Assembly (NCBI GenBank): GCA_905479575.1
Contig: CAJQNB010000032.1
Location: 62,001-126,000 of the forward strand
Length of the DNA stretch: 64,000 nt
Origin: an uncultured Pseudophaeobacter sp.
Lineage (GTDB): Bacteria; Pseudomonadota; Alphaproteobacteria; Rhodobacterales; Rhodobacteraceae
Direction of reading: 5' to 3'
The number at the start of each line of letters is the position of its first letter. Positions within the stretch are counted from its first letter, which is position 1. The notes under the pieces were generated by a model that saw only the letters and a program-made list of their open reading frames with translations, made no database searches and had not been told where the DNA came from. Of the stretch, positions 1 to 64,000 are shown piece after piece. A program made the translations under genes and the position numbers.

Positions 1-59
1 GGATGCTGCCGCAACGCGCTGGGGTCCCTCACAAAATCAGTTCTGAAATCGCCATCCAT
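1..59 (-). CDS. HNH endonuclease, N-terminal fragment (runs off the window)
   Basis: Reading leftward from an ATG at 59 gives 19 open codons, [19 protein letters not shown], cut by the window edge. From memory, this resembles the N-terminus of the alphaproteobacterial HNH-endonuclease-like proteins that continue with a PALVLNADY-type stretch. That continuation is not in the window, so the name is an inference. A GAGGAAG element lies about 11 bases upstream. The gene diverges from the pseudouridine synthase at 286, and the 226 bases between them should carry both promoters. Confidence 0.45.
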
Positions 60-285
60 GATGCTACGTCTTCCTCGCCCTGTCTGCCGGTTGCCGGCAC
101 CAGAGCGGGGAACCCGCCCCAGCATATGTTCAACTATATATCGTGGTTTTTGTCTGACAAGCCCTTGCCAGCTACAAGATTTCGCTTCTTCGCTAGCATT
201 CCTCTGTGACAGGCTCGTGACGGGGAATTGCCATGGTCGCCAAAGCCCGCTTGCAAGCCAAGGGACCACTGCCTATGCACGTCCC

Positions 286-1044
286 ATGACCCGTCTTATA
301 CGCTTTAACAAACCCTATGACGTGCTGCCGCAGTTCACCGATTCCGGCAGCCAGGGCAGCACGCGCCAGACCCTCAGCGCCTTTATTGACTGCCCCGGCG
401 TCTATGCCGCAGGGCGGTTGGACCGGGACAGCGAAGGCTTGATGCTGCTGACAGATACCGGCCGTTTGCAGGCCTGGATCAGCGACCCACAGCACAAGAT
501 GGCCAAAACCTATTGGGTACAGGTCGAGGGCGAAATGGATTCTGCGGCAGTGTCGGCACTGGAAAAAGGCGTGGAACTGAAGGACGGCTTAACCCGGCCC
601 GCCAAGGCGCATCTGATGGCGGAGCCTGCGCAGCTCTGGGCGCGGACGCCCCCCATTCGCGCGCGCAAATCCATTCCCACCAGCTGGATTTCCCTCACCC
701 TTCGGGAAGGCAAGAACCGCCAGGTCCGCCGCATGACAGCTGCGGTTGGCTTTCCCACCCTGCGGCTTATTCGCTATAGCATCGGGGCCTGGACGCTGGA
801 TGGGCTGTCCCAGGGCGCTTGGGCAGATCTTGAAGTGCCAAACATTCCAGGGCCTGCAAAACCATCGCAGCTGCCCAATCGCAGAGCGCAAAAGACTAGG
901 GCCAAAAATACCAAGGCCCAAAAGACTGACGCACAGTCTAGGATACAGGCTAAGATACCGGGCAAGGCTGAAGCCGAACACAAGCTTGACCGCAAGGATC
1001 CTACGCCCCGCTCAAGCCGGGGAAACCGCTCCCGGAAAACTTGA
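286..1044 (+). CDS. rluE: Large-subunit rRNA pseudouridine synthase, RluE/RsuA family
   Basis: 252 residues. The enzyme isomerises a specific uridine in rRNA to pseudouridine. The RsuA-family core is visible: [10 protein letters not shown] with the catalytic Asp near residue 46, then KNRQVRRM near residue 147. There is no S4 domain at the N-terminus, which fits RluE. ATG 286 is preferred over the long upstream extension because homology starts at [13 protein letters not shown]. The last ~65 residues are a Lys/Arg/Ala/Gln-rich tail with repeated AQKT-like units, probably disordered and RNA-binding; E. coli RluE lacks such a tail. A strong hairpin follows at 1076-1106. The exact target uridine is inferred from the family. 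Confidence 0.85.
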
Positions 1045-1075
1045 CCCAGCGCTCGTTTTGGCGAATTGAGCCCTG

Positions 1076-1106
1076 TAGTGAAGCAGGCCAGTAGCCTGCA
1101 TCACTA
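1076..1106. terminator. Hairpin between convergent genes
   Basis: TAGTGA-A-GCAGGC pairs with GCCTGC-A-TCACTA around a 5-base loop, a near-perfect 13-bp stem. It lies between the convergent rluE and carboxylesterase genes. There is no clean T-run on either side, so it may be a weak bidirectional terminator or an mRNA end stabiliser. Confidence 0.5.
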
Positions 1107-1119
1107 TTATATCAGTGAC

Positions 1120-1785
1120 TTACAGGCCCAACTTGTCGCGCATAAAGGCCAGGGAAACACTCAGCCCATCCGGTGCGATCCCGTGCCCGGTGCCTTTCAT
1201 GATATGGGCAAAGACATCCTTGAACCCGGCCTGATCCAGCGCTTCTGCGGCTTCTGGTAGGGATTGAGGTGGCACCACATCATCTGCATCGCCATGCACC
1301 AACATGACCGGCATCCGGCTCACCACCTCGTCTTTCAGCGTGTCAGGCGACAGCAGGCGCCCCGAGAAGGCAACAATGCCAGCAATCGCATCTTCGCGGC
1401 GCGGCGCCACGTGCAGGCTCATCATGGTGCCCTGCGAGAAGCCAAAGAGCACCACCTGTTCGGGCAGAACATCTTCGTCGACCATCAGCGCGTCCAAAAA
1501 GGCGTTCAGATCCTCGATCGAGGCATTCATGCCCCGCATGCTTTCCTCTTCCGAGGAGCCATCGATCCAGGGGATGGGGAACCACTGGTATCCCATTGGC
1601 GCACCGGGACAATTCTCTGGTGCATCTGGGGCCACAAACAGCGTATCTGGCAGGTGCTCGGCCAGCGGATCAGCCAGCCCCAAAAGATCCGCCCCATTGG
1701 CGCCGTAGCCATGCAGAAACACCACAATAGACCGGGTCACCCCGGAGAGCGGCTCTCTGCGCTCAGCTTTTAGTACACGAGTCAT
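1120..1785 (-). CDS. Carboxylesterase/phospholipase, alpha/beta hydrolase
   Basis: 221 residues, the usual size of the cytoplasmic phospholipase/carboxylesterase (YpfH/EstB-like) family. It hydrolyses short-chain carboxyl esters or lysophospholipids. Visible features are the oxyanion segment FLHGYGANG (23-31), the nucleophile elbow GFSQG (Ser117), the Asp of VHGDADDVVPP and the His of GTGHGIAPDG. The ATG at 1785 overlaps the TGA of the upstream AlkA gene by 4 bases (ATGA), which fixes the start and shows translational coupling. The natural substrate is unknown. Confidence 0.88.
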   Translation of the reverse strand: MTRVLKAERREPLSGVTRSIVVFLHGYGANGADLLGLADPLAEHLPDTLFVAPDAPENCPGAPMGYQWFPIPWIDGSSEEESMRGMNASIEDLNAFLDALMVDEDVLPEQVVLFGFSQGTMMSLHVAPRREDAIAGIVAFSGRLLSPDTLKDEVVSRMPVMLVHGDADDVVPPQSLPEAAEALDQAGFKDVFAHIMKGTGHGIAPDGLSVSLAFMRDKLGL

Positions 1786-2441
1786 CGGATCCCTTCCCTG
1801 TCTTTTGCAATATGGTAATAGGCCCAGAGGATGCGGGCCGCAACCGACCGCCACGGGGACCAGGCCTCGGCCAGCTGCCTGAGTTCACCTTCCTTTGGCC
1901 GGTCTGGCAGGTCAAACAGCACTTTGGCCGCCTCCTGCAAGGCCAAATCGCCGGGGGCAAAGACATCGGCCCGCCCCAACGAAAACATGGCATAAATTTC
2001 AGCGGTCCAGACCCCAACGCCGGTCACCTGTGTCAGGGCCTTGATAACCCTGTCTGTAGGCATGTCACGAAGTGTATCAAAATCAATATCTTCCTGAGCC
2101 AAGGCGCGAGAATACCTGACTTTTTGTCGGCTTAACCCGGCGGCACGCAGATCATCCTCTGTGGCTGCCAGGATCTCTGCCTGGGTGGTCAGGCGGGCCG
2201 CGATAAGACGCTGCCAGATCGCATTGGCAGAGGCCACACTCACCTGCTGGCTGACGATGGCGCTGAGCAATTGCCCAAAGCCATCCGGTTTGCGCCGCAG
2301 CGGCAGCGGGCCACATTGGGTCAAAGCCATGGCAAACCGTGGATCCTGTTTGGCAAGCCAGGCAGCGCCTTCGTCCACACAGGCATCTGTGATGATTATA
2401 CGGCCCGCCGCTGGCGCACAGCTGGTCACAAATGGGGTCAC
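1782..2441 (-). CDS. alkA: DNA-3-methyladenine glycosylase II, AlkA-like
   Basis: 219 residues. It removes alkylated purines from DNA in base-excision repair. The HhH-GPD fold is clear: a helix-hairpin-helix VTGVGVWTAEIYAMF, followed by the catalytic Asp in FAPGDLAL. The GTG at 2441 is chosen because GAGGAG sits 7 bases upstream; longer in-frame starts lack a ribosome site and would run into the divergent MFS promoter. It is shorter than E. coli AlkA (282 residues) because it lacks the N-terminal TBP-like domain, as in many alphaproteobacterial versions. It is coupled to the carboxylesterase downstream. No adaptive-response (Ada) box was recognised. Confidence 0.85.
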   Translation of the reverse strand: MTPFVTSCAPAAGRIIITDACVDEGAAWLAKQDPRFAMALTQCGPLPLRRKPDGFGQLLSAIVSQQVSVASANAIWQRLIAARLTTQAEILAATEDDLRAAGLSRQKVRYSRALAQEDIDFDTLRDMPTDRVIKALTQVTGVGVWTAEIYAMFSLGRADVFAPGDLALQEAAKVLFDLPDRPKEGELRQLAEAWSPWRSVAARILWAYYHIAKDREGIR

Positions 2442-2536
2442 CGCAAACTCCTCAAAGCGTTCTCTTTTCCTGCGACATTGTACCAAAGAGGATCTTGCCG
2501 CTTGTTCCTTTGAATATTGATCGCTACGCATCCCAT

Positions 2537-3754
2537 ATGACAGATCACATGACCACCCCGAGCGACAGCGTCGCCAAGAAAAACGTCGCCATCCTGGTAT
2601 TGGCCCAGGCGATCCTCGGCTCACAAATGCCGATGATTTTTATCATTGGCGGGCTGGCTGGCCAGTCCCTGGCCTCCAATCCCTGTTTTGCCACCCTGCC
2701 GATCTCTTTGATTGTTGCGGGATCTATGATTGCGGCGACACCCATTTCGTCGATCATGCAAAAATGGGGACGGCGCGCCGGCTTTTTTACCGGTGCGATG
2801 TTTGGTGCTCTGGGCGGGGTGGTTGGTGCCTATGGGCTCTACCTCGGGTCCTTCCCGGTCTTCCTGCTGGGCAGTCTTTTGACCGGCGTCTACATGAGCG
2901 CCCATGGGTTCTATCGCTTTGCTGCGGCAGATACCGCCTCTGAGAGTTTTCGGCCCAAGGCGATTTCTTATGTCATGGCGGGCGGATTGCTTTCGGCTTT
3001 GCTGGGGCCACAATTGGTCAAAGCGACAAGCCAGGTCTTTGTTATTCCCTTTCTCGGCACATATTTGACAGTGATTGCCATCAACCTGTTGGGATCCGGG
3101 CTGTTTTTGTTTCTGAATATCCCCAAACCACAAGCTCCCCACGAAGATTTACCCGTTGGGCGCAGCCGCATGGAGTTGCTGAAAACTCCGGCTATTGCTG
3201 TGGCGGTGATATGTTCCATGGTCTCTTACGCGCTGATGAACCTGGTGATGACCTCTACCCCCCTGGCGGTTGTGGGATGTGGCTTCACCGAAGGAAACGC
3301 TGCGGATGTTGTATCCCTGCATGTTCTGGCGATGTATGTGCCCTCCTTCTTTACTGGACACCTGATTGCGCGCTTTGGCGTCCATAAGATTGTCGCTGCG
3401 GGTTTGGTGATCCTGGCAGGTGCTGGCGCAGTGGCGCTGCAGGGGGTCGAACTGGAAAATTTCTTTATCGCCCTGATCCTGCTGGGCGTGGGGTGGAACT
3501 TTGGCTTTATTGGCGCCACCACCATGCTGACCGCCTCGCATACGCCAGAAGAGCGCGGACGGATGCAGGGCCTCAATGACCTGCTTGTCTTTGGTGGTGT
3601 GACCATGGCCTCGCTGGCCTCTGGTGGCCTGATGAACTGCTCGGGTGGTAATCCGGTTGAAGGCTGGAATGCCGTCAATATGGCGATGGCGCCCTTCCTG
3701 GTTCTGGCAGGCGGCGCCCTGGTGTGGCTGGCCATGCGCCCCAAAGAGGCCTGA
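2537..3754 (+). CDS. MFS transporter
   Basis: 405 residues with about 12 hydrophobic segments; an inner-membrane major facilitator superfamily permease. The loop after helix 2 reads MQKWGRRAGFFTG, a relaxed form of the MFS signature, and ARFGVHKIV sits in the matching loop of the second half. The start is ATG 2537 or 2549 (MTDHMTT); the longer frame from 2432 would overlap the divergent alkA. A strong terminator follows at 3779-3810, so it is probably monocistronic. The substrate cannot be read from sequence; the divergent alkA gives no clue. Confidence 0.85.
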   Translation: MTDHMTTPSDSVAKKNVAILVLAQAILGSQMPMIFIIGGLAGQSLASNPCFATLPISLIVAGSMIAATPISSIMQKWGRRAGFFTGAMFGALGGVVGAYGLYLGSFPVFLLGSLLTGVYMSAHGFYRFAAADTASESFRPKAISYVMAGGLLSALLGPQLVKATSQVFVIPFLGTYLTVIAINLLGSGLFLFLNIPKPQAPHEDLPVGRSRMELLKTPAIAVAVICSMVSYALMNLVMTSTPLAVVGCGFTEGNAADVVSLHVLAMYVPSFFTGHLIARFGVHKIVAAGLVILAGAGAVALQGVELENFFIALILLGVGWNFGFIGATTMLTASHTPEERGRMQGLNDLLVFGGVTMASLASGGLMNCSGGNPVEGWNAVNMAMAPFLVLAGGALVWLAMRPKEA

Positions 3755-3778
3755 TCTCCAAGGCCTGATTCAAACAGC

Positions 3779-3810
3779 AAAAAGGCGCCAGATTGTGGCG
3801 CCTTTTTTTT
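3779..3810 (+). terminator. Rho-independent terminator after the MFS gene
   Basis: AAAAAGGCGCCA pairs with TGGCGCCTTTTT around a 5-base loop, followed by a T-run. The A-tract on the left also allows termination on the minus strand, so it may serve both the MFS gene and the convergent squalene/phytoene-synthase-like gene. Confidence 0.9.
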
Positions 3811-3843
3811 CGTTTAGTCAGATAGATACGGCAGAAATCTAAG

Positions 3844-4620
3844 CTACCACCGACCACATCCAGCCCGCCACATCAGCCCCGCACGGCGGCGAAATTCGCT
3901 TTGGCCCAGGCTGCCCTCGGCAATACGGTCTGGCTGGGAGAGCGCCTGTTTTAAGATTGCTTTGGCCTGCCAGCCCGACAACAGCGCCCAGCCGGCGTCT
4001 TTTGAAACAAGAGCGCGGTGTTTTTCCGCCTGCAGGATATGTTCCAGGCCTTTGCGGGCCAATTGGCGCAACCCCTCTGGGGTGCCATCCAGCAGCGGGA
4101 TACGGCTGTGGCTCACCAGCTCGGGAATGGCCCTGAACCAGTTGGCGATCCCTACCCCATAGGCATATTTGCGCACCACGGCTTCGTCCGCCGGACCAAG
4201 GGAAGCCGCAGCCATCCACATCAGCCCACCAGAAGTGCCGTCAATATAGCGGTCAAACCCCGGCTCATCTTCAAAGGGGTCTTTGTAGATATCCCACCTG
4301 CGGGCCTCGGCCATGGGGTCAATATATGTGGCGAGATCCGCGCGCAGTAACCGGCCCAGAGGGGTGGCAACATGGTGGCGTCTGACCGCACCGCCCTGGG
4401 CGATCTCAGCGCCAATATCACGCCACCATTGCACCCGCATCTCGGCGATCATGCTTTCCTGACTGGCCCAGGGGGCCCGCGCCAGTTCAAGATTAAACGC
4501 GTAAAGCGCAAACAGCAGCGGCCGCGCCGCAACCGGGGCCGCCATGGTCGCCAGAAACCGGTCTGGGTCGCCCTGCTGGACCAGCTCTGCACAGCTGGAG
4601 AGGTCTTCGTCAAAATGCAT
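3844..4620 (-). CDS. Squalene/phytoene synthase family protein (NDUFAF6-like)
   Basis: 258 residues from ATG 4620. The motif MRVQWWRDIGAEI and the segment PLFALYAFNLELARAP are typical of the short squalene/phytoene-synthase-like proteins related to mitochondrial NDUFAF6, a complex I assembly factor. They usually lack the paired DxxxD catalytic motifs of true carotenoid synthases, and I do not see such a pair here. It is the last gene of the cysS-cimA-hydrolase operon and overlaps the hydrolase gene by 11 bases. A role in respiratory complex assembly or isoprenoid chemistry is inference only. Confidence 0.75.
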   Translation of the reverse strand: MHFDEDLSSCAELVQQGDPDRFLATMAAPVAARPLLFALYAFNLELARAPWASQESMIAEMRVQWWRDIGAEIAQGGAVRRHHVATPLGRLLRADLATYIDPMAEARRWDIYKDPFEDEPGFDRYIDGTSGGLMWMAAASLGPADEAVVRKYAYGVGIANWFRAIPELVSHSRIPLLDGTPEGLRQLARKGLEHILQAEKHRALVSKDAGWALLSGWQAKAILKQALSQPDRIAEGSLGQSEFRRRAGLMWRAGCGRW

Positions 4621-5593
4621 CCAAATATCCCCGAATTGCCGCCAAAGTTTGTGGCGCATCAACCAGATCTAGATGACCTGTATCTTCCAGGACCTGAAAG
4701 GCTCCCTTGTCTGTTTCCGCCTCCATCAATGGGCGATAGGCCTCAGCGATAAAGGCCTCATCCTGCGCGCCAGCAAGCAGAAGAAACTCCGGTAGCGACC
4801 TGATATCACTCAGATAGTCAGATCTCGGCGCGTAGGATTTATTAAGCCGGTAACTGTAAGAGGTTGTTGCCAGATGCCCCAGTGGCCCCTGCAGAACCTC
4901 CGCTGGCATATTGAACTGAATGACCGGCAGGCGGTTCCAGGCCTTGATGCCAACCGCATTGAGCATCGACAGCCCGATGATGCGGCGCAACAAGGGCTGC
5001 GCCCAGCCGCCGGAATTGGCACGCATGGTGGGGGCGCTATGATGCAGAAAGGGCGCCAATAACACCGCGCCATCCAACAGATCCCCCTGTGCACCACCAG
5101 CAAAGCGCACCACCAGACCACCACCTGAGGAATGGCCGACCAGGACGACCTTTTGATCCAGTCCAACCCTAGCCGTAATCAGATCCGCCAGATCATCCTC
5201 CAACTGGCCGATATAGTTGACATCTCCGCGCCTGCCGGGCTGCGCTCCATGACCTCGAAGATCCGGCACCAGGACGGTTCCTGCGAGCTGCGGCGCCAGA
5301 TGTGAAAACTGCAACCCATTCCAGCCGGAGCCGTGCACCAGGACAATCAGTGGCCCATCCCCATTGGAATAGGACCTTACCTGAAGCCCGTAACCATCTC
5401 TCATATATATGGTTTCTGGATCGATAGAGGGAGCCTCCTCAGCCTGAGGTTTGTCCTGCAGCAGGCTTGTGAAATCCAGGGTCGGCGCTGCAGGCTCAAT
5501 GGGTGTAACAGGCTGTGACAAGATCAGGCCAAGCGGGATAAGCGCGGTGATCCCTGCTGAGATCGCGATAAACTTTAGCGCCTGGGGGATCAC
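4610..5593 (-). CDS. Membrane-anchored alpha/beta hydrolase (lysophospholipase-like)
   Basis: 327 residues. An N-terminal hydrophobic helix (about residues 5-27) followed by a Pro-rich linker suggests a membrane anchor with the catalytic domain outside the cytoplasm. The catalytic set is visible: HGSGWNG, nucleophile elbow GHSSG (Ser155), Asp in AGAQDEAF and His in EDTGHLDL. GTG 5593 is chosen because it overlaps the cimA stop as GTGA and has GGAG seven bases upstream; the alternative ATG at 5626 would lie inside cimA. Lysophospholipase or esterase activity is a family-level guess. Confidence 0.8.
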   Translation of the reverse strand: MIPQALKFIAISAGITALIPLGLILSQPVTPIEPAAPTLDFTSLLQDKPQAEEAPSIDPETIYMRDGYGLQVRSYSNGDGPLIVLVHGSGWNGLQFSHLAPQLAGTVLVPDLRGHGAQPGRRGDVNYIGQLEDDLADLITARVGLDQKVVLVGHSSGGGLVVRFAGGAQGDLLDGAVLLAPFLHHSAPTMRANSGGWAQPLLRRIIGLSMLNAVGIKAWNRLPVIQFNMPAEVLQGPLGHLATTSYSYRLNKSYAPRSDYLSDIRSLPEFLLLAGAQDEAFIAEAYRPLMEAETDKGAFQVLEDTGHLDLVDAPQTLAAIRGYLDAF

Positions 5594-7212
5594 TTTAGCG
5601 CTCCGCTGTCCCGCATCAGTTTCCACCGCATGGCATCCAGCAAAGCCTCAAAAGAGGCGTCTATTATATTGGCGCTGACGCCAACAGTGGACCAACGGCG
5701 CCCCTGCCCGTCTTCACTGTCGATGATAACACGGGTCACAGCCTCGGTACCGCCCTGGGTGATCCGCACTTTGAAATCCACCAGATGCATATCGTTGATA
5801 ATCGCTGAATACCGCCCCAGATCCTTGGCCAGCGCCTTTGCCAGTGCATTCACCGGCCCCCGGTCACTGCCGGTTTCATCCATCGACTCGCTGACAGAGA
5901 GACGCTTTTCACCATCAACCTTGACCACCACAACAGCCTCCGAGAGGCTAATCATGCGATTATATTTGTTCTTGCGACGCTCCACGGTGACTTTGTAGCG
6001 CTTGACCTCAAAGAAATCGGTGCTCTGCCCCAGTTCTTCCCGGGCCAGCAGCTCAAACGACGCCTGCGCCGTATCATAGGAATAACCCTCGGCCTCACGC
6101 TCTTTGATGCGATCAAGAATACGCGCCAGGGCCGGGTCGCCCTTGGCAACCTCCAGCCCGGCATCCATCAGGCGTTTGCGCAGGTTGGACTGGCCGGCCT
6201 GGTTTGACATCGGTATGATCCGCGCATTGCCGACCAACTCAGGGGCGATATGCTCATAGGTGGTTGGGTCTTTGAGGATCGCGCTGGCGTGCAACCCAGC
6301 CTTATGAGCAAAGGCCGAGGCACCGACATAGGGCGCCTGTTTCGTTGGCACCCGGTTCAGGATGTCGTCTAACATCCGGCTGAGCTTGGTCAATCCGGTA
6401 AGCGCCTCTTGGCTGACGCCAATGTCGAACTGATCGGCATAGGGTTGTTTCAGCAGCAGGGTCGGGATCAAGGTGGTCAGATTGGCATTGCCACAGCGTT
6501 CCCCCAACCCGTTCAGGGTGCCCTGTACCTGGCGTGCCCCGGCCTCAATCGCGGCCAGAGAACAGGCCACGGCATTTTCGGTATCATTATGGGTGTGAAT
6601 GCCAAGACTTGCGCCCGGAATGCCTGCCGCTATGACCTCGGCCACGATACGGCGCACTTCACTGGGCATGGCGCCGCCATTGGTGTCACATAACACCACC
6701 CAACGCGCCCCTGCATCCAGCGCCGCGCGGCATGCCGCCAGCGCGTATTCAGGATTGGCCTTGTAGCCATCAAAGAAATGCTCAGCATCATATAGCGCCT
6801 CGCGCCCCTGGCTCACCAAATGCGCCACAGAGGCCCGGATATTTTCCAGGTTTTCCTCCAGGCTAATGCCAAGCGCAGCCGTCACATGGTAATCATGCGA
6901 CTTGCCAACCAGGCAAACCGCCGAGGTGCCGGCATTCATCACCGCTGCCAACACATCGTCATTCTCTGCTGAGCGCCCTGCCCGTTTGGTCATGCCAAAG
7001 GCGGTCATGGTGGCGCGGGTCTTGGGCGCTTCGTCAAAAAACGCACTGTCGGTGGGGTTGGCACCGGGCCAGCCGCCCTCGATGTAATCAATCCCCAGAT
7101 CATCCAGCGCCTGGGTGATCTGCTTCTTTTCGGCAGTGGAGAATTGCACCCCCTGGGTCTGCTGGCCATCGCGCAGGGTGGTGTCGTAAAGATAGAGCCG
7201 TTCGCGCTGCAT
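5590..7212 (-). CDS. cimA: Citramalate synthase
   Basis: About 540 residues, the full CimA length. It condenses pyruvate and acetyl-CoA to (R)-citramalate, the threonine-independent entry to isoleucine synthesis. The HMGL-like TIM barrel starts with YDTTLRDGQQTQGV, carries the metal site GIHTHNDTENA and ends in a LeuA-type C-terminal allosteric domain (GGTEAVTRVIIDSEDG). The junction with cysS reads GTGATG: ATG 7212 has GGAGGGG upstream, and GTG 7215 is an alternative. It is the second structural gene of the operon behind the cysteine leader. Homocitrate or 2-isopropylmalate synthase is less likely given the overall pattern. Confidence 0.9.
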   Translation of the reverse strand: MQRERLYLYDTTLRDGQQTQGVQFSTAEKKQITQALDDLGIDYIEGGWPGANPTDSAFFDEAPKTRATMTAFGMTKRAGRSAENDDVLAAVMNAGTSAVCLVGKSHDYHVTAALGISLEENLENIRASVAHLVSQGREALYDAEHFFDGYKANPEYALAACRAALDAGARWVVLCDTNGGAMPSEVRRIVAEVIAAGIPGASLGIHTHNDTENAVACSLAAIEAGARQVQGTLNGLGERCGNANLTTLIPTLLLKQPYADQFDIGVSQEALTGLTKLSRMLDDILNRVPTKQAPYVGASAFAHKAGLHASAILKDPTTYEHIAPELVGNARIIPMSNQAGQSNLRKRLMDAGLEVAKGDPALARILDRIKEREAEGYSYDTAQASFELLAREELGQSTDFFEVKRYKVTVERRKNKYNRMISLSEAVVVVKVDGEKRLSVSESMDETGSDRGPVNALAKALAKDLGRYSAIINDMHLVDFKVRITQGGTEAVTRVIIDSEDGQGRRWSTVGVSANIIDASFEALLDAMRWKLMRDSGALK

Positions 7213-8621
7213 CACAGCCCCTCCAGTTTGGCCGCGTCAAATCCCGGCCCGGGCACCAGTTCAACACCGGCCTTGCTCATCCGCACTTCCAACCCTGCCG
7301 CGACAAATGCAGCCTTCAACCGGTCGACCTGCGAGAAGTCCTTGCTCTGCATGGCGGCTTCCCGTGCCTCCAGCAACTGCGCCGCATAGGCCGACAGATC
7401 GAAATCGGGCGTCTCTGCCCACTCCCCGAGCGCGTCACTCAAAAGTCCCATCAACCGCGCCGATGCCAACAATCCAGGCCCATCGCCAGCGGCGGCCAGT
7501 TTGTGCATCTCGGCAATGGCCCCGGCGGTGTTGAGATCATCAGCCAGTGCGTCCAGAACCGCGGCAGCAGCGTTGGCGGCGGGCTCGATGCCCGCTGTCA
7601 GCGCACGCCACTTGCGCAGCGTTGCCTCCGCTTCTTTTGCCTTTTTCTCAGTCCAGTCCATTGGTTTCCGGTAATGGGTCTGCAAAAACACAAATCGTAT
7701 CACCTCGCCGGGAATGCCCTGGACCAGCAAGTCATGCACAGTAAAGAAGTTGCCCAGGGATTTGGACATCTTCTTGCCCTCGACCTGCAGCATCTCATTG
7801 TGCAGCCAGTAGTGGGCAAAACTGTCATCACCATTGGCGCAGCAGCTTTGGGCTATTTCGTTCTCATGGTGGGGAAACATCAGATCATTGCCGCCGCCGT
7901 GAATATCAAACGTCGCCCCCAGCAGTTCCTGGGCCATGGCGGAGCACTCAATATGCCAGCCCGGACGACCACGCCCCCAGGGACTGTCCCACCCCGGCAG
8001 CTCATCCGTGGAGGGCTTCCACAGGACAAAATCCATCGGGTTCTTCTTATAGGGCGCCACTTCGACGCGGGCACCGGCAATCATATCATCGACTGACCGC
8101 CCGGACAGGGCGCCATAGTGTTGCTTCCAGCTGTCTACGGCAAAAAGCACATGGCCCTCGGCCGCGTAGGCATGGCCCTTGGCGATCAGATCCTCGATCA
8201 TTGCAACCATCTGGCCAATATACTGCGTCGCCCGTGGCATGTGGTCGGGTTCCAGGGCGCCCAGTTTGCCCATGTCGTTCAGATACCAGCCGATGGTCTC
8301 TTCGGTGCGCTCTGCAACCAGCTGTTCCAGGGATCCGGGGGCGCCTGCCTCTTTGCGCGCCAGAGCTGTAGCGTTGATCTTGTCATCGACATCAGTGAAG
8401 TTGCGCACGTAAGTGACATGCGCTGCGCCATAAACCTGCCGCAGCAACCGATAGAGCACATCAAACACCACCACAGGCCGTGCATTGCCCAGATGCGCCC
8501 GGTCATAGACCGTGGGCCCGCAGAGATACATCCGCACATTGTTCGCATCAATCGGGGTAAACTCCGACTTTTTGCGGGTTTTGGTATTGTGCAGTTTAAT
8601 CACGGTGTTCGAGGTCATCAT
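7212..8621 (-). CDS. cysS: Cysteinyl-tRNA synthetase
   Basis: 469 residues, a class I monomeric aminoacyl-tRNA synthetase charging tRNA-Cys. Visible features are the zinc ligand Cys34 in [10 protein letters not shown], the HIGH-equivalent HLGN (43-46), the [10 protein letters not shown] and HHENEIAQS zinc/active-site segments, and KMSKS near residue 280. The start is ATG 8621 (a tandem ATGATG) with GGAG seven bases upstream. It heads the four-gene operon with cimA. A Cys-rich leader peptide ends about 100 bases upstream, pointing to regulation by Cys-tRNA supply. Confidence 0.97.
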
Positions 8622-8720
8622 GACAGCTCCTTGGACGGACACGGATGGGCTGAGCGCGCAGCGCGGGCATAGCAACTTGTCAAGGTGAAGAAAACGACAG
8701 AAACCAGCCCGCTGAGGAAA

Positions 8721-8765
8721 TCAGCAGGAAATGCAGCAAATAATCAGGGTGCAGGTTTTAGTCAT
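8721..8765 (-). CDS. Cysteine-rich leader peptide upstream of cysS
   Basis: A 14-codon ORF, MTKTCTLIICCISC, ends in TGA. Four of 14 codons are TGC (positions 5, 10, 11 and 14). A perfect AGGAGG lies 6 bases before the ATG (8772-8777), as good as any ribosome site in the window. The ORF stops 99 bases before cysS and reads in the same direction. The stop codon is inside a small hairpin (GCTGA/TCAGC, 8711-8725), and downstream GGGCTG (8705-8710) can pair with CAGCCC (8647-8652). This layout is that of a ribosome-mediated attenuator sensing Cys-tRNA. I see no U-tract terminator, so control would be translational or Rho-dependent. It is too short to be found by ordinary gene calling. Confidence 0.7.
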   Translation of the reverse strand: MTKTCTLIICCISC

Positions 8766-8824
8766 GCCAAACCTCCTAGCATGTCTTATTTGGTCCGCCA
8801 AGGGGGAAGTCTAGCGGCGTGGCC

Positions 8825-9352
8825 CTAGAAACGAAACGCCGCGCCGATAGAAATCCGGCTGGGGGATTGACCTTGATGTGCTGCCGACCCTAACGGCGCG
8901 TGATGCAGGTATTCACCTGTCAACTGCAGCGCACGGTTCAGGGAGACCCGAACGCCAATGCCCAAAGTGTTGGTCTCTTCCTGGCCGCTAACTGCCTGCT
9001 CCCGCTGGTGCCCCAAAGAAATATAGCCAAGGCTGTGGCCAAAATCATATCCAGCCCGCAGGCTCACCTGCTCTGTCCTGGCTGTGGCTCCAAATCCAGA
9101 CAGCAAAGAGCCGTTGCCGCGACTGTAGGTTCCACCCAGCACAAGTTGCCCATAGTCCCTGTCAGCGGAAAACTCCAAGCTGTCATCAGCCTGGTTAAAG
9201 CTTTCGTCTGTTGCGCCGATTTGTTCGTGTTGAGGTGAGAAAAAGTTGGGAGAGTTCCAGTCCCCGGACATCGCCGGAACGGCCACAGCCGAAAACGTGC
9301 CCACAGCGAGCAATAGTCCGATTTTTGTCCAATTTATCTGCGCAGCGGGCAT
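8825..9352 (-). CDS. Small outer-membrane beta-barrel protein, hypothetical
   Basis: 175 residues. A signal peptide (about 1-27, ending near AVPAMSG) is followed by alternating polar/aromatic strands (YGQLVLGGTYS, VSLRAGYDFG, LGYISLGHQRE, LQLTGEYLHHAP) and a C-terminal RISIGAAFRF. The final Phe and alternating pattern are the usual beta-signal for BAM-dependent insertion. The size suits an 8-strand barrel. No enzymatic motif is seen. It lies upstream of, and in the same direction as, the cysS leader with only 59 bases between, so read-through into the cysS operon is possible. Confidence 0.6.
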   Translation of the reverse strand: MPAAQINWTKIGLLLAVGTFSAVAVPAMSGDWNSPNFFSPQHEQIGATDESFNQADDSLEFSADRDYGQLVLGGTYSRGNGSLLSGFGATARTEQVSLRAGYDFGHSLGYISLGHQREQAVSGQEETNTLGIGVRVSLNRALQLTGEYLHHAPLGSAAHQGQSPSRISIGAAFRF

Positions 9353-9667
9353 GATTTCTTGCCTGTTCTAGCGCCGTTCACAGCGCGGTATGTCCTGAGC
9401 CTCCATTTTCGGAGAAATACCTTAACGAGCTGTTCCATTTTTTCAGGGAAAGGGCTCGAAACGGAAAGAAAATCTGCGCCCTCAGCCAGAGGCGGCTGAG
9501 GGAAAGGAACATTGTTGAAAAACCGCTGAAATGGCCCTGGAGCCATAGCCTTCCATCGCAACGGTCGCGCATGAAAAAGAGGTCGCATTTTTCACACAAG
9601 TCGCAAACAGGTTAGAATCGGTCCTAAAAACCGCCAAGGCTGTACGGGGGAACAGGAGGAATTCTTT
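9353..9667. other. Intergenic region, promoter side of the barrel gene and MttB
   Basis: No credible gene on either strand; the two overlapping minus-strand ORFs here lack ribosome sites and family features. It holds a hairpin CCTCAGCC/GGCTGAGG (9480-9501). A promoter-like pair TTCACA...TTAGAA (about 9590-9617) faces right, 5' of the small ORF and the mttB-like gene. Confidence 0.4.
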
Positions 9668-9775
9668 ATGCGAGCCGAACGCTGTGTCGTTAATCTGGTC
9701 TGGCGCACGATTGGTGCCACCAGAGGCCTGGCCGCCCGCGGGCGCCCTGGCGGGGTGTTGTCTTCAGCTCTTTGA
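9668..9775 (+). CDS. Possible 35-residue upstream ORF before the MttB-like gene
   Basis: The ORF runs from ATG 9668 to TGA 9775. A perfect AGGAGG sits at 9654-9659, 8 bases before the ATG. The product begins MRAERCVVNLVWRTIGATRG and is Arg/Gly-rich with no recognised domain. It ends 36 bases before the methyltransferase ATG. A GC-rich palindrome (CGCCCGCGGGCG) falls inside the ORF. It could be a leader peptide or a small protein, or a chance ORF next to a good Shine-Dalgarno sequence. Confidence 0.35.
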   Translation: MRAERCVVNLVWRTIGATRGLAARGRPGGVLSSAL

Positions 9776-9811
9776 AACACCTTTGCTTTTCCTGCATCAA
9801 GGAACCTCACC

Positions 9812-11368
9812 ATGACCAATCAAACTGCCAGCCCGCCCCCTGCCTCCGTGCGTAGCGGGGGCCGCGCCGCACGTCGAACCGCCCGTGCCAGCGCCCTGCC
9901 CGATCATCTGCGTCCCATTCGCCCCGGCATGGAGGGCGGCACTCTCAAACCGCTCACCCAGGAGGGAATGGAAAAAATTCACAGAGCTGCGCTGGATGCG
10001 CTGGAACATATCGGCCTGGCAGATGCCCCACCCAGTGGTATCGGCCACCTGACACAGGCGGGCTGCATCCTGGGCGAGGATGGCCGCATCCGCTTTCCCC
10101 GCGCCCTGGTGGAGGACATGCTGGCCAAGGCCAACCGCTCCGTTACCCTGTTCAGCCGGGACGGCAAACATGATCTTGAGCTGTCAGGGAACCGCGTACA
10201 CTACGGCACGGCCGGCGCTGCGGTTCATTTGGTCGATGTCCAGGGGCGCCACTACCGCGATTCAACGGTTCAGGATCTGCACGATGCCTCCCGGATCTGT
10301 GACAAGCTTGATAATATCCATTTTGTTCAACGCCCTATGGTCTGCCGCGACATCGCGGACAATATGGAGATGGACCTGAATTCGATCTACGCCACCACAT
10401 CTGGCACCACCAAACATATCGGCACCTCCTTTTCAGAACCGGGATTTGTTGCCCCGGCAATGGAGATGCTGCACCTCTTGGCAGGTGGAGAAGACAAATG
10501 GCGCGCCCGTCCCTTTGTCTCCAACTCCAACTGCTTTGTGGTGCCGCCGATGAAATTTGCCACCGAAAGCTGCCAAGTGATGGAGGAGTGCATCAAACAT
10601 GGCATGCCCGTGCTGCTGCTCTCTGCCGGAATGGCTGGGGCCACGGCACCTTCAACCATCGCAGGTGCCATCACCCAGGCGGTGGCAGAATGCCTTGCGG
10701 GGTTGGTCTATGTGAATGCGGTGAAACCCGGTGCCCCGGCGATTTTTGGCACCTGGCCCTTTGGCCTGGATCTGCGCACCGGTGCCATGACCGGCGGATC
10801 CGGTGAACAGGCGCTGCTGACAGCGGGTTGCGCCCAGATGCACAAATTCTACGACCTGCCAGGCGGTGCGGCTGCCGGCATCGCAGATTCCAAACTGCCC
10901 GACATGCAGGCTGGATGGGAGCAAATGTGTTCTAATGTCATGGCCGGGCTCTCGGGCCTCAACATGGTCTATGAGGCCGCCGGCATGCATGCCTCCCTAT
11001 TGGGGTTTTGCCATGAATCCCTGATCTTGGGCGACGACCTTATTGGACAGGCGCTGCGCTGTGTGCGCGGGATTGAGGTCACAGATGAGACCCTGGCGCT
11101 GGATCAGATGGCCGAGGTCTGTCTGAATGGCCCGGGGCACTATCTGGGCACCAGCCAGACCCTGGGGCGCATGCAGGCGGATTATGTGTATCCGGCGCTA
11201 GGGGATCGCACCTCGCCAAAGGAATGGGTTGAGCTGGGCAAACCGGACCTGCTGCACAAGGCCACAGCCCGTAAGGAGCAAATCCTGTCAGAACGATCAG
11301 CCGCCCGGTTTGATCCGGTGCTGGACGCAGAGATACGCGCCCGGTTCAACATTCACCTGGGAACGTGA
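9812..11368 (+). CDS. MttB-family methyltransferase (non-pyrrolysine)
   Basis: 518 residues. The MttB superfamily transfers a methyl group from a quaternary or tertiary amine to a corrinoid protein. The TIM-barrel pattern typical of roseobacter trimethylamine/glycine-betaine methyltransferase homologues is clear (RPGMEGG near the start, then the long GTAGAAVHLVD and AGMAGATAPSTIAGA segments). The frame is open throughout with no in-frame TAG, so it is not a pyrrolysine enzyme and trimethylamine itself is less likely; a quaternary amine such as glycine betaine is the likelier class of substrate. No corrinoid protein lies next to it. A RACo-type activator is encoded 26 kb away. Confidence 0.8.
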   Translation: MTNQTASPPPASVRSGGRAARRTARASALPDHLRPIRPGMEGGTLKPLTQEGMEKIHRAALDALEHIGLADAPPSGIGHLTQAGCILGEDGRIRFPRALVEDMLAKANRSVTLFSRDGKHDLELSGNRVHYGTAGAAVHLVDVQGRHYRDSTVQDLHDASRICDKLDNIHFVQRPMVCRDIADNMEMDLNSIYATTSGTTKHIGTSFSEPGFVAPAMEMLHLLAGGEDKWRARPFVSNSNCFVVPPMKFATESCQVMEECIKHGMPVLLLSAGMAGATAPSTIAGAITQAVAECLAGLVYVNAVKPGAPAIFGTWPFGLDLRTGAMTGGSGEQALLTAGCAQMHKFYDLPGGAAAGIADSKLPDMQAGWEQMCSNVMAGLSGLNMVYEAAGMHASLLGFCHESLILGDDLIGQALRCVRGIEVTDETLALDQMAEVCLNGPGHYLGTSQTLGRMQADYVYPALGDRTSPKEWVELGKPDLLHKATARKEQILSERSAARFDPVLDAEIRARFNIHLGT

Positions 11369-11380
11369 ACCAAAAACAGC

Positions 11381-11406
11381 ACAGGCGAGGATCCCTCCTC
11401 GCCTGT
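11381..11406 (+). terminator. Hairpin after the MttB-like gene
   Basis: ACAGGCGAGG pairs with CCTCGCCTGT over a 6-base loop, 13 bases after the stop codon. No T-run follows, so it is either a weak terminator or a 3' stabiliser between the convergent mttB-like and sufS genes. Confidence 0.55.
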
Positions 11407-11466
11407 ACCAAATCAACCTGTGCCTAATTAGCCTGTGTCAAATTTGCTTGCGCGTCTTATTTGCTC

Positions 11467-12687
11467 TTAAGCGAACAACTCATGTGCCAGTTCTAGCGCC
11501 TCGATCAAAGTATCGACCTCTGCCTTGGTATTATAGGCGCCAAAGGACGCGCGACAGGTGGCGGTGACGCCCAGATGATCCATCAAGGGGCCAGCGCAGT
11601 GATGACCGGCCCGCACCGCGACGCCCTTTTTGTCTAGAATGGTGGAGATGTCATGGGCATGAGCAGCGCCCTCCATAGTAAAGCTGAAAATCGCTGCTTT
11701 GCCTGTGGCTTGCCCCTGGATATTGATCCAGTTCAATCCCTGCAACCGGGCCATGGCATGTTCACGCACCTCGGCTTCATGGGCGGCGATATTCTCCATC
11801 CCCAGATCCATCATGTAATTCAGCGCCACACCCAAGCCGATGGTTTGCACAATCCCCGGCGTTCCGGCTTCAAACATCATCGGCGGATCATTGTAGATCA
11901 CCGCCTCCTTGGAGACCTCGCGGATCATATCGCCACCGCCCAGGAAAGGCCGCATCTCTGCCATGCGGTCAGGATGCACATAAATCGCCCCCGACCCGGA
12001 AGGCCCGTATAGTTTATGCCCGGTAATGGCAAAGAAATCGCAGCCAAGATCTTGCACATCCACCGGCATATGCACCGCGCTTTGCGAGCCATCGACCAGT
12101 ACCGGGATGCCCTGTGCATGGGCGCCTGCAGTGATGGCTTTGACGTCAACAACGGTACCCAACACATTGGAACAGTGGGTAATTGCAATCAGTTTGGTTT
12201 TTGGCGAGATGGCGTCCAGTACCGCCTGTGGATCCAGGCTGCCGTCGGCGGCGGTATCCACCCATTTGATCACCACCCCCTGACGTTCGCGCAGGAAATG
12301 CCAGGGCACAATATTGGCGTGATGTTCCATCACCGACAACAGGATTTCATCCCCTGCCTGAAGCCGCGGCATGGCCCAGCTATAGGCCACCATATTGATG
12401 CCCTCGGTGGTGCCCGAATTCAGAATGATACTGTCTTCGCTTGCCGCATTCAGGAACTTGGCAATGACGCCACGCACGCCTTCATATTTTTCGGTGGCGA
12501 GATTGGAAAGATAGTGCAACCCCCTGTGAACATTTGAATATTCTTGCGAGTAGGCTTGGGTAATTGCATCAATCACCACCTGCGGCTTTTGCGCCGAGGC
12601 CCCATTGTCCAGATAGGTCAGCGGCTTTCCGTTCACCTGCCGGGACAGAATTGGGAAATCGCTGCGGATTTTTTCGACATCATACAT
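11467..12687 (-). CDS. sufS: Cysteine desulfurase, SufS type
   Basis: 406 residues. A PLP enzyme taking sulfur from cysteine for the SufBCD scaffold. Visible features are the PLP lysine in TGHKLYGPSGSG and the group II active-site loop RAGHHCAGP carrying the catalytic Cys near the C-terminus. ATG 12687 (MYDVEKIRSDFPILS) matches the family start and overlaps the upstream YIP1 gene by 8 bases. It is the last gene of the iscR-suf operon. SufE, the usual partner, is not encoded in the window. Confidence 0.95.
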   Translation of the reverse strand: MYDVEKIRSDFPILSRQVNGKPLTYLDNGASAQKPQVVIDAITQAYSQEYSNVHRGLHYLSNLATEKYEGVRGVIAKFLNAASEDSIILNSGTTEGINMVAYSWAMPRLQAGDEILLSVMEHHANIVPWHFLRERQGVVIKWVDTAADGSLDPQAVLDAISPKTKLIAITHCSNVLGTVVDVKAITAGAHAQGIPVLVDGSQSAVHMPVDVQDLGCDFFAITGHKLYGPSGSGAIYVHPDRMAEMRPFLGGGDMIREVSKEAVIYNDPPMMFEAGTPGIVQTIGLGVALNYMMDLGMENIAAHEAEVREHAMARLQGLNWINIQGQATGKAAIFSFTMEGAAHAHDISTILDKKGVAVRAGHHCAGPLMDHLGVTATCRASFGAYNTKAEVDTLIEALELAHELFA

Positions 12688-13273
12688 TTTCGAGCAGTCC
12701 AAGGTTTGCAGGCCCAAGCAGCCCGACGATAAAGATCATGGCAAAGAACATCACGATCGAGGCCATCAGAACAACCGCAAAGGAGCGCCAAAGAGAGGCA
12801 AACCCATGCGCTTCATTGACAAAATTCAACAGCACAAAGAGCAACACAAGGCCAATCAGCAAAAACATCATGCTGCCCAGCGGGGGCAACACCAGCAAAA
12901 CCACTATCCCCAGGCCCATGAGGGCGAGCTGAAGCAGCTGATCCCAGACCAGCAGCGCGAGAATAGGCATAAACTGGCCGGTTCCACCAAGCCAGCGGCC
13001 ACCGAATGTGAGCATGGTGGCAAAGACAACGCTTCTGATGGCGGACACCATCATCGACAACCCCGGCGAGTCCGGCGACATGTCAAAAATGGGCAATTCA
13101 CTGCTACTGGGAGCGATTAGGCCCAAGACCCCAAAAAACAAGGCATTCAGAACAACCGCCAAGAACAGGCCGGTCCAAATGGCTTCATTCGGCCATTGCC
13201 GCAACAGGATACTTCGGGCGGCCACACCAGGCTGGCGCAGGGTCAGGATCATAAATGACCACAGAAACCTCAT
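12680..13273 (-). CDS. YIP1-family membrane protein (second copy)
   Basis: 197 residues, with five hydrophobic segments spanning most of the protein after residue 40 (AIWTGLFLAVVLNALFFGVL onward). This is the YIP1-domain type seen in alphaproteobacterial suf loci. ATG 13273 overlaps the preceding YIP1 gene by 4 bases (ATGA). Function unknown; two adjacent YIP1 genes inside a suf operon suggest a membrane function tied to Fe-S assembly, but this is inference. Confidence 0.65.
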   Translation of the reverse strand: MRFLWSFMILTLRQPGVAARSILLRQWPNEAIWTGLFLAVVLNALFFGVLGLIAPSSSELPIFDMSPDSPGLSMMVSAIRSVVFATMLTFGGRWLGGTGQFMPILALLVWDQLLQLALMGLGIVVLLVLPPLGSMMFLLIGLVLLFVLLNFVNEAHGFASLWRSFAVVLMASIVMFFAMIFIVGLLGPANLGLLENV

Positions 13274-13767
13274 GCTTTCACCTGGGGTTTGGCCCAATAG
13301 CCCTGATACATGCCAGAGATCCAGAACCACAAAAAGACAGTGAACCAGAGCCCACCAACCAGGGTCAACTCACGTCCCGGGCCAATCATGCCCGCGACTA
13401 GCCCATTCAGCAGCATCAGCGGGCTGGCAGCAAGAAAGCTCCAGAACAGCGCCAGACGCGCCGCATGGCTTTCGCCAGTGCCGCGCAGAACACGGGCGAT
13501 GACATGGGCAATCAACGCCAGGGTATATAGCGCCAGCGGAGCAACAAAAATGATGCCAAACAAGGCGTTGCTAAGCAACATTGTCTGTTCCTGCCCGGTC
13601 AAATGCGCCTCGCGCGCCAGGCTGGGCATGCGTGAGATGAACATCAAAGCACAGCCAGCCATCAGGATCGCCAAAAACCGATCTTCACGAGGGCCCATGG
13701 TCAAGAGCCGCGCAAACACCCTGCGCGGCCCCCGATAAGTTGCAAGGATATCTCCGGTGATCGCCAT
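13270..13767 (-). CDS. YIP1-family membrane protein (first copy)
   Basis: 165 residues with about four transmembrane segments (LAILMAGCALMFISRM, ALFGIIFVAPLALYTLALIAH, ALFWSFLAASPLMLLNG, LVGGLWFTVFLWFWISGMY). It belongs to the YIP1-like group. Its ATG abuts the sufD stop codon (TAAATG), so it is translated from the same mRNA. It is followed by a second, overlapping YIP1 gene, probably an old duplication. Function unknown. Confidence 0.65.
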   Translation of the reverse strand: MAITGDILATYRGPRRVFARLLTMGPREDRFLAILMAGCALMFISRMPSLAREAHLTGQEQTMLLSNALFGIIFVAPLALYTLALIAHVIARVLRGTGESHAARLALFWSFLAASPLMLLNGLVAGMIGPGRELTLVGGLWFTVFLWFWISGMYQGYWAKPQVKA

Positions 13768-15048
13768 TTAGCGACGCCGCGACAGCCAGCCTTCCAGGCG
13801 GGCAACAATGGCAGCAGAGATGTCACCGTCTTCGATCTCTTCCACCGCTTCCGCAAGGAACGCCAGGGTCAAAAGATCCGTTGCCTCCGAAACCGGGACC
13901 CCACGCGAGCGCAGATAGAACAGGGCCTCGTCGTCAATGGCGCCGGTGGTGGAACCATGGGAACAAATCACATCGTCGGCATAGATTTCCAGCTCTGGCT
14001 TGGCCAGGAACTGGCTGTCATCATCCAAAAGCAGCGATTGGCTGATCTGGTAGCCATCGGTTTTCTGAGCCCCCTCTTTGACGAGGATCTTGCCCTGAAA
14101 CACACCGGTGGCCCCATTGCGCAGCACCTTTTTGAACACCTGACGGCTTTCGCAGTTTACCGCATCATGGGTGATGAACACCGTGTCATCATGGTGGAAT
14201 TCCCCGTCGCCCACACAGGCACCGGCGATATGGGCAATGGCGTCATCGCCCAACAGCTCAACCACGGCCTCGTTGCGGGTCAGAATGCCATTCACCGTGA
14301 GGGTGAAGCTTTTGAATACCGATTCAGTGCCCAGGCGGGCAAACAGATGGGTCGCAGCCCGACGTTCATGATCCCGCCCCTGGGCGCGCACCAGATGCAG
14401 CTTGCCAGTGTCGGCAATGTCGATCTCCATACATTTGTTGAACCGCGCGGCGGCCGGACCGTTTTCCAGGATCGTGGCCTCGGCGCCGGATTCAACCCGG
14501 ATCACGTGATGCAGGATAGCGTCTGACCCCTCATCCGAATGCACATAGATGAGGTTGATTGGCTTGCTGGGTTTGCCTGTCACGTGGATGGCAACACCGT
14601 CCTGGGCAAAGGCGGTGTTCAACGCCGCCAGTGGGCGCTGCACCGGAGCCTGACCGCGCGCTTCCAGAACCCCGTACAGATCTTTGGCCCAGTGGATGTC
14701 TTGACCGCAGATATCAGAAATTCGGTCGATCTGGACCCCTTCCAGGCTCAGATCATCCGAGGCCTCGGCATTATAGACGCCATCCACAAAAACGACCTTC
14801 AAGCGGTCGAATTCATTGAACATTGGCGCTTCATCCATGGTGAATACCGCCGCCTTTGTGGCCTCGGGTGAGGTCAGCGTATCTGGGCGGGTATATTTCC
14901 AGTATTCATCGCGCCGGCTTGGCAACCCCATGGTCTGCACCCGTGACAGCGCCGCCTGACGTGCCGCCGCAAGGCAACCGCCCTGCGGCAGGCTCAGCGC
15001 CGCCAGCCGTGCCTCGGTGGCACTTTGTTTCACATCAGCCAATGCCAT
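13768..15048 (-). CDS. sufD: Fe-S cluster scaffold protein SufD
   Basis: 426 residues. Part of the SufBC2D complex that builds Fe-S clusters. The conserved C-terminal beta-helix segment is present: GDGEFHHDDTVFITHDAVNCES, KILVKEGAQKTDGYQ and the motif DDVICSHGSTTGAIDDEALFY, whose His is essential in E. coli SufD. ATG 15048 follows the sufC stop by one base and has GGAGG upstream. Its short spacing to sufC implies balanced translation of the complex. Confidence 0.93.
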   Translation of the reverse strand: MALADVKQSATEARLAALSLPQGGCLAAARQAALSRVQTMGLPSRRDEYWKYTRPDTLTSPEATKAAVFTMDEAPMFNEFDRLKVVFVDGVYNAEASDDLSLEGVQIDRISDICGQDIHWAKDLYGVLEARGQAPVQRPLAALNTAFAQDGVAIHVTGKPSKPINLIYVHSDEGSDAILHHVIRVESGAEATILENGPAAARFNKCMEIDIADTGKLHLVRAQGRDHERRAATHLFARLGTESVFKSFTLTVNGILTRNEAVVELLGDDAIAHIAGACVGDGEFHHDDTVFITHDAVNCESRQVFKKVLRNGATGVFQGKILVKEGAQKTDGYQISQSLLLDDDSQFLAKPELEIYADDVICSHGSTTGAIDDEALFYLRSRGVPVSEATDLLTLAFLAEAVEEIEDGDISAAIVARLEGWLSRRR

Positions 15049-15049
15049 C

Positions 15050-15805
15050 TCAGGAAACCTCCGCCAGGATACCAGCATAGCCGTTGTTTTCGACTTCCAT
15101 TGCCAGCTCTGGTCCACCGGTTTTTACGATTTTGCCGTCAGCCAGAATATGCACAACATCGGGTTTGATATGGTCCAGCAAGCGCTGGTAGTGGGTGATC
15201 ACCAGAAAGCCACGGCCCTCATCGCGCAGGGCATTGACGCCTTCGGCAACCAGCTTCATCGCGTCGACATCAAGGCCCGAGTCGGTTTCATCCAGGATGC
15301 ACATCTTGGGCTCAAGCATGGCCATCTGCAGGATTTCATTGCGCTTTTTCTCACCACCGGAGAAGCCCACATTGACCGGACGCTTCAGCATATCAGCGTC
15401 GATCTTCAGCTCCTTGGCCTTGGCGCGGATGGATTTGAGGAAGTCTGCCGCTGACAGCTCTTCTTCACCGCGGGCCTTGCGCTGGGAATTCACTGCGGTG
15501 CGCAGGAAAGTCATGTTGCCAACACCGGGGATTTCAACCGGGTATTGGAAGGCCAGGAACACACCCAATGCGGCGCGCTCTTCCGGGTCCAGCTCCAGCA
15601 GGTCTTCACCCGACAGGGTGGCACTGCCTTCGGTGACTTCATAGCCATCGCGACCCGACAGAACATAAGACAGTGTCGACTTGCCAGAGCCATTAGGCCC
15701 CATGATCGCATGCACCTTGCCGGCCTCAACAGTCAGGTCCAGACCTTTCAGGATCTGTTTGTCCTCGTCTTCAAGTTTGACGTGCAGGTTTTTGATTTCG
15801 AGCAT
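15050..15805 (-). CDS. sufC: Fe-S assembly ATPase SufC
   Basis: 251 residues, an ABC-type ATPase without membrane domain. Walker A is GPNGSGKST (36-44), the signature is FSGGEKKRNEILQ, and Walker B is CILDETDSGLD followed by the H-loop VITHY. It powers the SufB-SufD scaffold. The ATG at 15805 has an AGGAA-like element and sits 33 bases after the pyruvyl-transferase gene. Confidence 0.96.
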   Translation of the reverse strand: MLEIKNLHVKLEDEDKQILKGLDLTVEAGKVHAIMGPNGSGKSTLSYVLSGRDGYEVTEGSATLSGEDLLELDPEERAALGVFLAFQYPVEIPGVGNMTFLRTAVNSQRKARGEEELSAADFLKSIRAKAKELKIDADMLKRPVNVGFSGGEKKRNEILQMAMLEPKMCILDETDSGLDVDAMKLVAEGVNALRDEGRGFLVITHYQRLLDHIKPDVVHILADGKIVKTGGPELAMEVENNGYAGILAEVS

Positions 15806-15838
15806 TTTTTCCTCGTCTCTTTTCTCTTGGTCGCGCCC

Positions 15839-16666
15839 TCAGGCGGTCCCTGTGTTCTGCTCAGCGCGCAGGCGCGCAGGAAAGCTGTTACGCAGATCGG
15901 CCTGGGCGCGCGCAATGCCCGCGCCATAAGCCAGCTCTGCCGGTTGATTATTGTTTCGCAAATGATCCGGGATCTGGTCCCAGGCCAGCGGAGAAATAAG
16001 CACCCGCCCGATCGAGGCGGCATAGTCGCGGTATTTCAGATGCCCCTGATCGCCAGGCGAAACCCAGGTCGAGGCCACGCCATAGGCATCCGCCGTGATC
16101 AACCCATGCAATGAGGCCGCATAGATGTGATCGCAGGCGCTGATCTGGCCACAGACCGTGGCTGGGTCCTTACGCGGATCAATCAGCAAGATCTCCTCAC
16201 TGCTGTTCGCCAAGGTCTGAATCCCGGGATCTTCCATCTGGCTGTGATGGGGAACCAGGCCGATCCGGTGGGTTTTTGATGGCGCCGGCGCAAGGACATC
16301 TGCCACCAACAGTCCAGGGTCGCCAAAGCGTTGAGTTTTCACCCCCAACAGCGAAGCCGTGATAGGACCGCGCAGCAAGGCAATGTTTACATTTGATAAA
16401 AACTCTGTCGACGCAACCGCGTGCAGCAGGCCAGAGCCCCAGATCACCGGTTTCTGCGCATAGGTCTTTGCCTCGGAATATTTGCGCCGGGCAATTTGCA
16501 GGATCGAGCCAATGGCATAAAGATCCGCCTGACCGGGGCCAGCATGTCGCACCTCATGGCCACTCAGATGCGCCACCACAAGGCGAGAAAGCGCGTCGCC
16601 AAAATTTGGCACCGCTTTCCACCAGAACAGGCGCAAAGGCGTGATATGTGAGGGCGTTGCCAGCAT
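15839..16666 (-). CDS. Polysaccharide pyruvyl transferase family protein
   Basis: 275 residues. The N-terminal WWKAVPNFGDALS and the central WGSGLLHA and LLRGPITASLLGV segments match the ExoV/CsaB-type pyruvyl transferases that ketalise surface sugars with phosphoenolpyruvate. The C-terminal SLHGLITADAYGV is also typical. It starts 2 bases after the YbjQ-like gene and sits inside the suf operon, where its link to Fe-S assembly is not obvious. Fe-S dependence of the enzyme is not indicated by any Cys motif. Confidence 0.8.
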   Translation of the reverse strand: MLATPSHITPLRLFWWKAVPNFGDALSRLVVAHLSGHEVRHAGPGQADLYAIGSILQIARRKYSEAKTYAQKPVIWGSGLLHAVASTEFLSNVNIALLRGPITASLLGVKTQRFGDPGLLVADVLAPAPSKTHRIGLVPHHSQMEDPGIQTLANSSEEILLIDPRKDPATVCGQISACDHIYAASLHGLITADAYGVASTWVSPGDQGHLKYRDYAASIGRVLISPLAWDQIPDHLRNNNQPAELAYGAGIARAQADLRNSFPARLRAEQNTGTA

Positions 16667-16668
16667 CG

Positions 16669-16983
16669 TCAGCCGATCACCACTGCGGTGCCGCTGGCCG
16701 AAACCATCAGCATCGAATTGCCAACGACCTCGTAGTCGAGATCAACGCCAACAACCGCATTGGCGCCTTTATCGCGGGCGCGGTCTTCCAGCTCTGCCAG
16801 CGCGGTTTCACGCGCGTCCTGCAGTTTGCTTTCATAGGCGCCAGAGCGCCCGCCGACGATATCGGTGATCGAAGCAAAGACATCGCGCACCACATTGGCG
16901 CCCATGATGGCCTCGCCCACGACGATGCCCTTGTATTCAGCGATCTGATAACCTTCGACGGAAGGTGTGGTTGTGACAATCAT
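16669..16983 (-). CDS. YbjQ-family (DUF74) protein
   Basis: 104 residues. The family signature is nearly complete: [21 protein letters not shown]-like [26 protein letters not shown], and [12 protein letters not shown] toward the C-terminus. YbjQ proteins form small oligomers; they are sometimes called heavy-metal-binding, but this is not established. ATG 16983 is chosen because homology begins there. It lies within the suf operon, 4 bases after the 80-residue ORF. Confidence 0.85.
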
Positions 16984-16987
16984 TTCT

Positions 16988-17230
16988 TCAACTCTTTTCC
17001 AGCGCTTTTCCATCCGGAATTCCTACTTCAACCATAACTTCCAAAATGGCCTTTTTCTTTTCGGGTAGTAGAGGTTGGCGAAGCTGCTTCTTCCTCGACG
17101 AGCCATCACGGTTCAGTTGTGGGTCAGGATGGTTTAAGGCTATGGCTTTGCACTCAGATATCCAGCACGGCTGAGCGGAGAAACCAAATCTCTGCTTAAC
17201 CAATCCATGAATATCCTTGTACGTTGGCAT
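16988..17230 (-). CDS. Small basic protein inside the suf operon, hypothetical
   Basis: 80 residues. The N-terminal [17 protein letters not shown] followed by CWISECK resembles a short, widespread proteobacterial protein whose copies usually read KTCWIAHVKE and end in a PPEK-AI segment; here [19 protein letters not shown] is the match. Function of that family is unknown to me. It is Lys/Arg-rich and its DNA is visibly lower in GC than sufB and ybjQ on either side. The start overlaps the sufB stop (TAATG), so it is translated with sufB. It may be a recent arrival in the operon. Confidence 0.6.
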
Positions 17231-18750
17231 TAGCCCACAGACCCTTCCAGCGAGATCGCGACCAGTTGCTGAGCTTCCATGGCGAATTCCATCGGCAGCG
17301 CCTGCAGCACGTCCTTGCAGAAGCCGTTGACCACCAGGGCCACCGCGTCTTCTTCGCCGATACCGCGCTGGCGGCAGTAGAACAGCTGGTCATCGTCCAC
17401 TTTTGAGGTTGTCGCCTCGTGCTCAACCCGGGATGAGTTATTCTTCACCTCAATATAAGGCACGGTGTGGGCGCCACATTTGTCGCCAATCAGCAGGCTG
17501 TCACACTGGGTGAAATTGCGGCTGTTTTTTGCCTTTGGATGCATCGAGACCAGACCACGATAGGTGTTCTGCGCCTTGCCGGCGGAAATCCCTTTGGAGA
17601 CGATCCGCGATTTGGTGTCTTTGCCAAGGTGCACCATCTTGGTGCCGGTGTCGGCCTGCTGCATGTTGTTGGCGATGGCAATGGAGTAGAACTCGCCCTG
17701 GCTCTCGTTGCCGCGCAGGATGCAAGAGGGGTATTTCCAGGTCACAGCCGATCCGGTTTCCACCTGGGTCCACATGACCTTGGCGCGATCACCGCGGCAA
17801 TCGGCGCGTTTGGTGACAAAGTTATAGATGCCGCCCTTGCCGTTTTCATCACCGGGATACCAGTTCTGCACGGTGGAGTATTTCACCTCGGCGTCTTCCT
17901 CAATGATGATCTCAACCACAGCGGCGTGCAGCTGGGCGATATCACGGGCCGGCGCGGTACAGCCTTCCAGGTAGCTCACGTAGGAGCCCTTGTCGGCGAT
18001 GATCAGGGTGCGTTCAAACTGGCCAGTGTTTTCCGCGTTGATGCGGAAATAGGTGCTCAGCTCCATCGGGCAGCGCACGCCCGGCGGGATATAAACAAAA
18101 GAGCCATCCGAGAACACGGCGGAGTTCAGCGTCGCATAGAAGTTATCTGAGACCGGAACCACCGAGCCGAGGTATTTCTTCACCAGTTCGGGGTGTTCGC
18201 GGATCGCTTCAGAGATCGAACAGAAGATAACGCCGGCCTTTTTCAGCTCCGCCTGGAAGGTGGTGCCAACAGAAACGGAGTCAAACACCGCGTCGACAGC
18301 GACCTTACGACCCTCGGCGGGGGCATCTTCAGCGCCTTCAACACCGGCCAGGATCATCTGCTCTTTCAGCGGGATACCAAGCTTTTTGTAGGTTTCCAGA
18401 AGCTTGGGGTCGACCTCATCCAGGGATTTTGGCTTCACTTCCATAGATTTCGGACGGGCATAATAATACTGGTCCTGAAAATCGATCTCAGGGTAGTCGA
18501 CCATGGCCCAGCTTGGCTCTTCTTTCTGCAACCAGCGGTCATAGGCTTCCAGGCGCCAGTTCAGCATCCACTCGGGCTCTTCGTTCTTTTCCGAGATCAG
18601 GCGAACAATGTCGGTGGTCAGACCCTTGGGGGCATATTCCATCTCGATATCGGTTTCCCAGCCGTATTTATACGTGCTGACCTCGGCCACCGCATCCACG
18701 GTTTCCTGATCAACACCTTCCTTGACTTGGGTCTGGTCCAAAGCGGCCAT
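17230..18750 (-). CDS. sufB: Fe-S cluster scaffold protein SufB
   Basis: 506 residues. The core scaffold of SufBC2D, where clusters are assembled. Visible features are [37 protein letters not shown] (with Cys residues), and [22 protein letters not shown] near the C-terminus. ATG 18750 has AGGAG six bases upstream; a second ATG 15 bases earlier has none. It follows the IscS-like desulfurase gene. Confidence 0.96.
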
Positions 18751-18765
18751 GTTATTCTCCTGCAT

Positions 18766-19809
18766 TCACGCCACCCGGGCGCAATGTTTCTTGTGTTTCT
18801 GAAGCCAGGCCTGCGCAAAACGCAGCACCTCGTCTTCTGTTGTTGTCGGCCCAAGTGAGACGCGCACGGCGCCCTGGGCGGTATTTTCGTCAAATCCCAT
18901 CGCGGTCAGCACCGCACTGGCACGCACCTTGCCACTGGAGCAGGCAGATCCGGCGCTGATGGCAAAACCCGACAGATCCATCTGCATCACCTGGGTTTCG
19001 CCCTTCCAGCCCGGCACCACAAAGCAGGAAGTGTTGGGCAAACGTGCCACATCTTTGCCGATACAGATAAGCCCTGGAGCGCCAGCCACAAGGGCTTCTT
19101 CCATCAGATCGCGCAGCTGTTGCACCCGTTCCCAGGTGCCATCGGCAAGCTGCGCAGCCGCGGCCTCGGCAGCGGCACCAAAACCGGCAATGCCAATCAC
19201 GTTTTCGGTGCCGGAGCGACGGCCCATCTCCTGACCGCCACCGCGAATTTGCGCCGCCAGATCAGTGCCACGGGGCATCACCAAAGCGCCAATACCTTTG
19301 GGGCCGCCCAGTTTATGGGCCGAAATCAGCGCCATGCCGACGCCCATCCAGTTAAAGGCGATCGGCAGTTTGCCAAAGCCCTGGGTCACATCGCTGACCG
19401 CCAGCCCCTGCGGCAGAGCCTGCACCACTCCGGTTTCGGAATTGGCCAGCTGCAGGGTTGTCTCTGCGGGGGCTTCAACAGCGACCAAACCGGCGGAAGA
19501 AACCAACAGATCCTCGCATGTCCAGGCCCTTACCGCATCATGTTCAATCGCCGCCCCATGAAGATCCCGCCCTGCCAAAGCCAGCGAAGCGCCCTCAGTA
19601 GAGCCAGAGGTAAAGACAATATCCGCACCATCCGCACCAAAGGCAGCCGCAATCTGGGCGCGGGCGCGTTCAATCACTGCCTTGGCGGCGCGACCCTCGG
19701 CATGCACCGACGAGGGATTGCCACATTGATCCATGGCCGCAACCATCGCAGCCCGGGCCGCAGGGGCCAAGGGCGTGGTGGCGTTATGATCGAGATAAAC
19801 CCGTGTCAT
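18766..19809 (-). CDS. Cysteine desulfurase, IscS/NifS type
   Basis: 347 residues. A PLP-dependent desulfurase: YLDHNATTPL at the start, PLP Lys in ISAHKLGGPKG, and the group I loop SAGSACSSGK with the catalytic Cys. It is the second cysteine desulfurase of this operon (SufS is group II) and lies just behind iscR. It is shorter than E. coli IscS (404), lacking part of the C-terminus used for partner binding. It may feed sulfur to Suf or to other thiol pathways; which is unknown. Confidence 0.9.
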   Translation of the reverse strand: MTRVYLDHNATTPLAPAARAAMVAAMDQCGNPSSVHAEGRAAKAVIERARAQIAAAFGADGADIVFTSGSTEGASLALAGRDLHGAAIEHDAVRAWTCEDLLVSSAGLVAVEAPAETTLQLANSETGVVQALPQGLAVSDVTQGFGKLPIAFNWMGVGMALISAHKLGGPKGIGALVMPRGTDLAAQIRGGGQEMGRRSGTENVIGIAGFGAAAEAAAAQLADGTWERVQQLRDLMEEALVAGAPGLICIGKDVARLPNTSCFVVPGWKGETQVMQMDLSGFAISAGSACSSGKVRASAVLTAMGFDENTAQGAVRVSLGPTTTEDEVLRFAQAWLQKHKKHCARVA

Positions 19810-19871
19810 GGAATCATCTTTTCTCGTTCAAGTGGGACAGGATTGGTGCATTCACGCTCTTCATGTCCGGA

Positions 19872-20333
19872 TTATTCTGCGTCAACAACCGAAAACAAGC
19901 CCGGAACCGCAGGGCATGGGGCCAGATCATTTTGAATGATGTCCGACAATCTGGTCTGGTGCAAAAACACGTACACATGGGCGCTGAGGCTTTCCCATAA
20001 ACGGTTGGTCAGCGATTGCGCCCGACTGCCACTTGTCGCCCCCGACGCGCCGGCACCTTTGTGCATGGCATCAACGGTTTCATCCACTGCGCTCAGGATA
20101 TCGACCACCCGAATTTCGGACGCCGAACGGGCCAGACGATAGCCGCCACCAGGACCACGCACCGAAGAGACCAGCTCTGCCCGGCGCAGTTTCACAAAGA
20201 GCTGCTCCAGATAGGGTAGTGAGATGTTTTGCCGTTTGGAGATATCGCCAAGTACAACCAGCGCGCCCTGCGGCTGCAGGGCAATATCAGCCAGCGCGAC
20301 CATGGCATAGCGCCCTTTGGTAGAAAGCTTCAT
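19872..20333 (-). CDS. iscR: Rrf2-family regulator IscR, single-cysteine type
   Basis: 153 residues from ATG 20333. The winged helix is clear (MKLSTKGRYAMVALADIA, ISLPYLEQLFVKLRRAELV, VRGPGGGYRLAR). The three Cys ligands of classical IscR are absent: the loop reads HKGAGASGATSGSRAQSL. The only Cys is near the C-terminus (Cys140, in NDLAPCP). This matches the reported Rhodobacter sphaeroides IscR, a one-cysteine Fe-S regulator that represses Fe-S genes. It is first in the suf operon and so probably autoregulated. Confidence 0.93.
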   Translation of the reverse strand: MKLSTKGRYAMVALADIALQPQGALVVLGDISKRQNISLPYLEQLFVKLRRAELVSSVRGPGGGYRLARSASEIRVVDILSAVDETVDAMHKGAGASGATSGSRAQSLTNRLWESLSAHVYVFLHQTRLSDIIQNDLAPCPAVPGLFSVVDAE

Positions 20334-20438
20334 CTTTCCATCTCTCCAAACATCCAGTTTAGACGCGAAAACATTGACCTTAACCGCGTGAGTGCGTATC
20401 TCAGCGTGACGGTGCAATGCAATGGCCTGCGCCAGCAA

Positions 20439-20453
20439 TTAGAATTGTTCTAA
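20439..20453. promoter_or_regulatory. Irr box / iron control element upstream of iscR-suf
   Basis: TTAGAATTGTTCTAA is a perfect inverted repeat (TTAGAA-3-TTCTAA), matching the consensus of the Irr-bound iron control element of Alphaproteobacteria. It is 106 bases upstream of iscR and about 70 bases upstream of the divergent hydrolase gene at 20525. It predicts that the haem-responsive regulator Irr controls suf transcription when iron is low. It may affect the divergent gene too. Confidence 0.75.
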
Positions 20454-20524
20454 GATGACTGATGGAATTCGTCAAGTATTCCTGAACAGCATCTGCAGAA
20501 ATTAAGAGTAGGATCCACCCACCC

Positions 20525-21178
20525 ATGCCTGAGGTCATTTTCCCCGGACCCGAAGGCCGCCTGGAAGGCCGCTATCACCCGCAAAAAGAAAAAGACGCCC
20601 CCATTGCAATTGTTCTGCACCCGCACCCCCAGTTTGGCGGTACGATGAACAACAAGGTCGTCTACAATCTGCACTATGCATTCTACAACATGGGTTTTAC
20701 CGTTTTGCGGTTTAATTTCCGTGGTGTGGGCCGCTCGCAGGGCGAATATGATCAGGGTATTGGTGAGCTGTCGGATGCGGCATCGGCGCTGGATTACCTG
20801 CAGTCGATGAACAACAACTCCAAGCATTGCTGGGTTGCTGGGTTCTCGTTTGGCGCCTGGATCGGCATGCAACTGTTGATGCGCCGCCCGGAAATCACCG
20901 GTTTTATCTCGGTCGCTCCGCCCGCTAATATGTATGATTTCTCCTTCCTGGCGCCCTGTCCCTCCTCTGGGTTGATCATCAACGGCACCTCTGATCGGGT
21001 GGCCCCGCCTGCAGACACCGTCAATCTGGTGAACAAGCTGCACGAGCAAAAAGGCATCACCGTCACCCATACCGAAGTTGAGGGCGCTGACCACTTCTTC
21101 CAGGGGGAGCACATGGACACCCTGATGGGACACACCACAGATTATGTGAAGCGTCGCCTGACGGAGAACACCCGCTAA
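20525..21178 (+). CDS. Alpha/beta hydrolase, short serine-esterase-like
   Basis: 217 residues. The segment LHPHPQFGGTMNNKVV and the elbow GFSFGAWIGMQ are typical of the short YqiA/CocE-like hydrolases that proteobacterial annotations list simply as alpha/beta hydrolase. A C-terminal GADHFFQGEHMDTL supplies the catalytic His. Its stop overlaps the next ATG (TAATG), making an operon with the 80-residue protein and the HD protein. It diverges from iscR across the Irr box. Substrate unknown. Confidence 0.8.
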   Translation: MPEVIFPGPEGRLEGRYHPQKEKDAPIAIVLHPHPQFGGTMNNKVVYNLHYAFYNMGFTVLRFNFRGVGRSQGEYDQGIGELSDAASALDYLQSMNNNSKHCWVAGFSFGAWIGMQLLMRRPEITGFISVAPPANMYDFSFLAPCPSSGLIINGTSDRVAPPADTVNLVNKLHEQKGITVTHTEVEGADHFFQGEHMDTLMGHTTDYVKRRLTENTR

Positions 21179-21420
21179 TGAGCACCATCGAAAAGCTGGC
21201 TGAAAAACTGGCAATCGATACGCTCAAAGTTCAGGAAGCCATCGACGAGGATCGGTTTTATATGGAGGTTGCCCAAGTGCTTGGGGCAGCCTCTCAATCC
21301 CTGGAAGAAGCCTTTTTGACTGAAATTCGAGTGCGTCTTGCCGAACGCAAAGCGCGTGATTTCATCTCTGGCAAACTGGCCCAGGTACAACGGGATCTGG
21401 AAGCGAAAGTCCAACAATGA
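21178..21420 (+). CDS. Hypothetical 80-residue helical protein
   Basis: Mostly helical and charged, starting MSTIEKLAEKLAIDTLKVQ and including RLAERKARDFISGKLAQVQRDL, with a likely coiled coil in the C-terminal half. No domain recognised. It is translationally coupled at both ends: its start overlaps the hydrolase stop by 1 base and its stop overlaps the HD gene start by 4. It should be a cytoplasmic partner or modulator of one of them, but this is inference. Confidence 0.65.
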   Translation: MSTIEKLAEKLAIDTLKVQEAIDEDRFYMEVAQVLGAASQSLEEAFLTEIRVRLAERKARDFISGKLAQVQRDLEAKVQQ

Positions 21421-22586
21421 AACAACGCATTCAGGCACAGTTTGCCTTTTTGCTGGAAGCAGACAGACTGCGCGGGATTGAGCGCCAGAACCTGATCCTG
21501 GACTGCTCACGGCGTGAAAACTCTGCCGAACACAGCTGGCATCTGGCGCTCTATGCCTTGGTGCTGGCGCCCTTTGCCGCGCCGGAGGTCTCGATCACCC
21601 GCGTCATTCAGATGCTTTTGCTGCACGATCTGGTGGAGATCGACGCCGGAGATCACCCCATTAGCGACGATGTGGATTGGCAGGCCGTGGCACAAGCAGA
21701 ACAGGCTGCTGCAACCCGGCTGTTTGGGCTGCTGCCCCGCGATCAAGGCACCACGCTGCACCACCTTTGGCAGGAATTCGAGCAGGCCGAATCGCCAGAC
21801 GCGCGCTTTGCCAAACATCTGGACCACTGCCAGCCGATTTTTCAGACCCTTTACGGTGCTGCACCTCTGCCGGATCATATTGATGTGGTCCGGGGCAATC
21901 TACATGGTGGACGCGCTGCCGCCCTGGAACAGAGTTTACCGCAGGCCTATCATCATGCCCTTTCCCTGCTTGGCGAGCCCACCAGCCAAGATGTCAGCGC
22001 TCTGACCCAGCGGCTTCCCTTCCTCAACGAGGCCGACGCGCTGAAATCCATCTTGCGCGCCACCTGGATTGGCGATGGGTCACGGCCGGAAAACTCAGCC
22101 GAACACAGCTGGCATATCATGCTCTTTGGTTGGATTTTGGGGGAACACGCCGCCACCGACATAGATATATCCCGCGTTATCAAAATGTTGCTACTGCATG
22201 ATATTGTTGAAGTAGACGCTGGCGACACCCCAATTCACGGCGCGATATCGGCCCAGGCACAGGCCGCACAGGAGGCTGAAGAACAGCAGGCTGCCGATCG
22301 TCTGTTTGGCCTACTGCCCGCGCCGCAGGCAACAGAGTTCCGGGCGCTCTGGGATGAATTTGAAGCCGCCACAAGCGCCGATGCTGTCTATGCCAAGGCC
22401 ATCGACCGGGTGCAGCCGGTTCTGCTGAACCTTCTCAACGGTGGTGGCAGCTGGCTGGAGTACGATGTCAGCCTGCAACAGGTCGAATCCCGCGTTGGGG
22501 TCAAAGTCACCCGTGGCGCGCCACAGGTGTGGACATATGTGCGTGACCGTATCTCCCCCTGGTTTGAGGAAAATCAGCGGATATAG
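21417..22586 (+). CDS. Tandem HD-domain phosphohydrolase
   Basis: 389 residues made of two homologous HD domains. Domain 1 has ENSAEHSWH (34-42) and LLLHDLVEIDAGD (67-79); domain 2 repeats these as ENSAEHSWH (225-233) and LLLHDIVEVDAGD (258-270). All metal ligands (His39/His230, His-Asp 70-71 and 261-262) are kept in both. Single-domain relatives are about 190 residues and resemble 5'-nucleotidase YfbR, so this is a fused duplication. Nucleotidase activity is a family inference. It is the last gene of a three-gene operon. Confidence 0.8.
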   Translation: MKQRIQAQFAFLLEADRLRGIERQNLILDCSRRENSAEHSWHLALYALVLAPFAAPEVSITRVIQMLLLHDLVEIDAGDHPISDDVDWQAVAQAEQAAATRLFGLLPRDQGTTLHHLWQEFEQAESPDARFAKHLDHCQPIFQTLYGAAPLPDHIDVVRGNLHGGRAAALEQSLPQAYHHALSLLGEPTSQDVSALTQRLPFLNEADALKSILRATWIGDGSRPENSAEHSWHIMLFGWILGEHAATDIDISRVIKMLLLHDIVEVDAGDTPIHGAISAQAQAAQEAEEQQAADRLFGLLPAPQATEFRALWDEFEAATSADAVYAKAIDRVQPVLLNLLNGGGSWLEYDVSLQQVESRVGVKVTRGAPQVWTYVRDRISPWFEENQRI

Positions 22587-22939
22587 ACACTTACCCTGGG
22601 CGGCTGAGGTTAACATCATGCCTGCCTGGGGCGAAATCCGTGACCTCGCCACGAGACCCGCTCATGGGACAGTAACAGCCCGGACTGCCCCTGATGGGCC
22701 AGTGCGGGCTGTTTGCAACCAGACCTGACCGGAAAACACTGTACTGGGACTTGGTCAACGGTGTGTTTCGTCTGACGTCAGTGTCTGCTGGTGCAACGGC
22801 GCCCCCATGCCTTGTGATCCGACCTTCTGGCCGCCCGACAAAAATGTCGCGCGCTGCCGTTTCCAGACTGTCACAGGTCCAAGCCTTGGGATATGGCCGA
22901 GGAAGCGCCCCAAAGTCCAAAGCGAATGAGGATCCGGAC
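22587..22939. other. 353-base non-coding stretch before the SMR gene
   Basis: No gene supported. It has a strong imperfect hairpin at 22676-22711: CAGCCCG pairs with CGGGCTG, with ACTG/CAGT and CCC/GGG pairs inside. It could end the HD operon, though it has only TTT after it, or be a leader structure of the SMR gene. A weaker CGACA/TGTCG hairpin lies near 22838-22852. I compared it with guanidine riboswitch patterns and found no match. Confidence 0.4.
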
Positions 22940-23275
22940 ATGCCCATACATTACCTCTATCTTGTCCTAGCTATCTTGGCTGAAACCATTGGCACCTCCG
23001 CACTGCAGGCAAGCCAGCAATTCAGCCGCCTTGGACCATCCCTACTGGTGATTGTTGCTTATGGATTTTCCTTCTTCATGTTGGGGCTGACGTTGAAATA
23101 TATGCCCGTGGGCCTGGTCTATGCCATCTGGGCTGGGCTTGGCATCGTGCTGATTGCCTTTATCGGATTGGTCATGTTTGGGCAGCGCCTGGATTTACCT
23201 GCCATCATTGGCATTGGCCTGATCCTCGCCGGAGTGCTGGTCATTCATCTCTTTTCCGCCTCTTCCGGCCACTAA
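22940..23275 (+). CDS. Small multidrug resistance (SMR) exporter
   Basis: 111 residues with four transmembrane helices, the standard EmrE/QacE size. It is a proton-coupled exporter of cationic compounds working as an antiparallel dimer. The essential membrane Glu is present as Glu15 in ILAETIGTSAL, and the C-terminal helix keeps GIGLILAGVLVIHLFS. The start is ATG 22940, with GAGGA about 8 bases upstream. The upstream 350 bases are non-coding. Substrate (quaternary amine, guanidinium or other) is undefined. Confidence 0.9.
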   Translation: MPIHYLYLVLAILAETIGTSALQASQQFSRLGPSLLVIVAYGFSFFMLGLTLKYMPVGLVYAIWAGLGIVLIAFIGLVMFGQRLDLPAIIGIGLILAGVLVIHLFSASSGH

Positions 23276-23476
23276 GCAAAGCGGTTGAGCAGGGCCCGCG
23301 CCCAGCCCCACATACCAACGGCTGAGCCTTTGCCCTGAAGAACTGGAATAATTGGCAATCAAATACGCAGTATTGTTGCAGGTTTCGCCTCACAGGCCGG
23401 ATTGGACGTATTTTTGCTGGCCTTTGGCGTGGGATCGGGCTATGGGCGGCGCAACTTCCTTACAAAGGCTGACGTC

Positions 23477-25294
23477 ATGGACATGCGCAACATTGCGATC
23501 ATTGCTCACGTGGACCACGGTAAAACGACCCTGGTTGATGAGCTTCTGAAACAATCCGGCGCCTTCCGCGAAAACCAGGCTGTGGCAGAACGTGCCATGG
23601 ACAGTAACGACCTGGAACGCGAGCGGGGCATTACCATTTTTGCAAAACCCACTTCGGTGGAGTGGAATGGAACCCGTATCAACATCGTTGATACCCCCGG
23701 GCACGCCGATTTTGGCGGTGAAGTTGAGCGGATCCTGTCCATGGTGGACGGTGTTGTGCTGCTGGTGGATGCCGCCGAAGGCCCCATGCCGCAGACCAAG
23801 TTTGTGACCTCCAAGGCCCTGGCTCTGGGCCTGCGCCCCATCGTGGTGCTGAACAAAGTCGACAAACCCGACGCCGAGCCCGATCGCGCGCTGGACGAAT
23901 GCTTTGATCTTTTTGCCTCCCTGGATGCAACCGAAGATCAGCTGGACTTTCCCCATATGTATGCCTCTGGCCGCAATGGCTGGGCCGATGCAGAGCTCGA
24001 CGGTCCCCGCAAGGATCTGCACGCGCTGTACAACCTGATCGTCAACCACGTGCCCGAGCCCAAGCAGATCAAACGCCAAAGCGAAGATTTCCGCATGCTG
24101 GCCACCACCCTGGGCTCTGACCCCTTTGTTGGCCGCCTGCTGACAGGTCGCGTCGAAAGCGGCACCCTGAAGGTTGGCGCCACCGTGCAGGCCCTGTCCC
24201 GTATTGGCCAAAAGATCGAACAGTTCCGCGTCACCAAAATTCAGGCCTTCCGTGGTCTGGCACAGCAGGACATCGAAGAAGCCCAAGCCGGCGATATCGT
24301 CTCGCTTGCAGGTATGACCAAAGCCACCGTGGCCGATACCATCTGCGCCCTTGCCGTGGATGAGGCCCTGGATGCCCAGCCTATCGATCCTCCAACCATC
24401 ACCGTGACCTTTGGCATCAACGACAGCCCGCTGGCCGGTCGTGACGGCAAAAAGGTGCAGTCGCGGGTTATCCGTGACCGCCTGATGAAAGAAGCCGAAG
24501 GCAATGTCGCGATCAAGATCACCGACACCCCTGGTGGTGATGCCTTTGAAGTTGCCGGCCGTGGCGAACTTCAAATGGGCGTTCTGATCGAAAACATGCG
24601 CCGTGAAGGCTTTGAACTGTCGATCTCGCGTCCTCAGGTTCTGATGAAAGAAGTCGACGGCGTCCGCATGGAGCCAATCGAAGAAGCGACCATCGACGTT
24701 GATGACGAATACTCTGGTGCGGTGATTGAAAAAATCACTGGCGCACGCAAAGGTGAGCTGGTCGAGATGAAGCCAGCCGGTGCCGGCAAGACCCGCATCA
24801 TCGCCCATGTGCCGTCGCGGGGCCTGATCGGCTATCACGGCGAATTCCTGACCGATACCCGTGGCACGGGCGTGTTGAACCGCGTGTTCCACGGCTGGGC
24901 TCCGCACAAGGGCTCTATCCCTGGCCGTCGTGCCGGTGTGCTGCTGTCAATGGAAAGCGGCCAATCCGTGGCCTATGCGCTGTGGAACCTGGAAGATCGC
25001 GGCAAAATGTTTATCGGCTCGCAGGTGGACATCTATCAGGGCATGATCATCGGTGAACATTCCCGTGAAAACGATCTGGAAGTGAACCCGCTGAAAGGCA
25101 AAAAGCTGACCAACGTGCGGGCCTCGGGCACCGACGAAGCCGTCCGCCTGACCACGCCGATCACGCTGTCGCTGGAAGAGGCCATTGCCTATATCAACGA
25201 TGACGAACTGGTAGAGGTCACGCCTAACTCGATCCGTCTGCGCAAGCGCTATCTTGACCCGCATGAGCGTAAACGGATGGCCCGTAACGGCTAA
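23477..25294 (+). CDS. typA: Ribosome-associated GTPase TypA/BipA
   Basis: 605 residues, the typical length. A translational GTPase: G1 AHVDHGKTT (10-18), G2 around RGITI, G3 [13 protein letters not shown]4 NKVDKPDA, then EF-G-like domains III and V and the BipA C-terminal domain ([16 protein letters not shown]). ATG 23477 ([15 protein letters not shown]) is standard. It helps 50S assembly and growth under stress or cold. It is monocistronic, with its own terminator at 25316-25352. Confidence 0.97.
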
Positions 25295-25315
25295 AGCCTT
25301 ACAGACCTACAGAGC

Positions 25316-25352
25316 AAAAACAGGGGCGCCTTTGGGCGCCTCTTTCTGTTTT
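25316..25352 (+). terminator. Rho-independent terminator after typA
   Basis: GGCGCC-TTTG-GGCGCC with outer A-G/C-T pairs, and an AAACAG/CTGTTT outer extension ending in TTTT. Confidence 0.85.
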
Positions 25353-25387
25353 AAACGATGCCTTCGCAGCAAAGAGTATAGGCACAA

Positions 25388-25414
25388 AAAAGGGCACCCC
25401 AAATGGATGCCCCT
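25388..25414 (-). terminator. Terminator of the DUF1330 gene (minus strand)
   Basis: On the minus strand GGGGCATCC pairs with GGGGTGCCC (one G-T pair) and is followed by TTTTTTG. It sits 27 bases past the DUF1330 stop, tail to tail with the typA terminator. Confidence 0.75.
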
Positions 25415-25440
25415 GTGCTCTGCTTGACATTTATTCGCCT

Positions 25441-25728
25441 TCAGGCGCTGGTTTCGACCACCATCAGCTCGCGCTCAGAGGCGTCACGGGCATGGCTCAG
25501 CGCCTCTTGGTACTCGGGGCTGTGATAGCACTCTACCGCCGCCTCGACACTGGGGAATGTCGCAACCACATTGCGGGGGCGCTCCTTGCCTTCGAGCTGC
25601 ACAAAGCGACCGCCGCGGGCGATGAATTCCCCGCCGGCCTTGGCGATGGCTGGGCCTGCCAATTTGGCATATTTGCCATAGGCCTCTTCGTCGGTGACGG
25701 TGACATGAGCAATCCAAAGTGCGGGCAT
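25441..25728 (-). CDS. DUF1330 domain-containing protein
   Basis: 95 residues. The signature is clear: ALWIAHVTVTDEEAYGKYAKLAGPAI, RGGRFVQLEGKERPRNVVATFPS, CYHSPEYQEAL. It is a dimeric alpha-beta barrel fold (ferredoxin-like) of unknown function. ATG 25728 has GGAGG upstream. It lies between typA and alaS with its own terminator. Confidence 0.92.
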   Translation of the reverse strand: MPALWIAHVTVTDEEAYGKYAKLAGPAIAKAGGEFIARGGRFVQLEGKERPRNVVATFPSVEAAVECYHSPEYQEALSHARDASERELMVVETSA

Positions 25729-25819
25729 GGGGAACCTCCGGTAATCTGCCTGGCTTTGGCCCAGCATAGGCAATTGCTTCGCCGCGTCGATCAATTTTTG
25801 ACCACATGGTCCAAATTAA

Positions 25820-25857
25820 TAAAAACGCCCGCCAGTCAGATGACTGCGGGCGTTTCT
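25820..25857 (-). terminator. Terminator of alaS (minus strand)
   Basis: On the minus strand AACGCCCGC pairs with GCGGGCGTT, with inner AGTCA/TGACT pairs, and is followed by TTTTTATT. It is 40 bases past the alaS stop. Confidence 0.9.
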
Positions 25858-25896
25858 TGCTTTTTAGTGTGCAGGCACCTTGCCCGCAATGACGGA

Positions 25897-28548
25897 TCAG
25901 CTTGCCAAAAAGGCCTCGGCTGCGGCAATTGCCTCATCTGCCCCGGCAAAATCCTTGCCACCGCCCTGGGCCATGTCCGCACGGCCACCGCCGCCTTTAC
26001 CGCCAACGGCTGGAACTGCAGCACGCAAAACATCCACGGCCGAAACATCGCCGGTAAGATCGTCCGTGACACCCGCAGCAACAGCAACCTTGCCGCCCTC
26101 TTCGGCGATCAGCAAGATCACACCCGAGCCGATGCTTTGCTTATGGGCGTCGATCAAGCCGCGCAGATCCTTGCCAGAGACCCCTTGCAGAGCCTGGGCC
26201 AGGAAGGTCTTGCCGCCAATATCTTTGGTTTCGGCACCACCACCGGCGCCACCGCCCATGGCGATTTGCTGCTTCAGATTGGCGATCTCATTTTGCAGCG
26301 ATTTGCGTTCATCCATCATGGATTTCAAACGATCCATCACCTCAGCCGGTTGTGCCTTCAGCGTACCGGCGATCTCAGCCATCTGGCCCGCCGTGCGCTG
26401 CAAATGGTCAAAGGCCGCAGCCCCGGTCAAGGCCTCGATACGGCGCACCCCAGCGGATGAGGCACTGTCACCCAGAATAACAAAGGTGCCAATGTCGCCA
26501 GTCTGGCGCACATGGGTACCGCCACAGAGCTCGATCGAATAGGTCTCACCGTCGTTGCCCTTGCCGGTATCCGCGCGCCCCATGGAAACAACCCGGACTT
26601 CATCGCCGTATTTTTCGCCAAACAAGGCCTGCGCCCCCAGGGCACGCGCATCGTCTGGTGTCATGATACGGGTTTCAACAGGGGTGTTCTGACGAATATA
26701 GCTATTCACATCCGCTGCAACCTTGCTCAGCTCAGCCTCGCTCAGCGCCTTGCTGTGGCTAAAGTCAAACCGCAACCGATCATCCGCATTCAGCGAGCCA
26801 CGCTGCGCCACGTGATCGCCAAGCGCTTCGCGCAGGGCCTCGTGTAGCAGGTGGGTGGCCGAATGGTTGGCACGAATGGCAGCGCGCCGTGTGGGATCAA
26901 CCCGCAACTGCGCCGGGGCGCCAACTGTGACCAGCCCCTCAACCACTTCGCCCATATGAATAAAGACACCGGCAGATTTCTTGGTATCCGAAACACGGAT
27001 AACCCCGCCGTCGACGCGGATGTCACCGCTATCGCCAACCTGACCACCAGATTCAGCATAGAACGGCGTCTGGTTCAGAACCAACTGCACGCTGTCGCCC
27101 TGCCCGGCCTCGCTGACCTCGCTGCCATCCTTGACCAAGGCAACAACCTGGCCCTCGGCCTCCTCTGTGTCATAGCCAAGGAAATCCGTGTCGCCGTGTT
27201 TGTCGGCGATATCAAACCAGATGGTGCTGTCGGCACTGTCGCCGGAGCCCGACCAGGCCGCTCGTGCCTTGGCTTTTTGCTCCGCCATGGCGCTGTCAAA
27301 GCCGTCGGTGTCGACCTCGCGGCCTTTTTCCCGCAGGGCATCCTGGGTCAGATCCAGCGGGAAGCCATAGGTATCATAAAGTTTGAAGGCGGTGGCACCC
27401 GGCAGCGGCGCTTCGTCTTCCAGTTCGGCAACCTCATCATCCAACAGCTTAAGGCCACGCTCCAGCGTTTGCTTGAAGCGGGTTTCTTCCTGTTGCAGCG
27501 TTTCTTCGATCATCGACTGAGCCTGGCCCAGTTCTGGGTAGGCAGCCCCCATCTGCTGCACCAGCGCAGGCACCAGCCGGTGCATTACCGGATCCTTGGC
27601 GCCCAGAAGATGGGCATGGCGCATGGCGCGACGCATAATGCGGCGCAGCACAAAGCCACGGCCAACATTGGAGGGCATCACCCCATCGGCCATCAGGAAA
27701 GAGGTCGAGCGCAGGTGGTCGGCAATCACCCGGTGATGCACGTTCTGATCGCCGTAGGGGTCGGAATTGGTGACATCCGCCGAGGCCTCGATCAGGGATT
27801 TGAACAGGTCGGTATCGTAGTTGTCGTGACTGCCCTGCAGCAGCGCACCGATACGTTCCAGCCCCATGCCGGTGTCAATCGACTGCATGTCCAGCGGTGT
27901 CATCGAACCGTCTTCGAACTTTTCGTTTTGCATGAAAACCACGTTCCATATCTCGATGAAACGGTCGCCATCTTCATCGGCGGAACCGGGAGGGCCGCCC
28001 CAGATATGGTCGCCATGGTCATAAAAGATCTCGGTGCAGGGGCCGCAGGGACCAGTGGGCCCCATCTGCCAGAAGTTATCCGCAGTATCGATGCGGATAA
28101 TGCGATCCTCTGGCACCCCCAGCTTTTTCCAGATCGCAAAGGCTTCGTCATCGGTGTGATACACAGTCGTCAACAGACGATTTTTGTCGATGCCAAATTC
28201 CTTGGTGATCAGCTCCCAGGCAAAGGGGATCGCCTCTTCCTTGAAATAGTCGCCAAAGGAGAAGTTCCCCAGCATTTCAAAAAAGGTGTGGTGACGCGCA
28301 GTGTATCCGACATTGTCGAGATCATTGTGCTTACCGCCGGCACGGACGCATTTCTGCGAGGTCGTTGCGCGTTGGTAATCGCGGGTCTCAACCCCGGTAA
28401 ACAGGTTCTTGAACTGCACCATGCCTGAGTTCACAAACATCAGGGTTGGATCATTGCGCGGCACCAGTGGGCTGGAGTCGACGATCTCATGCCCCTGTTT
28501 GGCAAAGTAGTTCAGAAAGGTGGAGCGGATGTCGTTCAGCGTCGCCAT
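25897..28548 (-). CDS. alaS: Alanyl-tRNA synthetase
   Basis: 883 residues, a class II synthetase. Domains in order: aminoacylation ([40 protein letters not shown]), the editing domain with its zinc-type ligands ([30 protein letters not shown]), and the C-terminal C-Ala region with GGGGAGG-type Gly-rich turns ([14 protein letters not shown]). It has its own promoter region (28549-28645) and terminator. Its upstream DNA has no leader peptide of the cysS type. Confidence 0.97.
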
Positions 28549-28644
28549 GGATAGGGATCCCTTTGCGGGCAATGTTCAAGGTTGGAGAGAGGTTTATCCC
28601 CCCAATCTGTCCCTGTCCACAGCCCGCACCCCACCAAAGAACGT

Positions 28645-28677
28645 AAAAAGGACGCAGCCGTAGCCACGTCCTTTTGA
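28645..28677 (-). terminator. Terminator of recA (minus strand)
   Basis: On the minus strand AAAAGGACG pairs with CGTCCTTTT over a 12-base loop with its own TGGC/GGCT pairs, then TTTTTAC. It separates recA from alaS. Confidence 0.9.
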
Positions 28678-28707
28678 AAGATCATTTTGATCAAATTCAC
28701 AGGGGCC

Positions 28708-29772
28708 TTACCCTTCGAGAATATCATCCTCATCACCGCCATCGGGGCGGTCAAACTCCAACCCATGGGCGGCGCGGATCTTGTCTTCAATGTCATAGGC
28801 AATGGCCTGATGATCTCGCAGGAACTGTTTGGCGTTTTCGCGCCCCTGCCCGATCCGTTCATCCCCGTAGGAGAACCAGGACCCGGATTTGTTCACCACG
28901 CCTGCAGCGACCCCCAGATCCAGCAGCTCGCCCATTTTGGAGATGCCTTCGCCATACATGATGTCGAATTCAACCTGTTTGAAGGGCGGTGCCACCTTGT
29001 TCTTCACCACTTTGACGCGGGTGGCATTGCCGACAATTTCGTCCCGGTCCTTGACCGCGCCGATACGGCGGATGTCCAGACGCACAGAGGAATAGAATTT
29101 CAGGGCGTTGCCGCCAGTTGTTGTCTCGGGCGAGCCAAACATAACGCCGATTTTCATCCGGATCTGGTTGATGAAGATAACCATACATTTGGAGCGGCTG
29201 ATCGAGCCGGTGAGCTTGCGCATGGCCTGACTCATCAGCCGAGCCTGAACACCCACACTGGAATCGCCCATATCGCCTTCGAGTTCTGATTTTGGCGTCA
29301 GCGCCGCCACCGAGTCGACAATGACCATATTGACCGCGCCAGAACGCACCAGGGTATCGGTGATTTCCAGGGCCTGTTCGCCGGTGTCCGGCTGCGAGAT
29401 CAGCAGCTCATCAAGATCAACACCAAGCTTGGCCGCATATTGCGGATCCAGCGCATGTTCCGCATCAACAAAAGCGACAACGCCGCCTTTTCTCTGCTGC
29501 TCTGCCGCACAATGCAGGGTCAGCGTGGTCTTACCCGAACTTTCCGGCCCGTAGATTTCGATAATCCGCCCCATCGGCAGGCCACCAATGCCCAGGGCAA
29601 TATCCAAGCCAAGAGAGCCGGTAGAGCTCGCTTCGATTTCCTGAATGGCACCGTCGCCCATCTTCATGATGGAGCCCTTGCCGAACTGCCGTTCGATCTG
29701 CGCAAGCGCGCTATCCAGCGCCTTTTGCTTGTCACCGCTTACTTTGTTTTTCATGGTCAACAGATCCGCCAT
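28708..29772 (-). CDS. recA: Recombinase RecA
   Basis: 354 residues. Walker A GPESSGKT (75-82), Walker [13 protein letters not shown], the DNA-binding L1/L2 loops and the [11 protein letters not shown] segment are all present. It catalyses strand exchange and LexA cleavage. ATG 29772 is chosen as [10 protein letters not shown] aligns with family starts. It is preceded by a perfect SOS box and followed by a terminator. Confidence 0.98.
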
Positions 29773-29828
29773 AGTCCCTTGTTCCCTTCTATGTGTCATA
29801 GAGCTGCGCTTGCGGCAATCCCTGCTGT

Positions 29829-29843
29829 GTTCGCTTCTTGTTC
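29829..29843. promoter_or_regulatory. SOS box (LexA site) of recA
   Basis: GTTCGCTTCTTGTTC matches the alphaproteobacterial LexA consensus GTTC-N7-GTTC exactly. It lies 57 bases upstream of the recA start, so recA is under LexA control. The lexA gene itself is not in the window. Confidence 0.88.
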
Positions 29844-29964
29844 CTTATGAGACCAAAAAGAGAACAAAGCAAATACAAACTTCACCTATTCAGGCCACGC
29901 GCCAGGTGTTAGACATATGGGAACGACCACTTTCCATCTTGTTTCGAAGGGTTTGACGCGGTTT

Positions 29965-30558
29965 ATGTTGGTATTTTATGACGAAAAACTGGTACTCCTC
30001 TCGGTTCCAAAAACGGGAACATCGGCCTATCAGGAGGCGCTGCAGACGCGCGCAGATCTGGCAATTACCAACCCGCCTGAACTAAAACATGCGCCACTGT
30101 ATCGCTACAACCGCTGGATTCGCCCGATGTTTGAACGGGTTTGCGATGTGGAGCTGGAGGTGGCAGCCGTCATGCGCGAGCCAGTTAGCTGGCTTGGGAG
30201 CTGGTATCGGTTTCGCCAACGCCCCTTTATGGAGGGCAAGCCCAATGCAACCCATGGCATTAGTTTTGATCAATTTGTGCGCGGCTATTGCAAGGGCCAG
30301 CAACCGGGCTATGCCAATGTTGGCAGTCAGGCAAAGTTCCTGGAAACGCAAAAAAACGGCTGTCACGTCACCCATCTGTTTCGCTATGAGGACCAGTCAG
30401 CCATTCAATCCTTCCTGGAACAGCGGCTGGATGTGAAGATCACTTTGCAAAAACGCAATGTCAGCCCCGTCATGGATCTGACACTCAGCCCCGAGATCGA
30501 GGCGCTATACCGGCGCAAAAAGCCCGAGGAATTCGAGCTGTACGACAGTATTCAGTGA
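29965..30558 (+). CDS. Sulfotransferase-like protein
   Basis: 197 residues from ATG 29965. The N-terminal LLSVPKTGTSAYQ (PKTGTS at 15-20) is a 5'-phosphosulfate loop, and MREPVSWLGSWYRF fits the 3'-phosphate segment of PAPS-dependent sulfotransferases. It is short for the family and lacks obvious membrane segments. Related roseobacter proteins are sometimes misnamed gamma-glutamyl kinase. The ATG at 29917 is less likely since homology begins at MLVFYDEK. Acceptor unknown. Confidence 0.7.
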   Translation: MLVFYDEKLVLLSVPKTGTSAYQEALQTRADLAITNPPELKHAPLYRYNRWIRPMFERVCDVELEVAAVMREPVSWLGSWYRFRQRPFMEGKPNATHGISFDQFVRGYCKGQQPGYANVGSQAKFLETQKNGCHVTHLFRYEDQSAIQSFLEQRLDVKITLQKRNVSPVMDLTLSPEIEALYRRKKPEEFELYDSIQ

Positions 30559-30595
30559 GAGGCGCAGCACCCGTGGGAAACCCCAGACTTAGAGC

Positions 30596-32908
30596 TTAAT
30601 GAAGCTGAGCGTGCACGGTTTCCGTCAACTGATTGAGCGAGAAGGGTTTGGGCAGGAATACAGAATTCGGCACATCCGGTTCAGATTCGCCAAAGGCCCC
30701 TTCGGCATAACCAGACACAAAGACAACGCGGGTGTCGGGGCGCGTTTTCAGGGCCTCGCGCACCCAGGTGGGGCCGTCCATGCCTGGCATAACTACATCG
30801 GTCACAAACACATCCACCGTCAGACCGGGGTCCTCCAGTGTGCGCAGCGCATCCTCTGCGGACTCCGCCTCAAGAACTGTGTACCCGCGCATGCGCAGGG
30901 CGCGCGAGGCAAAGGCCCGCACTGGCGCCTCATCCTCGACCAATAGCACCACGCCCTCGCCGTGTTGCGGCGCAGGGGCGTCCTTGGGCGCGGGGACTTC
31001 GGCAACCTCGACCTGATCGTCCTGGCCCTCTTGGTAGACCGGGAAGAACAGGGTGAATTGTGTGCCTTTGTCGGGCACCGAGTCGACGAAGATAAAGCCG
31101 CCCGTCTGCTTGACGATCCCATAGGCCGTGGACAGGCCCAGGCCAGTGCCTTCGCCGGTGCGTTTGGTGGTATAAAAAGGCTCAAAAACCTTTTGCAATT
31201 GGTCTGGCGAAATCCCCACACCTTCGTCACTGACCTTTACCGTGATCCAGTTGCCCTCGGGCACCGCGGCGCGGTCTCGTTTCAGCGGGGTGTCCAAGGT
31301 AACGGCTTCGGTCCGCACCCGGATCTCACCGCCGTTGGGCATCGCGTCGCGGGCATTCACCACCAGGTTCATCAAAACCTGCTCCAACTGGCGTTTGTCA
31401 GCCCGGATCGGGCGCATGACCGGATCGTGGCTCAGGGTCAGGGTAACTTTCTCCCCCACCAGACGGTTGAGCAGATGGGTCAGATCGGACAGAGTATCGC
31501 GGACATCCAACACCTCGGGCAACAGGGTCTGCTTGCGCGAAAAGGCCAGAAGCTGGCTCACCAGCGAGGCGGCGCGATTGGCATTCTCATGGATCTGAAT
31601 CAGATCGCCAAAGTCCTGATCTCCCTGATCATGGCGCAACAACAGCAGATCACAATGGCCTGAAATCGCTGTCAAAAGATTGTTGAAATCATGGGCCACG
31701 CCCCCGGCCAGCTGACCAATCGCCTGCATCTTTTGGCTCTGAACAAACTGCGCCTCCAGCGTCTTCAGCTCGGTCGCATCGTTCAACACTGCGATAATGA
31801 TCGTGTTGCCCTCTTCCACCGAGCGGGTCAGAGTAACCTGGACAAAGACCTCCTTGTCGGGCCGGGACAACCGCAGAAATTCGGATTTGTTGGAGGCCAG
31901 CCCATCCGCCGTATCCCGCAGCCAATCCGACATCGGCCGCCCCAGGCCCTCCATCAGCTGTGCCAGTTTCAGATTTTCCCGGCCTTTCACCCCCAGCATT
32001 CCCATCGCCATCTTGTTGAGCGACAGAATATCCCCGGAGGGCGCCAGTTTGATGATGGGAACAGGCATATGTTCAAAACTGGTTTTCGGACCCTGCAGTT
32101 CCGCTGTGTTGACCTCCATCAGGAACAGCTCACTGCGGCCCTGGGTTCGGTTCAATTCGGTCACCAACACGTCAAGCGGGCCGTTTTTGGTGGTGATGGT
32201 GTTCACCTCACCGCTGCTCACCGGCAGCGTCACAAACAAACGATCGGTGGATTTAACCCGCTCGCCGACCAATTTGCGCGCCGCCTCGTTCATGAACAAG
32301 ACCGCACCAGTGCGCCCAACGGTGATCATCGGGATGGGCACCGTTTCAGAGCCACGCCCGGACTGGCGCTCTGCGATATCTTCAACACGCCACAGGAAGC
32401 TACCGCCATGCATCTGGTGTACCGCCAAGCGCACATGCCCCCTGCGGGTCACGATATCTTCGCGTGCGGATCCTTCGAACCTGGCGCGGCTCTGCAACCG
32501 GAACAATACTGCCGAAGGATTAGCCAATACCGAACGCAGCGCCCCGGCCAGGGTCTCGCGGTCATTGTCTTCAAACCGATTCTGTGCCGCCTGATTACAA
32601 GCGTGAATGGTGCCGTCATCATCGGTCACAAAGCTGGGCGTGGCATCTTTCTCGATAAACCCGGTAAGCAGTTCAACCGCCATAGCCCGCGCATTGATCC
32701 GCAGCCGCGACTGAAACAGCAACAATAACGCAACCGCCAGCAGCGTCAGGCCAACCGTCAACAGCCCGCGCAACACCCAATCTGGCAATGCAAAAAAGCT
32801 GGGCACCACCATCAGACCAATCGACAAAAGCAACGTCGCCCCAAGGCGAAGGTGTTCGGGATGATAGATCCGTAGCGCAGGCACGGAAGAATTTTGGCGA
32901 CCGGACAT
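30596..32908 (-). CDS. cckA: Hybrid sensor kinase CckA
   Basis: 770 residues. Two membrane helices (about 25-65) lead into PAS domains (residues ~80-380), then a HisKA segment QLAGGVAHDFNNLLTAI with the phosphorylated His, HATPase motifs NLVVNARDAMPNGG, DEGVGI, GTGLGLSTAYGIV, and a C-terminal receiver (LLVEDEAPVRAFA...FVTDVVMPGMDGP, KPFS). This architecture is CckA, which passes phosphate via ChpT to CtrA. In roseobacters it controls motility and gene-transfer-agent genes rather than being essential. Confidence 0.93.
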   Translation of the reverse strand: MSGRQNSSVPALRIYHPEHLRLGATLLLSIGLMVVPSFFALPDWVLRGLLTVGLTLLAVALLLLFQSRLRINARAMAVELLTGFIEKDATPSFVTDDDGTIHACNQAAQNRFEDNDRETLAGALRSVLANPSAVLFRLQSRARFEGSAREDIVTRRGHVRLAVHQMHGGSFLWRVEDIAERQSGRGSETVPIPMITVGRTGAVLFMNEAARKLVGERVKSTDRLFVTLPVSSGEVNTITTKNGPLDVLVTELNRTQGRSELFLMEVNTAELQGPKTSFEHMPVPIIKLAPSGDILSLNKMAMGMLGVKGRENLKLAQLMEGLGRPMSDWLRDTADGLASNKSEFLRLSRPDKEVFVQVTLTRSVEEGNTIIIAVLNDATELKTLEAQFVQSQKMQAIGQLAGGVAHDFNNLLTAISGHCDLLLLRHDQGDQDFGDLIQIHENANRAASLVSQLLAFSRKQTLLPEVLDVRDTLSDLTHLLNRLVGEKVTLTLSHDPVMRPIRADKRQLEQVLMNLVVNARDAMPNGGEIRVRTEAVTLDTPLKRDRAAVPEGNWITVKVSDEGVGISPDQLQKVFEPFYTTKRTGEGTGLGLSTAYGIVKQTGGFIFVDSVPDKGTQFTLFFPVYQEGQDDQVEVAEVPAPKDAPAPQHGEGVVLLVEDEAPVRAFASRALRMRGYTVLEAESAEDALRTLEDPGLTVDVFVTDVVMPGMDGPTWVREALKTRPDTRVVFVSGYAEGAFGESEPDVPNSVFLPKPFSLNQLTETVHAQLH

Positions 32909-33008
32909 TGCGGCTCCATCTTCGGGATTGGTAGCCGATATAACGCGGCTAAAGTCTTAAAGCCACGTTAAGGTAGATGTAGCTTTTCTGACGAATTACC
33001 TAACAACC

Positions 33009-34178
33009 CTAGCCGATAAGCGTCAACACAGTGACAAAAAACCCATCGGTTCCGGCCTGAACCTGCCAGTTGCCCTGGTCACCGCGGGACCAGCCCTCAT
33101 GTTTATCGAGAAAGCTTTGAATTTGTACGCTGTTTTCCTCGTCCAGCATGGAGCAGGTCGCATAGGCGAGATAGCCACCGGGGCGCACCAGCTTGCTGGC
33201 ATCTTCCAGGATCTGCCGCTGAGACAGGCGGATCTCGTCGAGCATCTCCCGGGTAAGGCGCCATTTACCCTCTGGCGCCCGTCGCCAGGATCCAGACCCG
33301 GAACAGGGCACATCACACAGCACCAGATCAAAAAGCTCAGCCTTCTCCAGCTCGTCCTCGGACAGGCAGGTGATATCAGCGCCCGCCCGCTGCGCCCGCA
33401 GCGGCAGGTCGTTCATCCGAATGGGATTGGCATCATGGGCAAACAGATCAATTTTTGCGCGCCCCGCCATGGCCAGGCTTTTGCCACCGCCCCCGGCACA
33501 GAAATCCAGCACCCGCATGCCGTCTTGCAGGGGTAGCGTGTCAACAACCGCCTGACTGGCTGCATCCTGCAACTCGACCAGCCCGTCCGCAAAACAATCG
33601 CTGTTGCGGATCTTGCGGCCCCCCTGAGTGACCTCCAACGCCGTTTCGCTGGCGGCATGTGGCACACAGATAATGCCCTCTTCTGCCAGGGCCTCAATTG
33701 CGTCAGCGCGGTTGCTGCGCAGCAGGTTGACCCGCAAATGCACTGGCGCCCGCGATTGCAGCGCCTGGGCTGCGGCCTCTGCGGCATCGCCCAGACTGTC
33801 GCTGAACGATGGCCAGATCCAATCAGGAATATCCAGTCGCTCGGCATCAGAGGCAAAGGCGGCAGGCGCGGTGTTTTCCGCCTCGGTAAGGGGCGCAGGC
33901 CCGTAGCCCTGGCCGCTGAACACGGTTGCGGGATCAATATCTGCGGCACGCAGGGAGCCCAGCACCAAACCGCGTCCGGTCTGCGCCCCGCCCAGCACCG
34001 CAAAAGACCGGCGACAGCGCAGGGCGGTAAACACGTGATCACGCACTGCAGCGCGATCCTTGGAGCCGGCATAGCGATTGCGCCGCCCCCAAGAGGTCAG
34101 CGCCTTTTCAGCCGCTTCCCCATCCAGGATCAGGTCAAGAATGTCGATGGCCGCCTGCTGGCGGGCAGCCGGGGTCAC
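33009..34178 (-). CDS. RsmB-type RNA (cytosine-C5) methyltransferase
   Basis: 389 residues. The SAM site is VLDFCAGGGGKSLAMA, motif IV is DVPCSGSGSWRRAPEGKW, and motif VI is LAYATCSML with the catalytic Cys of m5C enzymes. N-terminal 130 residues are helical (NusB/RsmB-like, AAIDILDLILDGE). It probably methylates 16S rRNA C967 or a neighbouring site, but RsmB and NOP-type targets overlap. It lies downstream of guaB with a 50-base gap and may share its transcript. Confidence 0.85.
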   Translation of the reverse strand: MTPAARQQAAIDILDLILDGEAAEKALTSWGRRNRYAGSKDRAAVRDHVFTALRCRRSFAVLGGAQTGRGLVLGSLRAADIDPATVFSGQGYGPAPLTEAENTAPAAFASDAERLDIPDWIWPSFSDSLGDAAEAAAQALQSRAPVHLRVNLLRSNRADAIEALAEEGIICVPHAASETALEVTQGGRKIRNSDCFADGLVELQDAASQAVVDTLPLQDGMRVLDFCAGGGGKSLAMAGRAKIDLFAHDANPIRMNDLPLRAQRAGADITCLSEDELEKAELFDLVLCDVPCSGSGSWRRAPEGKWRLTREMLDEIRLSQRQILEDASKLVRPGGYLAYATCSMLDEENSVQIQSFLDKHEGWSRGDQGNWQVQAGTDGFFVTVLTLIG

Positions 34179-34228
34179 GCCCAGGCTCCAAGGCTACAAA
34201 GGGTCATCGTCATCTTTCCAATCTCTAA

Positions 34229-35680
<1,452 letters not shown>

Positions 35681-35753
35681 CTACCCCTATGCAAAACCCC
35701 GTTTGACGGTGACCCTATTGCACAGATGTTGGGGATAGAAAAGAGCCCGTGCG

Positions 35754-35780
35754 AAGAAATCCTGCAGCGCAGCATTTCTT
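35754..35780. other. Hairpin in the guaB/CoA-transferase divergent region
   Basis: AAGAAAT pairs with ATTTCTT and, inside, CTGC with GCAG around AGC. It would form in the guaB 5' leader if guaB starts transcription to its right, or it could be an operator. It is not followed by a T-run. Confidence 0.35.
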
Positions 35781-35811
35781 GCCCTAACCTACGGACTTCC
35801 CCGAGGCCGAC

Positions 35812-35825
35812 CTGATCTACGTCAA
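35812..35825. promoter_or_regulatory. Candidate FnrL/Crp-family site upstream of the CoA-transferase
   Basis: CTGATCTACGTCAA differs from the Fnr consensus TTGAT-N4-ATCAA at two positions (first and tenth bases). It lies 63 bases upstream of the CoA-transferase start and in the region shared with guaB. Oxygen- or NO-responsive control is possible; the site is degenerate, so this is tentative. Confidence 0.4.
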
Positions 35826-35887
35826 AGTTGTTTTACACAAAGCCTTTATGCCCTGTACTTAAGCGAACAGACCAAAAGGACCCTTCA

Positions 35888-37090
35888 ATGACAACGCCAG
35901 ATTTCCCAGTGTCCGGAGTAGCCCCCTCGCCAGAGACCGGACCATTGACTGGAATTCTTATCGTCGATCTCACCCATGTGCTTGCCGGCCCCTATGCTTC
36001 GATGACCCTGGCGGATCTGGGCGCCCGGGTGATCAAGGTGGAACGCCCCGGCAGCGGCGATGACACCCGCTCGTTCCCGCCGTTCAAGGGCCAGGACAGC
36101 GCCTATTTTGCCACCATCAACCACGGCAAAGAAAGCATCGCACTGGACCTTAAGTCTCCTGAAGACTGCGTTGTTTTTAATAAACTTCTGTCACAGGCGG
36201 ATGTGGTGCTGGAAAACTACCGCCCTGGCGTGATGGAGCGCCTTGGCTTTGGCTGGGAGGAACTTCACAAACGCTTTCCCAAGCTGATCTACGGAGCGGT
36301 TTCCGGCTTTGGCCATAGCGGCCCGGATTCGCAACGCCCCGCCTATGACATGGTGGTTCAGGCCCGCGGTGGGGTGATGTCGATCACCGGAGAGCGCAAC
36401 CGCGACCCCGTCCGGGTTGGTGCCTCCATTGGCGATATTGCTGCGGGCATGTTTCTGGCGCAGGGCGTTCTTGCCGCGCTGTTGGAGGTGCAAAAAACCG
36501 GGCTGGGGCAGAAGGTCGATATTGCCATGCTCGACAGTCAGCTGGCCCTGCTGGAACATGCCATTGCTATTACCTCGGTCACCGGCGAGGCACCGCGCCC
36601 CTCTGGCGCACGGCATCCGTCGATCACCCCGTTTGAGACCTTCCACGCCGAAGATGGGCTGTTTGTCATCGCGGCTGGCAATGACGCACTTTTTGCCACG
36701 CTCTGCACCGCGCTGGAGTTGCCATTGGCACAGGATCCGCGCTTTGCGACAAATCCAGCCAGATGCGAAAATGCCCGCCTTTTGAAACGCTTGATCGAAG
36801 CTGTTACCATTGATCGCCCTGCCGATTACTGGATTTCGCGCCTTACCGAGGCTGGCATTCCAACCGGGCCAATCCAGGATGTGGCGCAGGTGCTGAAGGA
36901 TCCGCAAATCCTGGCGCGCAATATGGTGGTTGACGTCCTGGGCGAAGACGGTGCCCCGGCCTATGTGGCTGCGGGCAACCCGATCAAGATGTCAGGCTTG
37001 CAGGACCCCAAGACCCGCGCCCCGGCGCCGCGCCTGGATGGCAACCGCCAGGCTATTCTGGACTGGCTGGAGCAGGTTTCCGGGGGCTAA
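35888..37090 (+). CDS. CaiB/BaiF family CoA-transferase
   Basis: 400 residues. Family III CoA-transferase: LTHVLAGPYASMTLADLGARVIKVERPG at the start with the catalytic Asp expected later (YDMVVQARGGVMSITG, conserved YD), and a small C-terminal domain ending LDGNRQAILDWLEQ. It moves CoA between acyl donors and acids such as formyl-, succinyl- or carnitine-type substrates. ATG 35888 has AAAGGA upstream. Substrate is unknown; the neighbouring RACo-type gene gives no direct clue. Confidence 0.87.
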   Translation: MTTPDFPVSGVAPSPETGPLTGILIVDLTHVLAGPYASMTLADLGARVIKVERPGSGDDTRSFPPFKGQDSAYFATINHGKESIALDLKSPEDCVVFNKLLSQADVVLENYRPGVMERLGFGWEELHKRFPKLIYGAVSGFGHSGPDSQRPAYDMVVQARGGVMSITGERNRDPVRVGASIGDIAAGMFLAQGVLAALLEVQKTGLGQKVDIAMLDSQLALLEHAIAITSVTGEAPRPSGARHPSITPFETFHAEDGLFVIAAGNDALFATLCTALELPLAQDPRFATNPARCENARLLKRLIEAVTIDRPADYWISRLTEAGIPTGPIQDVAQVLKDPQILARNMVVDVLGEDGAPAYVAAGNPIKMSGLQDPKTRAPAPRLDGNRQAILDWLEQVSGG

Positions 37091-37253
37091 AGCGCAGCCA
37101 AGCCGCCAGGTTGCCAGCGCTGGACGGCACTTTCGCTGGTCTGCAGGTTCCACATGGACGGCGCAGCGGCAGAAAATGACGCCACTGGACCAGATTGTGG
37201 CGGTCTGAGACTTTTGATTACCCCGCCAAGTCCCTATGGTCCGGAGGAAATAC

Positions 37254-39317
37254 ATGAATCCATGGGGTGCCTTTATGAGCAGCGATCCTCTCGTCATCTT
37301 TACGCCATCGGGCAAGCGCGGTCATTTCCCGGTTGGGACGCCCGTTTTGACGGCCGCACGGCAATTGGGCGTAGATCTCGATTCTGTCTGCGGCGGGCGT
37401 GGCATCTGCTCGAAATGCCAGATCACCCCCTCCTATGGCGAGTTCTCCAAACACGGGGTGACGGTGGCCGATGATGCCCTGACCGAGTGGAACAAGGTTG
37501 AACAGCGCTACAAGGATAAGCGCGGCTTGATTGATGGCCGCCGGTTGGGCTGTCAGGCTCAGGTTCAGGGGGATGTCGTGATTGACGTCCCGCCCGAAAG
37601 CCAGGTGCACCGGCAGGTGGTGCGCAAACGCGCCGAAGCCCGCGATATCACCATGAACCCCTCGACCCGGCTGTTTTATGTCGAGGTGGAAGAACCCGAC
37701 ATGCACAAGCCCTCGGGCGATATGGAGCGGCTGATCGAAGCGCTCGACAGCCAATGGCAGCTCAAGAATGTCAAAACCGACCTGCACATCCTGCAAAGCC
37801 TGCAGCCTGCCCTGCGCAAAGGCAAATGGAAGGTCACCGTGGCGGTGCATCTGGGCGACGAGAGCAACCCGCCCAAGATCATGCATATCTGGCCTGGCTA
37901 TTACGAAGGCTCCCTCTACGGGCTGGCGGTTGATCTGGGCTCCACCACCATTGCAGCGCATCTGTGCGATCTGATCAGCGGCGAAGTCATCGCCTCTTCC
38001 GGTATTATGAACCCACAGATCCGCTTTGGTGAGGATCTGATGAGCCGGGTTTCCTATTCGATGATGAACGAGGGCGGCGATCAGGAGATGACCCGCGCAG
38101 TGCGTGAGGGCATGAATGCCCTGTTCACCCAGATCGCTGCCGAGGCCGAGATCGACAAGAATCTGATCGTGGATGCGGTTTTTGTCTGCAACCCGGTGAT
38201 GCACCACCTGTTCCTGGGCATTGATCCCTTTGAACTGGGACAGGCGCCTTTTGCCCTGGCCACCTCGGATTCGCTCGCCCTGCGCGCCACTGAACTGGAT
38301 CTCAACATCCACCCCGCGGCCCGTGTCTACCTGCTGCCCTGCATCGCCGGCCACGTGGGTGCAGATGCAGCCGCCGTTGCCCTGTCTGAAGCGCCGGACA
38401 AATCCGAAGATCTGGTGCTGGTGGTTGATGTGGGCACCAATGCCGAAATCCTGCTGGGCGACAAGACCAAGGTCCTCGCCTGTTCCTCCCCCACCGGTCC
38501 CGCTTTTGAAGGCGCGCAGATCTCCAGCGGTCAGCGGGCCGCCCCTGGGGCCATTGAACGACTGGAAATCAACCCAGAGACCAAAGAGCCACGCTTTCGC
38601 GTCATCGGGTCTGAGATCTGGTCCGATGAAGAGGGCTTTGATGCTGCCATTGCCACCACTGGCATCACCGGCATCTGTGGCTCTGGCATCATCGAGGCCA
38701 TTGCTGAAATGCGCATGGCCGGGGTTTTGGACGCCTCCGGCCTGATTGGCTCGGCAGAGCAGACCGGCACGCCCCGCTGTGTCCAGGATGGCCGCACCAA
38801 TGCCTATCTGGTTTGGGATGGCAGCGCCGAAGGCGGACCCAAGATCACCATCACCAACCCAGACATTCGCGCCATTCAGATGGCCAAGGCGGCGCTCTAC
38901 TCTGGGGCGCGTCTGTTGATGGACAAATTTGGCGTCGACACTGTTGACCGGGTGGTACTGGCTGGCGCCTTTGGGGCGCATATTTCCGCCAAACACGCCA
39001 TGGTTCTGGGCATGATCCCCGATTGCCCCATCGACAAGGTCACCAGCGCCGGCAATGCCGCGGGCACCGGCGCCCGCATTGCCCTGCTCAACACCAAGGC
39101 CCGCAGCGAAATCGAACAAACCGTCCGCCGGATTGAAAAAATCGAAACCGCTGTCGAGCCGCGGTTCCAGGAGCATTTTGTCAATGCCTCGGCAATCCCC
39201 AACTCGAAAGAGCCTTTCCCAATTCTGGCCTCGATTTTGACCCTGCCCGAGGTCAACTTCAACACCGGCGGCAGCGACGGCCCCGCAGGCGGGCGGCGGC
39301 GGCGGCGGCGCGGCTAA
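37254..39317 (+). CDS. RACo-type corrinoid-activation protein (2Fe-2S ferredoxin + ASKHA domain)
   Basis: 687 residues. An N-terminal 2Fe-2S domain has Cys46, Cys52, Cys55 and Cys100 (CX5CX2C...C), followed by a linker and an ASKHA ATPase domain (GLAVDLGSTTIAAHLCD, VLVVDVGTNAEILLGD, ITGICGSGIIEA, VVLAGAFGAHISAKHA). RACo proteins use ATP to reduce inactive Co(II) corrinoid back to Co(I), so a corrinoid methyltransferase system is implied; the MttB homologue at 9812 is the obvious candidate. ATG 37254 has GGAGG upstream. The C-terminus is six Arg encoded by a CGG repeat. Confidence 0.85.
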   Translation: MNPWGAFMSSDPLVIFTPSGKRGHFPVGTPVLTAARQLGVDLDSVCGGRGICSKCQITPSYGEFSKHGVTVADDALTEWNKVEQRYKDKRGLIDGRRLGCQAQVQGDVVIDVPPESQVHRQVVRKRAEARDITMNPSTRLFYVEVEEPDMHKPSGDMERLIEALDSQWQLKNVKTDLHILQSLQPALRKGKWKVTVAVHLGDESNPPKIMHIWPGYYEGSLYGLAVDLGSTTIAAHLCDLISGEVIASSGIMNPQIRFGEDLMSRVSYSMMNEGGDQEMTRAVREGMNALFTQIAAEAEIDKNLIVDAVFVCNPVMHHLFLGIDPFELGQAPFALATSDSLALRATELDLNIHPAARVYLLPCIAGHVGADAAAVALSEAPDKSEDLVLVVDVGTNAEILLGDKTKVLACSSPTGPAFEGAQISSGQRAAPGAIERLEINPETKEPRFRVIGSEIWSDEEGFDAAIATTGITGICGSGIIEAIAEMRMAGVLDASGLIGSAEQTGTPRCVQDGRTNAYLVWDGSAEGGPKITITNPDIRAIQMAKAALYSGARLLMDKFGVDTVDRVVLAGAFGAHISAKHAMVLGMIPDCPIDKVTSAGNAAGTGARIALLNTKARSEIEQTVRRIEKIETAVEPRFQEHFVNASAIPNSKEPFPILASILTLPEVNFNTGGSDGPAGGRRRRRRG
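39296..39314. repeat. CGG trinucleotide repeat at the 3' end of the RACo-type gene
   Basis: About six CGG/CGC units encode the poly-Arg C-terminus, one Gly codon before the TAA stop. Slippage would alter the Arg count in steps of three bases. Confidence 0.6.
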
Positions 39318-39351
39318 CACGTCAAGGTTGTTCAAAAGCCTGAAAGATGAT

Positions 39352-39380
39352 AGCTTTCCGGGGATTTTTCTCGGAAAGCT
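39352..39380. promoter_or_regulatory. Inverted repeat just before the DUF2235 start
   Basis: AGCTTTCCG and CGGAAAGCT flank an 11-base spacer and end 5 bases before the ATG at 39386. It has no T-run. It could be an operator overlapping the ribosome site, or an mRNA hairpin limiting translation. Confidence 0.4.
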
Positions 39381-39385
39381 TATTC

Positions 39386-40600
39386 ATGTCACGCAAATTG
39401 ATTATCTGCCTGGATGGTACCGGAAACGAGGTCGAACAGAACGAAAGCAATATTCTGCGGCTCTACAAGTGCCTGAAACACAACGAAAATCAACTTGTCT
39501 ATTATGAACCGGGCGTTGGCACGCTTTCGACCCGCCCCTTTGCCGAAAGCCTGTTTGCCAAAACCAAACTGGTGGCAGGCCTGGCCTTTGGCTGGGGGCT
39601 GCATGCCAATGTGCTGCATGCCTATTCCTTCCTGTGCGAAAACTACCGCGAAGGCGACAGGCTCTACTTTTTTGGCTATTCACGCGGGGCCTATACCGCG
39701 CGCGTCCTGGCTGGTTTCATCAACGATTTCGGCCTCGTCGCCCCGCATGAACTGCACCTGATCGGTCCAGTATTCAAAGCCTGGCGAAAACTGCGCCAGG
39801 ATGGGCCCAATGAACAGTTCGCTCCGTTGCGGATATCTGAGCAGTTTTTCCACCTGCGCCGGGTTCCCATCCGGTTTCTGGGGCTTTGGGATACGGTCAG
39901 TTCAATGATCCGCATTCGGCTGCAAAAAGACACCTTTATCGAATTCGGCACCCACTCCAGCGTCGACGAAAACCCATCAGTCAAAGCCGTGCGCCATGTG
40001 CTTTCAATTGATGAGACCCGCTGCTTTTTCCGCCAACAGATGTGGCAAGAAGGACAAGAATACCACGGCACCCGGTTTCGCAGCAAAACGAACCCGGACC
40101 CTCAGGATGTAAAACAGGTCTGGTTTCCCGGCACCCATACCGATGTCGCAGGTAGTGTGCCAGAAGCAGAGGCCGGGCTGGCCAAACAAACCATGCAATG
40201 GATGCGACAGGAGCTTGACGCGCTGAGCGTCGACAGTCTCGAGTTTCGTGAGCAGTACTATGACCGCTATGTGCTTGGCAAAAAGGACAAAGTGACTGAG
40301 CGCATGAACCTAAAAGTCTCACACCCCAGCGCCAAAGCCCCATTGCACAGTCAGATGAAACTACGCAAACTCTGGCCAATTCTGGAACTTTTCCCCCGCC
40401 TGGTGCGCCGCAGCAATTGGCCCGCTCAAAAGGGGCTTCTTGGCTATTACCTGCCACTGGCCCAGTATCGCCATATCCCCGACGACGCCCATATTCACCC
40501 CTCCGCCTTCATGCGCCGCGCCGATCCTGCTTTGCGCTATAACCCAAAAAACCTCCGCAGCTTCACCCCACCAAAAGAGGACCCCGAAAACCCGGTTTGA
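39386..40600 (+). CDS. DUF2235 domain-containing alpha/beta hydrolase
   Basis: 404 residues. The family start MSRKLIICLDGTGNEVEQNESN and the elbow GYSRG (97-101, Ser99) are clear, with VWFPGTHTDVAGS containing the catalytic Asp/His segment. DUF2235 proteins include type VI effector phospholipases (Tle-like), but this one has no linked type VI genes and no signal peptide, so a housekeeping cytoplasmic lipase or peptidase-like role is just as likely. It follows the RACo-type gene by 68 bases. Confidence 0.85.
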   Translation: MSRKLIICLDGTGNEVEQNESNILRLYKCLKHNENQLVYYEPGVGTLSTRPFAESLFAKTKLVAGLAFGWGLHANVLHAYSFLCENYREGDRLYFFGYSRGAYTARVLAGFINDFGLVAPHELHLIGPVFKAWRKLRQDGPNEQFAPLRISEQFFHLRRVPIRFLGLWDTVSSMIRIRLQKDTFIEFGTHSSVDENPSVKAVRHVLSIDETRCFFRQQMWQEGQEYHGTRFRSKTNPDPQDVKQVWFPGTHTDVAGSVPEAEAGLAKQTMQWMRQELDALSVDSLEFREQYYDRYVLGKKDKVTERMNLKVSHPSAKAPLHSQMKLRKLWPILELFPRLVRRSNWPAQKGLLGYYLPLAQYRHIPDDAHIHPSAFMRRADPALRYNPKNLRSFTPPKEDPENPV

Positions 40601-40644
40601 GCATATTGACCTCACCGGTGGCATTGGGTAGCAAGGCCCCAAGG

Positions 40645-40718
40645 GCGGGTATGGTGAAAAGGTATCACGGCAGCTTCCCAAGCTTTAGTTACGAGTTCGA
40701 TTCTCGTTACCCGCTCCA
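40645..40718 (+). tRNA. tRNA-Gly (anticodon CCC)
   Basis: 74 bases including encoded CCA. Acceptor GCGGGTA pairs with TACCCGC, the D-arm is GTGA/TCAC, the anticodon loop TTCCCAA gives CCC, and the T-arm is ACGAG-TTCGATT-CTCGT. The anticodon stem GCAGC/GCTTT carries one mismatch and one G-T pair in five, weaker than normal. All other elements are intact. Confidence 0.93.
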
Positions 40719-40904
40719 TAAATTATCCAATGCTTGGCTTTCACCTGACCGCCGCACCTTTACGCGCCCGTTTGCTGGCTCGCCGTTAGCTGTTCTGCCC
40801 CTCCTCCGACACCGCTGAAAACGGGCCATTTCAAGACGCTGGCGACGCGGCGGCACGAAACAGGTCTCTTGCCTTTTGTGCCTTGGGCGGTTTAGCGCAG
40901 GGGT

Positions 40905-41384
40905 ATGGATTTACGATTTCTCACACCGCTCAGCGCGGATGAACAACGCGCGCAGGGGCTGGACCAGCCTAAGCCAATGGCCCTGGCCGATCGGGTCCGG
41001 TTTTCCGAGCTCGATATACTGCGTCACGTCAACAACAAGGCCTACTTGGGCTGGTTTGAAACCGCCCGTGTCACCTATTTCGACAAGTTCTGCGCCAAGC
41101 ATTTTGAAGGCAGGCCAGCGCCGCGCACCGTCTTGCGCAATGCCAATGTGCACTACATGCGGGAAATGGTGCTGGATGAGCCCTATATTACCACCGCGCG
41201 CTGCGTTTCGTTTCGCAACAGCTCATATGTCATGGAACAACAGATCTGGTCCGATGGGCTGCGGGCAAGCCTTGAGGCGGTCATGGTGCTGCGCAGCCCC
41301 GATGGCAGCGCCGGGTACCCGCTCCCCGACAGCTTGAAGCAGCAGTTTGTCAACCTGGATGGAGCAGCCCCTGCAGGGGGATAG
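40905..41384 (+). CDS. Acyl-CoA thioesterase, hotdog fold
   Basis: 159 residues. 4HBT-type thioesterase: FSELDILRHVNNKAYLGWFETARVTYFD contains the catalytic Asp/Asn segment, and the rest follows the YbgC/FadM-like pattern (NVHYMREMVLDEPYITTARCV). It hydrolyses acyl-CoA. Starts at ATG 40905. It stands alone after the tRNA gene. Confidence 0.85.
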   Translation: MDLRFLTPLSADEQRAQGLDQPKPMALADRVRFSELDILRHVNNKAYLGWFETARVTYFDKFCAKHFEGRPAPRTVLRNANVHYMREMVLDEPYITTARCVSFRNSSYVMEQQIWSDGLRASLEAVMVLRSPDGSAGYPLPDSLKQQFVNLDGAAPAGG

Positions 41385-41419
41385 TCTGCAGGGGCATTGT
41401 CTGGAAGGGGCGGCTATTT

Positions 41420-42091
41420 CTACGGAGCCCAGTGCACCCTCATTTCGGTCAAGACCGCTTGAATTGGGGCCTGTTCAGGCGGCAGCGAAAGCGCCTTCTC
41501 CAGCGCCCGTCTCTTGGCCTCCCCGTAGATTACCAGATGTTTGGACAGCGCTCCGTTCAACACTGGGGCTGACAGGCTGACGCGGGGTTCTGGCTGGCTG
41601 TCAGGGCGCAGCACGCACAGGATTGGCGCATCAGCGGCCAAGGCCTGTTCCACCCCTTCTACGCCGGGAAACAGCGAGGCGGTATGCATGTCCTCTCCCA
41701 TCCCCAGCAGCACAACCGAAAGCGGCAGGTTGGGGGCAATCTGGGCTTCAACCTCCGCCAGAACCTCTTCGGGCTCTCTGGCGGGGACATGAAAGGGCAG
41801 GAAATGCGCCGCCGAAGCCCGGTCCGTCAGCAAACGTTCGCGGATCAGACGGGCATTGGAGCGGTCACTTTCCAGTGCCACCCAGCGTTCATCCGTGGCC
41901 ATGACATTGACCCGCTTCCAGTCCAGATCGGCGGCGCAAAGATCGTCAAAAATCGGCGCCGGTGAGGTTCCGCCCGCCACAGCAAGCGCAGCGATATCGT
42001 GATGCAGAAGATGCATTTTCAGATCTCCGGCGATCGCGTTGGCCACATCAATTGCCAACATGTCACGGTCTGGATATTCGCTAATATTCAT
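41420..42091 (-). CDS. pgl: 6-phosphogluconolactonase
   Basis: 223 residues. It hydrolyses 6-phosphogluconolactone, the second step of the oxidative pentose phosphate/Entner-Doudoroff route. The substrate segments VAGGTSPAPIFDDL, VNVMATDERWV and LLGMGEDMHTASLFPG are in place. ATG 42091 overlaps the zwf stop by 4 bases, a conserved zwf-pgl pairing. Confidence 0.93.
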   Translation of the reverse strand: MNISEYPDRDMLAIDVANAIAGDLKMHLLHHDIAALAVAGGTSPAPIFDDLCAADLDWKRVNVMATDERWVALESDRSNARLIRERLLTDRASAAHFLPFHVPAREPEEVLAEVEAQIAPNLPLSVVLLGMGEDMHTASLFPGVEGVEQALAADAPILCVLRPDSQPEPRVSLSAPVLNGALSKHLVIYGEAKRRALEKALSLPPEQAPIQAVLTEMRVHWAP

Positions 42092-43566
42092 GGGTTTATC
42101 CCTCTCCACTCACGTTGATCGCGACGCAATAACAGATCCGAATCTCCAGGTCCTGCACTGCCACTTTCATAAGGTTTGGGAACATCCCCCCGCGCCTGCC
42201 AACCGGCAATAATCGGATCAGTCCAGCCCCAGGCAGCTTCGACCTCATCGCCGCGCATAAACAGCGTCTGGTTGCCGCGCACCACATCCATAATCAGCCG
42301 CTCATAGGCATCCGCAGGCTCGCTCCCCTCCGGCCCCAAGGCCTCAGCAAAGCTCATATCCAGCGGTACATCCATCAGGCGCATCCCCCCCGGCCCCGGC
42401 TCTTTGATGGTGACGCTCAGGGTGATGCCCTCATTGGGTTGCAGGCGGATTTTCAGATGGTTGGCATGACGCCCCGCCTCTTCGCCAAAAATGGAATGCG
42501 GCGCATCCTTGAACATCACATTGATCACCGAGGAACGCGCCTTGAGCCGCTTTCCCGTGCGCAGGTAGAACGGCGTCCCGGCCCAACGCCAATTGCTGAT
42601 ATGGGTCTTGAGCGCGATATAGCTTTCGGTGCTACTGCGTTGATTGCCAACGGTTTCACGGTAATTCAAATCGCGCCCAACCGCCCCCGGCGCGGGCGCA
42701 TATTGTCCACGCACGATGTGATAGGGCTCCACCGGATCCAGGGCACGGATCACTTTGAGCTTTTCGTCGCGGACGGCGTCGGGATCAAACTTTGCCGGCG
42801 GCTCCATGGCGATGAGGCACAAAAGCTGCATCAGATGGTTCTGCGTCATGTCCCGCATCGCACCGGCGCGTTCATAGTAGTCTTCGCGCCCCAACACCCC
42901 GACGGTTTCCGCCACGGTGATCTGAATGTGATCAACATACTGGCTGTTCCAAAGCGGCTCGAACAACATATTGCCAAACCGCACCGCCATCAGGTTTTGC
43001 ACCGTTTCCTTGCCAAGATAGTGGTCGATCCGGTAAATCTGCCCCTCGTCAAAATGGCTGGCCAGGGTCCGGTTCAGATCCCGCGCCGAGGCAAGATCGT
43101 GGCCAAAGGGCTTTTCCACCACTATACGGGTCGCGGCACTGGTTAAACCATAGCTGTGCAGACGCTCTGCCAGGGGTTCAAACAGCGCCGGGCCAACCGA
43201 GAAATAGAACACCTGCACCCGCTCGTCCCCGCCGCGCCCAGACAGGCGCTCACAGAGCGCAGGCCAGCCGGTCTCTGCGCTCCCATCCAGCGGCACATAG
43301 GTCACCAGCTGTAAAAACGCGGCAAGAACGTTGGCGTCACAGAGCGCATCATTGGTGATCTTCTTCAGGTCCGCCGCCAGCTTGTCGCGATACTCGGCAA
43401 TCGAATACTCTGATCGTGCGGCGCCAATAATCCGGGTGCCATCAGGAATTTGCCCGGCGCAGAACCTGCGAAACAGGGCCGGCAAAATCTTGCGTCGGGC
43501 CAAATCGCCTGTTGCTCCAAACACCACCAGGTCAAAAGGGTCGACCGGAATGACACGAGATACCAT
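42088..43566 (-). CDS. zwf: Glucose-6-phosphate 1-dehydrogenase
   Basis: 492 residues. The NADP site VFGATGDLARRKILPALF, the catalytic RIDHYLGKETVQNLMAVRF with its Lys/His, and KPFGHD are present. ATG 43566 (MVSRVIPVDPFDLV) is favoured; a TTG four codons earlier is an alternative. It is coupled to pgl. With no edd/eda next to it, Entner-Doudoroff genes must lie elsewhere. Confidence 0.96.
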   Translation of the reverse strand: MVSRVIPVDPFDLVVFGATGDLARRKILPALFRRFCAGQIPDGTRIIGAARSEYSIAEYRDKLAADLKKITNDALCDANVLAAFLQLVTYVPLDGSAETGWPALCERLSGRGGDERVQVFYFSVGPALFEPLAERLHSYGLTSAATRIVVEKPFGHDLASARDLNRTLASHFDEGQIYRIDHYLGKETVQNLMAVRFGNMLFEPLWNSQYVDHIQITVAETVGVLGREDYYERAGAMRDMTQNHLMQLLCLIAMEPPAKFDPDAVRDEKLKVIRALDPVEPYHIVRGQYAPAPGAVGRDLNYRETVGNQRSSTESYIALKTHISNWRWAGTPFYLRTGKRLKARSSVINVMFKDAPHSIFGEEAGRHANHLKIRLQPNEGITLSVTIKEPGPGGMRLMDVPLDMSFAEALGPEGSEPADAYERLIMDVVRGNQTLFMRGDEVEAAWGWTDPIIAGWQARGDVPKPYESGSAGPGDSDLLLRRDQREWRGINP

Positions 43567-43712
43567 CTTGTTTTCCAACTTCCTGCAGCGACACTGTGCC
43601 GGTTCCGGGGGCGCACCATCACTTCCCTGTCATCAAGACCTGTGGCGGCTTTTCATTTTCCACCATTATAAGCTAGCTTCCAGCGAAAGAAACTGTCCGA
43701 GGGTGCTTAAGT

Positions 43713-44666
43713 GTGAAAGATCTAACCAGCCCAACCGCCAATATCGGGAAATTCAAAGACAGTCAGGTGACAGCGGATGGGTCCGAACGCGCCTCCGTCG
43801 CACTGAGCAATCCTGAAACCCTGTGGTTCAACACCGGCACCCTGTGCAATATCGAGTGTGAGAACTGCTATATCCTCAGCTCCCCCACCAATGATGCGCT
43901 GGTCTATCTGAGCGAACCTGAGGTGGGGCAGTATCTCGATCAAATAGCTGAGCGCGCCTGGCCGATCCGCGAAATCGGGTTTACCGGCGGTGAGCCATTT
44001 ATGAACCCGCAGATGATCGCCATGACCAAAACCGCCCTGGCGCGGGGGTTTGAGGTTTTGATCCTGACCAATGCTATGCTGCCGATGATGCGCAAATCCA
44101 TGCGTGCCGGGCTGCAGGAGCTGGAAGCCGCCTACCCCGGCAAGATGACACTGCGGGTGTCGCTGGATCATTTCTCTGCCCAGCATCACGATGAAGAGCG
44201 CGGGTTCGGCAGTTTTGCCAAGACCATCGAAGGCATGTGCTGGTTGCGGGATACGGGCATCAAAATGGCCGTGGCAGGCCGAAGCCTGTGGGGCGAAAGC
44301 GAGGCGGATAGCCGTGCCGGTTTTGCGGCGCTCTATCAGACACACGGATTTGACATTGACGCTCAGAACCCGGGCGCCACGGTGCTGTTTCCCGAAATGG
44401 ACGAAAACGTCGAGGTGCCAGAAATCACCACAGCCTGCTGGGGTATTCTGGATAAATCGCCCAATGACGTGATGTGTGCTTCCTCCCGCATGGTGGTCAA
44501 ACGCAAAGGCGCCGAGACCCCAGTGGTGCTCGCATGTACCCTGCTGCCCTATGCGCCAGAGTTCGAACTGGGCGCGACGCTGGCCGAAGCCGAGGCGCCG
44601 GTGCGGTTGAACCACGCCCATTGCGCCAAGTTTTGCGTTCTGGGCGGCGCCAGCTGTTCCGCCTGA
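43713..44666 (+). CDS. Radical SAM protein of unknown function
   Basis: 317 residues. The radical SAM cluster is Cys45, Cys49, Cys52 (CNIECENC), followed by GFTGGEPFMNP for SAM binding. The C-terminal third has further Cys in CWGILDK, DVMCASSRMVV, LACTLLP and a terminal HCAKFCVLGGASC, consistent with an auxiliary Fe-S cluster in a SPASM/twitch-like domain. It starts at GTG 43713 with GAGGG upstream. No peptide precursor or partner is seen nearby, so substrate is open. Confidence 0.75.
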   Translation: MKDLTSPTANIGKFKDSQVTADGSERASVALSNPETLWFNTGTLCNIECENCYILSSPTNDALVYLSEPEVGQYLDQIAERAWPIREIGFTGGEPFMNPQMIAMTKTALARGFEVLILTNAMLPMMRKSMRAGLQELEAAYPGKMTLRVSLDHFSAQHHDEERGFGSFAKTIEGMCWLRDTGIKMAVAGRSLWGESEADSRAGFAALYQTHGFDIDAQNPGATVLFPEMDENVEVPEITTACWGILDKSPNDVMCASSRMVVKRKGAETPVVLACTLLPYAPEFELGATLAEAEAPVRLNHAHCAKFCVLGGASCSA

Positions 44667-44693
44667 CAGGTGCCTGAGCAACGACAGGCCAGT

Positions 44694-44723
44694 GGTCCGC
44701 CTAGGTAGCAGCACCAGCGGACC
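44694..44723. terminator. Hairpin between radical SAM and usg genes
   Basis: GGTCCGC pairs with GCGGACC over a 16-base loop in the short convergent gap. No T-run; weak or Rho-assisted. Confidence 0.4.
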
Positions 44724-44731
44724 GCCCTCTG

Positions 44732-45001
44732 TCAATGCAGGTTCAAGATACCTTTGACATTGCGCCACTCACCCGGGCTGATCATCTTGCGATGACTGAA
44801 CCGCACCGAATGCAACGGCCCGTCCAGCTCGCGCTGCCAAAATTCGATAAATTTGAACAGGCGCTCATGGTCCGGCGCTAAGTCGTAGTCCTGCCAGACA
44901 TAGGTGTTCAGAACATGGGCATGATCGGGCATGTGATAGGTGAACTCGGCAGTGGTCAACCCATAGCCCTTGAGCATCATTTCGGTACTGTTCATCTCCA
45001 T
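44732..45001 (-). CDS. usg: Usg-like small protein
   Basis: 89 residues. The family pattern GYGLTTAEFTYHMPDHAHVLNTYVWQDYDLAPDHERL and ELDGPLHSVRFSHRKMISPGEW is nearly complete. Usg proteins are small conserved alphaproteobacterial proteins of unknown role, often named after linkage to trp genes. ATG 45001 has AAGGAGG six bases upstream. It diverges from gyrA. Confidence 0.88.
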   Translation of the reverse strand: MEMNSTEMMLKGYGLTTAEFTYHMPDHAHVLNTYVWQDYDLAPDHERLFKFIEFWQRELDGPLHSVRFSHRKMISPGEWRNVKGILNLH

Positions 45002-45110
45002 CTGCGGCCTCCTTTTGAAAGCCCCCCAAGATATAGACTAGCCCGAAACAGGTTAACCACGTGCAAATCCTGATTTCATCCGCACAAACTCCCTCAAAAA
45101 CCCCGCAAAA

Positions 45111-45143
45111 CCAGTACAAAGCCAGTAGAATGCCAGTGCAGAA
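45111..45143. repeat. Three 11-bp direct repeats upstream of gyrA
   Basis: CCAGTACAAAG, CCAGTAGAATG and CCAGTGCAGAA follow one another with an exact 11-base period (starts 45111, 45122, 45133), and a weaker fourth unit (CCGGCAGTTAG) follows. They are about 100 bases before the gyrA start, so a helical-phase binding array is possible. Confidence 0.5.
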
Positions 45144-45155
45144 CCGGCAGTTAGC

Positions 45156-45184
45156 TTGCGCCCTATATGTGCTCTCTGATAGGG
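45156..45184 (+). promoter_or_regulatory. Possible gyrA promoter with inverted repeat
   Basis: TTGCGC, 17 bases, ATAGGG resembles a sigma-70 promoter. CCCTAT (45161-45166) and ATAGGG (45179-45184) form an inverted repeat within the spacer. It lies about 45 bases before the GTG start. Confidence 0.3.
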
Positions 45185-45229
45185 TGCACCAACAAGATAT
45201 AGACCCATAGAAAAGAACGGGCAGCAAAC

Positions 45230-47977
45230 GTGACAGATACGCCGGAAACTCCTGAAAACGCAGAAGAAAACCTTCCTCAGCGCGCCACTTATGATGGTCC
45301 CTCGGTCTCCATCGAAGCGGAGATGAAGACCTCCTATCTCGACTACGCCATGTCCGTCATCGTCAGCCGGGCCATTCCCGACCTGCGCGATGGGTTGAAA
45401 CCGGTGCATCGCCGTATTCTTTATGCCATGCATGAGACCGGCAATACCCATGACAAGAGCTATCGCAAATCTGCCCGTCCTGTGGGCGATGTCATGGGTA
45501 AATACCACCCGCACGGTGACAGCGCGATCTATGATGCCTTGGTTCGGATGGCGCAGGATTTCTCCATGTCGCTGCCGCTTCTGGACGGTCAGGGCAACTT
45601 TGGCTCGATGGATGGCGATAACGCGGCGGCTATGCGCTATACCGAAGTGCGTATGGATAAGCCCGCGGCCTTTATGCTGTCGGATATCGAAAAAGAGACG
45701 GTCGATTTCCAGGATAACTACGACGGCAAAGACAAAGAACCCACCGTTCTGCCTGCGCGTTTTCCGAACATGTTGGTCAATGGGGCCGGCGGTATTGCCG
45801 TGGGTATGGCCACCAATATCCCGCCCCATAACCTGGGCGAAGTGATTGATGCCACCCTGGCGCTGATCGACAATCCGGATCTCACCAGCGAACAGCTGAT
45901 TGACTATGTCCCCGGCCCTGACTTCCCCACGGGTGCGATCATGCTGGGGCGTTCAGGCGCGCGCAAAGCCTACCTGGAGGGGCGCGGCAGCGTTATCATC
46001 CGCTCTAAAACCCGCGTCGAAGAGATCCGCAAGGACCGCTACGCCATCGTGATTGATGAGGTGCCATACCAGGTCAACAAGGCGGCGATGATTGAAAAAA
46101 TTGCCGAACAGGTGCGCGACAAGAAAATCGAAGGCGTCGCCCACGTACAGGATGAATCCGACCGTAACGGCGTGCGCGTGGTGGTCGAGCTGAAACGCGA
46201 TGCAACGCCCGAGGTGGTGCTGAACCAGCTGTTCCGTTTCACCCCGATGCAGACCTATTTTGGCTGCAACATGCTGGCGCTGAATGGTGGTCGCCCCGAA
46301 CAGCTGACCCTGCGCCGGTTCCTCACCTCTTTCATTGATTTCCGCGAAGATGTGGTGGCGCGCCGCACCGCCTACCTGCTGCGCAAGGCCCGCGAGCGCA
46401 GCCATGTGCTGTGTGGTCTGGCTGTGGCCGTCACCAATATCGACGAGATCGTCGCCACCATCCGCCAATCCGCTGATGCTGCCGAAGCCCGTCTAAAGCT
46501 GATGACACGGCGCTGGCCCGCCCAGCCAATCCTGCAATATATCGCGCTGATTGATGATCCGACCCATACCGCCAACGAAGATGGTACTTACAACCTGTCA
46601 GAGACCCAGGCCCGCGCCATTTTGGAACTGCGCCTGCAACGTCTGACCCAGATCGGCGTCAAAGAAGTCACCGACGAGCTGGAAGACCTGGCAAGCAAGA
46701 TCAAGGAATACCTTGAAATTCTGTCCTCGCGGGAACGGATCATGGGCATCATCTGCGATGAGCTGCATGAAGTACGCGAGCAGTTTGCCGTGCCACGTCG
46801 CACCGAGATCGTCGATTGGTCCGGTGATATGGACGACGAAGACCTGATCGAGCGCGAAGACATGGTGGTCACCATCACCTCTGGCGGCTACATCAAGCGC
46901 ACGCCATTGGGTGATTTCCGCGCCCAAAAGCGCGGCGGCAAGGGCATTTCGGGGATGCAGACCAAAGAAGAGGATGTTGTTACCAACCTCTTTGTGGCCA
47001 ATACCCATACCCAGCTGTTGTTCTTCACCACCGATGGCATGGTTTACAAGCTCAAAACCTGGCGCTTGCCACAGGGCGGACGCACTTCCAAAGGCAAGGC
47101 CATCGTCAATATCCTGCCGATCCCGGTTGGGGTGTCGATTGCAGCAATCATGCCGGTAGATCGCCCCGATGAGGAATGGGCAGATCTGCAGATCATCTTT
47201 GCCACCTCAGCCGGAACTGTGCGCCGCAACCGGCTGTCGGACTTCACAAATGTGAAAGCCAACGGCAAGATTGCGATGAAGTTCGAGGATGAGCATGCCG
47301 ACACCAAGCTGATCAACGCCCGCATCTGCTCTGAAGAGGACGATGTGATGCTGGTCACCAGCACCGGGCGGGCGATCCGTTTCCCCACCACAGACGTGCG
47401 GGTCTTTAACAGCCGCAATTCTGTTGGGGTGCGTGGCATCAAACTCGGCGATGGGGCTGAAGTTGTATCTATGTCGGTGATCCGCCACTTTGACGCCGAA
47501 CCCTGGGAACGCAGCGCCTTTATCAAGCGCTTCCGGTCTGAGCTTGGCGCGGATATTTCCGAGGACGACGTCACACCTGAGGTCGCGGAAGAGGTCGAAG
47601 ACGGTGTTCTGTCTGAGGAGCGCTATCAGCAAATGCTGGCGACCAATGATCTGCTTGTCACCATCAACAAACCCGGTGCGGGCAATCTGACTTCGGCCCA
47701 TGACTACCGGGTGAGTGGCCGTGGCGGCCAGGGGGTTGGCGCCATGAAGGGCGGCGAGATTGTCGCCACCTTCCCGGTTGAACTGGGTGACCAGATCATG
47801 CTGGCCACCTCCAAGGGCCAGTCGATCCGGGTGCCGGTTGATGGCATCTCTTTCCGCTCCCGGTCTGCTGGCGGCGTGCGGGTCTTTAACACCGGCAAAG
47901 GCGAAGAGGTGGTTTCGGTCGCCTGGATCGCCGAAAGCGGCGAAGACGACGAAACCACCGTGGTGAGCGAAGAGTAA
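45230..47977 (+). CDS. gyrA: DNA gyrase subunit A
   Basis: 915 residues. The breakage-reunion domain holds the catalytic Tyr in AMRYTEVRM, the quinolone region GDSAIYD (wild-type Ser and Asp), and the C-terminal beta-pinwheel with the GyrA box QKRGGKG, followed by an acidic tail. GTG 45230 starts the gene. It introduces negative supercoils with GyrB, which is not in the window. Confidence 0.97.
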
Positions 47978-47996
47978 GCCGCGATAAAAACAAGCG

Positions 47997-48027
47997 ATTG
48001 GCCGGCGTTATTCAACCGCCGGCCAAT
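47997..48027 (-). terminator. Terminator overlapping the stop codon of the 48008 gene
   Basis: ATTGGCCGGCG pairs with CGCCGGCCAAT across a 9-base loop, and on the minus strand it is followed by CGCTTGTTTTT. The hairpin contains the last codons and stop (48008-48010) of the minus-strand gene. It is also 20 bases past the gyrA stop, so it may end both transcripts. Confidence 0.8.
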
Positions 48028-48850
48028 GCGCCTGATGATCATAAGACAGATCCACCTCAACCGGCTGAAAGGCCAGCTCTTCCGGGCTTAACCCGTTGAT
48101 ATACTCACAATTTTGATCCGCCTGCGCCACCTTCAACTGTGGCGCAAAGGATGCAAGATCCTCCTCTGCGCAATATCCCCGGCCACTGTTTGCCGCACAG
48201 AACTGCTCCAACAAAAGATAGGCGCGCAGGAATGGGCAGTTCACCAAGCCACTGCGGTCAAATGAGCGAGCGTAGTCTTTCCACGGTAGGATATCGGGAT
48301 GGTCCTCCTGGGTCAGCACGTCTTCCAGAATCCGCAACTGATGAGCCTTTTTGCCAAGGTAGCCATAGAGCGCCCTATCCTTCAAACCGGAATAGACAAC
48401 AGCATTTTGGTAGTACGGATCGCTCGCAAACAGGCTTTCTGGCTGGAAAAAGTCAAACTGAAATCGGCCCAAGGTATTCCAATTATCTTCCGAGAAAGGG
48501 GCCGCGATAACCTGGCGCAGGGCAAAGTCCTTTTCGATTCGCTTTCTGAATTCAGACATTTCGGCCTCCGTCATCTCAGAAGACCCATTTTGTCCTTGCA
48601 GGCGGATCCAGTCTTGTATCACGCTCATCAAATCGGAGTTGAACGGATCATGCCGCAACCCCTCCTTCACTTCATCAATCTTCAATACCGCGATTTCTTC
48701 CTCAAGAGACCGACCGCCCAACCGGGTTTTAAAGGCCATGTCAAAGTTCTGAACAACCAGAGGCCTCCACCAGGCCTGCTCCAGAATGGTTTTGCGCGCA
48801 AACGAGATTTCATCTTCTGTGCGGTTATCTCTCGCTAAATAAGTGTGCAT
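48008..48850 (-). CDS. Hypothetical protein
   Basis: 280 residues, cytoplasmic, mostly helical and rich in acidic and aromatic residues. No signal peptide, membrane segment or known motif. It begins MHTYLARDNRTEDE and contains a Cys pair near the C-terminus (GRGYCAEEDL, DQNCEYI). GC content appears lower than in neighbouring genes. It is monocistronic with its own terminator and no linked partner. Function not assigned. Confidence 0.6.
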   Translation of the reverse strand: MHTYLARDNRTEDEISFARKTILEQAWWRPLVVQNFDMAFKTRLGGRSLEEEIAVLKIDEVKEGLRHDPFNSDLMSVIQDWIRLQGQNGSSEMTEAEMSEFRKRIEKDFALRQVIAAPFSEDNWNTLGRFQFDFFQPESLFASDPYYQNAVVYSGLKDRALYGYLGKKAHQLRILEDVLTQEDHPDILPWKDYARSFDRSGLVNCPFLRAYLLLEQFCAANSGRGYCAEEDLASFAPQLKVAQADQNCEYINGLSPEELAFQPVEVDLSYDHQAHWPAVE

Positions 48851-48984
48851 CCTGCGGTCAAACTCTCCCTAACGGAGAGCTAAATTGTGGCATCTGGAGG
48901 TGAAAACCCGGGTTTTAACGAAAGCGAAGGCTTTTTCGGCTAGCAAGAAGATCAAAAGCCCACAAAACTCGCCAGGATCTGCTT

Positions 48985-49335
48985 ATGAACCTCTATCACT
49001 GCGCCATCGACATCCATAACGAAGCCAAAGCCCTGGCCTTTGCCGGAGCGGTTGATCAATGGATGGATTATCTGAAACAGCGTGGCGTTGTGCGGGGGCA
49101 CCGGTTGCTGCGGCGTAAGCTGAACCTGGCCAGTGACAGTTGCAAAGACTTTCTGCTGGAGATCGAGTTCGAGAATATGACCCAGCTTGATCAGGCCTTT
49201 CGCGTTCTGGGCGAGGATGACGAGGAAGTGGCGCGGCTCTATCGCAATGTGAACACGCTGATTGCCCATGCAGAATTTGGTCTGTTCCGCCCCTTCCCGG
49301 ATCCGGAACGCGCCGAACGTATGGCCCTGATCTAA
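48985..49335 (+). CDS. DUF6614-like protein
   Basis: 116 residues. The pattern LYHCAIDIHNEAKALAFAGAVDQWM, RRKLNLASDSCKDFLLEIEFENM and FGLFRPFPDPERAERMALI matches a short alphaproteobacterial family annotated as DUF6614; I give that name from memory. The fold looks like a dimeric alpha-beta barrel. Function unknown. It is followed by a strong terminator. Confidence 0.7.
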   Translation: MNLYHCAIDIHNEAKALAFAGAVDQWMDYLKQRGVVRGHRLLRRKLNLASDSCKDFLLEIEFENMTQLDQAFRVLGEDDEEVARLYRNVNTLIAHAEFGLFRPFPDPERAERMALI

Positions 49336-49357
49336 CCGAAACCAAAGCGAGCACAAG

Positions 49358-49393
49358 AAAAAGGCCAGGCAATTGCCCGGCCTTTCGTTTTTT
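49358..49393. terminator. Bidirectional terminator
   Basis: AAAGGCC pairs with GGCCTTT, with GGC/GCC inside around AATT, and there are T-runs on both strands. It serves the DUF6614-like gene and the convergent M32 peptidase gene. Confidence 0.9.
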
Positions 49394-49408
49394 CAAAGGT
49401 TGGATGTT

Positions 49409-50878
49409 TTACAGATCATAGAGGCCGGTAAACTTCTCTTCCAGATAGTGCATCAGCGGCGCCGGGCTGGGGTCGGCGCCAGCGGCCAGGGCAATCGTCT
49501 CTTGTGGGCTGCGCAGGCCACCGTGCTGTTGTAGGTTCTGGCGCAGCCAGTTGGTTGCAGAACTGGTATTGCCACTTTCCAGTTCAGCGTCCAGCCCCGG
49601 CAGTTCCGCCCGCATCTTTTCGTTCAGGCAGCCCGCATAGACATTGCCCAAGGAATAGGTGGGGAAGTACCCAAACAGACCAACAGACCAGTGCACATCC
49701 TGCAAACAGCCGTTTGACGGTTTGTCGACACGATAGCCAAAGTCCGCTTCAAAACGATCGTTCCAGGCGGCTTCCAGATCGCCAACTTCCAGATCACCCG
49801 CCATCAGGGCACGCTCCAGATCAAAGCGCAGCATAATATGCAGATTGTATTGCAGCTCATCCGCTTCGGTGCGGATATAGCCTTTGTGCACGGTGTTCAC
49901 CGCCTTGTAGAACGCATCTGCATCCGAAATGCCAAACTCGCCAAATGTGTCGCGCATTTCACCATAGAGCCAGCTGGTAAAGGCGGCACTGCGGCCGATC
50001 TGGTTTTCATAAATCCGGCTTTGGCTTTCATGCACCCCCATCGACACACCCCGCCCCAGGGGCGTCAGCAGGTAGTCTCGGCTGATCCCTTGTTCATAGG
50101 CCCCGTGGCCGACCTCGTGAATGGTGGAGTAAAAGCAATTAAAAGGGTCCTCTTCGCTGGTGCGGGTGGTGATGCGCACATCCAGCCCACTGCCCGAACT
50201 AAAGGGATGCACGGCCTTGTCTACCCGGCCGTGGCTCATGTCATAGCCGAAGGTCTTGGCCAGTTTGCGGGTCAGTTTCATCTGCGCGCCTTCGGGGAAG
50301 CGGCCCTGCAGCGCCTGTGGCGCAGGCTTGTCCAGTACCCGCGCCCGCAGGTCCACCAAACCGGGGCGCATGGCGTCAAAGATCGCTGCAATTTCGCCAG
50401 CGCTTGTCCCTTGCTCATAGTCCTCAACCATGGCGTCATAGACATCGCCCCCTGCCGCCAGAGCCTGGCCCTCTTCGCGCTTCAGGGCCACAACCTCTTG
50501 CAGCACTGGCAAGAAGGCGGCAACGTCTTCATCGGCGCGCGCGGCGGCCCATTTGCCCTGCGCCTCAGAGGTGACACGGGCCAGCCGACGCGCCAAATCG
50601 GCGGGAACCTTGACGCTGCGCTCATAGCTGCGCTTGATCTCGCGCAGCTGCGCCTCCCCCACCACATCCGGTGCCTGCGCTGCAGCCAGCCACTCGGCCA
50701 CTTGCGGCGAGGAACGGCGCGCATGCAGAACCGCCTCGATGGCGGCCATTTCTTCGCCCCGCTGTGCGCCTGCGCCGCGCGGCATCATGGTTTCCTGATC
50801 CCAGCCCAGACGCCCGGCGATCTGCCCCAGCGCCTGCGTGTCGCGCTCATAGGCCATCAAAGTGTCAAAAATGCTCAT
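49409..50878 (-). CDS. M32 family carboxypeptidase
   Basis: 489 residues, the family length. A thermostable-carboxypeptidase (Taq)-like metalloenzyme: HEVGHGAYEQG carries the zinc HExxH-like ligands (HEVGH), and the conserved downstream pattern SRIYENQIGRS supplies the third. It removes C-terminal residues. The start is just 3 bases past the ctaA stop, so co-transcription is likely. Confidence 0.9.
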   Translation of the reverse strand: MSIFDTLMAYERDTQALGQIAGRLGWDQETMMPRGAGAQRGEEMAAIEAVLHARRSSPQVAEWLAAAQAPDVVGEAQLREIKRSYERSVKVPADLARRLARVTSEAQGKWAAARADEDVAAFLPVLQEVVALKREEGQALAAGGDVYDAMVEDYEQGTSAGEIAAIFDAMRPGLVDLRARVLDKPAPQALQGRFPEGAQMKLTRKLAKTFGYDMSHGRVDKAVHPFSSGSGLDVRITTRTSEEDPFNCFYSTIHEVGHGAYEQGISRDYLLTPLGRGVSMGVHESQSRIYENQIGRSAAFTSWLYGEMRDTFGEFGISDADAFYKAVNTVHKGYIRTEADELQYNLHIMLRFDLERALMAGDLEVGDLEAAWNDRFEADFGYRVDKPSNGCLQDVHWSVGLFGYFPTYSLGNVYAGCLNEKMRAELPGLDAELESGNTSSATNWLRQNLQQHGGLRSPQETIALAAGADPSPAPLMHYLEEKFTGLYDL

Positions 50879-50881
50879 GGG

Positions 50882-52030
50882 TCAATGGTCCTTGATCGAA
50901 GTTGAAATGGGATAGCCCGCCAGAAAACGCGCCCGCAAGATTGCCACCCAAAGGGCGACCGCCACCAGTTGATGCAGGATCGCGGCCTGCCAGGGGGCAC
51001 CGTAGATCACGGTGATCACACCCAAAAGGATTTGCAGGCACAAAATTGCAAAACTTAAGGAAAAGGCGCTGCGGGTAAGCGGATGCGCCGAGCCGCGCCC
51101 TTTCAGCCAGACCACCACGCCAAAGGCAAACAAGAGATAGCCGCTGACCCGGTGAATGAACTGAACAAGCCCAGGGTTTTCAAAGAAATTCCTCCAGATC
51201 GGCTCAAACATCAGCGGGTTTGGTGGGATCACCTGCCCGCCCATCAATGGCCAATCGGTATAGGACCGCCCGGCGTCAATCCCTGCCACCAGGGCGCCCA
51301 GTAGGATTTGCAGAAAGGCAAAATGCAGCAAGCCGGTAGAGAGGCCAAAGATCTTCGCCTCTTTGGCGCGGCGCGCCTGCATTAGATCTCGCTCACTGCG
51401 TCCCAGTTGCAGGATAAACCAGGCGATAACGCCCAAAATCACAAAGGCCAGCCCAAGGTGCGTCGCCAGGCGATAGGAGGCCACAGCGGTCATGCCTTCG
51501 CCCTGGGTCACGCCAGAGGACACCATCCACCAGCCAATAGCGCCCTGAACACCGCCCAACAGCCCCGGCAGGGCAAGCCGACCCGCCCATCCGGTGGGAA
51601 TTTTCTTGGTGATGAGAAAGCCTAAATATCCAACAGCCCAGATCAGCCCCATGACGCGGCCAAGCTGGCGATGGCCCCATTCCCACCAATAGATCTCTTT
51701 GAAATCAGCCAGTTCCATCCATTGGTTTTCAATACGCCACTGGTCAATCTGCTTGTACTTATCGAACTCGGCCTGCCAGTCCAGCTCTGTCAGCGGCGGC
51801 ATGGCCCCGGTCACCGGCCGCCATTCGGTGATGGACAGTCCCGAATCCGTGAGCCGGGTCAGCCCGCCCACCACAATCATCGCGACCACCAGGGCAAAGA
51901 GCACCGTCAACCACGCCCGAATGGCGCCACGCGCGCCGCGACGACCGCGATCAATCATGCCCGGAGTGACGGCTGGGGCGGTCTCGGGTTTGTCGCCCGC
52001 GACCTCTTCAAAAATGCTGCGCTTGCTCAT
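50882..52030 (-). CDS. ctaA: Heme A synthase
   Basis: 382 residues, 8 transmembrane helices. It oxidises heme O to heme A for aa3-type cytochrome oxidases. His ligands appear in WEWGHRQLGRVMG, SYRLATHLGLA, QFIHRVSGYLLF and AAILHQLVAVALW, the typical four-His arrangement of the COX15-type. ATG 52030 matches the family; the N-terminal extension upstream is not credible. Confidence 0.95.
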   Translation of the reverse strand: MSKRSIFEEVAGDKPETAPAVTPGMIDRGRRGARGAIRAWLTVLFALVVAMIVVGGLTRLTDSGLSITEWRPVTGAMPPLTELDWQAEFDKYKQIDQWRIENQWMELADFKEIYWWEWGHRQLGRVMGLIWAVGYLGFLITKKIPTGWAGRLALPGLLGGVQGAIGWWMVSSGVTQGEGMTAVASYRLATHLGLAFVILGVIAWFILQLGRSERDLMQARRAKEAKIFGLSTGLLHFAFLQILLGALVAGIDAGRSYTDWPLMGGQVIPPNPLMFEPIWRNFFENPGLVQFIHRVSGYLLFAFGVVVWLKGRGSAHPLTRSAFSLSFAILCLQILLGVITVIYGAPWQAAILHQLVAVALWVAILRARFLAGYPISTSIKDH

Positions 52031-52115
52031 GCTTGCCTCTTTTAGAACTGAGGCCAAGCTAGGCAGGCTTGCGACGAAGGTCCAGAGCATGCGCCGCCTT
52101 TGCAGGCCTGAGATG

Positions 52116-52910
52116 TCACTTTTCTGGCGCGTTTCCTGAACCATTTTCCGGCCCGTCCCCGCCAGGGTCGTCTTTGTGCCGCCAACGCACCATCTGCCGC
52201 ATGACGCCATGCAGCATCTGCACATCGGCGCGGGTCAAAGGCATGCGGCTGAACATATTGCGAAACACCACCTTCATGCCGGCCGCCTTTGTTAGTGGAA
52301 AGAAAAAGCCAGCCTCGTCCAGGCGGCTCTCATAGTGGCTGACCAGGGCCTCCACATCGTGCCCCGTTGCCCAATCGGTTTTGCCCAGCTCAATGACCTC
52401 ATCTGCGATCTCTTGGGTTTGGCGTTGCCATTCATAGGCCGTCAACAACACACATTGGCCCAGGTTCAGCGAGGCGAACTCCGGGTTCACCGGCACCGAG
52501 ATAATGGCATTTGCGCGGGAAATATCGTCGTTTTCCAGCCCAGCGCGTTCCGGACCAAACAGCACCGCGACCTTTTCTCCGGCTTTGATCTTTTGCGCCG
52601 CCAGCTTCATCGCCGCTTCTGGGCTATAGACCGGTTTCACCAGCTCCCGCGGGCGCGCGGTGGTGGCAAAAACAAAGGAGCAATCTTCCAGGGCGGCGGG
52701 CAGATCGTCCGCCAGGATCGCCTCATCCAGCAACCGCCCAGCGCCTGATGCCATGGCAACGGCCTTGGGGTTGGGCCAGCCATCACGCGGCGCAACGATA
52801 CGCATACGGTCAAGGCCAAAGTTCCACATGGCACGGGCCGCCGCACCAATGTTTTCCCCCATCTGCGGACGGACTAGGACAAAGGCAGGTTGTGGCAGGT
52901 GGCTGGACAT
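52116..52910 (-). CDS. trmJ: tRNA/rRNA 2'-O-methyltransferase, TrmJ type
   Basis: 264 residues, SPOUT fold. Motifs PAFVLVRPQMGENIGAAARAMWNFGL, FGPERAGLENDDIS and VPVNPEFASLNLGQCVLLTAYEW are those of TrmJ, which methylates position 32 in tRNA. ATG 52910 has GGAGAAAAGA upstream. It lies upstream of ctaA in the same direction. Confidence 0.9.
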   Translation of the reverse strand: MSSHLPQPAFVLVRPQMGENIGAAARAMWNFGLDRMRIVAPRDGWPNPKAVAMASGAGRLLDEAILADDLPAALEDCSFVFATTARPRELVKPVYSPEAAMKLAAQKIKAGEKVAVLFGPERAGLENDDISRANAIISVPVNPEFASLNLGQCVLLTAYEWQRQTQEIADEVIELGKTDWATGHDVEALVSHYESRLDEAGFFFPLTKAAGMKVVFRNMFSRMPLTRADVQMLHGVMRQMVRWRHKDDPGGDGPENGSGNAPEK

Positions 52911-53116
52911 TCTTTTCTCCGCTAAAGACCGCTTTGCTGTAGTCGTCACATCGCCAATGAGCAACCCATATGCCCCTTATCGCACCGCTAACTGCTGGGC
53001 AGCTGTGTCCCATCGAACCTACAGGCGGTGAATTCCGGCTGCAGGCGTGCCCAAACCTTGCGCTCGGCCACAAAACCGCTAAAACCCGTGCTTCAAGATC
53101 AACAGGAGTGACCTGC

Positions 53117-53749
53117 ATGGATAACGCCTCAGAAGCCCCCGAAGCCCCGCAGATCTACCTGATCTCTCCCCCGAGTTTTGAGCTGGGTCGCTACCCTGAC
53201 ATGCTGGCCCGTGTCTTGGACAGCACCGAGATTTCCTGCCTGCGGCTGAATTTGGCCAGCCGGGATGAGGACACGCTCAGCCGTGCCGGCGATGCCCTGC
53301 GTGAGGTCTGCCATGCCCGCGACGTCGCCATTGTGATCAGTGACCACCAAATCCTGGCCGAGCGTCTGGGGCTGGATGGCGTGCACCTGAACGATGCCTC
53401 AAAATCTGTCCGCACCGCCCGCAAGGCGCTGGGACCGGATGCCATTGTCGGCAGCTTCTGCGGCGCCTCGCGCCATGACGGGATCAGCGCCGGGGAAGCC
53501 GGAGCCGACTATGTGAGCTTTGGGCCTGTTGGCACCTCCGGGCTGGGCGATGGTGCCGTGGCCGAAACAGAGCTGTTTCAGTGGTGGTCGCAGATGATCG
53601 AAGTGCCCGTGGTGGCCGAGGGAGGCCTGACCGAGGATCTGATCCGTACGGTGTCGCCCTTTACCGATTTCTTTGGTCTGGGCGAAGAGATCTGGAACAC
53701 CGAAGATCCCGTTGCCACCCTCAGCCGTTTTATGGCGGCTATGCGCTAG
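53117..53749 (+). CDS. thiE: Thiamine phosphate synthase-like protein
   Basis: 210 residues. TIM barrel with IYLISPPSFELG, the pyrophosphate-binding LDGVHLNDASKS and the central SFCGASRHDGISAGEAGADYVSFGPVG, plus VVAEGGLTEDL. ThiE joins HMP-pyrophosphate and thiazole phosphate. It is on its own with no thiamine cluster and no TPP riboswitch before it, so a degraded or moonlighting role cannot be excluded. ATG 53117 has AGGAG upstream. Confidence 0.85.
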   Translation: MDNASEAPEAPQIYLISPPSFELGRYPDMLARVLDSTEISCLRLNLASRDEDTLSRAGDALREVCHARDVAIVISDHQILAERLGLDGVHLNDASKSVRTARKALGPDAIVGSFCGASRHDGISAGEAGADYVSFGPVGTSGLGDGAVAETELFQWWSQMIEVPVVAEGGLTEDLIRTVSPFTDFFGLGEEIWNTEDPVATLSRFMAAMR

Positions 53750-53798
53750 CCCTACCGGGCCGCATCCGTTTTAACGCAATTCAGTTTTGACACAGAAC

Positions 53799-53832
53799 AG
53801 GCGCAGGAGGACACTCCCGCGCCTTTTCTGTT
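53799..53832 (+). terminator. Rho-independent terminator after thiE
   Basis: AGGCGC pairs with GCGCCT and GGAG with CTCC around GACA, then TTTTCTGTT. Confidence 0.85.
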
Positions 53833-53888
53833 GCCGGTCTTTTGCCAGTGCAGCTTCTCAGTGTGGCTTCTCTATCTGGCTCCGCGCT

Positions 53889-55013
53889 TTACAGGAACAC
53901 ACGTTCATAAAACCAATAGCTGCCAATCAGCGCGATGGTCACCGATGCTGGGATAGCCACCCGCCCACGGTATTTGGGATGTTTGCCAAACCAATAGCCC
54001 AGGGCGCCATAGGCCAGGGCGATCACTGTCAGTTGTCCCAGCTCGACCCCGACATTAAAGCCGAGCAAGGCCGGAATGACTTGATTTTGCGGCAGGCCGA
54101 ACTCCCCCAGCACCGAGGCAAAGCCAAGCCCATGCAACAGCCCAAAGGCAAACACCACCACAGGGCGCCAGAGATGCAGGCGACGGGAGAAGATATTCTC
54201 CACCGCGACAAAGACAATCGAGGCCGCAATCAAGGGTTCCACAAGGGCCGCGTTGACGCTCACCAGGCCCAAGGCGCCCAGCGCCAGGGTAATGCTATGA
54301 GCCAGGGTAAAGGTGGTCACCTGCCACAACAGGGGTCGTAATCTCGTGCTGAGGAAAAACAGCCCCAGCACAAACAGAATATGATCCAATCCCTTGGGCA
54401 GGATGTGATCAAACCCTACGGGCAGGTAGCTTTGAAACACCTCCCAGCCACTTTGCACCGCGCCACCGGTCAGGCCAATATCAGGAGAGCGCACCCCGCC
54501 CAGAAGATAGCCAGTATAGGGTTCCGGCACAGCGTTCTGCCGCAAGACCACCACCCCGGACCGCTCTGGCCAGGTGAGGGTCAGATAGCGCGCCGATCCG
54601 GGCACACTCCCGGTGAGCTCCAGTACAGAGCTGCGCGGCAGGCTGGCATCCCCCACCTGCGGGATGGTGAGCTTCTCCAGCTGCAAATGCACCGGCCCTG
54701 CGGCCTGTACCTGTATGGTGGGCAGCCAGTCTTCGACAAACAGCCGCACCATGGGGTCCAGCTCATCCTGAGCCATGTTGCGCAGCAAATCGTAATCGGC
54801 CGACTTGTCGCTGCTATTGGTGTCTGTTCGGTCATCCAGATCAATCCCCGCAACAAAGGCCTCGATGTTCAGCCGCAGCTGCAGCCTGAGCTGGCCGTCA
54901 GAGACTTCAAAGTCTGCGATTGTCGGCGTGATCTCATGTGCGCGCGCGGCCATCGGCAGGCAGAGCATAAGGCTTGACAGAAGCGAGAGGATGCCCACCC
55001 TGAGGCCACACAT
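53889..55013 (-). CDS. HupE/UreJ-family membrane protein
   Basis: 374 residues. A signal peptide (to about ARA-HE) gives a mature N-terminus starting with His-Glu. A periplasmic region of ~170 residues is followed by a membrane domain with GFDHILPKGLDHILFVLGLFFLS and GLLHGLGFASVLGEFG, the HupE/UreJ_2 pattern. Metal (often nickel or copper) uptake is proposed for the family. The start is uncertain (55013 or 55043) because it nearly overlaps the divergent gene. Confidence 0.8.
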   Translation of the reverse strand: MCGLRVGILSLLSSLMLCLPMAARAHEITPTIADFEVSDGQLRLQLRLNIEAFVAGIDLDDRTDTNSSDKSADYDLLRNMAQDELDPMVRLFVEDWLPTIQVQAAGPVHLQLEKLTIPQVGDASLPRSSVLELTGSVPGSARYLTLTWPERSGVVVLRQNAVPEPYTGYLLGGVRSPDIGLTGGAVQSGWEVFQSYLPVGFDHILPKGLDHILFVLGLFFLSTRLRPLLWQVTTFTLAHSITLALGALGLVSVNAALVEPLIAASIVFVAVENIFSRRLHLWRPVVVFAFGLLHGLGFASVLGEFGLPQNQVIPALLGFNVGVELGQLTVIALAYGALGYWFGKHPKYRGRVAIPASVTIALIGSYWFYERVFL

Positions 55014-55029
55014 GTGAAAAGTTCTAAAA

Positions 55030-55887
55030 ATGCTCAACCCCATGATCCGCTCTATTTTTCTACCAGGTCTTAGCCTTGCCGCCCTTCTGGCGTCGACGCT
55101 CCCGGCGCTTGCCCATGAGTTTTGGATTGAGCCACAGAAATATCAAGTAAATTCCGACGAAACCCTCACCGCCGGGCTCAGAAACGGGCAAGTGTTCAAA
55201 GGCGCCCGCCTCCCCTATTTCGACAGGCGCATTGACCGGTTCGACATCGTGCAAGGGGTCGAGGTCACGCCCTATAGGGGCCGGATGGGGGATATGCCCG
55301 CCCTGGTCCTGGACAGCCTCAGGCCCGGCCTGCTGATCGCCCTGCATGAAACCACGCCCGACCTGATCACCTACAAGAGTTGGGAGAAATTTGCCGCTTT
55401 TGCCGAAGCCCAAGGGTTTGACGACATCCAAGCCCGCCATCAGGCCCGAGGCCTGCCAGATGCCAATTTTGGCGAAGACTATACCCGCCATGCAAAACTA
55501 CTGGTGGCTGTCGATCAGGGTGCGGGCGATGATCGGGCCTTTGGCCTGCAGACTGAGTTTGTGGCTTTGCAAAACCCCTATACCCTCACCCTGCCCGAGG
55601 ATGGCAGCGCTGCAGAAATGCCTGTGCAGCTGCTGTATCAGGGCGCTCCCAGAGCCAATGCCCAGGTGGAGTTGTTTGAGCGCGCGCCAGATGACAGTGT
55701 TCAGCGCCAGCTGTTACAGACCAATGGCAGCGGCATTGTTCAGGTTCCGGTGCGGGCCAAGCGGCGGTACCTGTTGAACGCCGTGGTGCTGCGCCCGGTG
55801 CAGGCAGCAGACTCAGGCTCGGCGCAGGCAGAGATAAAAGCAGTTTGGGAAACGCTCTGGGCCTCTTTGGTTTTTGCCACCCCCTAG
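55030..55887 (+). CDS. DUF4198 domain-containing periplasmic protein
   Basis: 285 residues. A cleavable signal (LASTLPALA-HEFWIEP) gives a mature protein starting His-Glu. The Ig-like pattern (SDETLTAGLRNGQVFKG, LRAKRRYLLNAVVLRPV) fits DUF4198, tied to metal uptake beside HupE-like proteins. It starts at ATG 55030 or 55042; no clear ribosome site is seen for either. It is divergent from the HupE-like gene with almost no spacing. Confidence 0.75.
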   Translation: MLNPMIRSIFLPGLSLAALLASTLPALAHEFWIEPQKYQVNSDETLTAGLRNGQVFKGARLPYFDRRIDRFDIVQGVEVTPYRGRMGDMPALVLDSLRPGLLIALHETTPDLITYKSWEKFAAFAEAQGFDDIQARHQARGLPDANFGEDYTRHAKLLVAVDQGAGDDRAFGLQTEFVALQNPYTLTLPEDGSAAEMPVQLLYQGAPRANAQVELFERAPDDSVQRQLLQTNGSGIVQVPVRAKRRYLLNAVVLRPVQAADSGSAQAEIKAVWETLWASLVFATP

Positions 55888-55960
55888 CGCATGCGTCATC
55901 CCCCCAGCCTTTTTCCGCTTGTCGCTTGCGGGGCGCGACAAAAGGCGCAATAGAGTTGCC

Positions 55961-56908
55961 ATGACACAGGATATTATCACGCCCGCCGCCTCTTCTGCTG
56001 ACGCCTTACAGGTGCTTTGCATCGGGTCTGTTCTATGGGACATCATTGGCCGCTGCCCAACGGATATGCGCCGTGGCTCTGATATGCCGGGGCGCATTAC
56101 CCGCCTGCCCGGCGGTGTTGCTATGAATATTGCCATGACACTGGCGCGCTTTGGGCTGAAACCCGACCTGCTGAGCGCGGTTGGTACAGACCCCGAAGGC
56201 GAAGAGTTGATTGCCGCCTGCGTTGATCTGGGCTGCGGCACCCAGCATCTGTACCGCTCAGCGGATTTGCCGACAGATCGCTATATGGCGGTCGAGGGTG
56301 GCAATGGTTTGATTGCTGCCATCGCAGATGCCCATTCCCTAGAGGCCGCTGGCGACAAGATCCTGCGCCCGTTGCGGGATGGCACACTGGGCGCGCCCAC
56401 GGCTCCCTATCAGGGCGCAATAGCGCTGGATGGCAACCTCACCCAGGCGCTGCTGGCCGAAATCGCCTCCGACCCGGCTTTTGCCCAGGCCAAACTGCAT
56501 GTGGCCCCCGCCTCTCCGGGCAAGGCGCAGCGGTTGCACCCGTTTTTGGCGGCCACCCGTGGCACGCTTTATGTGAACCTCGAAGAGGCCGGCCTGCTGT
56601 GTCAGGCGACCTTCACCAATAGCGCCGAGGCCGCGCAGGCGTTGATCGCCAATGGCGCAGCGCGGGTTCTGGTCACCGATGGCGACAACTCTGCCAGTGA
56701 TGCAACAACCAGTGATGCCAATGCTGGTGCAGATACCGTGATTACCAAACGCCCCCCCCAGGTGACCGTGGCCCGCGTCACCGGCGCCGGCGATACCTTC
56801 ATGGCCGCCCATATCGCCGCCGAGGCGCGTGGCGAAGACCGACACACGGCGTTGGACATTGCTCTGCAGGCCGCCGCCACCTATGTTTCAGGAGATACCC
56901 CACTGTGA
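55961..56908 (+). CDS. psuK: Pseudouridine kinase (PfkB family)
   Basis: 315 residues. Ribokinase-fold: VLCIGSVLWDIIGR, GGVAMNIAMTLARFG and the C-terminal anion hole VTGAGDTFMAAHIAA with the catalytic Asp. It phosphorylates pseudouridine. The gene overlaps psuG by 4 bases (GTGA), which identifies the pair. A low-complexity insert (SDATTSDANAGAD, about residues 249-261) sits just before the C-terminal segment. Confidence 0.88.
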   Translation: MTQDIITPAASSADALQVLCIGSVLWDIIGRCPTDMRRGSDMPGRITRLPGGVAMNIAMTLARFGLKPDLLSAVGTDPEGEELIAACVDLGCGTQHLYRSADLPTDRYMAVEGGNGLIAAIADAHSLEAAGDKILRPLRDGTLGAPTAPYQGAIALDGNLTQALLAEIASDPAFAQAKLHVAPASPGKAQRLHPFLAATRGTLYVNLEEAGLLCQATFTNSAEAAQALIANGAARVLVTDGDNSASDATTSDANAGADTVITKRPPQVTVARVTGAGDTFMAAHIAAEARGEDRHTALDIALQAAATYVSGDTPL

Positions 56909-57819
56909 TCGACATCCAGTATTCCGCCGAAGTTCAGGCTGCCAAAGCCGCAGGCAGCGCCATTGTGGCGTTGGAAAGCACCATCATCACCCATGGCATG
57001 CCCTTCCCACAAAATGTTGAAGTGGCCGCCCAGGTAGAACAGGACATCCGCGACGCAGGCGCAACTCCGGCCACTATTGCGGTGATGCAAGGGGTCTTGC
57101 ATGTGGGGCTGGAACCCGATCAGCTGCAATCACTGGGCCAGGCCAAAGATGTGGCCAAGGTGTCACGCGCCGATATGCCCGCCTGCATGGCCATGGGCAA
57201 AACCGGCGCCACCACAGTGGCGGCCACCATGATCGCGGCCCGGCTAGCCGGGATTTCCGTCTTTGCCACCGGCGGCATTGGCGGTGTCCACAAGGGCGCC
57301 GAGACCAGTTTTGACATTTCGGCAGACCTGATGGAGCTGGCGCAAACCCCGGTGACGGTTGTCGCCGCCGGAGCCAAGGCTATTCTTGATATTCCCAAAA
57401 CTCTGGAGATCCTTGAAACTCAAGGGGTTCCGGTGATTTCCTACGGACAGGACAGCTTTCCTGCCTTCTGGTCATCCCTGTCCGACCTGACCGCCCCCTT
57501 GCGCATGGACAGCGCCAGTGACATCGCCCGCGCCCAGATCATGCGCAGCGCCATGGGCCTGCCAGGTGGTCAGCTGATTGCCAACCCAATCCCGCGCGAG
57601 GCAGAAATTGCTGCCGAGGTGCTGGCTCCGGTGATCGCCCAGGCCCAAGGTGAGGCCGATGAGCAGGGCGTGAGCGGCAAAGCCGTGACGCCCTTCCTGT
57701 TGCAGCGGATTTTCGAGCTCACCCAAGGGCGGTCGCTCACCGCCAATATTGCATTGGTGCGCAATAATGCCCGGCTTGCCGCAGAAATTGCCAAAGAAAT
57801 GGTCGCACTTAACTGTTGA
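56905..57819 (+). CDS. psuG: Pseudouridine-5'-phosphate glycosidase
   Basis: 304 residues. It cleaves the C-C bond of pseudouridine phosphate to uracil and ribose 5-phosphate. The motifs [17 protein letters not shown] and [31 protein letters not shown] hold the catalytic Lys and metal-binding residues. It starts at GTG 56905. With psuK it gives a complete pseudouridine salvage route. Confidence 0.95.
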
Positions 57820-57919
57820 GTGACTTTCCTTTGACTCTGGCATTGCCCAAGGCGTGATCAGTACCTAGGTTCTGATTAACGTAACGGACGTGACTGTTCC
57901 TCATACCTGATTGTTTCCC

Positions 57920-58615
57920 ATGACCACACCCTTTGACGAAGACCCCATTCGCCACCGCCCCGGCGTTTTTGCGCGGCTCCGCTCCTCGTTTTTTACCGGG
58001 ATTGTGGTCATTGCTCCGGTCAGCCTGACCATCTGGTTGCTGTGGACTGTCGTTGGCTGGGTCGATTCCGTGGTACTGCCTCTGGTGCCGCACACGATCT
58101 CACCAGAGCAATATATCGGCATCAACCTGCGTGGTATCGGGCTGATCTTCTTTTTGCTCTTCACCATTGTCATTGGCTGGATTGCCAAGGGGATCATTGG
58201 CCGCTCGCTGATTGGCTTTGCCGAAAACCTGGTCAATCGCATGCCGGTGGTGCGCACCATCTATTCCGGCATCAAGCAGATCTCGGAAACCGTTTTTGCC
58301 CAATCGGAACGCAGTTTTGAAAAAGCCTGCCTGATCCAGTACCCCCGCCGTGGGATCTGGGCCATCGGATTTATCTCGACCACGGCCAAAGGCGAAGTCT
58401 CGGCTCATGCCAATACTGGCGGCGCTTTGATGAGTGTGTTCCTGCCCACAACGCCCAACCCCACCTCGGGCTTTTTGCTCTTTGTGCCGCAGGATGATGT
58501 GATCGAGCTTGAGATGAGCGTGGAGGATGCTGCAAAGCTGGTGATCTCAGCCGGGCTGGTCTATCCCAACCCCAAGGATCCCAGCTCCCCTGAACAGCCA
58601 GAAGACGCCACCTGA
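57920..58615 (+). CDS. DUF502 membrane protein
   Basis: 231 residues. Two membrane helices (FFTGIVVIAPVSLTIWLLW and IGLIFFLLFTIVIGWIA) and the conserved VVRTIYSGIKQISETVF and FLPTTPNPTSGFLLFVP segments are the DUF502 signature. Function unknown; plant homologues are membrane proteins. ATG 57920 is preferred over a TTG 3 codons earlier. Confidence 0.9.
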   Translation: MTTPFDEDPIRHRPGVFARLRSSFFTGIVVIAPVSLTIWLLWTVVGWVDSVVLPLVPHTISPEQYIGINLRGIGLIFFLLFTIVIGWIAKGIIGRSLIGFAENLVNRMPVVRTIYSGIKQISETVFAQSERSFEKACLIQYPRRGIWAIGFISTTAKGEVSAHANTGGALMSVFLPTTPNPTSGFLLFVPQDDVIELEMSVEDAAKLVISAGLVYPNPKDPSSPEQPEDAT

Positions 58616-58662
58616 ACGTCAGCTGTAGCCCAGCTCGGTGGCCGTGGATGTGCCGCAACAAA

Positions 58663-58689
58663 AAAGGGAAGGCGCTGTGCCTTCCCTTT
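58663..58689. terminator. Bidirectional terminator
   Basis: AAAGGGAAGGC pairs perfectly with GCCTTCCCTTT over a 5-base loop, with A- and T-rich flanks on both sides. It separates the DUF502 and bdhA genes. Confidence 0.9.
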
Positions 58690-58728
58690 GCATTTTATGC
58701 AGCGCTCCAATCGCGTTAAAAGGCCGTC

Positions 58729-59502
58729 CTAAAGCGCAGTCCAGCCGCCATCAACGCTCAGTGTGGTGCCAGTGATCTGCGCTGCGGCATCGGAACAGAA
58801 AAAGACAGTGGATCCCCCCAACTGTTCCACAGTGGCAAACTCCCGCGACGGCTGACGCTCCAGCATCACCTGTTTGATCACCTCTTCGCGCGACATGTTG
58901 TATTTTTCCATGGTATCCGGAATCTGCGCCTCGACCAGCGGGGTCAAAACATATCCGGGGCAGATCGCATTGCAGGTGATCGGCTCTTCTGCGGTTTCCA
59001 GCGCCACGGTTTTGGTCAGGCCAACAACCCCATGTTTCGCGGCCACATAGGCCGATTTGAACGGCGAGGCGGTAAGCCCGTGCGCCGAGGCGATGTTGAC
59101 CACACGGCCCCAGCCAGCCGCCCGCATCATCGGCAGCGCCACCGCAGTGGTGTGAAAGGCCGAGCTGAGGTTGATGGCCAGAATGGCGTCCCAGGTCTCT
59201 GCCGGGAACTCATCCACCGGCGCCACATGCTGAATACCGGCGTTATTGACCAGGATATCGCAGCGGCCCGCCTCTTTGATCAATCCACGGCAGGCCTCAC
59301 CCTTGGACATATCGGCCTGGATGTAGCGGGCTTCTACGCCAAACTCTGCCGCAATCTGCCCCGCCAGTGCGTGATCTTCCTCGCGGTCGGTAAAAGAGTT
59401 CAACACCACATCCGCCCCAGCCCGCGCCAATTCGCGCGCAATGCCCAGACCAATGCCCGAGTTTGATCCGGTGATCACAGCGGTTTTCCCCTGGAGCGTC
59501 AT
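58729..59502 (-). CDS. bdhA: 3-hydroxybutyrate dehydrogenase
   Basis: 257 residues, SDR family. NAD-site TGSNSGIGLG, NNAGIQHVAPV, and the catalytic Ser and YxxxK (SAHGLTASPFKSAYVAAKHG). Links polyhydroxybutyrate breakdown to acetoacetate. The C-terminal FFCSDAAAQITGTTLSVDGGWTAL is standard. Confidence 0.93.
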   Translation of the reverse strand: MTLQGKTAVITGSNSGIGLGIARELARAGADVVLNSFTDREEDHALAGQIAAEFGVEARYIQADMSKGEACRGLIKEAGRCDILVNNAGIQHVAPVDEFPAETWDAILAINLSSAFHTTAVALPMMRAAGWGRVVNIASAHGLTASPFKSAYVAAKHGVVGLTKTVALETAEEPITCNAICPGYVLTPLVEAQIPDTMEKYNMSREEVIKQVMLERQPSREFATVEQLGGSTVFFCSDAAAQITGTTLSVDGGWTAL

Positions 59503-59690
59503 CTGTTGTTCCTTTCGTGAATCCTGACAAGACGTGTTGACCTTCTTGCCATGCCGCCCGGGTAAAAGAAACGCGTAGGATTACGTAGCCTTTTCCACTG
59601 ACGCATCCCCCAATAGCCAAATTCAAAGGACGCAAACCAACTTCAGCATCCCCGTGCAGAGCCGTTTAATTAAAAGGAAAACCCGAAAAC
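59503..59690. other. Intergenic stretch upstream of bdhA
   Basis: It lies between bdhA and the candidate small RNA and holds the bdhA promoter region. No gene supported on either strand. Confidence 0.5.
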
Positions 59691-59691
59691 C

Positions 59692-59830
59692 AAAAAAAAA
59701 CGCCCGCGCGAAGCGGGCGTGAAGTTATTGAGGCAGGTTTCATACAGGCAAGAAACCTATCGAGCAGTGACTCCTTTATAGGCAATTTCGCCTGTTCATC
59801 CAAGCTAAAAGTTTTAAATGACGATGTGCG
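59692..59830 (-). ncRNA. Candidate small RNA with terminator
   Basis: On the minus strand three stem-loops follow each other: AGGC/GCCT (59780-59793), AGGTTTC/GAAACCT (59735-59758) and CGCCCGC/GCGGGCG (59701-59719), the last with a 9-T tail (59692-59700). The terminator lies upstream of bdhA and behind the start of the divergent peptide-binding gene, so it would end no annotated gene. That implies a separate transcript of about 100-140 bases. No promoter is certain; TATACC near 59840-59845 is the best -10 candidate. No family assigned. Confidence 0.55.
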
Positions 59831-59886
59831 GCCTCTGAGGTATAGAGCCAATAAAATAAGGGCTGTAGGGGATTGTTGCCAAAGTG

Positions 59887-61701
59887 ATGCCAGATTTTTT
59901 CCAAAAACTCAAAGCTACAACCTGTGGAATCTTGCTGTTTTGCGCTGCCGATTTTGCATCCGCAGAATCATCACATGGCATAGCTATGTATGGCAGCCCC
60001 GCCCTACCACAGGATTTTGTGTCTCTCCCCTATGTAAACCCCAATGCGCCAAAGGGTGGCAAAGTGGTGGTTGGGAACACTGGCGGATTTGATACGCTTA
60101 ATCCGTTCGCCCCCAAAGGCACGCCTCCCTGGCAGCTCAGGTTCTGGGGATACGAGAGTTTGATGGGGCGATCCTGGGACGAAGCTTTCTCTCTTTACGG
60201 GCTGTTGGCCGAATCAGTTGAAGTACCCGAGGACCGATCCTGGGTCGAATTCAGCCTCAGACCAGAGGCGCGTTTCTCCGATGGCAGCCCGGTTACAGTC
60301 GAAGATGTGATCTGGTCCTACGAAACCCTGGGCACCAAGGGACATCTGCGCTACCGGGGGTTTTGGAACAAGATTGCCGAAATCCGCCAGACCGGTCCCA
60401 TGAGCCTTCGGATCACCTTTAACACTGCCGACAGAGAACTCGCTCTGATTGCAGGTATGCGTCCGATTTTGCAAAAATCCCAATGGGAGGGCAAAGACTT
60501 TGCCGCCTCCGGCCTGACAGAGGCGCCGATTGGAACCGGGGCCTATGTGGTGGCGGATTTTGAAGCCGGGCGCCACATCATCCTGAAACGCAACCCCGAC
60601 TACTGGGGCAAAGATTTGCCATTCCGGGTAGGCACGCAAAACTTTGATGAGCTTCGGATTGATTTCTTTGGCGACCAAACCGTGTTGTTTGAAGCCTTCA
60701 AAGCCGGAGAGCTGAGCAGTTACCGAGAGTTCAATGCCGATAAATGGGCCAGCGCCTATGGGTTTTCTGCCGTGACCGATGGCCGGATCGTCAAAAGTGA
60801 GATACCCCATAAACGCCCCACTGGCATGACCGGACTTGCCATCAATACCCGCCGCGCCCCGCTGGATGATTGGCGTGTACGCGAAGCGCTGCTGTTGGCG
60901 TTCAACTTTGAATACATCAACGAGACCATAACTGGCAGCGCCCAACCAAGGATCACCTCGTATTTCTCCAACTCGCACCTTGGGTTGCGTCCCGGACCCG
61001 CCAGCGGCCGGGTCGCCGACTACCTGATGCCCTTTGCCGGGGCCATGCTGCCCGGCACAGCTAACAGCTACACTCTGCCGCAAAGCGACGGCACCAAACG
61101 CAATCGCAAGAACCTGCGTAAGGCGATGGCCCTGTTGGAGGAAGCCGGTCTAACGGTGCAAGACGGCGCCCTGCGCGATGCAGATGGCACCCCGATCACC
61201 TTTAATGTCTTGCTGCGCCAGGGGGACAGCGAAATGAAAACCGTGGTTGAAATCTATGCCCGTGCGCTGGAACGCCTGGGGATCACCCTGATGCCAGAAC
61301 CCGTTGACAACGCACAGTATGTTGGCCGCCAAAGCAGTTTTGATTTTGACCTCACCAAGGTGCGGCGCGAACTCTCGCTCAGCCCTGGAAACGAACAAAA
61401 ACTCTACTGGGGTTCCGCTGGTGCAGACCAACCCGGCAGCCGCAACCTGATGGGCATCGCCTCTCCTGCGGTGGATGCGATGATTGACACCATGCTCAGC
61501 GTGACCGACCCAGAGGATTTTGTCGCCGCCACCCGCGCGCTGGACCGGCTTCTGATGGCGGGGCGCTATGTGATTCCGATATGGTCCTTTGATAAGGGAC
61601 GGATTGCCCATAAACATGCGCTGAAATTCCCGCAAACCCTGCCAATCTACGGAGACCGCACCGGGTTTATGCCGGATGTTTGGTGGTATCAGGAAGACTA
61701 G
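59887..61701 (+). CDS. Peptide/solute-binding protein, family 5 (YejA-like)
   Basis: 604 residues. A signal peptide (about 1-26) precedes a family 5 binding fold: YVNPNAPKGGKVVVGNTGGFDTLNPF, RFSDGSPVTVEDVIWSYE and TGAYVVADFEAGRHIILKRNPDYWGKD are typical of YejA-like periplasmic proteins. ATG 59887 follows a GTG start alternative. No permease or ATPase gene follows, so it is an orphan binding protein or the transporter is elsewhere. Confidence 0.85.
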   Translation: MPDFFQKLKATTCGILLFCAADFASAESSHGIAMYGSPALPQDFVSLPYVNPNAPKGGKVVVGNTGGFDTLNPFAPKGTPPWQLRFWGYESLMGRSWDEAFSLYGLLAESVEVPEDRSWVEFSLRPEARFSDGSPVTVEDVIWSYETLGTKGHLRYRGFWNKIAEIRQTGPMSLRITFNTADRELALIAGMRPILQKSQWEGKDFAASGLTEAPIGTGAYVVADFEAGRHIILKRNPDYWGKDLPFRVGTQNFDELRIDFFGDQTVLFEAFKAGELSSYREFNADKWASAYGFSAVTDGRIVKSEIPHKRPTGMTGLAINTRRAPLDDWRVREALLLAFNFEYINETITGSAQPRITSYFSNSHLGLRPGPASGRVADYLMPFAGAMLPGTANSYTLPQSDGTKRNRKNLRKAMALLEEAGLTVQDGALRDADGTPITFNVLLRQGDSEMKTVVEIYARALERLGITLMPEPVDNAQYVGRQSSFDFDLTKVRRELSLSPGNEQKLYWGSAGADQPGSRNLMGIASPAVDAMIDTMLSVTDPEDFVAATRALDRLLMAGRYVIPIWSFDKGRIAHKHALKFPQTLPIYGDRTGFMPDVWWYQED

Positions 61702-61755
61702 CCCAATCCCCCCGTCGCAGGTTGCTGTGCGCCCTGCCTTGTTTCCAGCTTGATC

Positions 61756-61792
61756 CCAGAGCCAAAGCCCGGGCTTGGCTCTGGGCTTTGGC
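61756..61792 (+). terminator. Hairpin region after the binding-protein gene
   Basis: Two overlapping stems compete: CCAGAGCC with GGCTCTGG (61756-61784), and GCCAAAGCCC with GGGCTTTGGC (61761-61792). TTGTTTTG follows. It is probably a terminator; the alternative folding may be fortuitous. Confidence 0.5.
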
Positions 61793-61920
61793 ATCGGCTT
61801 GTTTTGGCACAATCAAAGCCAGAGCGAACTGCTGCATTCCTTTTTCGCCTATTTTTTGATATGCTGCTCAAACAAACTGTTCAAAGTAAGTGGTAACTGT
61901 TTTCGAGAGGGGCACCAATC

Positions 61921-62151
61921 ATGACACTTCATCCTGCCCCGCTATGCTGGGAGACAATGTACCCCCGGGCCAAACAGCGGTTTCCACATTTGCAGTTTGA
62001 AACGGTCGCCAGTTTGAAAGGGGATCATGATGGCTTTGTAAACCACTTGGCAGCCTCCCACCAACTGACGCTGCGCGAAGCCCGTGAAGAGGTTGAGGAT
62101 TTTCTCTTTACCGAAAGCCTGCATGCCGAGCTGGCGTCTAACCCAAACTAG
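61921..62151 (+). CDS. Hypothetical 76-residue protein
   Basis: Begins MTLHPAPLCWETMYPRAKQ and is acidic toward the end (REAREEVEDFLFTESL). GAGAGGGG lies about 10 bases upstream, supporting translation. It has no domain that I recognise. It lies between the peptide-binding gene and the cupin regulator. Confidence 0.5.
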   Translation: MTLHPAPLCWETMYPRAKQRFPHLQFETVASLKGDHDGFVNHLAASHQLTLREAREEVEDFLFTESLHAELASNPN

Positions 62152-62263
62152 GTTACTGCCAGTCCAGATCAAAGCCAGTCGGCAACACCCCAAGCCCCTG
62201 CCGCACTCCGCAATGGGGCACGCCGAAAATGGGCGGCGCCTGAAACACTTTTTTATCAGGGCT

Positions 62264-62887
62264 TTAGCTTAGCGAGGTCACCCAAAGGATGGTGGCGTCT
62301 TCCTGACTATTGGACACCACATTGTGCCCCATAGCAGCGTCATAATAGGCGCTGTCGCCCCGCCGCATCTCAACCGGTTCGTAAAACTCAGTGAACAGTG
62401 TCACCACGCCGGTCAGCACATACATGAATTCTTCGCCGTCGTGGCGCACCCAGCCATCAAACTCTTCCATCGACCGCGCCCGCACCCGGGCCCGGTAAGG
62501 CAACATCTGTTTGCGGCGCAGACCTTCGGCCAGCAGCTCATGTTCATAGGTGGCAGTGGCCTGGGCTGATCCTTCGTTCAGCTTGGTCACCGTCATCCGG
62601 CCATTGACCTGATCCCGTTGCGGCGGCGTGAACAGCTGCGGCACCGAGATCTGCAATCCAACCGCCAGCTTTTTCAGGGCTTCATAGGTCGGCGACATCT
62701 GGCCGTTTTCGATTTTTGACAGGGTCGAGCGCGCCAGCCCGGCCTGATTGGCCGCATGTTCCAATGTCCAGTCGCGCGCTTTGCGCAACTCACGCACACG
62801 GGCGCCCAGGTCCAGGGGCTCCGCTTCGCGTTCATCCCCATTGGCACGGGCAATGGTAATCAAAGATTTTGGGTCATTTCCTGTCAT
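62264..62887 (-). CDS. XRE-family regulator with cupin domain
   Basis: 207 residues. N-terminal HTH (LGARVRELRKARDWTLEHAANQAGLARSTLSKIENGQMSPT) and a C-terminal cupin (WVRHDGEEFMYVLTGVVTLFTEF, MRRGDSAYYDAAMGHNV). Such regulators control adjacent catabolic genes; here the divergent acyl-CoA ligase, 58 bases away, is the likely target. Confidence 0.88.
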   Translation of the reverse strand: MTGNDPKSLITIARANGDEREAEPLDLGARVRELRKARDWTLEHAANQAGLARSTLSKIENGQMSPTYEALKKLAVGLQISVPQLFTPPQRDQVNGRMTVTKLNEGSAQATATYEHELLAEGLRRKQMLPYRARVRARSMEEFDGWVRHDGEEFMYVLTGVVTLFTEFYEPVEMRRGDSAYYDAAMGHNVVSNSQEDATILWVTSLS

Positions 62888-62945
62888 AGAGCTTCTATAT
62901 GCCGCCCGGTGGGTGCTTGCAACGCAGCACTTGTCACGCTAGCCA

Positions 62946-64000
62946 ATGGAAATGTTGTCCCTGTTTGATCAAGGCGCCTTTGCGCCCTGCCCCGCACCCT
63001 TCAATCTGGCAGCCTTTGTGCTGCGCCATGCTGTTGATCTGGCCGACAAACCAGGTCTGGAAGTTGTCGGCCCCAGCGGCCTGCAAACCTGGAGCTTTGC
63101 CCAGCTGGAAGCCGCAGTGCGCGGCACCGGCACCGGCCTGCTGCAAGCAGGGCTGACGCCCGGCCAGATCGTGCTGATGCGCCTGGGCAATACGGTTGAT
63201 TTTCCCATTGCCTATCTGGGGGCTATTGCCGCCGGTCTGGTGCCGGTACCGACATCTTCGCAGCTCACCGAAGACGAAACGGCAAAGATGATTGCCGATC
63301 TGCAGCCCGCAGCGGTGCTGCGGGACCCACAGGTCGCCTGCGCGCCCCATGACACGCAGATCCTGCTGGCGGAGTTACAGGCCATGCATGCGCTTCCCCC
63401 CTGCGCCTATGACATGGGAGATCCAAACCGGATGGCCTATGCGGTCTACACCTCGGGGACCAGCGGCAAGGCCCGCGCGGTGGCCCATGCCCACCGCGCC
63501 ATCTGGGCCCGCCAGATGATGGTGACGGGCTGGTATGATCTCAAACCCTCTGATCGGTTGCTGCATGCCGGCGCCTTCAACTGGACCTTTACCCTGGGCA
63601 CAGGCCTGATGGACCCCTGGGCCATGGGGGCCACCGCCCTGATCCCGGAACCCGGCACGGACCCAGCCGCTTTGCCAGACCTGTTGCGCCAGCATGACGC
63701 AACAATATTTGCAGCTGCCCCGGGTGTTTACCGCAAGATCCTAAAAAGCGAGACCGCTATGGAGCTTCCCAAGCTGCGCCATGGATTATGTGCGGGTGAA
63801 AAGCTCTCGTCGCATCTGCACGGCGCCTGGAACAGCACGACAGGCACCGAGCTGTATGAGGCCTATGGCATGTCCGAATGCTCCACCTTCATTTCCTCTA
63901 GCCCGGCCCATCCGGCACGCGGCGACGCGCTGGGGCAGCCGCAGCAGGGGCGCAAAGTTGCCATTCTGGGGCCTGAGGGCCCGGTGCCCCAGGGCCAGGA
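62946..64000 (+). CDS. AMP-dependent acyl-CoA ligase, partial (runs off the window)
   Basis: At least 351 residues visible from ATG 62946; the C-terminus is outside. The ANL core is clear: AVYTSGTSGKARAVAH (P-loop), LYEAYGMSECS (A5 motif). The pattern is like the benzoate/aryl- or short-chain acyl-CoA synthetases. It begins MEMLSLFDQGAF. The divergent cupin regulator is probably its controller. Substrate cannot be fixed. Confidence 0.87.
   Translation, partial: MEMLSLFDQGAFAPCPAPFNLAAFVLRHAVDLADKPGLEVVGPSGLQTWSFAQLEAAVRGTGTGLLQAGLTPGQIVLMRLGNTVDFPIAYLGAIAAGLVPVPTSSQLTEDETAKMIADLQPAAVLRDPQVACAPHDTQILLAELQAMHALPPCAYDMGDPNRMAYAVYTSGTSGKARAVAHAHRAIWARQMMVTGWYDLKPSDRLLHAGAFNWTFTLGTGLMDPWAMGATALIPEPGTDPAALPDLLRQHDATIFAAAPGVYRKILKSETAMELPKLRHGLCAGEKLSSHLHGAWNSTTGTELYEAYGMSECSTFISSSPAHPARGDALGQPQQGRKVAILGPEGPVPQGQ

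Follow-up and report, generated by a model that had tools for sequence, protein, structure and literature searches.

A putatively leaderless leader peptide rich in cysteine and isoleucine upstream of cysS-cimA in Rhodobacteraceae: a candidate two-input translational attenuator

The window analyzed here is a stretch of 64,000 nucleotides from an uncultured Pseudophaeobacter sp. (contig CAJQNB010000032.1, positions 62,001 to 126,000), and all coordinates refer to it. Its minus strand carries cysS, encoding cysteinyl-tRNA synthetase (7212 to 8621; TIGR00435, 417.6 bits against a cut-off of 340), followed by cimA, encoding citramalate synthase (5590 to 7215; TIGR00977, 614.2 bits, cut-off 450); the stop of the former and the start of the latter overlap in the sequence GTGATG. 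Next in the operon, on the same strand, come an alpha/beta hydrolase-like gene (4610 to 5626; matches below curated cut-offs only, mostly to alpha/beta hydrolases) and a squalene/phytoene-synthase-like gene (3844 to 4662; PF00494, 67.3 bits, cut-off 26, with 3847 to 4614 scanned). Upstream of cysS, a putatively leaderless 14-codon ORF runs from an ATG at 8765-8763 to a TGA at 8723-8721, also on the minus strand, and encodes MTKTCTLIICCISC, with Cys at codons 5, 10, 11, and 14 and with three Ile codons. A first-pass annotation of the sequence alone had proposed this ORF, with its four Cys codons, as a sensor of Cys-tRNA, and the elements it listed are in place: the ORF itself (8765-8721), the 99 bases between its end and the cysS ATG at 8621, and an AGGAGG (8777-8772) at 6-base spacing upstream of the leader ATG.

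Judged by comparison with relatives, the 14-codon leader is real and has counterparts in most sampled genera of the family. Regions upstream of cysS were compared first in 110 relatives and then in a one-genome-per-genus sample of 198 family genomes, 192 of them with cysS; 140 loci were taken, 139 with at least 250 bases upstream, and because the list was ordered by match score, leaving out 52 of the 192 genomes, in part by choice, makes the sample lean to nearer relatives. Leaders were called by promoter geometry alone, ignoring composition (false-positive rate of 2.3% in 1510 shuffles), or by Ile plus Cys content (0.6% in 1510 shuffles). An ATG ORF of 9 to 20 codons with at least four Ile plus Cys codons, placed like the window leader, was matched in 0.6% of 1510 dinucleotide-shuffled upstream regions versus 119/132 cimA-linked genomes (118/131 counted first, plus locus L278 of genome G199, later found to be cimA-linked). 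The promoter rule called 118 leaders, 114 from the one-per-genus sample and 4 from genomes chosen for lacking cimA. Such a leader is carried, as far as these upstream regions tell, by this Roseobacter-Ruegeria group bacterium and most of its sampled relatives. In the cysS upstream regions of 14 genomes from other families, no arrangement of promoter, upstream ORF (uORF), and downstream helix (P2, below) like that of the family was seen by eye. One of these loci, from another alphaproteobacterial family (L238, genome G039), has a short ATG ORF with two Cys and one Ile before cysS. Additionally, cysS and cimA adjoin in four genomes of other alphaproteobacterial families (G036, G039, G050, and G051), where no similar leader was seen by eye.

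Folding of region 8616-8790 was no more stable than that of shuffled sequences (z of 0.16; 111/200 at least as stable), and an Rfam 15 search of 8000-9400 matched no family at E values up to 1. The sole other match in the genome to window positions 8500-9000 covers 49 bases at 78% identity and has no leader; this match (L002, C3:100768-100816), to the leader end and the adjoining helix, lies inside a 551-codon open frame and was dismissed as a chance similarity.

The amino acid make-up of the 118 promoter-called leaders is strongly biased, with Ile at 29.4%, Cys at 22.8%, and Thr at 13.8% of residues, versus 4.0%, 0.9%, and 4.7%, respectively, in cysS. When the last two codons, which are constrained by pairing, are removed, Ile rises to 33.2% and Cys stands at 22.2%. 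All 118 leaders hold at least one Ile and at least one Cys; at least two Ile occur in 115 and at least two Cys in 108, with a single Cys in 10 and a single Ile in 3. The predicted conservation of the Cys codons in relatives is borne out, as the CC pair is present in 83/118. Among Ile codons, AUA is avoided in leaders (1/435 versus 139/2828 in cysS). The order of the two residues varies widely (85 different I/C patterns among the 118 leaders), a variety that fits the sensing of codons better than a peptide of fixed sequence that arrests the ribosome, and suggests that what counts is which codons are present. The Cys codons correspond to the amino acid that the cysS product uses and the Ile codons to the amino acid whose synthesis involves cimA, as expected of a leader that senses amino acids. 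A sensor of Cys-tRNA alone, as proposed initially, does not describe the element well, since Ile codons are commoner than Cys codons and the leader goes with cimA.

The region ahead of the uORF resembles a promoter placed for transcription to start at the ATG itself. A -35 element, TTGGCG (8801-8796, minus strand), has a TTG conserved in the family at fixed spacing from a -10 element, TAGGAG (8778-8773, minus strand; of the form TANNNN, without T at -7), which is preceded by TGC and contains most of the AGGAGG. When 100 distinct upstream regions were aligned on the uORF ATG, TTG appeared near -35, TGCTA at about -15 to -11, and C or T at -1 (98%). The TA of the -10 lies 12 to 13 bases ahead of the A of the ATG in 108/118 promoter-called leaders, a position that is partly built in, as the choice of start favored ATGs with an upstream TA and the set was called by promoter score; the pyrimidine at -1 and the scarcity of Shine-Dalgarno (SD) matches are independent of the leader-calling rule. 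A 4-base SD match precedes the uORF in 15/117 genomes versus 100/117 before cysS in the same genomes. The reading of AGGAGG as a ribosome-binding site (RBS) is probably wrong: it lies inside and beside the -10, so that it is probably not in the RNA, and it is not conserved as an SD. From promoter conservation, the uORF is probably leaderless, with a transcript whose first base would be the A of the ATG (8765) or one adjacent to it. A strict sigma-70 consensus scan of 8560-8860 found no promoter because it requires the -7T, which alphaproteobacterial sigma-70 promoters mostly lack (PMC8407463).

The element is not new. Brewer et al. (2021, RNA Biol; PMC8632094) reported 145 examples of a motif named uORFC-8-2, located exclusively before cysS in Rhodobacterales, with tandem Cys codons, two stems, and a U-run, and suggested that it senses Cys-tRNA as an attenuator with an intrinsic terminator at its end; the first-pass annotation knew of no such description in Rhodobacterales. 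The window leader and uORFC-8-2 are almost certainly the same element: each is a uORF before cysS in Rhodobacterales (here, TIGR00435 downstream and named relatives that are mostly Ruegeria, Leisingera, Phaeobacter, Pseudophaeobacter, and allied genera) with a conserved AUG and tandem Cys codons, as in the window and the leaders with CC counted above, and with surrounding stems for which ribosome-mediated attenuation was proposed. Set beside the two-stem and U-run text description in PMC8632094, the first helix of the window includes Cys14 and the stop, with a weak T-rich tail after it. The Cys pair lies usually at codons 14-15 in uORFC-8-2 versus 10-11 here, and a leaderless start, competition between the second helix and the RBS, and an internal promoter were not seen in the text of PMC8632094. 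The cysteine half of the sensing was thus predicted in print in 2021, whereas that main text, which uses none of the words isoleucine, cimA, and citramalate, contains neither the isoleucine half nor the link with cimA. Among the papers listed from a literature set that leaves out most subscription journals, assessed from their titles and the first lines of their abstracts, no further description of a cysS, Cys/Ile, or cimA leader was found, and in that set the name uORFC-8-2 was found in PMC8632094 alone.

The leader follows the genomic arrangement of cimA. The canonical leader is present in 121/132 genomes in which cysS and cimA are linked versus 0/12 in which they are not (Fisher P = 1.3e-11, a value inflated because the genomes are related). 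The 12 unlinked genomes represent nine genera, and 8 of them were chosen for lacking cimA; in the one-per-genus sample alone, the counts are 121/132 versus 0/4 (P = 1e-4). Two unlinked loci of one cimA-less genus (L158 and L249), scored as without the canonical leader, carry a variant, MDWICCLCRA; counting it as a leader gives 2/12 (P = 2.6e-8), and counting locus L200 as well gives 3/13 (P = 9.7e-8). This variant has three Cys, one Ile, and a weak -35, and it is possibly a leader that lost Ile codons. L200 (genome G136) carries a leader although, with 658 bases after cysS, our 600-base rule would class it as cimA-less; it was set aside by judgement because the stretch after cysS is repetitive and ends the contig. 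It is the exception among seven undecidable loci kept outside the linkage count (L027, L163, L200, L256, L257, L259, and L260), all with a leader, of which the other six end at most 300 bases after cysS. Conversely, the canonical leader is missing in 11/132 linked genomes, two of which (L169 and L171) have a borderline short ORF. In one genome scored as unlinked (G079), cimA lies 770 kb from cysS; a leader was sought before both genes and neither has one, which disposes of an independent leader at the separated cimA there.

A search for cimA in 395 family genomes (requested as at least 95% complete) left 17 without a match of cimA strength, read by eye from best E values of 1e-7 to 1e-46 versus 1e-158 or better in the others; in four of the 17, the best match was 31 to 33% identical, which resembles what leuA would give. 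The cysS upstream region was compared in 16 cimA-less genomes; genome G410 gave no cysS match. Adjacency was undecidable in five because cysS lies at or near a contig end, and all five have the leader; among the 11 decided, 9 lack the leader and 2, of one genus, have MDWICCLCRA. At L249, the squalene/phytoene-synthase-like gene directly follows cysS, cimA and the hydrolase-like gene are missing, and a convergent transporter-like gene is kept; since the translations after cysS at L158, L179, and L197 are similar to those at L249, cimA appears to be missing from an otherwise kept operon. On a FastTree phylogeny of cysS, linkage changed about 8 times and the leader 17 times, and five independent pairs on well-supported branches gave on average 3.9 in agreement and 0 opposed (sign test, P = 0.125). 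As gauged from these genomes, the counts show a strong association of leader and cimA and the tree is consistent with it, but independent pairs alone do not make it significant.

Two overlapping helices surround the end of the uORF. The proposed pairing GCTGA/TCAGC around the stop is present within an 8-pair stem, CCTGCTGA/TCAGCGGG (8728-8721 with 8715-8708), which we call P1 (8708 to 8728, minus strand); in it, region 1 (CCUGCUGA, from codons 13-14 and the stop) pairs with region 2 (UCAGCGGG). Across genera, native halves pair better than permuted ones (-9.98 versus -9.12, z of -7.2, n = 118), and the second-last codon ends in CC in 80/118 parsed elements, as pairing with GG in P1 would require. 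The second helix, P2 (region 2:3; 8663 to 8712, minus strand), joins GCGGGC (8712-8707) to GCCCGC (8668-8663) and shares GCGGG with P1; its permutation signal is stronger (-19.66 versus -17.40, z of -9.5, n = 112), and its inner part has none (z of -0.8). The competing helix GGGCTG/CAGCCC named in the first-pass annotation has both its halves in the window and was rejected because the closest relatives compared do not conserve CAGCCC; the partner of GGGC in the family is GCCCGC. The P2 loop contains a conserved pyrimidine tract (8681 to 8702, minus strand), which in a pairing model binds the cysS RBS when P2 is open. That RBS, AAGGAG (8632-8627), together with an ATG at 8621-8619 or 8618-8616, forms region 4 (8616 to 8632, minus strand), and its pairing with the P2 loop and 3' arm (3:4) is also better than when permuted (-13.18 versus -11.91, z of -6.0, n = 119). 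The z values of P1, P2, and 3:4 are too large, as permutations ignore relatedness.

Covariation is thin. In alignment A1 (50 rows; 6 of 56 non-redundant elements, L016, L026, L028, L097, L098, and L108, were dropped for inserts or an unclear P2), paired columns reach 82.5% versus 82.0% shuffled for P1 and 87.6% versus 85.4% for P2. RNAalifold on A1 gives a short P1-like helix (part of P1) and no P2, so that P2 rests on the permutation test and its near-invariant arms; the P2 pattern failed in L009, L055, and L089. Four loci (L028, L097, L098, and L108, among them Mameliella and Antarctobacter) have an extra GC-rich inverted repeat in the P1 loop, between the uORF stop and GCGGG. P2 lacks a U-run after it (never more than 3 T in 8 across 119/119), which rules out an intrinsic terminator at that position; no GC-rich hairpin with a U-run was found downstream of the alternative helix. 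The initial view of a leader in which no intrinsic terminator is visible is supported, in that none is convincing.

We modelled the energy needed to open the cysS RBS with a ribosome at different positions. Over 119 leaders, it averaged 9.3 kcal/mol for free RNA, 9.6 with a ribosome at the stop, 7.5 with a stall at codon -4, and 8.1 at codon -8, i.e., an average gain over the stop position of about 2 and 1.5 kcal/mol, respectively. With shuffled untranslated regions, the gain was gone (8.7 free, 8.6 at the stop, and 8.8 at codon -4, the position for which the control was run). The corresponding values for the window are 8.5, 8.0, 5.2, and 6.0. The gain exceeded 1 kcal/mol in 75/119 leaders and was reversed by more than 1 in 9, and at L113 neither stall gave any. 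A 10-base footprint reduced the stop-minus-stall difference to 0.6 at codon -4 and to -0.6, i.e., no gain, at codon -5. In these models, the RNA fits a trp-like 1:2 / 2:3 / 3:4 logic, and as region 4 is the cysS RBS, control looks translational, one of the options the first-pass annotation had named.

The comparison of genomes establishes, at the level of sequence, the conservation of the leader, its Ile plus Cys make-up, the promoter geometry, the link with cimA, and the cross-genus agreement of P1, P2, and 3:4. We propose that this leader-peptide gene, probably leaderless, serves the cysS-cimA operon by reading two charged tRNAs, those of Cys and Ile. Transcription would begin at or beside the A of the leader ATG. 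With both charged tRNAs plentiful, the ribosome would complete the ORF and depart, region 1 would pair with region 2 (P1), and region 3 (the pyrimidine tract and GCCCGC) would be free to cover the cysS RBS. When Cys- or Ile-tRNA is short, the ribosome would stall in the I/C-rich stretch and mask region 1; regions 2 and 3 would then pair (P2), the RBS would open, and cysS would be translated more, with cimA possibly coupled via the stop-start overlap in the window. The switch between the helices is a modelled one, and we infer the sensing of Ile, the translational output, and the coupling of cimA. That the leader raises cysS-cimA expression when either charged tRNA is short has, in our estimate, a probability of about 0.5. 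The fuller statement is slightly more tentative, namely, a two-input (Cys or Ile) translational attenuator with a leaderless ORF, whose inputs match cysS and cimA (which encodes the first enzyme on the way from citramalate to isoleucine) and whose loss tends to accompany the departure of cimA from the operon.

A second promoter-like element lies between the uORF and cysS: TTTTCT (8694-8689) and TATGCC (8671-8666) at 17-base spacing, the latter preceded by TTGC (8666 to 8694, minus strand). A start from it would lie near 8659 and give a leader-free cysS mRNA. The motif T[TA]T[TC]C-N14-18-T[TG]G[CA]TA occurs before cysS in 7/24 genomes without the canonical leader (shuffle mean of 0.01) and 44/127 with it (shuffle mean of 0.23), counts that are not an independent test because the motif was spotted by eye in the same upstream regions first. 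Two of the seven are of one genus, and the 24 include L025, which is outside the leader counts (77 bases upstream, where the region is cut). The strict sigma-70 scan did not report the element. This motif suggests a second, leader-bypassing start downstream of 8721, which bears on a condition that the first-pass annotation had itself set as refuting (cysS mRNA beginning beyond 8721), and is the main reason for caution on the leader's share of cysS expression.

It could even be that such a promoter dominates, leaving the leader minor for cysS and its transcript a side product or small RNA. The motif counts favor this, but the leader's codon make-up is strongly conserved and its RNA pairing reaches the cysS RBS; moreover, the same bases serve P2 and the RBS pairing, so that in genomes with the leader the motif is not independent promoter evidence, and we consider this the least probable of the alternatives. 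Less improbable, although unlikely, is that the Ile codons arise secondarily because the sequence has to be AU-rich, unstructured, and compatible with Cys codons. AUU is indeed commoner among Ile codons in leaders (243/435) than in cysS (537/2828); however, among the remaining amino acids encoded by AU-rich codons, Lys, Phe, and Tyr are seldom used and Asn occurs about as often as in cysS, and the link with cimA would go unexplained.

Two further alternatives keep the leader and change its output. In the published reading (PMC8632094), the leader is a Cys-only attenuator in which transcription ends at a stem and U-run unless a ribosome stalled at Cys codons lets it continue. All 118 leaders do contain Cys, and a terminator scan of the window finds P1 and its T-rich tail, and in 35/119 relatives five or more of 8 bases following P1 are T; such a tail is nevertheless missing in 84/119, and the Ile codons and the cimA link are left unexplained. 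Since the uORF stop lies inside P1, a finishing ribosome would also block this helix, with little or inverted discrimination expected, and we regard termination of this kind as improbable. Slightly more doubtful is Rho-dependent attenuation, in which the same leader and helices would expose the pyrimidine-rich tract after the stop as a Rho loading site, with a transcriptional output. It accords with the conserved tract directly after the ORF and was proposed for terminator-less mycobacterial cys leaders (PMC1262725), but the tract and P2 3' arm prefer the native RBS over permuted ones, a pairing that Rho does not need. For the two-input leader, a translational output is more likely than a terminator-based one. 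Of the earlier reading as a whole, the conserved Cys leader and the alternative pairings at its stop persist, while its novelty, the SD, the GGGCTG/CAGCCC helix, and sensing of Cys alone fall away.

In the trp, thr, and ilv leader-peptide attenuators, the position of the ribosome sets a three-way choice of helices, and the thr and ilv leaders sense more than one amino acid. The cysS leader would share this choice and the reading of several amino acids; it differs in that region 4 is an RBS rather than a terminator and that each of its two amino acids corresponds to a separate gene of the operon. Similar in form is trpL of Sinorhizobium meliloti, also alphaproteobacterial, with a 14-residue leader peptide whose RNA begins at the ATG (leaderless), although it senses tryptophan and acts through a transcription terminator (PMC7298713). 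The leaders of mycobacterial cys operons likewise have Cys codons close to the stop and no conserved terminator hairpin; they belong to other genes and another phylum, they have no conserved hairpins, and no mention of their Ile codons was seen in PMC1262725.

These results emphasize that the published description of uORFC-8-2 merits revision: the element should be regarded as a probably leaderless leader, rich in one amino acid that matches cysS and in another that matches cimA, with an output that is more likely translational than terminator-based. If the proposal is true, it would correct the published reading of a Cys-only leader with a terminator (PMC8632094), and it would suggest why cysS and cimA remain together. 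A single small RNA switch would then couple the charging of cysteine to the synthesis of isoleucine in most of the genera sampled from a large bacterial family.
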